Of a stretch of 37,648 nt of DNA, positions 1 through 37,648 are shown one piece after another. A program made the translations under genes and the position numbers. The stretch covers positions 1 through 37,648 of the forward strand of contig JAITSO010000045.1 of the NCBI GenBank assembly GCA_031287735.1, in the 5' to 3' direction. Within the stretch, counting starts at the first letter, position 1. Every line of letters begins with the position of its first letter. The notes beneath the pieces were generated by a model, which had not been told where the DNA came from, did no database searches, and worked only from the letters and a program-made list of their open reading frames with translations. The DNA is from Elusimicrobiota bacterium (GTDB lineage Bacteria; Elusimicrobiota; Endomicrobiia; Endomicrobiales; Endomicrobiaceae).

Positions 1-113
1 TCCCCAAGCACTTTTGTTATCGCTGCTGTTAATGTCGTCTTTCCATGATCTACGTGCCCTATTGTCCCTATGTTTACATGCGGCTTGCTCCTGTCAAATT
101 TCTCTTTACCCAT
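1..113 (-). CDS. tuf: Elongation factor Tu, 5' end only (partial)
   Basis: Reading the minus strand from the ATG at 113 gives 37 residues beginning [20 protein letters not shown] and containing the G1 P-loop GHVDHGKT at about residues 19-26, which is the EF-Tu N-terminus. EF-Tu is the GTPase that carries aminoacyl-tRNA to the ribosome. The gene runs off the left edge of the window. A GGAG ribosome binding site lies about 7 bases before the ATG. It follows three tRNA genes on the same strand (Tyr, Gly, Thr), the tRNA-tuf arrangement also known from enterobacterial tufB, so it is probably co-transcribed with them from the promoter at 493-521. Confidence 0.95.
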
Positions 114-167
114 TTTCTACTCCTCTCCCACTTTTTATTGTAGTAGTAATTTTAAAATATAAGCCTA

Positions 168-239
168 AGCCGAGGGCGGGAATTGAACCCGCGACCACCT
201 CCTTACCAAGGAGGTGCTCTACCACTGAGCCACCTCGGC
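168..239 (-). tRNA. tRNA-Thr (GGT)
   Basis: The minus strand folds as a 72-nt cloverleaf. The acceptor arm GCCGAGG pairs with CCTCGGC, the anticodon stem CCTCC/GGAGG closes the loop TTGGTAA with anticodon GGT, and the T-loop reads GGTTCAATTCC. The discriminator base is T and no CCA is encoded, so CCA must be added by nucleotidyltransferase. It is the last tRNA before tuf. Confidence 0.96.
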
Positions 240-267
240 AAACCTACGATAAATTTTGTTTTCGACA

Positions 268-338
268 AGCGGGAGACGGGAATCGAACCCGCATAACCAG
301 CTTGGAAGGCTGGCGCACTACCACTGTGCTACTCCCGC
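268..338 (-). tRNA. tRNA-Gly (TCC)
   Basis: The minus strand gives a 71-nt cloverleaf with acceptor GCGGGAG/CTCCCGC, anticodon stem CCAGC/GCTGG, loop CTTCCAA and anticodon TCC, and T-arm GGTTCGATTCC. The discriminator is T and no CCA is encoded. It is the middle gene of the tRNA-tuf cluster. Confidence 0.96.
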
Positions 339-365
339 AAAAATTAACGCAAAACATTTTGCAAG

Positions 366-448
366 TGGGGGCGGATGGATTCGAACCACCGAAGGGCGAG
401 CCCGCCAGATTTACAGTCTGGTGCATTAGACCACTCTGCCACACCCCC
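366..448 (-). tRNA. tRNA-Tyr (GTA)
   Basis: The minus strand gives an 83-nt class II tRNA with a long variable arm (GGGCTCGCCC region). The acceptor GGGGGTG pairs with CGCCCCC with one G-U pair; the anticodon stem CCAGA/TCTGG holds loop CTGTAAA with anticodon GTA. The discriminator is A and no CCA is encoded. It is the first gene of the cluster. Confidence 0.96.
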
Positions 449-492
449 AGTCTATCGGCAACGTTAAGAAAAACGACCTATTCCAGACGGCG

Positions 493-521
493 ATTGTATA
501 CAAACCCATTCCGAATGTCAA
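493..521 (-). promoter_or_regulatory. Sigma70-type promoter for the tRNA-tuf operon
   Basis: On the minus strand a perfect -35 TTGACA (521-516) is followed after 17 bases by -10 TACAAT (498-493). The expected transcription start is near 486, about 38 bases before tRNA-Tyr. Near-consensus boxes at ideal spacing fit a strong stable-RNA and translation-factor promoter. Confidence 0.8.
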
Positions 522-979
522 ATATAAATTAGGTTACAAGATTGTATAAGCAAATATCACACTGTTATGCAATGTCCTGCATGCTTTTACAATGTTAGGT
601 GTCGTTGAAAATAAGCAAACTGTTTACGTTGAGTAAGAATTTTACGGAAAAATTAGGTGTTTTTTGTGAAACGTGCTTGCAATGCAATTGTTTTTTGTGT
701 AGATACCGCGAAAAAATATTGTTGTAAATTGGAAATGGAAAAAACTCTCGTGTGGATAAAAAGCGTGGGTTAAACCTACACTGTTGCAATTTTTTTATAC
801 TAATGAGTTTGGTTTGGTCCAGCAAGAGTGTGAAAGTTAAATCATAGTTACTAAATGGGATGCTTAATGGTCGAATTTTGTGATTTTGTATTATAACGCT
901 GCTTGCTGCATTTAGAAGTTAGTTATTTCAAAAACGGAGTATTTTCCATACCTTTTTAGAACGGTAAAGGAGTTTGCTT
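522..979. other. Gene-free spacer, no recognisable feature
   Basis: This stretch of about 460 bases lies between the divergent tRNA-tuf promoter and the small membrane protein at 980. One open frame on the minus strand (595-825) has no ribosome binding site and a composition typical of random AT-rich translation, so I do not call it. I see no RNA gene, convincing terminator or repeat. A decayed gene cannot be excluded. Confidence 0.5.
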
Positions 980-1303
980 ATGCTATATACGCTACAAATA
1001 TGGGTAGGAGTGGTTTTATTGATTCTCAATGTCCCAGTTGGTTGGATAGGTTCAGTTTATTTTATAGGTAAAGCGAGGGACAGCGTTAAAAAGAAATTTT
1101 TTTTGTTTTTGGGAGCATCAACATATATTTTTTCTTGGTTTATGCTTTACGTGGGAATTGTTTTGTGTGGTAAAAAATTTGCAAGCAAACTGATAAAAGA
1201 AAACAAAACTTTAATAATATTAGTAACTTCTATAATTCTTATTATAAGTATCATTTTTGAAATCTATAGAGCAAAAAAAGCTAATATTAAAAAGCAAGTT
1301 TAA
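980..1303 (+). CDS. Small membrane protein of unknown function
   Basis: This 107-residue protein is very hydrophobic, with three predicted membrane helices at about residues 6-28, 39-61 and 75-97, and a basic tail (YRAKKANIKKQV). I do not recognise the family. The start at ATG 980 is preferred over the in-frame TTG at 974 because AAAGGAG at 966-972 lies 7 bases before the ATG. It stands alone: the tRNA-tuf cluster points away and coaD downstream has its own promoter. A late-sporulation-style or holin-like small membrane protein is possible, but nothing in the sequence supports a specific role. Confidence 0.65.
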   Translation: MLYTLQIWVGVVLLILNVPVGWIGSVYFIGKARDSVKKKFFLFLGASTYIFSWFMLYVGIVLCGKKFASKLIKENKTLIILVTSIILIISIIFEIYRAKKANIKKQV

Positions 1304-1443
1304 AAAACACTTTGGTGCAAACTGTCTGTAACCCATGCAGATTGTAAACATGGTTTCTGTTTTTATAGCAACTTGCAATCCAAATTAGTATGCGTAGCTG
1401 AAAAATGACAGTAACAGAGAAAAAGTTTTATTAAGGCAATGAA

Positions 1444-1472
1444 TTGACTCGCAAAGTACGAATGTATATACT
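1444..1472 (+). promoter_or_regulatory. Promoter placing the coaD start site at its ATG
   Basis: TTGACT at 1444-1449 and TATACT at 1467-1472 are separated by exactly 17 bases. Initiation 6-7 bases after the -10 box falls at about 1479, the A of the coaD ATG. The message would then have essentially no 5' leader. Confidence 0.65.
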
Positions 1473-1478
1473 CGGCAT

Positions 1479-1982
1479 ATGGTTAAGTCTATAACTGCTA
1501 TATACCCGGGTAGTTTTGATCCTTTGACTAATGGACATTTGGATATTATTGAAAGAACGTCCAATTTATTTACTAATGTAATTGTTGCGGTTGCAAATAA
1601 CGTAAACAAGAAACATTTGTTTACGATAGATGAAAGAATTGGTCTTTTGTCTCAATCTATAGAAAAGTTAGGCAATGTCAAAGTTCACTCGTTTGAAGGT
1701 CTGTTAGCTGACTATATAAGAAGTATAAATTCGTTCGTTTTAATAAGAGGCTTGCGCGTTCTGTCTGATTTTGAATATGAATTCCAGATAGCTTTAATGA
1801 ATAGGAAGCTTGATAAAAATATAGAAACTGTGTTTTTAATGACCTCGCAATCTTATGTGTTCCTGTCTTCAAGTGTAATCAAAGAAATAGCGTTGCTCAA
1901 TGGAAACATCAAGGATTTTGTCCCTAAGCATGTAGCGAAGGCTTTAAAAAGAAAAAGATTGGACCATCTCGCGTCAATGTAA
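1479..1982 (+). CDS. coaD: Phosphopantetheine adenylyltransferase
   Basis: CoaD joins ATP and 4'-phosphopantetheine to make dephospho-CoA, the fourth step of CoA synthesis in the cytoplasm. The 167-residue length is usual for the family. Visible motifs are the N-terminal nucleotidyltransferase signature YPGSFDPLTNGH (residues 9-20, with the TNGH form of T/HxGH), RGLRVLSDFEYEFQIALMNR for the pantetheine site, and SSSVIKEI near residue 131, matching the ISSTxVRE motif. No Shine-Dalgarno precedes the ATG; the promoter at 1444-1472 puts the transcript start on the ATG itself. A spacer of about 160 bases separates it from birA. Confidence 0.95.
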   Translation: MVKSITAIYPGSFDPLTNGHLDIIERTSNLFTNVIVAVANNVNKKHLFTIDERIGLLSQSIEKLGNVKVHSFEGLLADYIRSINSFVLIRGLRVLSDFEYEFQIALMNRKLDKNIETVFLMTSQSYVFLSSSVIKEIALLNGNIKDFVPKHVAKALKRKRLDHLASM

Positions 1983-2146
1983 GTATTGCTTTGAGCTGAC
2001 GTTTTGTTTCTTAAATAGTTAAATTTTCGACTGAACCCAATACGCTAAGTTTAAGTGTATGCTTTTTAATGTTTAGCAGGTACAAAACGTCTTTGGGTTT
2101 GCTTTGTTTAGTAGATATCGCTTGTAGGAATAGGAGAACTGTGTAG

Positions 2147-2959
2147 TTGAAAAATTTTATTGTTAAAACTGAAGTAGAGATGGATGTCTATAGATCACCT
2201 GAAAGTCTTTTCGAGCGGGTGTTAAAGTATAAAAAAGTATCATCCACTCAAGACATAGTAAAAAATATTGCAAAAAAAAATTGTGGTGCTGTTGTTGTGG
2301 TTTGTGAGCAACAAGTTAGTGGTTACGGTAGATTTAAAAGAAAATGGCACTCGGCAAAAGGTGGGTTGTGGTTTTCTATATTGTTAAAGCCAAAAGTTGC
2401 AATAAACGAATTCCCTAAACTATCTTTGTTATTTGCAGTGGCAATAAAAAGAGTTTTTTGCGAAAATTACAAAATTTACTGCAAGATAAAATGGTCAAAC
2501 GACATACTTATTTACGGCAAAAAAATATCGGGAATTTTAATAGAATCTTTTTGCTGCAATGGTTTTGTTTTTGCAGCAGTAGGAATTGGTATTAACATCA
2601 ACAACGTTATCGATAAAGAGTTGCGTGAGTTTGCCGTTTCACTAAGAGAAGTATTGGGAAAAGAAGTTAATATGGATGAATTTTTCAACGTTCTTTTGGA
2701 AAAAATAGAAAAGGTGTATTTTGATTTTGAAAAAAGTGGGTTTAGCCAATTTGTCGAAGAGTACAACGACTCTATCGCTTATAAAAATGAAGTTGTAGAT
2801 ATTGTAGATGATATTGGTGAGAGTAAAAATTCTGGCGTAAATTTAGGCATAGATAGCAGTGCAGCACTTCTTATAGAAACTGAAAATAAACAGATAAAGC
2901 GAATAATATCAGGAACTTTAAGACTTGCCTCCAAAGGCTTGAAAACGGATGAAGTTTAA
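2147..2959 (+). CDS. birA: Biotin-protein ligase (BirA, short form without HTH)
   Basis: This enzyme activates biotin to biotinyl-AMP and attaches it to the biotin carrier lysine of carboxylases. The 270-residue protein has the catalytic core: SSTQDIV near residue 33, SGYGRFKRKWHS (the biotin/ATP loop, GRGRRGR in E. coli), KWSNDIL near 119, KISGILIES and GIGININ. The C-terminal part (about 215-265) resembles the small SH3-like domain. There is no N-terminal helix-turn-helix, so it is a monofunctional group I ligase and should not repress biotin genes. The start is TTG 2147, chosen because AGGAG lies 10 bases upstream. The 3' end overlaps the next gene by 11 bases. Confidence 0.88.
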   Translation: MKNFIVKTEVEMDVYRSPESLFERVLKYKKVSSTQDIVKNIAKKNCGAVVVVCEQQVSGYGRFKRKWHSAKGGLWFSILLKPKVAINEFPKLSLLFAVAIKRVFCENYKIYCKIKWSNDILIYGKKISGILIESFCCNGFVFAAVGIGININNVIDKELREFAVSLREVLGKEVNMDEFFNVLLEKIEKVYFDFEKSGFSQFVEEYNDSIAYKNEVVDIVDDIGESKNSGVNLGIDSSAALLIETENKQIKRIISGTLRLASKGLKTDEV

Positions 2960-4319
2960 GCTGTTGTTTGTGCTGGTAGTCTCGGCAATGTCGCTCTCGT
3001 GTTCGCAGACTAAACATATAAAAACGAGTATTTCATTTATTCCTGCACCTATGGCATTTGATGATGTTACCCGCGAAATGCAAACACCTGGCTTTTGGAT
3101 TAAAAAAATTGAAAACCCAGATAAGCTACTTCTTACAACAAAAGAAATAAACCAGCTAAATGCAAAGACAAGACGTGAAGGTGTTTATTTAACGAATATT
3201 TACAGCTTACCTTTTGAACCGTCAAGGAAAAGAATAATCAAAAACATCATGGGGTTGTTTAAAGCTTACTCTAAATATTATGATGGCACTTCGCTAGAAC
3301 CGGTGGGAAGAAATTATTTAAATGGAGAAAGAAATAATGTTTTAGACGGTAACATTGAGACTGTCAAAAATTTTAGCTATGCCATGACTGTTACTTATGC
3401 TGAAATGAGGGTTTTGCCTACAAAAAAACATCTTTATTCCTCGCCATATAGTTTTGGCGTTGATAAGCTTCAACAAACGCATCTTGATTTAGGAACCCCT
3501 GTTGTAGTGTTGGCTGCGACTCAAGACAAACAATGGTATTATGCAATTTCTGAAATTGCAGAAGGTTGGGTGCTATCAGATACTATTGCTTTTTGCAGTA
3601 GAAAGGTTTTAAAAGATTATAAAAAAATGGGCGATGTTTCTGTTGTATTTTCTCAAGATACAGATATTTATGCTAACGAAAAACTCACTGAATTCGTCGA
3701 TAATGTAAAAATGGGAACCGTCCTTTATATCTCAAAAATCAATAAAAAAACATTTGAAATATATATGCCTTTTAGTAAAAAAAACAGAAAATTAGATTTT
3801 AAAAAATGTTATGTGAAATCATCTGACATACGAAAAGGATTTTTGCCATACACGCAAAGAAATGCACTACAGCAGGCGTTTAAATTCTTAAATTCGCCTT
3901 ATGGTTGGGGTGGGATAAATGGTCGCATTGATTGTTCGGGATTTTTGAGACAGATTTATCTGTGTTTTGGAATTGTTTTGCCAAGAAATTCTTATGCTCA
4001 GGCTAAAACGGGAAAGGTTTTGAGAGGTTTTTCTGAAGATGATGATATATACATGAAAACAGAATCTGTTATCTATGAGGCGTACGCGGGGATAACTTTA
4101 TTGCAATTTCCTGGTCATGTGATGTTGTATTTAGGCAGTCATAAAAATAACCCATACGTAATACATGCACTTTGGGGTTATGAGGGTGTATCCGAAGGCG
4201 AAAAAGAAAAAAGAATTTATTTATTAAATAGAATTTTAGTTAGCGGGATGTTTATTGGCGAAAATACCGAAAGTGGAAGTTTGATAGAAAGAACCACAGT
4301 AATGAGCGTGATAAAATAA
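2949..4319 (+). CDS. NlpC/P60 (C40) cell-wall peptidase with N-terminal SH3-type domains
   Basis: The 456-residue protein is predicted to be an exported endopeptidase cutting gamma-D-glutamyl-diamino acid bonds of peptidoglycan stem peptides. It begins with a signal sequence ending in LSLSC-like residues around Cys18, so it may be a lipoprotein, though the lipobox is imperfect. Residues about 45-145 resemble the N-terminal stabilising domain of multi-domain NlpC/P60 enzymes, and about 150-295 look like two bacterial SH3 domains. The catalytic domain starts near 305 with Cys329 (RIDCSGF), His390 (FPGHVMLYLG) and His406 (VIHALWG) as triad candidates. An acidic insertion (GFSEDDDIYMKTESVIYEAY) sits between Cys and His. 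It overlaps birA by 11 bases. Confidence 0.87.
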   Translation: MKFKLLFVLVVSAMSLSCSQTKHIKTSISFIPAPMAFDDVTREMQTPGFWIKKIENPDKLLLTTKEINQLNAKTRREGVYLTNIYSLPFEPSRKRIIKNIMGLFKAYSKYYDGTSLEPVGRNYLNGERNNVLDGNIETVKNFSYAMTVTYAEMRVLPTKKHLYSSPYSFGVDKLQQTHLDLGTPVVVLAATQDKQWYYAISEIAEGWVLSDTIAFCSRKVLKDYKKMGDVSVVFSQDTDIYANEKLTEFVDNVKMGTVLYISKINKKTFEIYMPFSKKNRKLDFKKCYVKSSDIRKGFLPYTQRNALQQAFKFLNSPYGWGGINGRIDCSGFLRQIYLCFGIVLPRNSYAQAKTGKVLRGFSEDDDIYMKTESVIYEAYAGITLLQFPGHVMLYLGSHKNNPYVIHALWGYEGVSEGEKEKRIYLLNRILVSGMFIGENTESGSLIERTTVMSVIK

Positions 4320-4395
4320 GACTACGCAGAAGTTTTGGATGTTTTTTAGTGTATTTGGTGTAGTAGTGGTAAATAAAATTAAAGGGAGATAGTAG

Positions 4396-5820
4396 ATGGA
4401 GTTAATTAAATTTGGAACTTCAGGTTGGAGAGGAATTATTGCTGATGATTTTACTTATAAAAATGTAGCGATAGTATCTCAGTCGATAGCTAATTTTATT
4501 AAAGAGGAGCAAAATAAAGCGAGCGTTATCGTAGGGTATGACACGCGTTATATGTCCGAAGATTTTGCAAAAACCACTTCTGAAATTTTAGCTGGAAATG
4601 GTATAAAAACTTTACTTTGCAAAAGAGATACGCCTACTCCAGTAATATCATATGAAATTATTAGGCTAGGACTTTCCGGTGGAATAAATTTTACAGCAAG
4701 TCATAATCCTTACAATTACAACGGCTTAAAGTATTCCCCAGGCTGGGGTGGTCCAGCTTTGCCTGAAACTACAAAAAAAATTGAAAAATTCTGTGTTCAA
4801 ATTCAATCAAAAGACATTAAATCTATCCCATTTGAAAGAGCTGTAAAAGATAAGCTCATAATTTTGCATGACCCACGTAAAACCTATCTCAAAAGAATAA
4901 AACAACTAGTAGATTTTAAAGCTATAGAAAAATCAAAAATAAAAGTTGCAGTTGATATATTAAACGGAACAGCCAATGACTACTTAGACGCTTTGCTTGA
5001 CGAAGCAGGTATAAAAAATAAGACTATCCGCAAAAATAGAGATCCACTATTTGGCGGTGGATCACCTGAACCGTCAGAGAAAAATATAACCGAATTGATA
5101 AGCATCGTCAAAAAAGAAAAGTACAAACTTGGTCTTTCTACCGATGGAGACGCAGATAGATTTGGAATAATAGATTCTGGTGGAAATTTCATTGCGCCAA
5201 ATGAAGTAATCCCCGTCTTGCTTTATCACTTAAACAGAACAAGAAACTGGAAAGGAATTGCCGCAAGAAGTGTAATGACAAGTTCTTTATTGGATAAACT
5301 TGCTGAAAAAATAGGCGTAGAAGTAAAGGAAACTCCCGTTGGCTTTAAATATATTGGCGAAATTATGGCTAACAATCCCAAGTATTTTATTATTGGAGGC
5401 GAAGAGTCTGGCGGTCTTACAATCAGAGGACATATCCCTGAAAAAGATGGGATTTTAGCCTGTCTTTTAATGGCGGAAGCCGTAGCGGTGAACAAAAAAT
5501 CTGTAATGGAAATATTAAAATCTATAAAAAAATTGACTGGCGAAGTTTTAACAGATAGATTAAATTTTCGACTTAATTTAGACTCTATGGAAAAATTCAA
5601 AAATATATTGATTTCAGAAACTCCAAAATCAATCGCAGGTTTTCCAATACAAAATGTCGTAACTTTAGACGGACATAAGTTTATTATAGATAAAGATTCG
5701 TGGATAGGTTTTAGACTTTCAGGAACTGAACCCGTAGTTAGGTTGTATGTGCAGTCAAATTCTCAAGTTAAACTAAACAAGCTTTTAAAAGCAGGGGAAA
5801 AGTTTGTTCATGGAAAATAG
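4396..5820 (+). CDS. Phosphohexomutase (phosphoglucomutase/phosphomannomutase family)
   Basis: A cytosolic alpha-D-phosphohexomutase of 474 residues that interconverts hexose 6- and 1-phosphates for sugar-nucleotide synthesis. All four family loops are visible: TASHNP with phospho-serine Ser102, the Mg site DGDADR at 250-255, the sugar-recognition loop GGEESGG near residue 336, and the phosphate-binding loop SGTEPVVRLY near 439. The N-terminus FGTSGWRG is typical. Substrate (glucose or mannose) cannot be decided from motifs; GlmM is less likely because it shows no GlmM-type signature. A GGGAG site lies just before the ATG. The 3' end overlaps the DUF502 gene, suggesting coupling. Confidence 0.9.
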   Translation: MELIKFGTSGWRGIIADDFTYKNVAIVSQSIANFIKEEQNKASVIVGYDTRYMSEDFAKTTSEILAGNGIKTLLCKRDTPTPVISYEIIRLGLSGGINFTASHNPYNYNGLKYSPGWGGPALPETTKKIEKFCVQIQSKDIKSIPFERAVKDKLIILHDPRKTYLKRIKQLVDFKAIEKSKIKVAVDILNGTANDYLDALLDEAGIKNKTIRKNRDPLFGGGSPEPSEKNITELISIVKKEKYKLGLSTDGDADRFGIIDSGGNFIAPNEVIPVLLYHLNRTRNWKGIAARSVMTSSLLDKLAEKIGVEVKETPVGFKYIGEIMANNPKYFIIGGEESGGLTIRGHIPEKDGILACLLMAEAVAVNKKSVMEILKSIKKLTGEVLTDRLNFRLNLDSMEKFKNILISETPKSIAGFPIQNVVTLDGHKFIIDKDSWIGFRLSGTEPVVRLYVQSNSQVKLNKLLKAGEKFVHGK

Positions 5821-6490
5821 CGACAATCAAAATATTGGAAAAAGACTGACCTTTTTTAAAAAACTTTACAAAGTATCAAAGTCGCATTTGTTTGCTGGAA
5901 TTGTGGTTATTGTTCCAATTTGGATCACTTACTTTGTCTTTTCGTTTCTTTTTAATCTGGTAATATCTTTTGCTTTCGGCATAGTTAGCAAATTTGTTCC
6001 TGACGGTTATTTTGTAGAAATTGGGGTCAGAATTGCAAGTTTTTTTGTTTCCGTAGTGATAGTTGTTTTGATTGGGTTTGTGTCAGGTGTAATGTTTGGC
6101 AAAAAAATATTAGGGTACATAGAGAACATAATAGATAAGTTGCCGATATTTGGTACAGTTTATTCAGCGGCTAAGCAGTTTGTGAATTTTGTTTTTGAAA
6201 ATAGAGACGGCAAAAATTTTAGGAAAGTTGTTTTTGTTCCATACCCTAATGATAAATGTTATTCCATTGCTTTTTTAACTGGCGAGCAATACGTAGATCA
6301 AGTTGGAAAGCGGTTTTGTGTTTTTATGCCTACAATACCAAACCCTGCTACTGGTTTTTTGTTACTATTTAAAAATGAAGATATTATTTACACTAATTAT
6401 ACAGTTGAGCAGGCTTTTCAGTCTATAATGTCTGCAGGTGTTGTAGGAATGAAAGATTTAGATTCTGTAAAATTAAATATCAAAGAATAG
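5810..6490 (+). CDS. DUF502 family inner-membrane protein
   Basis: This 226-residue protein has two strong membrane helices (about 28-52 and 72-97) followed by a soluble domain. The segment LPIFGTVYSAAKQFVNFVF matches the DUF502 core motif (iP..rtiYsavKq), and the following FVPYPNDKCYSIAFLTGEQ and AVGMKDL-like tail fit too. The molecular role of DUF502 is not established. Start ATG 5810 overlaps the upstream mutase by 11 bases and has GGGGAAAAG 8-12 bases before it; a TTG six bases upstream is less likely. hisS follows within 20 bases, so these genes form one transcription unit. Confidence 0.82.
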   Translation: MENSDNQNIGKRLTFFKKLYKVSKSHLFAGIVVIVPIWITYFVFSFLFNLVISFAFGIVSKFVPDGYFVEIGVRIASFFVSVVIVVLIGFVSGVMFGKKILGYIENIIDKLPIFGTVYSAAKQFVNFVFENRDGKNFRKVVFVPYPNDKCYSIAFLTGEQYVDQVGKRFCVFMPTIPNPATGFLLLFKNEDIIYTNYTVEQAFQSIMSAGVVGMKDLDSVKLNIKE

Positions 6491-6509
6491 CTTGGTGGAA
6501 TTTAAAAAT

Positions 6510-7757
6510 ATGATGTATAAAGCTCCGCGTGGTACCCATGATATTTTCGCAAAAGAAGCTGCAGCATTAAATTTTCTTGAGCAGAAAGCTAAAGAAATTT
6601 TTAGGATACGTGGTTTTGAAGAAATTATAACTCCAATTTTTGAAGACGCCGCTCTTTTTACGCGTTCTATTGGGCAAAGCACTGATATTGTTGAAAAAGA
6701 AATGTATATTTTTAATGACAGAAAAGGCAGAACGCTTGCGTTACGACCTGAGGGTACTGCCTCTTTAGTGAGAGCTTTTGTAGAGCATTCGCTACAAGAT
6801 TCTTTTCCTGCAAAAAAATTTTTTTACTGCGGCGAGATGTTTCGTTATGAACGGCCGCAAGCTGGTAGGTACAGGCAGTTTCGTCAGATAGGTGCTGAAT
6901 TTATAGGGAATGCTTTGCCTTGTGCAGATGCGGAAACCATTATTGTTGCTCACGATATCTTAAACTCTATAGGAATATCATCCATGAAAATTCACATAAA
7001 CTCTTTAGGTTGTGATAATTGCAGACCGATTTTCAGAGAGTCTTTGGTAAACTATTTTTCATCTCAAAAAGACCTTTGTCAAGATTGTTTGAGACGTCTA
7101 AATAAAAATCCTTTAAGGCTTTTAGACTGTAAAATAGATTCTTCAAAATTTGCTGATGTTCCCAAAATGGAATGTTTTTTATGCTCAGAATGTAAAGAGC
7201 ATTTTGTAAATCTACAGTCTTTGCTTTCGTCTGCAAAGTGTAACTATACTATCAATTCAAAGCTTGTTAGAGGATTAGACTATTACAATAGAACTGTTTT
7301 CGAGATTAGGTCTGATGCAGTGGGTTCGCAAGATGCAATAGCCGCTGGTGGCAGATACGACAATCTTGTAAAAGAACTTGGTGGGTCAAACACTTGTGCG
7401 GTTGGTTTTGCACTTGGTTGCGAAAGAGTTTGTCTTGCAGCTAAAAATGCTGGTTTTTTTGACAATTTAATATCTGCTGAAAAAATTTTTATCGCTGTTG
7501 CAGATGGTGAGCTTTTTAATAAAGCTTTTTCGTTTTCAATTGAACTTGGGCGTAGCAGCTTAAAAAACGATAATACTTTGTCAGTTATCGGTCCTATTCC
7601 TGCAAAAAATTTGACTCATCAACTGAAATTTGCAGATAAAATAGATGCTGACAGAGTTATAATTTTTGCTAAAAATGAATTTGATGAAGGAAAACTTTTA
7701 GTTAAAGATATGAAAAACAAAACGCAACGAGTAGTCGACGTAGAACACTTTTTTTAA
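6510..7757 (+). CDS. hisS: Histidyl-tRNA synthetase
   Basis: Class II synthetase charging tRNA-His. Motifs: YKAPRGTHDIF at the N-terminus; RPEGTASLVRAFVEH; motif 2 CGEMFRYERPQAGRYRQFRQ; the histidine-specific loop LVRGLDYYNRTVFE; and motif 3 GFALGCERV. The C-terminal about 90 residues form the anticodon-binding domain. About 415 residues is normal. In-frame TTG (6492) and GTG (6495) codons exist upstream, but family N-termini begin just before APRGT, and GGTGGA at 6494-6499 is a plausible ribosome site for ATG 6510 (ATG 6513 is the alternative). A cysteine-rich stretch CDNCRP...CQDC...CFLCSEC in the middle is the insertion region found in many bacterial HisRS. Confidence 0.95.
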   Translation: MMYKAPRGTHDIFAKEAAALNFLEQKAKEIFRIRGFEEIITPIFEDAALFTRSIGQSTDIVEKEMYIFNDRKGRTLALRPEGTASLVRAFVEHSLQDSFPAKKFFYCGEMFRYERPQAGRYRQFRQIGAEFIGNALPCADAETIIVAHDILNSIGISSMKIHINSLGCDNCRPIFRESLVNYFSSQKDLCQDCLRRLNKNPLRLLDCKIDSSKFADVPKMECFLCSECKEHFVNLQSLLSSAKCNYTINSKLVRGLDYYNRTVFEIRSDAVGSQDAIAAGGRYDNLVKELGGSNTCAVGFALGCERVCLAAKNAGFFDNLISAEKIFIAVADGELFNKAFSFSIELGRSSLKNDNTLSVIGPIPAKNLTHQLKFADKIDADRVIIFAKNEFDEGKLLVKDMKNKTQRVVDVEHFF

Positions 7758-7775
7758 AAAATAGGAGGGATTTTT

Positions 7776-8186
7776 ATGAAAATTGAAACCGGTTTGTTAG
7801 TAGTTTGTATTTTGGTTTGTGCTTTATTTGCTGCTGTCATATTTATGTACCTAAATGCGAGTAGGAATAATGTTGGTGATATGTTGCAAAGAGTTTCAAG
7901 TTCGGTTAATAAAAAAGCTCCTTTTGCAGTTAGCAATGATGTCAGGTTCGATAAATCGGTAGTATTGCCTGGCAATACAATAGAATACTATTTTACTTTG
8001 CACAATTTCACTACGGAGTATTTAAAAAATATAGATAGTTTTAAAGAAAAAGCAAAACAAGACATAAAAGCTGACCCTAAAATGGCAATATTTAGAAAGA
8101 ATAAAGTTGATTTTGTGTATATTTATAACGATAAAGATAAAAAAGAAGTGGCGCGCATTAAGATTGGTTATGATGATTACAAATAA
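7776..8186 (+). CDS. Membrane-anchored protein of unknown function
   Basis: A 136-residue protein with one N-terminal membrane helix (about residues 5-27) and a charged soluble domain of about 105 residues, mixed alpha/beta, ending KKEVARIKIGYDDYK. I do not recognise a family. A strong AGGAGGG site precedes the ATG by 6 bases. It begins 18 bases after hisS and is the last gene before the terminator at 8192, so it belongs to the hisS transcription unit. Anchor plus small extracytoplasmic domain suggests an envelope role, but that is inference only. Confidence 0.75.
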   Translation: MKIETGLLVVCILVCALFAAVIFMYLNASRNNVGDMLQRVSSSVNKKAPFAVSNDVRFDKSVVLPGNTIEYYFTLHNFTTEYLKNIDSFKEKAKQDIKADPKMAIFRKNKVDFVYIYNDKDKKEVARIKIGYDDYK

Positions 8187-8191
8187 TTTTT

Positions 8192-8233
8192 AAGCATCAT
8201 TTTGCACCCGAATGCAAAATACTATGCTTTTTT
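8192..8233 (+). terminator. Intrinsic terminator after the hisS unit
   Basis: AAGCAT (8192-8197) pairs with ATGCTT (8224-8229) and ATTTTGCA (8199-8206) with TGCAAAAT (8213-8220), loop CCCGAA, followed by a run of T. This two-segment stem with a plus-strand U-tract sits 6 bases after the stop of the last plus-strand gene and separates it from the convergent lnt gene. Confidence 0.8.
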
Positions 8234-8297
8234 GATGCAAGAACACGATATGTGTAGCGATTGAATTCTGGTCTTGTTTTGCCAAAATAGAAAGTGC

Positions 8298-9878
8298 TTA
8301 AAACAAAGTTTGTTTTAAAGTTTGTTTTGAGGTAGCTTTAAATTTAAAATGTCTTAGCAGTAACAGCATTGTAAATATGCATAAATATACAAAAATATCT
8401 CCAAATTTCACATAAAATGTTTTGTAATCGTTTTGCCTGAAAGTTCCTTCTATTATGAAATCTTGAAAGAGTGGAGCTGTTGTTTTGATTTTTCCTTGTG
8501 TTGTAATTATCCCAGATAACCCAGTATTTGCACTGACTAAAACATCTTTGCGGTTTTCAATAGCTCTAAATATATTCATAACGAAGTGCTGATATGGAGC
8601 TGAAGTGTCAAAGAACCAAGCATCATTTGTGCAGTTTGCAAAAACTTTGGCACCGTTTTTAGTGAAAATTCTAGAAATGTTTGGAAAAAAATTCTCAGAG
8701 CAAATTGTACCTCCCACCGTCAAATGCTTATCTTTAAAAATGTTTTTGTCAGTGCCTCTTTCAAAATCACCCATAATATTTAAAATGCCGAAGAATTTAG
8801 AGAGAATTTTTCTTAAAGGAATAAATTCACCAAAAGGTACTAAATGGTTTTTTTTGTGTATTGCAATTTCTTCATCGGGTCTAAAAGCTAAAAGTGCATT
8901 GTATAGAGTTTTGTTTTCAGCACAAATTGCACCTACGATAGCTAAGTTTTTGCAAGTTTTAACTATGTTTCTTGCCCATTCTAAATTTACAGAATCTAAA
9001 TAAAGCAAATTTGGAACAACTGTTTCAGGAAAGACCACTAAATCAGCTTTTAAAGAAGCAGCGTCAAGAGACAACCTCTCAAGTTTAGATACGATTTCTT
9101 TTTTGTATGTATCATCCCATTTTTTATATTGGTCTATGTTTGTCTGAACAATAACTGCTTTTCTTTCGGGTTCTCCAAAATTTTTAAATTTTTCCTCTCT
9201 AAAAAAGCCTAAAGAAAGTATAGAAACAAATAAAATTAAAGCGACAAAAAAGTAACTTTTTTGGCTCCGCAATCTCTTCTTATAGAAAAAATTGTTTTTT
9301 TTTGGCAACCTAAAAATAAAGAAAGCAAAACATAAATTAACAAAAACAATTAAAAAGGATACTCCATAAACTCCAGTAAACTCTGCAATCTGAATAAGTT
9401 GTATAAACGACCATTGTGAGTAGCCTAAAAGGTTCCAAGGAAAGCCTGTCAAAAAATAAGTTCTTATATACTCGAGCAAAACCCAAAAACAAGAACTGAA
9501 AATAATAGTGTGGAAAGGATATGTGAATTTTTTAATTGCAATGTTTAAAACAAATGACCAAATACCCCAGTAAAGTGCGAGATAAATTTGCAAAACACAG
9601 AAAGCTGCTGTGGTTTCCAAGCGGGAGTCTATATTAAAATTTAATGTCAACATTAACCAGTACAACCCGATACAATTAAAAGTAAAGCCAGCAATAAATC
9701 CCCAAAAAAACGATGCATATTTTTTTGAATGATAAGTAGCCCACACAACAGGAACCAAAGCTACAAAAATTAACCAATTCGCATAAAATTTTGGAAAAGC
9801 GGTGGCGGTAAAAATGCCACATACGATAGACAAAACCAAATTGGTTGATATTTTTTTTAAATACGATGGATTTTTCAA
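8298..9878 (-). CDS. lnt: Apolipoprotein N-acyltransferase
   Basis: Lnt adds the third acyl chain to the N-terminal cysteine of lipoproteins in the inner membrane. The 526-residue protein has an N-terminal multi-helix membrane part (to about 225), then a nitrilase-fold periplasmic domain from about 238, and a final helix. The catalytic triad is visible: Glu285 (VVFPETVVPN), Lys343 (HKKNHLVPFGEF) and Cys393 (TICSENFF). The start is TTG at 9878, with GGCGGA about 8 bases before it. A short direct duplication near the end gives the tail KQTLKQTLF. It follows trpB after 71 bases on the same strand and closes the ispE-ABC-trpB-lnt run. Implies a diderm envelope with triacylated lipoproteins. Confidence 0.93.
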   Translation of the reverse strand: MKNPSYLKKISTNLVLSIVCGIFTATAFPKFYANWLIFVALVPVVWATYHSKKYASFFWGFIAGFTFNCIGLYWLMLTLNFNIDSRLETTAAFCVLQIYLALYWGIWSFVLNIAIKKFTYPFHTIIFSSCFWVLLEYIRTYFLTGFPWNLLGYSQWSFIQLIQIAEFTGVYGVSFLIVFVNLCFAFFIFRLPKKNNFFYKKRLRSQKSYFFVALILFVSILSLGFFREEKFKNFGEPERKAVIVQTNIDQYKKWDDTYKKEIVSKLERLSLDAASLKADLVVFPETVVPNLLYLDSVNLEWARNIVKTCKNLAIVGAICAENKTLYNALLAFRPDEEIAIHKKNHLVPFGEFIPLRKILSKFFGILNIMGDFERGTDKNIFKDKHLTVGGTICSENFFPNISRIFTKNGAKVFANCTNDAWFFDTSAPYQHFVMNIFRAIENRKDVLVSANTGLSGIITTQGKIKTTAPLFQDFIIEGTFRQNDYKTFYVKFGDIFVYLCIFTMLLLLRHFKFKATSKQTLKQTLF

Positions 9879-9949
9879 GAAAAATTTCCGCCATTTTTTT
9901 GTTTTTTTAAGTTTACTTTGACTGCATTTAGTTATAAAAAAACTGTTTG

Positions 9950-11134
9950 CTACTCCGTTATACTCATGCCTTTGTGCCTTGCTATCATCGCACAGTCTTT
10001 ATCACCTCTGCCAGAAACGCAAACGACTACAATATCGTCTTTTTTCATAGATGACGCAATTTTTATCGCGTAATATATTGCGTGTGCTGATTCTATTGCC
10101 GGAATTATCCCTTCAGTTTTTGATAAAAATTCAAAGGCTTCAACTGCCTGCTCATCTGTAACCGCTATGTACTTTGCTCTTTTTATTTCATGTAGATAAG
10201 CATGTTCTGGTCCTATTCCCGGGTAATCAAGACCTGCAGAAATTGAATACACTGGTGCAATTTGCCCATTTTCGGTTTGGCAAAATATAGATTTCATACC
10301 ATGGAAAATGCCAACTTTCCCTTTTGTGATAGTAGCGGCAGTTTCATAAGTGTCAACTCCTCTTCCGGCAGCTTCGCAGCCTATAAGCTGAACTTCCTTA
10401 TCATCTATAAAATTATAAAAAGCACCCATTGAGTTTGAACCACCACCTACGCAGGCTATTATTGCGGTGGGAAGCTTGTTTTCTTTTCTTATAATTTGTT
10501 CTTTAATTTCTTTGCTTATAACGCTTTGAAAATCTCTAACTATTTGAGGATATGGGTGTGGACCCATTGTTGAGCCTAAAACGTAAAAAGTGTCGTAAAC
10601 TCTTTTGCTCCACTCTCTCATTGCTTCACTTACTGCATCTTTTAAGGTTTTTGTTCCACTACTTACAGCATTGACTTTCGAACCCAACAATCGCATTCTA
10701 AAAACATTTAAGGATTGTCTTTGCATGTCTTCTTCGCCCATAAAAATTTCGCACTCCATATTTAGCAAAGTTGCTGCAGTTGCAGTGGCCACTCCGTGTT
10801 GTCCTGCACCGGTTTCTGCAATTACTCTTTTTTTGCCCATTTTTTTTGCAAGCAGAACTTGCCCTAAAACGTTGTTTATTTTATGTGAACCGGTGTGATT
10901 TAGATCTTCTCGCTTTAAGTAAATTTTAGCGCCCATAAGTTTAGCAGACATATTTTTGGCATAATACAACAGCGACGGTCTTGCGGCGTATTCGTTTAGC
11001 AGTTGCGAAAGTTCTTTTTGAAAATCAGCATCTGACTTAAAATAATCATAAGCATTTTCAAGTTCTTTAACGGCGTTCATGAGGGTTTCGGGAACAAACT
11101 GCCCGCCATAAATTCCAAATTTTCCTGATTCCAT
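9950..11134 (-). CDS. trpB: Tryptophan synthase beta chain
   Basis: TrpB condenses indole with L-serine to give tryptophan, using PLP. The 394-residue protein is of the TrpB1 type that normally pairs with TrpA. The PLP lysine is Lys85 in HTGSHKINN; the phosphate-binding loop [10 protein letters not shown] and the C-terminal SGRGDKD are visible. [12 protein letters not shown] and GAGQHGVA are family hallmarks. An AAAGGAG site lies 6 bases before the ATG. It is 12 bases after the ABC transporter stop and no other trp gene lies in the window, so it sits in an isoprenoid/envelope operon and is separated from trpA. Confidence 0.96.
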
Positions 11135-11146
11135 TTTTAACTCCTT

Positions 11147-12856
11147 TCAATCTACAATGCATCCGTTTTCTATAATTATTTTCCTATCACAACGTTGGTA
11201 AGTGGCAAAACGGTGGGCTATAACTATGAGCGTTTTTCTTTCGCTAAAAGAAAAAATTTCTTCCATTATTTTGCTTTCAGTGTGTTCGTCAAGAGCAGAA
11301 GTTGCTTCGTCTAAAACTAAAATTTCTGGGTCTCCATATAATGCTCTTGCTATTGCGATTCTTTGTTTTTGCCCGCCACTTAAATGAATGCCACCTTCGC
11401 CTACAAAAGTGTTTAACCCGTCTTTTGTCAAAAGAAAATTCCATATGTTTGCGGTTTTTAATGCTGAAATTACTTTTTCTTCATCGTGTTCTGCGCCGAA
11501 GCTAACATTATCTGCAACTTTTCCATCAAACAAATAAATGCTTTGCGGAATGTATCCAATTTTACCGCGCCAAGATCCCATATTTGTGTCTGTTAGAGCA
11601 GCACCGTCAATAAAAATGTTGCCGCTGTCAGGTTTATTTATTGTAATTAAAATATCAACTAGCGTGGATTTTCCACTTCCGCTTTTGCCTATAATTGCCA
11701 CTTTTTCGCCTTTTTTTATCTCTAAAGAGATGTTGTTTAAAACTTTCACTTTAGAATTTTGATAAGAAAAAGAAATGTTTTTTACTTCTATTGTTTTTTC
11801 AAAAACGATATTATCAAACCCTTCGCTCTCAGGAATTTGAGAGATGTTTTTATAAACTAAATCAAGCGAACGTTGATAAAAAGCCAAAGCGTTGATGTTA
11901 TACAGTAGACGTGTAAGAGCCGGTAAGATACGGTATAAAGCCAAAGCGTAAATTGAAAGAATAGGGATAATTTTATTTGCATCTTTAAACTTCCATAAAA
12001 TAAAAATCACCGATACAATAAGAAGTAAAAAACCAAAACTTTCAAGGATAAAGCGAGGAGCTTGTCCAAGCATGTCGTGTATCGCTTTTGAATTAGCGCA
12101 ACTATCAATAGAAATATCAAAATCACAGGTGACAAATCTTTTATCTTTTTTCAATTTTATAAATTTAAAGTTGCCAAAAGTCTCGGCTAAAATTGTGTAT
12201 ATTTTGTTTGTAGCTTTTGTGATTTGCTCACCTTTTTGCTTAGAAATTCTTGTGATTGTAGTTATTATAAAATATGTAAATGAAAACATTGTGGCAGTAA
12301 GCACTAAAGTCATATGCAAATTTACCATGAGTAAAAGACAATATAATAAAAATATCGTAAAAATTTCAGAAAACATTTGTAAGAAATTCAATACTAAGTT
12401 TTTCACGTGTTCTGTTTCAGAAACTATGGATTGGCTACACATTGAACTGTTGCTTTGCAAAAATATTTTGTACGGAGCTTTCAGATAATTTTTGAAAAGT
12501 TGTCTACTCCAATTTTTAAATGCACTCATAGATACTTTTTGCAATACGTAAATATAAGCGATGTTGTAAATCACTCTAAAACAGTAAAAAAGTATTATCG
12601 CAAAGCCAAATGTTATGACGAAATTTGCTTTGCTGGAGAATTTAAAAAAGTCGTAAAATTTTTTATAAAACCCAGTATCAATTAGTGACGGATTTGTTGC
12701 TGCCGATATAAAAGGCATTATTATGGAAACTCCTACAGTTTCCACAATAGACAAAATAACTGTAAAAAGCACTAAAATTGCTAAATAAATCTTATGCTTT
12801 CTTGCTAGTAAAAGTCTTAATTGTTTAGTGATTTGTTTAAGGTCTTTTAGTTTCAT
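11147..12856 (-). CDS. ABC exporter, fused membrane and ATPase domains (half transporter)
   Basis: A 569-residue half-transporter with an ABC type 1 six-helix membrane domain (about 20-330) and an ATPase domain (about 355-569). Walker A is GKSGSGKST (390-398), the Q-loop IPQSIYLFDG, the signature LSGGQKQR, Walker B ILVLDEATSALDE, and the switch histidine in IAHR. It should act as a homodimer in the inner membrane. Sequence style (GEGGIHLSGGQKQR) is like lipid or lipid-linked oligosaccharide flippases (MsbA/PglK), which fits its neighbours ispE and lnt, but substrate is inference. It starts 2 bases after the ispE stop, so translation is probably coupled. Confidence 0.9.
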   Translation of the reverse strand: MKLKDLKQITKQLRLLLARKHKIYLAILVLFTVILSIVETVGVSIIMPFISAATNPSLIDTGFYKKFYDFFKFSSKANFVITFGFAIILFYCFRVIYNIAYIYVLQKVSMSAFKNWSRQLFKNYLKAPYKIFLQSNSSMCSQSIVSETEHVKNLVLNFLQMFSEIFTIFLLYCLLLMVNLHMTLVLTATMFSFTYFIITTITRISKQKGEQITKATNKIYTILAETFGNFKFIKLKKDKRFVTCDFDISIDSCANSKAIHDMLGQAPRFILESFGFLLLIVSVIFILWKFKDANKIIPILSIYALALYRILPALTRLLYNINALAFYQRSLDLVYKNISQIPESEGFDNIVFEKTIEVKNISFSYQNSKVKVLNNISLEIKKGEKVAIIGKSGSGKSTLVDILITINKPDSGNIFIDGAALTDTNMGSWRGKIGYIPQSIYLFDGKVADNVSFGAEHDEEKVISALKTANIWNFLLTKDGLNTFVGEGGIHLSGGQKQRIAIARALYGDPEILVLDEATSALDEHTESKIMEEIFSFSERKTLIVIAHRFATYQRCDRKIIIENGCIVD

Positions 12857-12858
12857 TT

Positions 12859-13713
12859 TTAGTAGTCATTTACAAAGTAAAAGTTCCAATTTTTTTTTGA
12901 AAGTTCACATTTCAGATTTTCTTTGTTTTCTGGAGCGTCGTAAATCCCAAAAACAGCAGAACCAGAACCAGACATAAAGCTTGCACAATTTAAGTTTTTT
13001 AAATAGTTTTTTATTTCTAAAATTTCCGGGTTATCGTTAATAACGAATTCTTCTAACCTGTTAAAACATAGACTGTCGGCTTTTTGTTTATCGAACAATC
13101 CAAATTCAATGGCTTCTTTTATTTTATTTATGTTTTTACTGCAGGAAAGTGGAAATTTTATCTTTTTATAAATGTTGGTAGTGGCAATTGCAAAATTGGG
13201 TTTTACTATGACGGCATTTAAGTTTTTTAAAGGTTTTAAAGGTGTTATTTTTTCGCCTATTCCTTCACAAAGAGCTGTGGAACCTGTTAAGAAAAAAGGA
13301 ACATCAGCACCAATTTTTGCGGCTATCTTTTCTGACGTTTGTTTTTCTGCTTCTATATTCCAAAATTTTTGAAGACCTAAAATAACACTAGCAGCGTCTG
13401 ACGAACCTCCGCCAAGACCGGCACCTGATGGAATATTTTTTTTTAAAATAATTTTAATGCCTTTATCTATTTTAAAAAACTCTCTAAAGAGCTTTGCCGC
13501 TTTATACGCAAGATTACTTTCGTCATCAGGTATTTTGTCTTGCTTTGCGTAGACGTTAAGTGAAATTCCACTGTTTTTTGGTTCAAAAACAAGTTCATCA
13601 CATAAGCTGACAGTTTGCATAATAGTCTCTAAATTATGGTAGCCGTCGGGTCTTTTGTTTTTTATTTCAAGAAAAAGATTGACTTTAGCAGGTGCTTTTA
13701 ATGTTAATGACAT
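12859..13713 (-). CDS. ispE: 4-diphosphocytidyl-2-C-methyl-D-erythritol kinase
   Basis: IspE phosphorylates CDP-ME in the non-mevalonate isoprenoid pathway. It is a GHMP kinase: APAKVNLFLEI at the N-terminus with Lys10, RPDGYHNLETIMQ, the ATP loop PSGAGLGGGSSDAA near residues 94-107, and the C-terminal motif MSGSGSAVFGIY. 284 residues is typical. GAGG lies 7 bases before the ATG. First gene of the operon ispE-ABC-trpB-lnt. Its upstream side faces the repeat array, with a possible promoter at 13737-13766. Together with ispA at 35573 it shows isoprenoid precursors are made by the MEP route. Confidence 0.95.
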   Translation of the reverse strand: MSLTLKAPAKVNLFLEIKNKRPDGYHNLETIMQTVSLCDELVFEPKNSGISLNVYAKQDKIPDDESNLAYKAAKLFREFFKIDKGIKIILKKNIPSGAGLGGGSSDAASVILGLQKFWNIEAEKQTSEKIAAKIGADVPFFLTGSTALCEGIGEKITPLKPLKNLNAVIVKPNFAIATTNIYKKIKFPLSCSKNINKIKEAIEFGLFDKQKADSLCFNRLEEFVINDNPEILEIKNYLKNLNCASFMSGSGSAVFGIYDAPENKENLKCELSKKNWNFYFVNDY

Positions 13714-13736
13714 TTAAAATCCTCAAACATTTTTGC

Positions 13737-13766
13737 ATTATGCAGGATTTTATTTATTTTTTCCAA
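13737..13766 (-). promoter_or_regulatory. Possible promoter for the ispE operon
   Basis: On the minus strand TTGGAA (13766-13761) and CATAAT (13742-13737) are 18 bases apart, with a start expected near 13730, about 16 bases before the ispE ATG. The -10 box lies within the odd palindrome TGCATTATGCA. It is the only promoter-like pair between ispE and the repeat array. Confidence 0.4.
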
Positions 13767-13800
13767 ATTTGCAAAAGTGTAGCGTGTAGAAATTTCCTTA

Positions 13801-13981
13801 TTTTTTAATTCCCACTTTTATTGAAGGGATGGATAGTGTTGTTATTCCCACTTTGTTAAAGGGTCGGCGGGTTGTGGGGTTTTATTCCACATTTTTTAAT
13901 TCCCACTTTTATTGAAGGGATGGATAGTGTTGTTATTCCCACTTTGTTAAAGGGTTGGCGGGTTGTGGGTTTTATTCCACA
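13801..13981. repeat. Two tandem copies of a 91/90-bp unit
   Basis: Copy one spans 13801-13891 and copy two 13892-13981. They differ by about one substitution (TCGG versus TTGG) and one deleted G. Each reads TTTTTTAATTCCCAC, TTGAAGGGATGGATAGTG, TTATTCCCACTTTG, GGCGGGTTGTGGG, TTTTATTCCACA. The third start of the unit at 13982 diverges into the 49-bp core of the first inverted element. Confidence 0.9.
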
Positions 13982-13987
13982 TTTTTT

Positions 13988-14135
13988 AATTCCCACTTTA
14001 TTAAAGGGGGTGGTCGCGATAGCGGCCGGGGGTTTTAAAACCTATTAATTTAACGTTTACTTATAAATTAAAATTTAGGTTCGAAAACCCCCGGCCGTGC
14101 GTAGCCCGCCCACCCCCTTTAAAAAAGGTGGAATT
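13988..14135. repeat. Long inverted-repeat element 1
   Basis: Left arm 13988-14036 (AATTCCCACTTTATT... to ...GGCCGGGGGTTTT) is an imperfect inverse of right arm 14084-14135 (AAAACCCCCGGCCG... to ...AAGGTGGAATT). The arms are about 50 bases and flank an AT-rich centre of 47 bases (14037-14083) which has its own short inverse pair, AACCTA/TAGGTT. The whole could fold into a long hairpin or cruciform. Confidence 0.85.
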
Positions 14136-14252
14136 AAAGGCTTGCGGCTTCCCTTTAGAAAAAAGGTGGAATTAAAGGCGAGGTGGAATTAAAGGCTTGC
14201 GGCTTCCCTTTAGAAAAAGGTGGGATTAAAGTCGAGGGAGATTAAAGACGGG
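14127..14252. repeat. Short tandem units, block 1 (GCTTGCGGC variant)
   Basis: Units start GGTGGAATTAAAGG and continue CTTGCGGCTTCCCTTTAG plus A-run, at 14127 and 14182, with a 17-base short form (starting 14165) between them. A degenerate copy follows (GGTGGGATTAAAGTCGA from 14219). The units are copies of the outer end of the inverted element's right arm. Confidence 0.8.
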
Positions 14253-14311
14253 TTGTTATTCCCACTTTGTTAAAGGGTTGGCGGGTTGTGGGGTTTTATT
14301 CCACATTTTTT

Positions 14312-14466
14312 AATTCCCACTTTATTAAAGGGGGTGGGCGCGATAGCGGCCGGGGGTTTTAAGAACTATAGATTTAACGTTTAGTTATAAAATTATATGA
14401 AAAGCTGAAAATTTAGGTTAGAAAACCCCCGTCCTATCGGACACCCCCTTTAGAAAAGGTGGAATT
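14312..14466. repeat. Long inverted-repeat element 2
   Basis: Left arm 14312-14360 matches element 1's 49-base left arm except for one base (GTGGG versus GTGGT). The right arm 14422-14466 is shorter and carries a different inner hairpin, GTCCTATCGGAC. The AT-rich centre of 61 bases shares TTTAACGTTTA and AATTTAGGTT with element 1. A 56-base lead-in (14256-14311) matches that of elements 1 and 3. Confidence 0.85.
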
Positions 14467-14620
14467 AAAGGCTTACGGCTACTCTTTAGAAAAGGTGGAA
14501 TTTACGGCGAGGTGGAATTAAAGGCTTACGGCTTCCCTTTAGAAAAGGTGGAATTTACGGCGAGGTGGGATTAAAAGAGCTTACGGCTTCCCTTTAGAAA
14601 AGGTGGAATTAAAGGCGGGG
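14459..14620. repeat. Short tandem units, block 2 (GCTTACGGC variant)
   Basis: Three long units carrying GCTTACGGCT and CTTTAGAAAA alternate with 17-base forms GGTGGAATTTACGGCGA, giving a 53-base higher-order period. All copies here read CTTAC where block 1 reads CTTGC, so each block has been homogenised or expanded separately. Confidence 0.8.
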
Positions 14621-14622
14621 TG

Positions 14623-14757
14623 TTATTCCAACTTTATTGAAAAGATTGGCGGGGTTGTGGGGGTTTATTCCACATTTTTTAATTCCCACTTTATTAAAGG
14701 GGGTGGGCGCGATAGCGGCCGGGGGTTTTAATATCTATAGATGCTAGCGTTTAGTTA
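14623..14757. repeat. Element 3: left half only, abutting the TPR gene
   Basis: Lead-in 14623-14680 and left arm 14681-14729 match elements 1 and 2; the 49-base arm is identical to element 2. Similarity to element 2's centre continues (CTATAGAT, then CGTTTAGTTA) to about 14757 and then stops. No right arm follows. The TPR gene's stop codon at 14751-14753 is within this element. Confidence 0.8.
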
Positions 14758-16862
14758 AGTATCTGAAAAGAATTTGCACCGTTTAAATTTATTTTGATGT
14801 CCTCGCCAGAGATGTCAATTGTGATTTTTGACGGGATTTTGTGGATGAAAAAAGTATTATGACTTTTTATTGAAACGGTTATGCCATCTTGTGCGAACTC
14901 TTCAATTAACGCTGTTTCTGAATTTAAAATAAGTTTTGCTCCGTCTATTTCGTAAATCATTTTACCATCTTTTATTTGTGCTTGCGTTTGATAAAACTTT
15001 TCATAAAAATTCTCATCTATAATTTTTGTGACTTTACGTATAAAATTTATGATTTCAGGTTGTATTTTGTTTTCAATAGCTTTAGGGTAAAACTCAATAT
15101 TTCCTTTTTTTATAGATGCAGTAATTCCACTTAAAACAAATAAATTAGGTAGGTCTACAACCATTTCTTTTTCTTTGTTGTAAGAAAAATTTAGAAGAAG
15201 CTTTTTGCTAAAAAGACCAGAATGGACTTTTGCTGCATAACTCGTTTTGAAATTTGGGGTTCTTGTAAAGTTTCCATAGCTTCTTAAAATCATTTGTTTT
15301 GATAATTCCTGTGTAGGAATTTTTTCCTGAATGTTTTTTAATTTAGCTTTAAGTTTTTTGTTTGGAGAAATGTCGTAGGCAAAAGCATAATTTCTCCAAG
15401 CGTCTATATCTTTAGATAAAGCGGCATGAGTGTCACCTAGTAGTTCATAGACAACATTTATTGTCATTATGTTTGCTGCAGTAACAAAAACTTTTTGTGC
15501 ATCTAAAAATTTTGCCTGCTTGAAATAGAGTTTACCGAGAGAAATCAAGTAAAAGATATTTTTTGGCTCCAAATTTATAGCTTGAATAAAGAGTTGTTCT
15601 GCTTCAAAAAATTTTATTTCATTTTTAAAATAAATTTCGCCTAATAAATTTATGGCTTTGGCGTTCGTTTTGTTTTTTTCTATAGCTGTTAGAATAGAGA
15701 TTTCGGCATTTTTGAAATTTCTGAGATTATCGTAAGCAAACCCAAGAAAATAGTAAGCGTCTGAAAAATCAGGCGACAATTCCACGGTTTTATTAAAACA
15801 TTGAGCAGCTTTTTTATATTTTTTCCAGTCTAAATAGTTAAGACCCATAGAGTAATAAATGCCAGAATTTTCAGAATCGGCAGAAGCAGCTTTTGTAAAA
15901 AATTTTTCTGCTTTAGAGTATTTTTTTAAAAGAGCATTGCAATAGGCAAGCTTGGTAAGAACTGTAGGATTGGTTTTTTCTTTTAACATAACTGTTTGAT
16001 ACTCGTCTATCGCTTTTTTTGTTTGACCTGAATTTTCATATATTTGTCCAAGCCACAGTGCTGCAGTGTTGTCATCTGAAATTTCTTTTTTAGCTTTTAA
16101 AAAGTTTTCTTCAGACTTTTCCATGTCGCCTGCAGTAAAATAAGCTTTGCCTAAATACAAAAAAGCGTAAGGATTGTCTGGGTATATTTTGGCGTATTTT
16201 TGGCATTCCAGTAAAACTAAATCGTATCTTTTTTCGGATTCGTAAATTCTTGCCTTTGCAAGATATGCGTCTAATAAATCAGGGTTCATTTCTATAATTT
16301 TGTCATAAGAGTTTAATGCTGCTTTTGTCATATTGAGTTTTTCTTGAACTAATGCCAGCTGGAAATAAGCCGCTATATTGTCTGGTTGAGTTTTTAAAAA
16401 ATGTTCCCAATGTTTTTTTGCTTCTTTTAGTTTATTGTCTTGCTGATAATAGACGGCAAGGCAGGCTTCTGCTGTTTCGTCTTCTGGGTCAAGCTTTAGG
16501 GTCTTTTCCCAAAAAATTCTTGCTGTGTCATTTTTTTTTGCAAATGCGTAAAACTGTGCTAAAAAAGAAGTGGTTTTTGAATTTTTACCGTCTAACTCAT
16601 CAATTTTTTCAGCAAGCTTAAAAGACTTCTCTTCCTTTTTTAGTTGCCAATAGATATAAAGTAAATCTTTATAAACTGGTAAAGCGTTTTTATCAAGGGA
16701 AATTGTTTTTTCGTAATCTTTTACAGCCTCATCAAAATTTCCTTTTTTTAAAGAGATGGTTCCACGTAAAAACGTTTTGTACGCGGGAGTATTTAATGCG
16801 AGAAGTTTGGAATTTTGAAACAAGAACAAAAAAACTAAAAATAAAATTGTAAAATTTTTCAC
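14751..16862 (-). CDS. Exported TPR-repeat protein
   Basis: A 703-residue protein with a signal peptide (about 1-22, ending at LLALNTPAY) and around a dozen tetratricopeptide repeats from about 30 to 500, for example YFQLALVQEKLNMTKAALNS and YYFLGFAYDNLRNFKNAEIS. The last 170 residues are a different, beta-rich domain (MVVDLPNLF, IKDGKMIYEIDG, KITIDISGEDIKINLNG) that may resemble lipoprotein-carrier folds. TPRs scaffold protein complexes; a periplasmic or outer-membrane assembly role is inference. Start GTG 16862 has GAGG 8 bases upstream and overlaps the rimI stop as GTGA. The last codon and stop come from repeat element 3, so the native C-terminus may have been altered. Confidence 0.85.
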   Translation of the reverse strand: MKNFTILFLVFLFLFQNSKLLALNTPAYKTFLRGTISLKKGNFDEAVKDYEKTISLDKNALPVYKDLLYIYWQLKKEEKSFKLAEKIDELDGKNSKTTSFLAQFYAFAKKNDTARIFWEKTLKLDPEDETAEACLAVYYQQDNKLKEAKKHWEHFLKTQPDNIAAYFQLALVQEKLNMTKAALNSYDKIIEMNPDLLDAYLAKARIYESEKRYDLVLLECQKYAKIYPDNPYAFLYLGKAYFTAGDMEKSEENFLKAKKEISDDNTAALWLGQIYENSGQTKKAIDEYQTVMLKEKTNPTVLTKLAYCNALLKKYSKAEKFFTKAASADSENSGIYYSMGLNYLDWKKYKKAAQCFNKTVELSPDFSDAYYFLGFAYDNLRNFKNAEISILTAIEKNKTNAKAINLLGEIYFKNEIKFFEAEQLFIQAINLEPKNIFYLISLGKLYFKQAKFLDAQKVFVTAANIMTINVVYELLGDTHAALSKDIDAWRNYAFAYDISPNKKLKAKLKNIQEKIPTQELSKQMILRSYGNFTRTPNFKTSYAAKVHSGLFSKKLLLNFSYNKEKEMVVDLPNLFVLSGITASIKKGNIEFYPKAIENKIQPEIINFIRKVTKIIDENFYEKFYQTQAQIKDGKMIYEIDGAKLILNSETALIEEFAQDGITVSIKSHNTFFIHKIPSKITIDISGEDIKINLNGANSFQILN

Positions 16863-17296
16863 AAAAATTTCCTCATAATTAGAGCGTCTTGAGTGCCGTA
16901 ATAGTTTTTTCTAATATTTATTGTTTCAAAGCCGGATGCTAAGTATAAATTCAAAGCTGCTGAATTTGATTTACTTACTTCAAGAAAAATTTTATCACAT
17001 TTTTTGTAAATGCTTTCTTTTTCAATATTTAAAAGTGCTTTTTTTGCAAAACCAGAGTTTCTAAAAGTTTTGTCAATGGCAATTTTAAGAAGCTCTGCTT
17101 CGGTACAAGCTGTAGTTACGATATAAAATCCAACTGTCTTTTCTTTTTCAACTAAAACTTTAAAAATAGCAGCGTCATTGTTGGCACATTCCAAAAGCAT
17201 TGGTTTTGACCAATGGTTATCAAAAGAGTTTTTTTCTATATCAAAAACATCGTCTAAAAACTCTTGTTTAAATTTTATCATTTCCATAATGTCCAT
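16859..17296 (-). CDS. rimI: GNAT acetyltransferase, RimI-like
   Basis: A 145-residue single-domain N-acetyltransferase; RimI acetylates the N-terminal residue of ribosomal protein S18. Features: FDNHWSKPML near residue 25, the acetyl-CoA segment ELLKIAIDKTFRNSGFAKKAL (written here in part; RNSGFA corresponds to the R/Q-x-x-G-x-A loop), FLEVSKSNSAALNLYLASGF and RKNYYG, all as in RimI. Start ATG 17296 has no good Shine-Dalgarno; ATG 17286 is an alternative. The gene overlaps the TPR gene by 4 bases (GTGA), so both form one unit driven from 17318-17346. Confidence 0.85.
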   Translation of the reverse strand: MDIMEMIKFKQEFLDDVFDIEKNSFDNHWSKPMLLECANNDAAIFKVLVEKEKTVGFYIVTTACTEAELLKIAIDKTFRNSGFAKKALLNIEKESIYKKCDKIFLEVSKSNSAALNLYLASGFETINIRKNYYGTQDALIMRKFL

Positions 17297-17317
17297 AATG
17301 TGTGTTTTTAGTGATAA

Positions 17318-17346
17318 ATTATATTTTTCATAAGGTTAAATTACAA
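17318..17346 (-). promoter_or_regulatory. Promoter for rimI-TPR unit
   Basis: On the minus strand TTGTAA (17346-17341) is followed after 17 bases by a perfect TATAAT (17323-17318). Start expected near 17311, about 15 bases before the rimI ATG. Confidence 0.6.
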
Positions 17347-17507
17347 AAAACAGAACATCTGCTTTGAATTTTAAGAGTCTTTTGCAAATGTGTTTAACTG
17401 CATTATATCTAAAATTTAAAACCGTGTTTTATATACAAATATATTTTGAAAAGATGACAAAAATTGCAGAAACTTATAGAATGTGAAAACAGCATTCAAG
17501 TTATGCA

Positions 17508-17513
17508 TATAAT
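17508..17513 (+). promoter_or_regulatory. -10 box for rlmN
   Basis: A perfect TATAAT lies in the divergent region upstream of rlmN; the -35 side is poor. The expected start is near 17520, giving a leader of about 50 bases that contains the short frame at 17526-17552. Confidence 0.45.
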
Positions 17514-17525
17514 CAATCGGAGAAA

Positions 17526-17552
17526 ATGCCGACACTAAATGTCTTTATTTAA
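17526..17552 (+). other. Possible leader peptide frame before rlmN
   Basis: ATG at 17526 opens an 8-residue frame (MPTLNVFI) that stops at 17550-17552, preceded by CGGAG. It ends 20 bases before the rlmN ATG, which itself lacks a Shine-Dalgarno. It may re-initiate or couple translation, or be chance. Confidence 0.25.
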
Positions 17553-17572
17553 GTTATGGCGTTTTTGTTGCA

Positions 17573-18607
17573 ATGGTAAAACAACATATATTAGACTTAA
17601 CAAAAATTCAGTTAATAAATTCTTTAAAAAATGTGATTATTAAAGAATATCAGATAGGACAAATATTGGACTGGATATACATTAAAAAAGCTTACACTTT
17701 TGAGCAGTTTTCTAATATGCATAAAGAACTGAGAATAACGCTAGATAGAAAATTTGTTTTAAGAACTCTAAAAATCATAAAAAAAGAAAAATCTTTGATC
17801 GATGGGACAACCAGATACGCATTTCAGACTTACGACAAAAAACGTTTTTTTGCAGTTTTTCTGCCAGGAAAAGGTCACAATTCTGTTTGCGTTTCATCGC
17901 AAATAGGTTGTCCTATTTCGTGCGTTTTTTGTTCCTCTGGCAAAACGAAATATTATAGGAATTTAAGTAAGGGAGAAATTGTAGAACAGGTTTTGCAGAT
18001 AGAGAATGACACAAATGAGAGAGTTTCTGGGGTTTTGTTTATGGGTATGGGTGAACCAAGTTTAAATTTTGATAATTTAACCCAGAGTTTAGATTCTTTT
18101 CTTTCAAAAAAAGAATTTGGTATTGGTAAAAGACACGTAACAGTTTCATCTGTTGGAAACGTACCATTTGTAAAAAAACTTGCCGATAAAAAATATAATT
18201 CTAGACTTGCTTTATCTTTGCACAGTGTTGATGATAAACAAAGACGAAAACTTATTCCTAATAATTTTGGTTTTGACATAAAAGATATTTTAAAAGCCGG
18301 AAATTACTATCTTAAAAAAACAAATTCGCGACTTACAGTAGAGTACGTTTTAATAAAAGATATGAATGATAGTTCTGCTTGTGCTCATAAACTGGCTAGA
18401 CTTATGCGCCAAAACCACCTGGTAACCCCACAAACTCAAGTAAATCTAATTCCATTTAATCCTATAAATAAGAGTGATTTTCAACCAACTTCTTTTGAAA
18501 ATATTGAAAAATTTAAAATTATTTTAAAATTTAATGCCATTACAGCAACTATAAGAAAACCTAAAGGAATAGACATTGGAGCCGCCTGCGGGCAGTTGGG
18601 CTACTAA
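17573..18607 (+). CDS. rlmN: Dual-specificity 23S rRNA/tRNA methyltransferase RlmN
   Basis: A radical SAM enzyme that methylates C2 of A2503 in 23S rRNA (and A37 of some tRNAs). 344 residues. The cluster motif CPISCVFC gives Cys113, Cys117 and Cys120; the conserved Cys106 (VCVSSQ) and C-terminal Cys339 (GAACGQLGY) match the two mechanistic cysteines of the family. GMGEPSLNFDNL is the usual GMGEP SAM motif. The protein stops only five residues after Cys339, a short tail. The ATG has no clear ribosome binding site. It stands divergent from rimI and alone. Confidence 0.94.
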   Translation: MVKQHILDLTKIQLINSLKNVIIKEYQIGQILDWIYIKKAYTFEQFSNMHKELRITLDRKFVLRTLKIIKKEKSLIDGTTRYAFQTYDKKRFFAVFLPGKGHNSVCVSSQIGCPISCVFCSSGKTKYYRNLSKGEIVEQVLQIENDTNERVSGVLFMGMGEPSLNFDNLTQSLDSFLSKKEFGIGKRHVTVSSVGNVPFVKKLADKKYNSRLALSLHSVDDKQRRKLIPNNFGFDIKDILKAGNYYLKKTNSRLTVEYVLIKDMNDSSACAHKLARLMRQNHLVTPQTQVNLIPFNPINKSDFQPTSFENIEKFKIILKFNAITATIRKPKGIDIGAACGQLGY

Positions 18608-18802
18608 TTCATATGTTTGATTTAAGGTTGCTGTTTACGTTTTGATGCAAGCACGTAAATTTAGAGACCAAGCATTTGTGTTGTTGCACACTTTGCCAAA
18701 ACTATTTTTAGGAAACTGCGTTGTGATTTTTTGGTAGAGCGGAACTTATTCGCATAGCATAGATTTTAGCGAAAAAATTTCCAAGTAAAAGAGTACGATG
18801 GT

Positions 18803-18831
18803 TTGCGAAGTTGCCGTAAATTAGTTACAAT
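18803..18831 (+). promoter_or_regulatory. Promoter for the barrel-OmpA fusion gene
   Basis: TTGCGA (18803-18808) and TACAAT (18826-18831) are 17 bases apart, with a start expected near 18838. That is just before an in-frame ATG at 18841 and 57 bases before the better-supported GTG start at 18895. Confidence 0.5.
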
Positions 18832-18894
18832 TGCCGACAAATGGCAGGTTTTTTTGTACTAGATGCTAATCTAAAATTGCAAGGGGTGATCAGT

Positions 18895-21216
18895 GTGGTT
18901 GTATCAGAGATTGTTCGCTTTGTAGGACAAATTTCAAATAGAGATGTAAAAAATACCAGTTGTATTAGAGTTGGGTTGTATCGCTTTGCTTTTTCTGTGT
19001 TTTTAATACTTTCACAGCATCAAAATGTGTTTAGCGAAGATGCGGTCAGTTTTTTGTCTTTGCAAGACCTTTCTCGCAATCAATATGAGACTGCCGTTGT
19101 TTTTGATAATTTGGCGGCGCGTCAGGTAAACACCCCGCTTTCAAATACTATAAAAGAAATTTGGAATTTACATGATGAAAAAAAGCAAAGACAGTTTCTG
19201 GCACAAACTTCAGGATATTTTTTGGCGAACGTCATAAGAAGTGCTGTAACAGATACTGAAAGCAGTGCACTGTACGATAAAATTGATATAAACAACCAAA
19301 GAGGCGAAATTTGGACACAAATAGCAGGCCAGTTACAAGATTTTAAAGAAGATAAAAATTCTATTGGGAAGTATGAAGATAAATCATTTGGTGTTATGAT
19401 TGGAGTTGATGGTTTTGCTACCGCCGCTTTCAAAGGCGGTGTTTTTTTGGAATATCAGCAAAACAAAGTGGTGCAAGTGAAAAGTAACGCAAAAATAGAA
19501 GATGTAGGGTTTGGATTATACGCTGGAGTATTTACTTCATTATTTGAGGTAAAAAGTATGCTTTCTGTAACGCAAAGCAGATTTAACATAAGAAGGTTTA
19601 TAGATTATGCACATTCGTCTTTAATTGACAATAATGTAGATTCATCTTTTTTTGGAATATCTGAAAGTGCTGATGTTGAGGTTGGGTTAAATTTGTTTGA
19701 CGGTGAGACAGCCACGATAGTTCCTTTTGTAGGAATTGATGTTAAAAATATAGGCTATGAGACTTTTTGTGAATCTGCAGACAATCCACTTGCATTAACT
19801 GTTAGAGGTCAAAATTATATGCGCAGTGAAAGCCGAGCGGGAATTAGAGTTAACTGTGATTTTGAAGATTGGGGTTGGTATGCGAAAGGTCAAGTTGCTT
19901 ATTTGCTTGTCGGAAACAACCCTGAAATAAAAACGTCTTTTTCAAGTACAAATTTGAATTTTAACTCTGCAGCTTTTGAAGAAGGCAATGAACTAAAAGT
20001 TGGGGCAGGAATTGGTATATTTAGACGATTAAGCGAACGTTTTTCTATATTTTTGAATACATCTTTTTGGTCTGTAAGAAATTACAGTGATGTTTATACT
20101 AATTTAGGGTTAAGGACATATTTTGGAAAATCTGGAGAAACAAAAGATTTACCGGTAGACGAGCAAAATTTTGAGAAGGAAATTTGTTTTGATGAGTCTG
20201 AAAGAGCAGAAGTGCCGCTGCTCACTGTCAATCAAAAAGATATAGAAGAAGCGGTGATAATTTCTGCACCTATTCCGATTCCTGTTGAAAAGGTGCGGCA
20301 AAAAATCCAAGAAGCAAAGAATGTAGAAGCGGTTTCTACTCAACAACCCACGTCTACACCTTTTGGAAAAACAATATTAAAAGTTATCCCGGCATACTTT
20401 GAGGTTAATTCACATGTTTTAAATAACGTTTCTAAAAAATTGGTTAGAGAAGTTATACAAGGAGTAGGTGATTTGCCATACAGTGTCATTTGGATTGAAG
20501 GACACGCTGATTCTTTAGGAAGCGATAGGATAAACGATGTGCTTTCAGAAAAAAGAGCAAGAGTGGTTTATGATGAATTTGTTGAGGATGGGATAAGCAA
20601 AAAATATTTGTCGTACAGAGGTCTTGGAAGCAGAGTGCCCATTTCAAGCAATGAAACAGAAGATGGAAAAATGCAAAACAGAAGAGTTGAAGTTTATTTG
20701 GATTTGACGACAGTACCGCAGCCAGTAGTTCAGTGTGACACAAGTAAAAATTTAACTACAGCTGAAACAGAAAACACTCAAACTGGCATGCCTACCAAAA
20801 ATTTTGCTTCGAATGAAAAAAGTGCATTGACTATTCAACAAGTTCAAGCTATGCCGACAGAGCAAATTGGCGATGACGTTATTAGCTCTGATAAAATTGC
20901 AGCATTAAAGGCTGGCGTTAATGTTTCAACTGAACAAGGAGTTACAAAAAAAGAAGTTGCATTAGGTAACCAATTTACTAAAGGACAACTTAAATATATA
21001 GAACAGTTTAAAGACTATTTGTCCAAAAATAAAATACTTAACTATGCTGACAGTGAGATATGTAGCACACTTTTTTACAGAGATAAACTCAGAAGTTACG
21101 TAGAACTTGATAAGTTCGGTGAAATAAAAAATCACGATGTATTAGAAGTAATTATTAGGAATAAATATTATGAGTTTTTTGTGACAGACAACAACGATGT
21201 TGACTGCAGCAACTAA
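18895..21216 (+). CDS. Outer-membrane autotransporter-type barrel fused to OmpA domain
   Basis: A protein of about 773 residues. After an export signal (hydrophobic stretch LYRFAFSVFLILSQ, cut near VFSEDA) comes a short region with the autotransporter linker look (AQTSGYFLANVIRSAV), then a beta-barrel of about 280 residues (GEIWTQIAGQ to NLGLRTYFG). A linker follows, then an OmpA/MotB peptidoglycan-binding domain at about 492-602 (GHADSLGSDRINDVLSEKRA, NRRVEVYL). The last 170 residues are unassigned. It probably sits in the outer membrane and clamps it to the wall. GTG 18895 is chosen because AGGGG lies 8 bases before it; ATG 18841 is in frame and near the predicted transcript start, so an 18-residue longer form is possible. 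Confidence 0.82.
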   Translation: MVVSEIVRFVGQISNRDVKNTSCIRVGLYRFAFSVFLILSQHQNVFSEDAVSFLSLQDLSRNQYETAVVFDNLAARQVNTPLSNTIKEIWNLHDEKKQRQFLAQTSGYFLANVIRSAVTDTESSALYDKIDINNQRGEIWTQIAGQLQDFKEDKNSIGKYEDKSFGVMIGVDGFATAAFKGGVFLEYQQNKVVQVKSNAKIEDVGFGLYAGVFTSLFEVKSMLSVTQSRFNIRRFIDYAHSSLIDNNVDSSFFGISESADVEVGLNLFDGETATIVPFVGIDVKNIGYETFCESADNPLALTVRGQNYMRSESRAGIRVNCDFEDWGWYAKGQVAYLLVGNNPEIKTSFSSTNLNFNSAAFEEGNELKVGAGIGIFRRLSERFSIFLNTSFWSVRNYSDVYTNLGLRTYFGKSGETKDLPVDEQNFEKEICFDESERAEVPLLTVNQKDIEEAVIISAPIPIPVEKVRQKIQEAKNVEAVSTQQPTSTPFGKTILKVIPAYFEVNSHVLNNVSKKLVREVIQGVGDLPYSVIWIEGHADSLGSDRINDVLSEKRARVVYDEFVEDGISKKYLSYRGLGSRVPISSNETEDGKMQNRRVEVYLDLTTVPQPVVQCDTSKNLTTAETENTQTGMPTKNFASNEKSALTIQQVQAMPTEQIGDDVISSDKIAALKAGVNVSTEQGVTKKEVALGNQFTKGQLKYIEQFKDYLSKNKILNYADSEICSTLFYRDKLRSYVELDKFGEIKNHDVLEVIIRNKYYEFFVTDNNDVDCSN

Positions 21217-21258
21217 AAATAGCAATAGCACGTTCGGGCGTTTGTAGGATTAGAGAAT

Positions 21259-22086
21259 ATGGCAAATAAAAGTTTAAAGATAGGCAGAAACATAGTTCTT
21301 TCAAACGATAATCCTTTCGCTGTCATTGCGGGTCCTTGTGTGATTGAAAATGAGGATCACGCGTTTAAATTGGCACAAACTTTAAAAAAAATAACGTCAG
21401 ATTTAAAAATTCCTTTTATATTTAAGGCATCCTACGATAAAGCAAACCGTTCGTCAGTAAATTCTTACAGAGGACCAGGCACTTATGATGGTCTAAAAAT
21501 TCTTTCAAAAATAAAAAAAGATTTAAATTTACCTATTATTACAGATATTCATACAGAAGAACAAGCAGCTCAAGCAGCTGAAATTGTGGATTTTTTGCAA
21601 GTTCCCGCTTTTCTATCACGTCAAACAGATATTATCAAAGCCTGTGCAGAAACTAAAAAACCCATCAATATAAAAAAAGGTCAATTTTTAGCACCCGATG
21701 ATGTTTTTAATATTATCAAAAAGTGCCAATATTTTGGGAACAAAAACTTATCGCTTACTGAGAGAGGTGTGAGTTTTGGATACCATAATTTGGTAGTGGA
21801 TTTTAGAAGCTTGGAAATAATGAAACAAAGTGGCTATCCTGTTGTTTTTGATGCCACTCACAGTGTCCAGCTTCCAGGAAGTAACGGAAATTGTAGCGGT
21901 GCAAACAGAGAATTTGTATTTCCTCTTTCAAAGGCAGCAGTTGCTATAGGAATTTCTGCGTTGTTTCTGGAGGTTCATGAGAATCCTCAAAAAGCACTTT
22001 CAGACGGTGCAAATAGTATAGATTTAGGACTATTTAAAAAAGTGTTGAAAGCAGCAAAAGACATCGAAGGAGTTACAAAAAAATGA
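21259..22086 (+). CDS. kdsA: 3-deoxy-D-manno-octulosonate 8-phosphate synthase
   Basis: KdsA condenses phosphoenolpyruvate and arabinose 5-phosphate to Kdo 8-phosphate, an early step of the lipopolysaccharide core. 275 residues with family signatures AGPCVIEN (residues 24-31), FKASYDKANRSS, RGPGTYDGL, TDIHTEEQ, LQVPAFLSRQTD, KKGQFLAP and DATHSVQLPG. The absence or presence of the metal-dependent cysteine of class II enzymes was not resolved here. It heads an operon with overlapping ends: its TGA overlaps the ATG of the next gene (ATGA). Confidence 0.96.
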   Translation: MANKSLKIGRNIVLSNDNPFAVIAGPCVIENEDHAFKLAQTLKKITSDLKIPFIFKASYDKANRSSVNSYRGPGTYDGLKILSKIKKDLNLPIITDIHTEEQAAQAAEIVDFLQVPAFLSRQTDIIKACAETKKPINIKKGQFLAPDDVFNIIKKCQYFGNKNLSLTERGVSFGYHNLVVDFRSLEIMKQSGYPVVFDATHSVQLPGSNGNCSGANREFVFPLSKAAVAIGISALFLEVHENPQKALSDGANSIDLGLFKKVLKAAKDIEGVTKK

Positions 22087-22292
22087 ATATAAAAAAATGC
22101 ACTGAAACAGAACTTCAACAACAAACTTGGCAACCGTCTTATTTGTGGTATTTTAAAGTTTCAGTAGCGATTTTTGTTTTTTTAATAATGTCTTTTTTTA
22201 CGCTCAATATTTTACTAAAACCATATATGAGAGTTTTAAGTCCTGAAATTACACCTTGGTTGCGTCCAAACAGCAATAATAATGAAAATTAG
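22083..22292 (+). CDS. Small single-pass membrane protein between kdsA and kdsC
   Basis: A 69-residue protein with one membrane helix at about 24-47 (WYFKVSVAIFVFLIMSFFTL) and short tails, the C-terminal one rich in Asn. I do not recognise the family. It overlaps kdsA by 4 bases (ATGA) and kdsC by 11 bases, so it is almost certainly translated as part of the Kdo/lipid A operon. Position suggests a role in lipopolysaccharide synthesis or export, which is inference. Confidence 0.72.
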   Translation: MNIKKCTETELQQQTWQPSYLWYFKVSVAIFVFLIMSFFTLNILLKPYMRVLSPEITPWLRPNSNNNEN

Positions 22293-22818
22293 TAAGAAAA
22301 TTTTAAATAAAGCCAAACAGGTAAAACTTATTGTTTCCGATGTTGACGGAGTTTTGACGCGTGGAGAAATAATAGTGTTTAACAACGGCGAAGAAGTTAA
22401 AATTTGGAACGTTAAGGATGGAGCAGCTTATAATGCTCTTTTGAAATCTTCTGAAAAAATAAAAACGGCTTGGATAACTGGCAGAAAGTCTATTCAGGTT
22501 AAAAGACGTGCCAAAGAGATGAATATAGATTATCTCGTTCAAAATTGCGTTGACAAAAAATCAGCTTTGGAAAAAATTTTAAAACTCAACAATTTAAAAC
22601 CCTCGCAAGTAGCTTTTGTAGGCGACGATATAATTGATATTTATGCTATTAAAATATCGGGACTTAGTGTTTGTCCAAATGATGCCTCTAAAGACGTAAA
22701 AAAAGGTGTTGATTATATTTCAGAATTCAATGGAGGCGAAGGTGTTTTACGAGATGTGGTAGAATTGATTTTAAAAGCAAAAGGTGTGTGGAAAAACGTT
22801 TTGGAAAAGTACAAATGA
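22282..22818 (+). CDS. kdsC: 3-deoxy-D-manno-octulosonate 8-phosphate phosphatase
   Basis: A HAD-family phosphatase of 178 residues that removes phosphate from Kdo 8-phosphate. Motif I is SDVDGVLTRGE with Asp20 and Asp22; motif II is AWITGRKS (Thr in ITGR); motif III Lys lies in the KKSALEKIL region; motif IV is FVGDDIID. KIWNVKDGAAYNALLKS is characteristic of KdsC rather than other C0 HAD enzymes. It overlaps the small membrane gene upstream and the lpxL-like gene downstream (ATGA). Confidence 0.92.
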   Translation: MKISKKILNKAKQVKLIVSDVDGVLTRGEIIVFNNGEEVKIWNVKDGAAYNALLKSSEKIKTAWITGRKSIQVKRRAKEMNIDYLVQNCVDKKSALEKILKLNNLKPSQVAFVGDDIIDIYAIKISGLSVCPNDASKDVKKGVDYISEFNGGEGVLRDVVELILKAKGVWKNVLEKYK

Positions 22819-23774
22819 AGTTCAAAAATAGATTCGCAAAAATTCGCAGAAGGTTTTATTACTATGGTGCTCTTGCTTTTGCTAAATCTGTATCGCTTAT
22901 TCCATATAAATTGTCAGTGGGTTTTTTGAGTTTATTTTTTGGAAAAGTTGCCTATTATTGTTCGTATTCTGCTGCAAAAATTGCTGTAAAAAATCTTCAA
23001 AAAACATTTCCAAATAAAAGTAAAAAAGAAATTGTAAAAATTGCAAAAACCGTTTTTGTAAATCAAGCTAGAAACTTTTTTGAGCTTGCAAATTTTCCAC
23101 GTATCAACTTAGGGTTTTTGCAAAGTATTTCAAGTGTTGAAAATAAAAACTTAATAGAAATTGCTTTACAGAAAGGTAAAGGTCTGCTTTTTGTAAGTGC
23201 ACATACTGGCAATTGGGAAATAACTGCCGCTGCTGTTGCAGCTCTCGGTTTACCTGTAAATGTTGTTGCAAAAAAAATCTACATAGATGGGTTAAATGAT
23301 ATGCTTGTAAAGTATAGAGAAAGCAAAAACGTTAAAGTTATTTTAAAAGATGCAAAAGATACTGGTAGAAAACTTTTGAGAGCTTTAAAAAACGGAGAAA
23401 TTATTGCGATGCTTATAGATCAAGATACTGAAGTTAGCGGAGTTTTTGTAGATTTTTTTGGTCAGAAAGCGTGGACTCCGTCAGGCCTTGCGGTTTTGGC
23501 TTTGAAAACCGGTGCTGAAGTTTTAGTTGGTGTTGACCAAAGAATTGGAAGGTACAATCATAAAACTATCATATACGGACCTGTTAAAATAGAGACAACT
23601 GGCAATGTAGAGATAGATGTTGTAACGCTAACACAAAAAGCCACCTCGATTTTAGAAGAACATATTCGTATTTGCCCTGAACAATGGGTATGGTTTCATA
23701 AACGTTGGAAAACACAGAGTATTACTCGCAAACTAAAAGACGTTTCTATCAATAGCAGTTCTGTTGTTAAGTAG
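22815..23774 (+). CDS. Lipid A acyltransferase, LpxL/HtrB type
   Basis: A 319-residue inner-membrane acyltransferase that should add a secondary acyl chain to Kdo-lipid A. The catalytic HX4E motif is SAHTGNWE with His130 and Glu135. IDQDTEVSGVFVDFFG and the ending EQWVWFHKRWKT are further hallmarks. A hydrophobic N-terminal helix (about 25-45) follows a basic stretch. The start ATG 22815 overlaps the kdsC stop (ATGA) and has GGAAAAG 5 bases upstream; a GTG 27 bases earlier is less likely. Whether it acts as LpxL, LpxM or LpxP cannot be told. Its 3' end overlaps the opposed xer gene by 8 bases. Confidence 0.88.
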   Translation: MKFKNRFAKIRRRFYYYGALAFAKSVSLIPYKLSVGFLSLFFGKVAYYCSYSAAKIAVKNLQKTFPNKSKKEIVKIAKTVFVNQARNFFELANFPRINLGFLQSISSVENKNLIEIALQKGKGLLFVSAHTGNWEITAAAVAALGLPVNVVAKKIYIDGLNDMLVKYRESKNVKVILKDAKDTGRKLLRALKNGEIIAMLIDQDTEVSGVFVDFFGQKAWTPSGLAVLALKTGAEVLVGVDQRIGRYNHKTIIYGPVKIETTGNVEIDVVTLTQKATSILEEHIRICPEQWVWFHKRWKTQSITRKLKDVSINSSSVVK

Positions 23775-24666
23775 GTTGCTGCTGAAATCTGGGGTGAAAT
23801 TTCTTATACTGCGATATAAGCGTTCTTGTATCTACACGAGTATAAATTTGAGTTGTAGCTATTGAAGAATGCCCCAACATTTCTTGAACAAAACGGATAT
23901 CTGCTCCGCCAGACAGCAAATGTGTTGCAAAAGAATGTCTTAAAATATGCGGGTGAATTTTTTTCTGCAATCCGGATTTAGCAGCAATGTCTTTTAATTG
24001 CATAAAAACAACTTCTCTAGAAAGTTTACGACCGAGTCTTGATATAAAAATGTGCTCAGTTTTTCTTTTGGGTGAACGTCTTTTGGTTATATAAATTTTA
24101 ATAAAATATTTTGCTCTATCGCTAAACGGAACGATTCTTTCTTTAGAGCCTTTCCCAACAATACGCACAAAATTATCGTCTAAATTCACATCGCAAAATC
24201 TCAAAGCTATAACTTCAGACACCCGTAGACCCGCACAATACATAAGTTCAAACATGGCTCTATTCCTTACATTCATTTCATTGTCTGGGGTTATAGACAT
24301 CAATAATGCTGATACCTCTTCAAGCGAAAGCGTATCAGGTAGCTCTTCTGGTATTTTAGGAAGTGCTAGATTTGAGGCGGGATTTTTTTTAATCAAATCT
24401 TCCAAATTTAGGAACTTATAAAATTGACGGATGGCTTCTATAATTCTGTATAAAGTTCTGGGTTTTAAATTATTAAGCTTCAATTCCCAAAGGAAGTCTG
24501 TCAAAGCACTGTGATTTAAATCATATATGGATATTTGCTGCTTTTTCGAAAATTCGAAAAGTTTTAGTATATCGGTTTTGTAAGCATTGCAAGTATTTTT
24601 AGACAATCCTTTTTCTGCAGTTATATACGATAAAAAATCTGGAAGAGGATTTTGCGTATTTATCAT
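23767..24666 (-). CDS. Tyrosine recombinase, XerC/XerD type
   Basis: A 299-residue site-specific recombinase with an N-terminal SAM-like DNA-binding domain (about 8-95) and a catalytic domain from about 110. Catalytic residues are visible: Arg148 (GLRVSE), Lys172 (VGKGSKERIVP), His240 and Arg243 (HPHILRHSFATHL), His266 (LGHSSIATTQ) and nucleophile Tyr275. Length and motifs are those of chromosome-dimer-resolving XerD/XerC; there are no mobile-element features around it and it shares an operon with a metallo-hydrolase (4-base ATGA overlap). Only one Xer gene is in the window, so a single-recombinase system or a partner elsewhere are both possible. No dif-like site was recognised. Confidence 0.9.
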   Translation of the reverse strand: MINTQNPLPDFLSYITAEKGLSKNTCNAYKTDILKLFEFSKKQQISIYDLNHSALTDFLWELKLNNLKPRTLYRIIEAIRQFYKFLNLEDLIKKNPASNLALPKIPEELPDTLSLEEVSALLMSITPDNEMNVRNRAMFELMYCAGLRVSEVIALRFCDVNLDDNFVRIVGKGSKERIVPFSDRAKYFIKIYITKRRSPKRKTEHIFISRLGRKLSREVVFMQLKDIAAKSGLQKKIHPHILRHSFATHLLSGGADIRFVQEMLGHSSIATTQIYTRVDTRTLISQYKKFHPRFQQQPT

Positions 24667-25286
24667 TTTAAATAAGGGTTATGGCAGAATTCATTTGCCA
24701 ATGTGGTTTGGCTTGAATGGCCCGGATAAACTGTAATATCAGGTCTTAGTTTTTTTATTTTAGCCAGAGACTGACGCATCTTTTCTATATTTCCTCCTGG
24801 CAAGTCTGTTCTACCGATATTTCCAGCAAAAAGTGTGTCACCGGTAATTAAGAAATTATTAAAAAGCAGGCAAATTCCACCTTCGCTGTGACCAGGAGTG
24901 TGGATAACTTTAAATGCTGTAAAAGACAATTTGAATTCTTGGTTATCTTCAAATAAAATTTTTGGATTTTTAACTGAAAGTGCAAAATCTGTGTGCGGTT
25001 TAGAAGCATTTTTATAAGGATCTGCTAGCATTTCCACTTCGTCTTTAAAAACAGCTAATGGAATTTTGAACTCTTTGCGGATTTGGTCATCTGAATATAT
25101 GTGGTCGAAATGCCCATGGGTATTTATCAAAATTTCAGGTTCTAAACGTTCTTTTTTTATTTCAGCTATAACTTTACTACCAGATTCTCCCGGATCAATC
25201 AATGCTGCTTTCAAACTTTCGTCGTCATAAACTATATAGCAGTTAACCTCTAAAGCACCTGAAATTACTTTTTTTACTTTAACCAT
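24663..25286 (-). CDS. Metallo-beta-lactamase fold hydrolase, glyoxalase II-like
   Basis: A 207-residue protein with the metal-binding motif THGHFDH (His57, His59, Asp61, His62), then HTPGHSEGG, ITGDTLFAGNIGRTDLPGG and YPGHSSQTT, which is the YcbL/GloB-like subgroup. It probably hydrolyses thioesters; the shortened form lacks the glutathione-binding C-terminal domain of true glyoxalase II, so the natural substrate is unknown. GAGG precedes the ATG by 9 bases. It is the first gene of a two-gene unit with the xer gene, and its promoter (25336-25364) faces that of ndk. Confidence 0.88.
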   Translation of the reverse strand: MVKVKKVISGALEVNCYIVYDDESLKAALIDPGESGSKVIAEIKKERLEPEILINTHGHFDHIYSDDQIRKEFKIPLAVFKDEVEMLADPYKNASKPHTDFALSVKNPKILFEDNQEFKLSFTAFKVIHTPGHSEGGICLLFNNFLITGDTLFAGNIGRTDLPGGNIEKMRQSLAKIKKLRPDITVYPGHSSQTTLANEFCHNPYLK

Positions 25287-25311
25287 GATGGCGTACCTCT
25301 TCTGTATTAAA

Positions 25312-25381
25312 TATGCACACTCTATAGACTCGTATATTCTACCACAAATAATTAGAAATATGAAATTTAGCGGTGTGCATA
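25312..25381. repeat. 9-bp inverted repeat flanking divergent promoter region
   Basis: TATGCACAC (25312-25320) and its exact inverse GTGTGCATA (25373-25381) are separated by 52 bases and bracket the promoter of the hydrolase-xer unit. Could be a regulator site or long-range hairpin, or chance. Confidence 0.4.
25336..25364 (-). promoter_or_regulatory. Promoter for hydrolase-xer unit
   Basis: On the minus strand TTCATA (25364-25359), 17-base spacer, then TAGAAT (25341-25336) preceded by TGG, an extended -10. Start expected near 25329, about 43 bases before the ATG. Confidence 0.5.
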
Positions 25382-25438
25382 AATTAAAAAATGTATGTTC
25401 TGATTAGAAATTAGAAGTGTTGATTTTGTTGTGTAGGT

Positions 25439-25467
25439 TTTACAAAACAGATGTTTTTGTGTAGAAT
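25439..25467 (+). promoter_or_regulatory. Promoter for ndk
   Basis: TTTACA (25439-25444) and TAGAAT (25462-25467) are separated by 17 bases. Start expected near 25474, a leader of about 39 bases before the ndk ATG. Confidence 0.6.
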
Positions 25468-25512
25468 CAGACGCAGTATCAATAAATAGAAACCTTACTT
25501 GAAGGAGGACAA

Positions 25513-26040
25513 ATGCCAGTAGAGCAGCTTTTAATTTTAATTAAACCCGATGGGATTAAAAAATCTCTTACGGGTAACATTCTAACGAAACTTTCCGAAG
25601 CAAGGATGGTTATTGTCGCTGCAAAAGTAGTAAAAGTAAGTGAGGAATTAGCTAGAAATCATTATTGTCAACTCAGCAGTAAACCTTTTTTTAAAGAACT
25701 TGTAGATTATATACAGGGAAAAATTTATGGTGAACCATGGGATAGGGTTTTGGCTTTTGTTTACCAGGGAGAAGATGCTATTTCAAGAATGCGAAAAATT
25801 GCAGGTGCAACCAACCCGGAAGAAGCTGACCCTGTTTCCATAAGGGGAGCTTACGGTAGAATAACCACTAAAGGTGTTTATGAAAATGTTGTTCATTGTT
25901 CTTCAGAAGCTTCTGAGTCGGAAAGAGAAATAAAGCTTTGGTTTAAACCTGATGAAATTGTTAAACTAATGTATCCGACAAAGAAAATATTTTTGGAAAA
26001 AGAGGAACGTGTGGTTTGGGATGACCGAGTTGTTCGATGA
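25513..26040 (+). CDS. ndk: Nucleoside diphosphate kinase, extended form
   Basis: Ndk moves the terminal phosphate of ATP to other NDPs through a phospho-histidine. The 175-residue protein is longer than the usual 135-145. The active-site histidine is His128 in ENVVHCSSEAS (usually NxxHGSDS), Lys11 is in LIKPDGI, and GATNPEEADPVSIRGAYG is the conserved substrate loop. Two features explain the extra length: an insertion of roughly 8 residues (YIQGKIYGEPWDR region, about 66-78) and a C-terminal extension past the normal end (from about 155). A strong AAGGAGGA site lies 4-5 bases before the ATG. It has its own promoter and a probable terminator. Confidence 0.93.
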   Translation: MPVEQLLILIKPDGIKKSLTGNILTKLSEARMVIVAAKVVKVSEELARNHYCQLSSKPFFKELVDYIQGKIYGEPWDRVLAFVYQGEDAISRMRKIAGATNPEEADPVSIRGAYGRITTKGVYENVVHCSSEASESEREIKLWFKPDEIVKLMYPTKKIFLEKEERVVWDDRVVR

Positions 26041-26064
26041 ACTGACACGTCTAATAATCATTGC

Positions 26065-26100
26065 GACAGTTTGTTGTTACGTGTAACTGCTGTCTTTTAT
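26065..26100 (+). terminator. Probable terminator after ndk
   Basis: GACAG (26065-26069) pairs with CTGTC (26090-26094), with an inner GTTAC/GTAAC stem, followed by TTTTAT. It lies 25 bases after the ndk stop. The internal loop makes it only moderately convincing. Confidence 0.45.
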
Positions 26101-26154
26101 AAAACTGGCTTTTTGATGCAGTGAAACGCGTTTAGGTTTGAACCACGAGGGAAA

Positions 26155-26505
26155 ATGGAAATTGGCGTTGATATTGAAGAAGTTAGACGTTTTAATAAGT
26201 GGGTTGCTAACGAAAAATACCTTTGTAAAATTTTTTCAAAAGAAGAAATAAGATATTCCACTGATAGAAGGATGGCAGCACAACATTTAGCTGTTCGTTT
26301 TGCAGCAAAAGAAGCTGTGTGGAAGATGCTGAATTCTAAAACCAGTGAACTTTTAATTGCAGATATTGCTATAGTAAATGAGGAAAACGGCAAACCTCAA
26401 GTTTATATAAAAAACAAAAAACAAAGCAATATAAAAATTTCTCTTTCCCACACAAAAAAATATGCTGTTGCTGTAGCGATAAGTGACGGCGACATTTGCG
26501 TTTAG
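26155..26505 (+). CDS. acpS: Holo-[acyl-carrier-protein] synthase
   Basis: AcpS moves 4'-phosphopantetheine from CoA to the serine of acyl carrier protein. At 116 residues it has the usual size. The Mg-binding residues are Asp6 in IGVDIEEV and Glu53 in RFAAKEAVWK, with ISLSHTKKYAVAVA near the C-terminus, all family signatures. GAGGG lies about 5 bases before the ATG. It is a functional partner of coaD at 1479, which supplies CoA. Confidence 0.93.
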   Translation: MEIGVDIEEVRRFNKWVANEKYLCKIFSKEEIRYSTDRRMAAQHLAVRFAAKEAVWKMLNSKTSELLIADIAIVNEENGKPQVYIKNKKQSNIKISLSHTKKYAVAVAISDGDICV

Positions 26506-26574
26506 TTTGTAATCGAAGGTATTTGACAAACTATCAACGTAGACAAAATCATTTTTGAATGGAAGGAAAATCAA

Positions 26575-27405
26575 TTGAAATTATTTAATACAAGTTACGA
26601 TAGCCAAGGGTTTAAGCAAAATGTTCCCACTTTTCGTTTTTGTGTTTTGGTTGCCATTATTGTTGTGTTCATTTTGGTACTTGCAGATTCGTTTTACACG
26701 GTTTCTATTGGTGAAATTGGTGTTGCGTTAAATAAACTAAATGGAAAAACGAGCAGTCAAAAAACAGGTTATCACTTTAAGATTCCTTTTGTGGAATCCA
26801 TTTGGAAATATGATGTTAGAACTTCTCTTTTAAAGATTAGAAATACTGGTGCATCGGTGGATTTGCAGGAGGTTTCTTTTGAGTTAGGTATAAACTATAG
26901 ACCCGTTTATGACAAAGTGGATGTTTTGCACAAAACAATAGGTCCCAACTATGTAAACATTATTCTTATTCCGGCTGTTCATGAATGTAGCAAGTCAATC
27001 ATGGCACGTTTTCCTGTTGAACAAATAATTGCTAGACGTGAAGAGGTAAGACAGCTCATGGAGGAGAAGTTGAAAACAGTGTTATCAGCACATAATTTAA
27101 TTGTAGAATCAGTAAATATTGAGGATGTGGATTTTTCGGTAGAATTTGTGAAGAAAGTTGAGGAAAAACAACTAGCAGAACAAAATATTATTGTACAAAG
27201 AAACAACAAACTGGCGGCTGAAGAAAATGCCAAACAAACAAAAATTTTAGCAGATGCTGAAGCATATAAAAATGAAAAACTACGAGATTCTACTTCTCAT
27301 ACAGTAGTGAGCCTTGAATGGATAAGGAAATGGGATGGTCGTCTTCCGCAAACGGTACTTGGTAAAGATGCCAATGTTTTATTAAGTATTAAGGATAAGG
27401 ATTAA
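26575..27405 (+). CDS. SPFH/prohibitin family membrane protein
   Basis: A 276-residue protein with one N-terminal membrane helix (about 22-42) and an SPFH domain: SIGEIGVALNKLNGK, GYHFKIPFVESIWKYDVRT and FELGINYRP are typical of bacterial prohibitins. A coiled-coil (about 185-245, VEEKQLAEQNIIVQRNNKLA) follows. Such proteins form ring-like scaffolds and bind membrane proteases, commonly FtsH; that partner is inference here. The start is TTG 26575, with GGAAGGA 7 bases before it. Confidence 0.87.
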   Translation: MKLFNTSYDSQGFKQNVPTFRFCVLVAIIVVFILVLADSFYTVSIGEIGVALNKLNGKTSSQKTGYHFKIPFVESIWKYDVRTSLLKIRNTGASVDLQEVSFELGINYRPVYDKVDVLHKTIGPNYVNIILIPAVHECSKSIMARFPVEQIIARREEVRQLMEEKLKTVLSAHNLIVESVNIEDVDFSVEFVKKVEEKQLAEQNIIVQRNNKLAAEENAKQTKILADAEAYKNEKLRDSTSHTVVSLEWIRKWDGRLPQTVLGKDANVLLSIKDKD

Positions 27406-27532
27406 AATTTATTATCAATCTTATCAAACTTAACTAACTGTAAACTGCAAAAAAATAAATTAAGTAGCATATTGTTTTTGGCTGCAGAGCGGATATGTGT
27501 AATCTTATTAGAGCTATAGAAGTTATAGTCTT

Positions 27533-27949
27533 ATGAAAATTAAAAGAGTTGCAATAGTGGAAGTCGTTTTGGCTCTGGCGATAATCGTTTTTACAGTTTG
27601 TTTGCTGAGGATGCGTTTTGCCCGACGTATAGATGCTGCTAAAGAGATAGCAAATGTAAAATCACTCGCGTCTTTGCGGAATGCTATTGCATGCTATTAC
27701 ATTGGGAATAGTTATTCGTATCCTACAGAAAACATATCAAAAGAAATTGTAGAAAAGGGATATATCGCGAGAATTCCGTATGTTTACATTCATGAAAAAC
27801 CTAAACAAAACAAGATAGTAGTTTCTGATTTTAACGAGCATTTAGATGAAGGTTGGGGATATCAAATTTACGACAATGAATCTGAAACAGGAAGGAAAAA
27901 AGGTGAAATTTGGATAAACGCCTCCGATAAAAATCTAAGCGTTTTGTAG
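27533..27949 (+). CDS. Type IV pilin-like (pseudopilin) protein with atypical leader
   Basis: A 138-residue protein with the N-terminal layout of type IV pilins: a few basic residues (MKIKR), then VAIVEVVLALAIIVFTV with Glu in the +5 position, a long hydrophobic helix, and a helix continuing into KEIANVKSLASLRNAIACYY. The C-terminal GWGYQIYDNES and GEIWINASD match Elusimicrobiota and type II secretion pseudopilin endings. The residue before the mature end is Arg, where prepilin peptidase sites need Gly, and +1 is Val where Phe or Met is usual. No Shine-Dalgarno is obvious. It may be processed differently or be membrane-anchored without processing. Confidence 0.72.
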   Translation: MKIKRVAIVEVVLALAIIVFTVCLLRMRFARRIDAAKEIANVKSLASLRNAIACYYIGNSYSYPTENISKEIVEKGYIARIPYVYIHEKPKQNKIVVSDFNEHLDEGWGYQIYDNESETGRKKGEIWINASDKNLSVL

Positions 27950-27961
27950 ATGTCATAATTT

Positions 27962-27991
27962 AAAAAAAGCCAATGTGGTTTTTGCCTGGCT
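27962..27991 (-). terminator. Terminator-like hairpin facing the minus strand
   Basis: AGCCA (27968-27972) and TGGCT (27987-27991) pair, and on the minus strand the stem is followed by seven T (27968-27962). The surrounding genes are all on the plus strand, so it would stop antisense transcripts. Confidence 0.35.
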
Positions 27992-28078
27992 AAATTGAGA
28001 TGATAAAAGAAACGTGCAAACGTAAGAATATATTTTAGTTGTAAAAGAGTACACTGTTTGTGATTTTGAGGTAGAACA

Positions 28079-28615
28079 ATGAATGTTCAAAGATACGTTG
28101 TGTCAGACTTGGTTTCAAATACGAAAGTTTTGAGAAGTGGAGAAAGGTTGTTGCTTTCGGGAACAGTTTATACGGCAAGAGATGCAGCACATAAAAGAAT
28201 TGTAGAGTTAATTAAAGAAAAAAAAGAATTGCCATTTTTATTGAAAGATTCTTGTGTTTATTATTGTGGTCCCTCTGCTGTAAAACATAGTTCTTACGTA
28301 GTTGTTTGTGGACCAACAACTTCATATAGAATGGATGTTTTTGCAGAAATGTTTTTAGAAAAAGGTGCGAAAATTTTTATAGGTAAAGGTCGGCGTAGCG
28401 ATACTGTTAAAAATTGTATAAAAAAACATGAAGCACTTTATCTTGTAGCGACTGGTGGAATTGCTGCTCTGCTATCAAAAACAGTTCAGGAATGCGAGTT
28501 AGTTGGCTTTGATGATTTGGGACCTGAAGCAGTTTATAAACTCGTAGTTAAAGATATGCCGTTAACGGTAGCGATAGATGCAGACGGCAACGATATTTTT
28601 TGCAGAAAAAATTAG
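28079..28615 (+). CDS. Class I fumarate hydratase, beta subunit (FumA C-terminal domain type)
   Basis: A 178-residue protein matching the beta domain of Fe-S class I fumarases and L(+)-tartrate dehydratase: LLLSGTVYTARDAAHKRI, YYCGPSA, CGPTTSYRMDVF, IGKGRRSD, LVATGGIAALLSK, DDLGPEAVYKLVVKDMP and VAIDADGNDI. It works only with the alpha subunit, which holds the 4Fe-4S cluster and is normally just upstream. Here a pilin-like gene lies upstream instead, so the alpha subunit must be elsewhere or lost. GAGG sits 7 bases before the ATG, and the nuclease gene follows after 14 bases. Fumarase versus tartrate dehydratase cannot be settled from this subunit. Confidence 0.9.
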   Translation: MNVQRYVVSDLVSNTKVLRSGERLLLSGTVYTARDAAHKRIVELIKEKKELPFLLKDSCVYYCGPSAVKHSSYVVVCGPTTSYRMDVFAEMFLEKGAKIFIGKGRRSDTVKNCIKKHEALYLVATGGIAALLSKTVQECELVGFDDLGPEAVYKLVVKDMPLTVAIDADGNDIFCRKN

Positions 28616-28629
28616 CTTAAGGAAAACAA

Positions 28630-29505
28630 ATGTCTACAATAAAACGTTTTGATTTCACGAGTGTGCTGGGTTGGTCTGTGTCGCGCTATGATAGATTTTT
28701 GAATTGTAAAAGACAGTATTTTTATGATTATTATTCTAAATTTGAAAAGGAAATACCGTACGAGAAAATAAATTTTTTGAAGAGTTTAACTTCTAAAGTT
28801 TTAGAGAGCGGTAATATTGTTCATGATGCAATAAGAGACGTGTTGGAAAGACTTAAAAAAAGTTCAAAACCTATAAATAAAGATAAACTGTTTAAATACG
28901 TTTTCACCATGACGGAAAACTACTGCAAATCTAAATTTTTTTTTGAAAGCTACTATAAAAAAGAAGTTGTTATGGTGCCTGAAATTTTTGATAAAGTTAA
29001 GGTTTGTATTGAAGAATTTATTAGCAGCCAAACTTTTGATTGGATTTTAAATAAAGCTATTGACCAAAGATCGGAGTGGATTATTGAGCCCGAAGGTTTT
29101 GGAGAGACAAGAATTGGCAGCTTGAAGGCTTACTGCAAGGTAGATTTTTTATTTCCTATAGACAATAAAGTTTACATCTTTGATTGGAAAACTGGGAAAC
29201 CAAACGAAAAAAAACATTCAAAGCAGCTTACAGGATATTCGCTTTGGGCAGGTTATCATTTCAATAAATTCGCTTGTGATATTTCGGCTGCTGTTGTGTA
29301 CCTTTTCCCAAAATATAATGTGAAGAAAATAAATATAGCTGAAGAAGATATTAAAAAGTTTGAGCAAACAGTAGAAAAAGAAAGTAATGAAATGTACGGA
29401 TATCTTTTAGATGTGGAAAGTAATATTCCAAAAGACAAGAAAGAATTTCCAATCAACAAAAACAAGCTTTGTGATTATTGTAACTATCAAGAGCTTTGTA
29501 AATAA
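28630..29505 (+). CDS. PD-(D/E)XK nuclease of RecB/AddB/Cas4 type with Fe-S cysteines
   Basis: A 291-residue stand-alone nuclease. The RecB-family motifs are all visible: His65 in GNIVHDAI, Asp172 in KVDFLF, Asp185-x-Lys187 in FDWKTGK and Gln199-xxx-Tyr203 in KQLTGYSLW. Four cysteines (Cys26 in FLNCKRQY, and Cys281-x2-Cys284-x5-Cys290) match the iron-staple arrangement that clamps a 4Fe-4S cluster in AddB, Dna2 and Cas4. It should be an exonuclease or flap nuclease on single-stranded DNA. No helicase, cas or addAB gene is near, so it is neither obviously Cas4 nor part of AddAB. AAGGAAAA lies just before the ATG; it begins 14 bases after the fumarase beta gene. Confidence 0.88.
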   Translation: MSTIKRFDFTSVLGWSVSRYDRFLNCKRQYFYDYYSKFEKEIPYEKINFLKSLTSKVLESGNIVHDAIRDVLERLKKSSKPINKDKLFKYVFTMTENYCKSKFFFESYYKKEVVMVPEIFDKVKVCIEEFISSQTFDWILNKAIDQRSEWIIEPEGFGETRIGSLKAYCKVDFLFPIDNKVYIFDWKTGKPNEKKHSKQLTGYSLWAGYHFNKFACDISAAVVYLFPKYNVKKINIAEEDIKKFEQTVEKESNEMYGYLLDVESNIPKDKKEFPINKNKLCDYCNYQELCK

Positions 29506-29611
29506 AAGTGCAAAATATTTGATTAGTCTATTTTAAAATGGATAGGTTTTTGCAATAAAAAATACTGTTGTGCTGTTTTGTGTGGTTTGTATGGCAGTTA
29601 GCTTCGACTGT

Positions 29612-29899
29612 TTACTCACTTTTATTTACTTTGAATCTGTATTCTATTTCTCCATTTAGCACAAACTCTAATTCTTCTCGTACGCTTTTCTCAAAAACAT
29701 CAGGGTCGGTTTTTATGTCGTTAAGTTTTTTCTTGTAAATCTCATTTTGCTGTTTCGCGATTTCTATGTTTTTCTTTAACTTAATTTGAGTAATATAATT
29801 AAATACACTTATTCTTATACTTTTAACAGGCAGAAGTATGGCAAGTACAGCTATGTATACAAAAGCTCTGTTTAATGGTATTTTATTCTTTTTTTTCAT
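29612..29899 (-). CDS. FtsB/DivIC-type septum formation initiator protein
   Basis: A 95-residue bitopic protein. It has a basic N-terminus (MKKKNKIPLNR), a membrane helix at about 12-30, a coiled coil at about 33-62 (KLKKNIEIAKQQNEIYKKKL) and the ending DPDVFEKSVREELEFVLNGE, which is the FtsB/DivIC signature. Such proteins link the divisome subunits FtsQ and FtsL. ATG 29899 is chosen because the homologous part begins there; a longer frame to 30016 runs into the upstream gene. It overlaps the lipoprotein gene by 17 bases, so it is translated in the tex unit. Confidence 0.83.
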   Translation of the reverse strand: MKKKNKIPLNRAFVYIAVLAILLPVKSIRISVFNYITQIKLKKNIEIAKQQNEIYKKKLNDIKTDPDVFEKSVREELEFVLNGEIEYRFKVNKSE

Positions 29900-30335
29900 T
29901 TTTGTTAGAAAAAGCTTCAAATAATTTATACGAAAACATTCTTGCAAGAACAGTATTGTTGGAAACTGCTTTGATGTTGACTCTGTTATCCATTTCTTCT
30001 GAAATAAACACGGCAATTTCTGTGGAGTCTAAACAGAAATCGAAAGTTTTAGAGAAATCAAAAGCAACTATATAACCTTTTCCAAAATTTTTATGCGTAA
30101 CTCTTGCTTTAACGTCATTTAACACGGAAAGCGTTTTTTCAAAAGCTTCTTTTTTAGAAAAAAGAAAATTCTTTTCAAACGCTACATTTTTTTCATTTTT
30201 AAACTTTTCAACAGAAAAACCTGCAAAACGACAGGGATAATCTAAAACGGAGCATGAAAACAAAAACAGTGCGGAAAATATCAAATAAAATTTCTTAAAC
30301 TTTAAAATGCAAAGATTATTTTCCAACAATTTCAA
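29883..30335 (-). CDS. Small lipoprotein of unknown function
   Basis: A protein of about 150 residues with a lipoprotein signal: hydrophobic YLIFSALFLFSC with lipobox LFSC and lipidated Cys28. The mature domain (about 120 residues) has alternating helix and strand, with KGYIVAFDF and TEIAVFISEE; it is loosely like small DUF3568-type lipoproteins but I am not sure of that. The start is TTG 30335 and overlaps the tex stop by 20 bases; a start slightly downstream is possible. It is translated between tex and the FtsB-like gene. Confidence 0.7.
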   Translation of the reverse strand: MKLLENNLCILKFKKFYLIFSALFLFSCSVLDYPCRFAGFSVEKFKNEKNVAFEKNFLFSKKEAFEKTLSVLNDVKARVTHKNFGKGYIVAFDFSKTFDFCLDSTEIAVFISEEMDNRVNIKAVSNNTVLARMFSYKLFEAFSNKNEKKE

Positions 30336-32469
30336 GACTTATCCTTTTCAACTCGTCGTCTATTTTTAAAACTTTTACTTTTAAAGTGTCGCCAACAGAA
30401 ACAACTTCATGTGGGTTTGCAACAAATTTTGAACTCAGTTTTGAAATATGCACAAGACCATCTTGATGAACACCTATATCGATAAATGCACCAAAATTAG
30501 TGACATTTGTAACCGTACCATTTAAAACCATATCTTCCTTCAAGTCTTCCAAACTGTTTATTTCAGTGCTAAATTCTGCCGTCGTAAAATCTTTTCTAGG
30601 ATCAACCCCCGGTTTTTTTAGTTCTTGCAAAATATCGCTTAAAGTCAGAATACCAAATTGCTCTGTAGTATATTTTATAGGTTCTATTTGTTTAACTAAA
30701 TTTTCATTTCCAATTAAACCACTTACATTAACGGACAAATCTTTTGCCATTTGTTCGACAATAGAATAACTTTCAGGATGAACTGCAGAATTGTCAAGTG
30801 GGTTGGTCCCTTCTGGTATTCTTAAAAAACCGGCGCATTGAACAAAAGTTTTATCTCCTAAAAGAGGTACATTTAAAAGTTCTTTTTTATCTTTAAAAGA
30901 ACCATTTTTCACTCTATAATCCACAATACTTTTGGCGGCGGTTTTTCCTATACCGGAAATGTAAGATAAAAGTTCACAAGAAGCAGAATTTAAGTTTGCA
31001 CCTACAAAGTTTACGGCTGACTCTACTGTAGCATCGAGCTGTTTTTTTAATTGGGTTTGATTTACATCGTGTTGGTACTGACCTACTCCTATGGATTTAG
31101 GCTCTATTTTTACAAGTTCAGATAATGGATCTTGTAGCCGTCGGGCAATACTTATCGCTCCTCGTACCGTTACATCTAAATTTGGAAATTCTTGACTTGC
31201 TAAAGGCGAGGCTGAATACACAGATGCTCCAGCTTCACTTACAGTGACAACTTTTGTGGTTAAGTTATTGTTTTTTAAAACTTTATTGACAAAAGCAATA
31301 GTTTCCTTTGAGGCAGTACCGTTTCCTATGGCAATAAGTTCAACATAATATTCTCCTATTAAATCAACTAGCACTTCTTCGGCTTCTTTTATATTCATAA
31401 CCGGTTGATGAGGAAAAATTGCTTGATATTCTTTAAAAATTCCATTTTCGTTTATAACAGCAACTTTACATCCGGTTCTAAATCCAGGGTCTATTCCCAT
31501 AATAACTTTATGCCCGGCAGGTGCGGACAATAATAAATTTTTAGCATTTTGAGCAAAAACATTTATCGCTTCACTATCAGCTATATCCATTTTCGCTAAA
31601 AATATGTCTACTTGCAAAGACGGGTACAAATGTCTTTCGTAAGCGGTTTTTACGGCATTAAAAAGTTCCGGATAAAAAAGAGAACGGTTGTTTATGGAGA
31701 CTCTTGAAAGAATTAATTCAACCGCTTGATCGTCTTGTGTAATTATTTTCCATGTTAAAACACCTTCTTTTGCACCGCGTCTTATGGCAAGAAGCCTATG
31801 TCCTGGAACAGTTTTTAAACTTTCAGAATAATTGTAATAGATGTCATATTTGGTTTTTAAATTTTCTGCGGCTTTTACGGCTTTAGAACGAATGTTTCCA
31901 TTTGAAAGAATGAAGTTTCTTAGAAGACCCCTGATTTCTGCATTATCTGAAATTTGTTCAGCAACTATATCTATTGCACCTGATATAACTTTTTCAATTG
32001 TATCAATGCCTTTTTCAATATTTAAGTATTTTTCAAAAGCTACTTTGCGGTTTTCTTTCATAGAACGTTTTTGTTCCATAATTTCTATAGCTAAAGGTTC
32101 TAATCCAGCGGCTTTTGCAATAGTGGCTTTTGTTTGACGTTTTGGTTTGTAAGGCAGGTATATGTCTTCAAGCTTTGTTTTTTCTTTACACTCTTCTATT
32201 TTGGTTTTTAGTTCTTCTGTAAGTTTTTTTTGCTCTTTAATGCTTTCTACTATGGTTGCTTTTCTTGTTTCAAGTTCAATATAATATTGCAGTTTATCGG
32301 CGATATCTCTAATGTTTATTTCATTTAAATTTCCTGTCATTTCTTTTCTATATCTTGAAATGAAAGGTACGGTATTTCCCTCGCCAATTAGCATTACCGT
32401 ATTTTTCACCCCGTTTCGCTGTAAGTTCAAATCAGACATTATCCAATTTATAATTTTTTCTGCACTCAT
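30316..32469 (-). CDS. tex: Tex family RNA-binding protein
   Basis: A 717-residue protein, the common length for Tex, a conserved cytosolic factor linked to transcription and RNA metabolism. Layout: helical N-terminal domain with PFISRYRKEMTGNL and YLPYKPKRQTKATIA, YqgF/RuvC-like domain starting near 322 (GIDPGFRTGCKVAV), helix-hairpin-helix part (ISGIGKTAAKSIVDYR and a second repeat) at about 490-570, and an S1 RNA-binding domain in the last 75 residues (GTVTNVTNFGAFIDIGVHQD, HISKLSSKF). GAGG sits 5-6 bases before the ATG. It heads the unit with the lipoprotein and FtsB-like genes. Confidence 0.96.
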   Translation of the reverse strand: MSAEKIINWIMSDLNLQRNGVKNTVMLIGEGNTVPFISRYRKEMTGNLNEINIRDIADKLQYYIELETRKATIVESIKEQKKLTEELKTKIEECKEKTKLEDIYLPYKPKRQTKATIAKAAGLEPLAIEIMEQKRSMKENRKVAFEKYLNIEKGIDTIEKVISGAIDIVAEQISDNAEIRGLLRNFILSNGNIRSKAVKAAENLKTKYDIYYNYSESLKTVPGHRLLAIRRGAKEGVLTWKIITQDDQAVELILSRVSINNRSLFYPELFNAVKTAYERHLYPSLQVDIFLAKMDIADSEAINVFAQNAKNLLLSAPAGHKVIMGIDPGFRTGCKVAVINENGIFKEYQAIFPHQPVMNIKEAEEVLVDLIGEYYVELIAIGNGTASKETIAFVNKVLKNNNLTTKVVTVSEAGASVYSASPLASQEFPNLDVTVRGAISIARRLQDPLSELVKIEPKSIGVGQYQHDVNQTQLKKQLDATVESAVNFVGANLNSASCELLSYISGIGKTAAKSIVDYRVKNGSFKDKKELLNVPLLGDKTFVQCAGFLRIPEGTNPLDNSAVHPESYSIVEQMAKDLSVNVSGLIGNENLVKQIEPIKYTTEQFGILTLSDILQELKKPGVDPRKDFTTAEFSTEINSLEDLKEDMVLNGTVTNVTNFGAFIDIGVHQDGLVHISKLSSKFVANPHEVVSVGDTLKVKVLKIDDELKRISLEIVGK

Positions 32470-32555
32470 AAAAACCTCTTTTTGCTAGATTAGTTGGGTG
32501 GTTGTTTTCCAATAAAAACAAAAACTAAAATGCCAAAAGTTGCAACTGGAGCGTT

Positions 32556-33455
32556 TTACACTTGTAGTTTGTTTAATGCAACTTTTGCTTTTTTATGTTT
32601 TGGGTTAAGCCGCAAAGAATGTTCCCAAAATCTTGCGGCTTCGTACTCTCTACCCTGATTGTACAGAGCAAGTCCTTCCAAATATTTTTGTTCGGCAGCT
32701 GTTTTATCAACTGTTGTTTGCGGAGCGGCGTCTTTTTCAGTTTGATTGTTGAACGAATCGGATTTTACGAGATTTGAAAGTTCTGTGACAGATTTATTTA
32801 TATATTCTTTTGCACTATTTTTGTATTCAGCGATATCAGCTGAATAAGCATCATCAAAATTTATAAGCTTTTCCAATGTTTTTATGCAAGCCACATAATT
32901 TTGTGAGTTGTATTTTTCAATTCCCGATTTTAGAATTTTTTTTGCTCTAGCTGAAATGTCTGTCTCATTGCTATTTTTTGATTTTGGTTTTGAAAATCTT
33001 AAGTTTTGTTTGGATAAATTTATGTATTTTTGAGCTTCCTGCTTATCTTCTGTAAAATGGATATATTTGCTTAGTTCGTTTAATGCGGTAAGGTAGTCCC
33101 TGTCAAAGTAAGCGAGATAAGCTTTTGCGTAAGCTATTTCTTCAAAACTGTACTGATCGTCGTTTGCGGCTTTTAGCATTTTTGTTATGGTTTTTTTATA
33201 GATTTTAGCAGGTTCTTTAAAAGTAGGATATTGGTTGGATAAACTTAAGAGAATATCGCCAGCATAAAAGTATTTGTGATTAGAAATAAACTTCTTTGCT
33301 GTTTCAAATTCTGATTTTAATTCTTTCAATTTAACTTTATCCAAAGGTTGTGCTGCCTCATTTTCAGAAATTGCTTCTTGTGTAGAATAAACCCAATTGA
33401 CTGTACTTATTAAAAACAAGCACGTTAAACACGACAACCTAAACAAATTTTTCAT
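32556..33455 (-). CDS. Exported TPR-type protein
   Basis: A 299-residue protein with a signal peptide (about 1-24, ending NWVYSTQ) and helical repeats throughout. The last 45 residues contain a clear TPR, YLEGLALYNQGREYEAARFW followed by EHSLRLNPKHKKA. Central segments (AKKILKSGIEKYNSQNYVAC) look like more diverged TPRs, with a Lys/Asp-rich linker between. Likely periplasmic and perhaps tied to a pilus or gliding-type apparatus, as for other Elusimicrobiota TPR proteins; this is inference. AAAAGGG lies 8 bases before the ATG, under the extended -10 promoter at 33482. Confidence 0.78.
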   Translation of the reverse strand: MKNLFRLSCLTCLFLISTVNWVYSTQEAISENEAAQPLDKVKLKELKSEFETAKKFISNHKYFYAGDILLSLSNQYPTFKEPAKIYKKTITKMLKAANDDQYSFEEIAYAKAYLAYFDRDYLTALNELSKYIHFTEDKQEAQKYINLSKQNLRFSKPKSKNSNETDISARAKKILKSGIEKYNSQNYVACIKTLEKLINFDDAYSADIAEYKNSAKEYINKSVTELSNLVKSDSFNNQTEKDAAPQTTVDKTAAEQKYLEGLALYNQGREYEAARFWEHSLRLNPKHKKAKVALNKLQV

Positions 33456-33481
33456 ATCGCATACCCTTTTATGCTTTCATT

Positions 33482-33490
33482 TTTATACCA
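33482..33490 (-). promoter_or_regulatory. Extended -10 promoter for the TPR gene
   Basis: On the minus strand TGGTATAAA (TG-N-TATAAA) ends at 33482, with a start expected near 33475, about 20 bases before the ATG. No good -35 box is present, which extended -10 promoters can tolerate. Confidence 0.4.
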
Positions 33491-33524
33491 AGAACGACGC
33501 GGCAATATAGCAATTTTCCCTGAT

Positions 33525-33562
33525 AGCATTCAACTGATGTACACTCAGTATGGATGCTTTTT
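33525..33562 (+). terminator. Terminator-like hairpin on the plus strand
   Basis: AGCAT (33525-33529) pairs with ATGCT (33554-33558) and ACTGA (33533-33537) with TCAGT (33545-33549); a short T-run follows on the plus strand. Neighbouring genes are all on the minus strand. Confidence 0.35.
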
Positions 33563-33644
33563 AGTTTAACTATTGATAAACAGGTTGTGTGAAAAAACAG
33601 TGCTGCAAAAGCTAACTTGGTTAACGATAGCGTGGTAAGTTTTT

Positions 33645-33857
33645 TTAATGACAGCAACTATTATTGCAAGAGTGACTGTTCCGGTGTTTACAAACGTCAG
33701 AGTTCGCACAATCAACTGTTTTGACAGATGAAAACAAAGAAAATTGCTTTTCTACTTCAAGGCTTTTGCATTTGGGACACTGAGCTTTTTCGTCTCCTAA
33801 AATAAGAATTTCGAAGTTTTTGTTGCACTTTTTGCAGCTAAATTCAAATAGAGGCAT
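33645..33857 (-). CDS. FmdB-type zinc ribbon protein
   Basis: A 70-residue protein starting MPLFEFSCKKCNKNFEILIL, the FmdB regulatory-protein signature, with two CxxC knuckles (CKKC and CPKC) that should bind one zinc. The tail CKHRNSHSCNNSCCH adds four more cysteines and three histidines and may bind a second metal. FmdB proteins were first named from formamidase regulation, but their general role is unknown. A TAGGAGGGC site precedes the ATG by 4-5 bases. It is the downstream neighbour of the flavodoxin pair. Confidence 0.88.
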   Translation of the reverse strand: MPLFEFSCKKCNKNFEILILGDEKAQCPKCKSLEVEKQFSLFSSVKTVDCANSDVCKHRNSHSCNNSCCH

Positions 33858-33901
33858 TTTGCCCTCCTAGTTTTAAAGGATTACTTGCTATTTGCATATC
33901 T

Positions 33902-33930
33902 AAAACTGTGCTTTAGTATGCAGTTTTTTT
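33902..33930. terminator. Hairpin between flavodoxin operon and fmdB
   Basis: AAAACTG (33902-33908) and CAGTTTT (33921-33927) form a 7-bp stem with a 12-base loop. The long T-run is on the plus strand; on the minus strand only four T close the arm, so it could end the ispA-flavodoxin unit weakly. Confidence 0.4.
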
Positions 33931-33971
33931 GATTTTACGTTTTAACTATGGGTATTTACAAATCATCTCGC

Positions 33972-34943
33972 TTAATTTTTGCTTTGAGCGTTTAATTTTT
34001 CTTCAACATAATTTAACCAATAATTTATTTCGCTATTTAGCTCGACAGAACTATAATCGTAGACATCAAAAAAATCTCTTATATCTATAATTTTTGCGTT
34101 TTTTGCATTTTTACCGATGAAATCGAAAAATCCATTAGAGACCCCCATGCTTGTAGAAAAAAAACAAACAGGTTTATTGGCAAAATCAAAAGCTTTTAGA
34201 AAGGAAATGACAGGAGGCGGAGCTCTTGTACACCATACAGGTGTGCCTACAAAAACTATATCGTATTCAGAAATGTCTGGAAAAGCCGTTTCTATTGATG
34301 GAAGTGTACCCTCAATAGCTTGCTCAAAATAAGAATGTGCTTGCGAAAATAAAGTAATATGCATTTTTGCATAAAGTTTGAAATTTTCTTCTACGCTTAG
34401 TTTTTTTACATTTTTAACAATATCGTTCCGGTATATTTTAAAACTGTTTTTGTTGGTATCTCCGTTTTTTAAGTATCGTAGGTAACATTGTTGTTCTACT
34501 TTATTTACCTCTTGGTAGTATCGTAAAGCGGAATTGAGTTTAGTGATTTTTATTTCAAAAATATCGGCGTTTAGCTTCAGCTTAATTGCCTTGGCGACTT
34601 TTTCAGTCATCCCGGTGTAAGAATAATAAACCACTAAAGCTTTTCCTAAATTTTTATCAAATTTTGCATTTTTATATTCTTTGAATTTCTTCTTATTTTC
34701 TTTAAATTTACTGTTTAGATAATTATAAAAATTTTCATATTCTTTTTTTTGCTTTAAATCCCAAGTTTGAGTGCAAGAATTAGGGTTAAGCAAAAAAGCT
34801 GTAATTGTTTTTGTTCTTTCTTTAGAGATTGCTTCTTTATTACAAGAACTAAAATTGATTATGTATAAAAATAACGCAATTACGCAAGCCGACAAAAACA
34901 CATAAACAAGGTTTAAAAGTGTATGTGAAATTTTAGCTTTCAT
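33972..34943 (-). CDS. Membrane-anchored flavodoxin-like protein, large paralogue
   Basis: A 323-residue protein with an N-terminal membrane helix (about 8-30, LLNLVYVFLSACVIALFLYI), a charged linker of about 65 residues, then a flavodoxin fold. The FMN phosphate loop is YYSYTGMTEKVA (about 106-117); FVGTPVWCTRAPPPVISFLK and FFSTSMGVSNGF match the Flavodoxin_4-type family. Relative to its neighbour it has about 58 extra residues before the FVGTPVW strand. The sequence just before the FMN loop (NLGKALVVYYS) almost equals that of the neighbour, so the two are duplicates. It overlaps the neighbour by 11 bases. The redox partner is unknown. Confidence 0.84.
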   Translation of the reverse strand: MKAKISHTLLNLVYVFLSACVIALFLYIINFSSCNKEAISKERTKTITAFLLNPNSCTQTWDLKQKKEYENFYNYLNSKFKENKKKFKEYKNAKFDKNLGKALVVYYSYTGMTEKVAKAIKLKLNADIFEIKITKLNSALRYYQEVNKVEQQCYLRYLKNGDTNKNSFKIYRNDIVKNVKKLSVEENFKLYAKMHITLFSQAHSYFEQAIEGTLPSIETAFPDISEYDIVFVGTPVWCTRAPPPVISFLKAFDFANKPVCFFSTSMGVSNGFFDFIGKNAKNAKIIDIRDFFDVYDYSSVELNSEINYWLNYVEEKLNAQSKN

Positions 34944-35553
34944 ACAGCTTGTTTAACCAATCTGCGACCTTATTTTCCAAAGCATTTTCTGCTTCTTTTG
35001 AAACGCTAAAAAAAGCTTCTTCTTTTAGAATTTTTGCATTTTTTGCGTTTTCTTTAAAATCCTTGAAAAAATGGCCTACATTTCCCATATGCGTTGCAAA
35101 AGGAACCACTTTTTTCCCGTTGAAGTTTGCTGAATTTAGGAAAGAAAAAAGCGGCGGTGCTAAAGTATAGAACCAGACGGGCGATCCGACAAAAATTATG
35201 TCATAGTTGGAAAAATCCGATTGTTGGTTTTTTAGTGCAGGAAATTTTTTTGTTTTTATATCTATGAAAGAAAAATAAGCTTGTGTTGTGGACTTGTAGG
35301 GTTGTAGCATTTCAATTTTAAGTGTGTCGGCGCTTATATTTTTTTGAATTATGCGGGCTATTTTTTCGGTATTGCCGCTGAAAGAATAATAAACCACCAA
35401 AGCTTTTCCTATGTTTTTGTTAAAAGTAATATCTGCTTTTTTGTATTTTTCCATTTCCATTTCATTTTTGTTACGTAAATCATTTTTATGAACGAAATAA
35501 AACCCGCACAAAACAGAGACAGCTATTAAAACTACAGAAAAAATTTTAATCAT
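34933..35553 (-). CDS. Membrane-anchored flavodoxin-like protein, small paralogue
   Basis: A 206-residue protein with a signal anchor at about 4-22 (IFSVVLIAVSVLCGFYFV), a short charged linker, and a flavodoxin domain. FMN loop: YYSFSGNTEKIA at about 55-66; FVGSPVWFYTLAPPLFSFLN and VPFATHMGNVGHFF correspond to the FMN-ring loops. Flavodoxins are normally soluble, so anchoring is unusual. Topology is unclear: basic residues flank the helix on both sides. It starts 19 bases after ispA and overlaps the large paralogue, forming ispA-flavodoxin-flavodoxin. Confidence 0.85.
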   Translation of the reverse strand: MIKIFSVVLIAVSVLCGFYFVHKNDLRNKNEMEMEKYKKADITFNKNIGKALVVYYSFSGNTEKIARIIQKNISADTLKIEMLQPYKSTTQAYFSFIDIKTKKFPALKNQQSDFSNYDIIFVGSPVWFYTLAPPLFSFLNSANFNGKKVVPFATHMGNVGHFFKDFKENAKNAKILKEEAFFSVSKEAENALENKVADWLNKLYES

Positions 35554-35572
35554 TTTGACCTTTTTATAAAAT

Positions 35573-36451
35573 TCAATATTTTCTATTGGTTATGAAATCT
35601 GAAAGTGCAATTAAAATGTCGGCTTTTTTTCCAAAAGCTTTTAAAGCATCTTTTGCTTTTTTTATGTAGATGTCTGCAAGTTCTTGTGCTTTTTGCTTTC
35701 CGTACAAGGAAAGAGCTGTAAGTTTATCGTTGTCTCTATCGCTTCCTTTTTTGCCAAGTACTTCTTTGTCAGCGTAGGCATCTAAAATATCGTCTGTTAT
35801 TTGGAAAGCTAATCCCACATTTGTACCGTAAACTTCAAGCGATTTCAAGCTTTTATTGTTGGCGTTTGCCAAAACGGCACCTATTTTTAAGCTAGCACAA
35901 ATTAAATCCGCAGTTTTCTTTGTTTGTATAAATTTTAATTTTTTTGCAAGCATGTTTTTGTTTTTTTTGCTCCATTTTCCTGTCTCCAAAGTATCTTCAG
36001 CTTGACCAGCTATCATACCTTTAAATCCTGCATAATCTGAAAGAATTTTAACAGCACAAATTTTATTTTCCGGCAAAGCGTCAGTTTTAGTTATTAAATT
36101 AAAACTTTCAGTAAGCAGAGCATCGCCGCATAAAATTGCTGTTGCCTCTCCAAATTTTTTGTGATTTGTAGGAAGTCCACGTCTTAAATCATCATTGTCC
36201 ATAGCTGGCAAATCGTCGTGGATTAAAGAATAAGTGTGAACGTATTCCACGGCGCAGGCTGCTGGCAGCACATCTTTAAAGTTTTTGTTAAAAATCTGAG
36301 CTGCCGAAATCAAAAAAATTGGGCGCAATCTTTTACCTCCAGCTAAAATGCTATAACGCATTGATTTAGAAATAATGGAATTATCTTTAGGTAAAAATTT
36401 TATTAAAGCCGAATTGATAATTTTTGTTTTGGCGGCAAGTTCTTTTTCCAT
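35573..36451 (-). CDS. ispA: Short-chain polyprenyl diphosphate synthase (farnesyl diphosphate synthase type)
   Basis: A 292-residue trans-prenyltransferase that extends allylic diphosphates with isopentenyl diphosphate. Both aspartate-rich motifs are present: DDLPAMDNDDLRRG (from Asp79) and QITDDILD near residue 215, with LAGGKRLRP near 37. This length and the two-residue insert in the first motif fit bacterial farnesyl or geranylgeranyl diphosphate synthases; chain length is not provable here. GGAG lies 10 bases before the ATG. First gene of the unit with two anchored flavodoxins. ispE at 12859 supplies the precursor pathway. Confidence 0.93.
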   Translation of the reverse strand: MEKELAAKTKIINSALIKFLPKDNSIISKSMRYSILAGGKRLRPIFLISAAQIFNKNFKDVLPAACAVEYVHTYSLIHDDLPAMDNDDLRRGLPTNHKKFGEATAILCGDALLTESFNLITKTDALPENKICAVKILSDYAGFKGMIAGQAEDTLETGKWSKKNKNMLAKKLKFIQTKKTADLICASLKIGAVLANANNKSLKSLEVYGTNVGLAFQITDDILDAYADKEVLGKKGSDRDNDKLTALSLYGKQKAQELADIYIKKAKDALKAFGKKADILIALSDFITNRKY

Positions 36452-36596
36452 AATTAATTACTCCATTCAATTGAAATGCAAGTGAGTATAGTTTTGTGCT
36501 TGTTGTAAGGTTATCAGTTCTAATAAAATTTCAATATATAAACTAAATAGACTTTTCTGTTGCGATAGACGAAAAATTTGACATAAGGTTGCAAAA

Positions 36597-37648
36597 TTAT
36601 TTGGGTAGTCTACCAGACAAAATTTCTGCAAACATTCTTGTAGGCTCTAACCTGCTTAGAACCAGTCGAATAGACGATGTTACGGGTATTGCTAAAAACG
36701 CTCCTGGTATACCCCAAACCAAAGACCAAAAAATCAAAGAGCCTATTATTGCTACTGGGTGCAAATCTAACCCAGAACCAAGAAATTTCGGCTCTAAAAT
36801 ACTTCCTATTATAAATTGCATTGATGAAGTCAGTATTAGTAAAACCCAGAATTGTGTTCCAAACCCAAATTGTATTATAGCTATTGGCAATGGTAACAAT
36901 ACGGCTATTATTGAACCGACATTAGGTATAAAATTTAAGATAACAGTTAGCGTTGCAAACGTTGCAGCAAGTTTAAGACCAACAAATAAATAAATCACCC
37001 ATACCGAAAAACCTGTAAGCAACGACGCTGTGATGTGAATGTACAAATATGTTGATATTTTGTCTTGCAATTCTCTAATAGTTCCATTTTGTATTTTGGA
37101 TCTTCTGCCGCCTATTAGAAAAAAAAATACAAAAATAAATGACATAGAAGAATACGAAAATATCTTGAGCGTTATTCCACCAAAGCTCTTTAAAATATTG
37201 GCAATCTGTTGGTTGCTTATAAGTGCAATTGCACTTTGAATATCAAAAGCTTCATCTGGCAAGGGTAAATGATATTTTTTGAAAAAAATTACTATTTTGT
37301 TAAATGCTTCAAGCAATTTCTCTTGATATGTGACTGCAAACTGCACAAAATTAGTTACCGAATTTATCGAAAATATTACAAGTAACACTGATGGCGTAAT
37401 GATCAAAACAGAAGTTATTAAAACGGAGACCCATTTATACAAGTGCAATTTAAACTGTATATACCTTATAATTGGTGTCATCATAGTGTAAATAAACACA
37501 GATATCACAAGAGGAATCATTATAGTTTTAGTATAACTCAAAGCTGTTGTGATGCACACAGCCGCCACAACTATAAGACATAAAGTGTTGATTTTACGAT
37601 AAGTTGCTTTTCCGCTTTTTATTTCAACTGGAATAGACTTTTTTGAAA
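36597..37648 (-). CDS. AI-2E family transporter/permease (5' end beyond window)
   Basis: The frame is open from its stop at 36597 to the right edge, giving about 349 residues, so the start is outside the window (an internal GTG at 37568 is not the start). It has the layout of the PerM/YdiK/TqsA family: paired N-terminal helices (INTLCLIVVAAVCITTALSY and following), a long amphipathic section with FKKYHLPLPDE, then several helices with LNFIPNVGSIIAVLLPLPIA and LEPKFLGSGLDLHPVAII, the family hallmark, and GIPGAFLAIPVTSSIR. Members are proposed to export small signals or ions; the substrate is unknown. Confidence 0.88.
   Translation of the reverse strand, partial: SKKSIPVEIKSGKATYRKINTLCLIVVAAVCITTALSYTKTIMIPLVISVFIYTMMTPIIRYIQFKLHLYKWVSVLITSVLIITPSVLLVIFSINSVTNFVQFAVTYQEKLLEAFNKIVIFFKKYHLPLPDEAFDIQSAIALISNQQIANILKSFGGITLKIFSYSSMSFIFVFFFLIGGRRSKIQNGTIRELQDKISTYLYIHITASLLTGFSVWVIYLFVGLKLAATFATLTVILNFIPNVGSIIAVLLPLPIAIIQFGFGTQFWVLLILTSSMQFIIGSILEPKFLGSGLDLHPVAIIGSLIFWSLVWGIPGAFLAIPVTSSIRLVLSRLEPTRMFAEILSGRLPK

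Follow-up and report, generated by a model that had tools for sequence, protein, structure and literature searches.

A locally duplicated repeat array in an Endomicrobia-related genome, best read as non-autonomous DUF559-associated elements with proposed triplex-type ends

Intrastrand-triplex motifs of the BoxC/PIT/TM type were described by Holder et al. 2015 (PMC4666352) in E. coli and in more than 260 bacterial genomes, using a motif search that permitted turns of 1-6 nt. The triplex was shown in vitro for the E. coli motif, while in vivo footprinting at an E. coli site saw no triplex. The same work linked the motif to genomic instability and reported no association with mobile elements or with the functions of flanking genes. 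Hundreds of bacterial genomes are reported to contain triplex-forming repeats, for which neither a mover nor a role is known. The second system relevant here is the DUF559 family of Vsr-like nucleases (PF04480), whose E. coli member YcjD is listed as a predicted nuclease in PMC1189080. Terminal repeats at DUF559 genes are not mentioned in the passages of PMC12308824 and PMC12907096 considered, subscription papers and preprints lying outside the scope of this comparison.

Here, we analyzed an array of hairpin-forming repeats in a 37,648-nt stretch of Elusimicrobiota DNA (contig JAITSO010000045.1, hereafter the window). The array lies between ispE (12859-13713) and a gene for a TPR protein (14751-16862), and since both genes are co-directional on the minus strand, it is located downstream of the TPR gene and upstream of ispE. 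An earlier note, made from the letters alone, had described a GC-rich, self-similar array, and our measurements agree, with a GC content of 42% against 33% for the window. The three 49-base cores it reported are present at 13988, 14312, and 14681, the first differing by one base from the other two, and two of them pair with inverted right arms (13985-14021 with 14102-14138, and 14309-14336 with 14442-14469). TRF likewise recovered the 91-bp and 53-bp tandem units. The predicted strong folding was borne out for element 1, of which 149 nt folded as single-stranded DNA reached -48.1 kcal/mol (z = -8.8 against shuffles); for the ends taken separately the effect was smaller, with z between -3.7 and -0.7. 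The coordinates of all features are collected in the table.

Table. Features of the repeat array (window coordinates; LE, left end; RE, right end)
Feature	Position	Strand	Basis or content
Whole array, interval between TPR gene and ispE	13801..14757	.	repeated l-hairpins, [LE-RE], r-hairpins
Element 1, complete non-autonomous (LE, AT-rich centre, RE)	13985..14138	+	inverted arms; DNA fold z = -8.8
LE1 pyrimidine arm CCCACTTT	13992..13999	+	sequence
LE1 purine arm AAAGGGGG; one A.G mismatch against pyrimidine arm	14003..14010	+	sequence, fold
LE1 turn hairpin TGGTCGCGATAGCGGCC	14011..14027	+	foldable turn sequences genome-wide
LE1 tail GGGGGTTTT, putative third strand of the triplex	14028..14036	+	own-end tails; code test in relatives
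31-nt AT-rich centre; site of DUF559 gene in autonomous-type relatives	14045..14075	.	
RE1 tail AAAACCCCC, reverse complement of GGGGGTTTT	14084..14092	-	sequence
RE1 turn; sequence differs from LE1 turn	14093..14112	-	sequence
RE1 outer hairpin CCCCCTTTAAAAAAGGTGG	14113..14131	-	sequence, inverted arms
Element 2, complete non-autonomous; LE2 14309-14371, RE2 14405-14469	14309..14469	+	inverted arms; DNA fold
LE3, lone left end, truncated at TPR gene 3' end	14678..14735	+	
91-bp tandem units; two left-type outer hairpins per unit, without tail	13800..13984	+	TRF
55-bp units, right-type outer hairpins	14126..14237	-	inverted arms, TRF
53-bp units, right-type outer hairpins	14457..14622	-	inverted arms, TRF

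The repeats belong to a genome-wide family. A 174-base query returned 135 BLAST matches in this 1.36-Mb genome, and a 20-mer core pattern allowing up to two mismatches matched 127 times (71 + 56), with no match in a reversed control. The core is therefore not confined to this locus, and the suggestion that a family of non-autonomous palindromic repeats has expanded in place agrees with what we found: inverted LE/RE pairs, spread through the genome and clustered by tandem duplication. In the stretches around the matches, we counted about 46 clusters, distributed over some 33 contigs; many lie at contig ends, suggesting that the repeats break the assembly. Within clusters, the order of units is regular, namely left-type hairpins, LE, RE, and right-type hairpins, repeated as l*[LE RE]r*. 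Outside this genome, any match to the family was found in 4 of 60 relatives, and many matches (28) only in one of them, which belongs to another genus of the same family. The outer left flank of the window array (13736-13812) is common, over 77 bp at 96% identity, to an array on contig C52 (L079:4497-4573), so copying once went past the repeats; as a general array terminus this flank was rejected, being common only to the C52 array.

Each end is laid out as a pyrimidine arm, a loop, a purine arm, a hairpin turn, and a G/T-rich tail, and an LE and an RE in inverted orientation around an AT-rich centre make up the core of an element. In this genome, the ends present an outer hairpin, then a second hairpin whose sequence varies widely, and finally the tail; of 102 ends, nearly all have a tail in which a G-run leads into a T-run. 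The 51 distinct turn sequences have a median identity of 52%, and for 29 of them folding is more stable than in 95% or more of their own shuffles, with a combined p of 1e-27 that is optimistic, as the turns share ancestry. Pairing in the turn is kept while its sequence turns over. With up to one mismatch allowed, LE1 (13992-14036) fits the triplex layout with its single A.G mismatch. Its turn of 17 nt lies outside the ITxF rule of 1-6 nt, and hairpin turns occur in nearly all ends of the genome; the ends are consequently filed as a variant of the BoxC/PIT/TM motif and not as strict members. On this sequence evidence, we propose that they represent a hairpin-turn variant of the intrastrand-triplex motif. 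Among ends flanking DUF559 genes, turns measured either 2-6 nt or 11-32 nt and none fell at 7-10 nt. A stem of 4 bp or more is present in two thirds of the long turns, compared with 11% of shuffles, as expected for a linker that closes a triplex at its base. Of 27 strong turn hairpins in these ends, 15 have C-GNA-G loops, triloops known to be unusually stable in DNA. Palindromy extending outward past the ends was not significant (p = 0.15).

The tails of the own genome vary uninformatively, and the covariation of stem and tail comes from relatives, whose ends read as a CCCC-stem, loop, GGGG, turn, and GGGG-tail. Mutual information between stem and tail positions lies mainly on the diagonal. 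In DUF559-flanking ends, 94% and 92% fit the mapping C to G and T to T or A at stem positions 2 and 3, compared with 72% and 55% of shuffled ends, and none of 2000 shuffles reached the observed value at either position; over all parsed ends, the fit was 84% and 83% against 64% and 55%. Since the rule was first noticed in the sequences on which it was tested, the class-genome list below included, and these are related and their counts not fully independent, the figures give its strength there and not an independent confirmation. In class genomes, 67 of 68 ends among the matches listed fit the code, a list that covers eight genomes, leaves out most same-sequence repeats as well as the matches in G050, G045, G048, and g7, and, with the last base of the search pattern fixed as A or G, tests C to G against T to A only. 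The association also held within single genomes among the matches listed (p = 3e-6 for G021, 0.03 for G026, 0.008 for G030, and 0.009 for G032), whereas mixing of LE and RE types inside one element, considered as a lineage-free test, yielded four cases that were uninformative. The same mapping, C to G and T to T or A, characterizes an antiparallel third strand of the purine motif (reverse-Hoogsteen). The triplet list of PMC4666352 (GGC, TAT, AAT) agrees with it. At the level of sequence, stem and tail co-vary as a reverse-Hoogsteen triplet code would predict.

The ends are associated with a gene. The own genome encodes one good DUF559 protein of 117 aa (E = 9e-23 to PF04480), a relative of PDB 3hrl (E = 2.5e-11). 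Its gene (C15:1006-1308) abuts an array, following an RE and right-type hairpins only, and has no LE-RE bracket. The closest DUF559 protein among those compared, 64% identical, is encoded in the relative G009 between an intact LE and RE, and short standalone DUF559 genes in class genomes are mostly flanked by inverted repeats. We examined a set of 80 loci in named genomes that was collected by protein similarity alone (alignment A2, as A1 was too diverse). Among the 70 loci tested, which span over a dozen phyla, 59 had a left-right inverted similarity above the 99th percentile of the controls (1,938, drawn from the same contigs), with medians of 22 and 9 for loci and controls (p = 3e-40). In a gene-matched control at one fixed cut-off, 57 of 70 loci but only 1 of 160 other same-contig genes lay between inverted ends (p = 5e-40), and both flanks carried the outer hairpin motif at 56 of 73 loci, compared with about 2% of single control windows that had it; in reading these values, the loci are related by descent, and flank length (250-300 nt), hairpin pattern, cut-offs, and end parser were chosen on viewing the data, with more than one variant run. 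Across 96 class genomes, DUF559 and the end pattern co-occurred (counts 8, 9, 8, and 71; p = 0.001, using a cut for a strong DUF559 match that we chose), with 9 of 17 end-pattern genomes lacking a strong DUF559 match and 8 of 16 DUF559 genomes lacking the exact end pattern. In E. coli, a motif identical in sequence to TMECO no. 9 lies 168 bp downstream of the DUF559 gene ycjD. Matches spanning ycjD (at least 80% of the query) were found in 3,364 of 5,426 E. coli genomes, and the three loci examined that lack ycjD carry other genes in its place. From these arrangements, we propose LE-DUF559-RE as the candidate autonomous form, and our best reading of the array in the window is a set of non-autonomous, locally duplicated DUF559-associated elements.

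Two individual loci are worth recording. In Sphingomonas parapaucimobilis (L208), sufB and sufC have between them a DUF559 gene whose inverted ends are near-perfect, and in Neisseria gonorrhoeae (L205), the triplex-type motifs around the DUF559 gene are direct and not inverted.

DNA methyltransferase genes are also often found beside the arrays. In the own genome (G000), they lie within about 500 bp of arrays in 6 of 21 loci against 3.4% expected (p = 5e-5), a count made by eye on loci that are not independent and that involve four paralogues. The contigs concerned are C7, C16, C26, C48, C60, and C42 (L052, L057, L061, L075, L085, and L070), and on C60 and C7, the methyltransferase gene sits between two arrays. 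In Caulobacter, according to PMC12907096, the DUF559 protein VsrA is responsible for DNA-damage signaling when a solitary cytosine methyltransferase is removed, which suggests a possible methylation link for DUF559 nucleases.

The terminal inverted repeats suspected in the earlier note are present, but no target-site duplication accompanied them in 53 DUF559-bearing relatives (own score 1.94 against 1.77 for cross comparisons, p = 0.22), a result that lends no support to a conventional transposase element. E. coli loci with TM pairs vary in length, but clear junctions or a clean empty site were not found. These two results lead us to infer that DUF559 might cut folded single-stranded ends, with copying left to host repair. 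In our main reading, to which we assign a probability of roughly 60%, the array consists of locally duplicated non-autonomous elements with triplex ends, the autonomous form is LE-DUF559-RE, the nuclease cuts the folded ends, and the host copies them. An end exposed as single-stranded DNA, for example at replication forks, would fold into a hairpin, whereupon the downstream G/T tail would bind the purine strand as an antiparallel intrastrand triplex with a hairpin in its turn. DUF559, a Vsr-like nuclease of the PD-(D/E)XK type, would recognize and cut such folded ends on its own element and on non-autonomous copies. The cut copies would then be placed elsewhere by host repair or copying, and duplication in place would generate the regular clusters. 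More tentatively, and at somewhat less than even odds, BoxC/PIT/TM motifs and their hairpin-turn relatives in general may be the ends of pan-bacterial mobile elements whose sole gene is a Vsr-like DUF559 acting on triplex-folded single-stranded ends.

A serious rival, although in our judgment an unlikely one, is that triplex repeats spread by replication slippage and recombination, the DUF559 genes being merely captured or tolerated. The tie between the motif and genomic instability without a mobile element (PMC4666352), the absence of a gene from most repeat copies, and the lack of target-site duplications in the 53 relatives would all fit such passive spread, which is difficult to reconcile with DUF559 genes lying between inverted ends across phyla at 57 of 70 loci while 1 of 160 other same-contig genes does so. 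It is less probable still that DUF559 serves as a repair or control nuclease resolving the element's obstructive folds, the pair persisting as an addiction-like or tolerance unit and not as a mover. Its Vsr-like fold and the role of Caulobacter VsrA in the SOS response upon loss of a solitary methyltransferase, as given in PMC12907096, are consistent with such a function, which by itself would not account for how numerous and dispersed the LE-RE pairs are.

Palindromic, intergenic, and clustered repeats in inverted pairs also recall the ordinary REP/BIME elements that a RAYT (Y1) transposase mobilizes; here, the gene linked to the ends is a Vsr-like nuclease and what defines the ends is their triplex-coded tail, making this assignment highly improbable. 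Slighter again is the chance that the repeats work at the RNA level as terminators or mRNA stabilizers. The array is intergenic and hairpin-rich with co-directional genes on either side, as such a role would have it, but an Rfam search of the window at the gathering score returned tRNAs elsewhere only and no match in the array, the turn loops are often of the DNA-type C-GNA-G triloop, and the E. coli PIT elements are reported to have neither promoter nor terminator activity (PMC4666352). Mobility driven by DUF559 remains our preferred reading. If true, it would define an unusual class of mobile element recognized by DNA shape and provide a natural system for triplex biology; a steady partner nuclease and an internal stem-tail code make the candidate mover directly testable, including in E. 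coli through ycjD.

Compared with known systems, the elements resemble MITEs in being short, non-coding, and present in many copies with terminal inverted repeats, but differ in that no target-site duplication was found in the 53 DUF559-bearing relatives and no transposase was identified. With REP/BIME and RAYT and with IS200/IS605, they share hairpin ends for which a role in single-stranded form is proposed, whereas the nuclease fold differs and the tail here is triplex-coded. The YcjD-type Vsr-like nucleases are represented by the gene of the own genome. The present elements have in common with BoxC/PIT/TM repeats the pyrimidine arm, loop, purine arm, turn, and G-rich tail with GGC/TAT/AAT triplets, the intergenic position, the many copies, the inverted pairs of unlike member types, and the frequent single stem mismatch. 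Relative to that motif, the family is set apart by a DUF559 link absent from PMC4666352, by a second turn that is a variable hairpin, by an AT-rich part of the stem, and by the ordered clusters of left-type hairpins, LE-RE pairs, and right-type hairpins.
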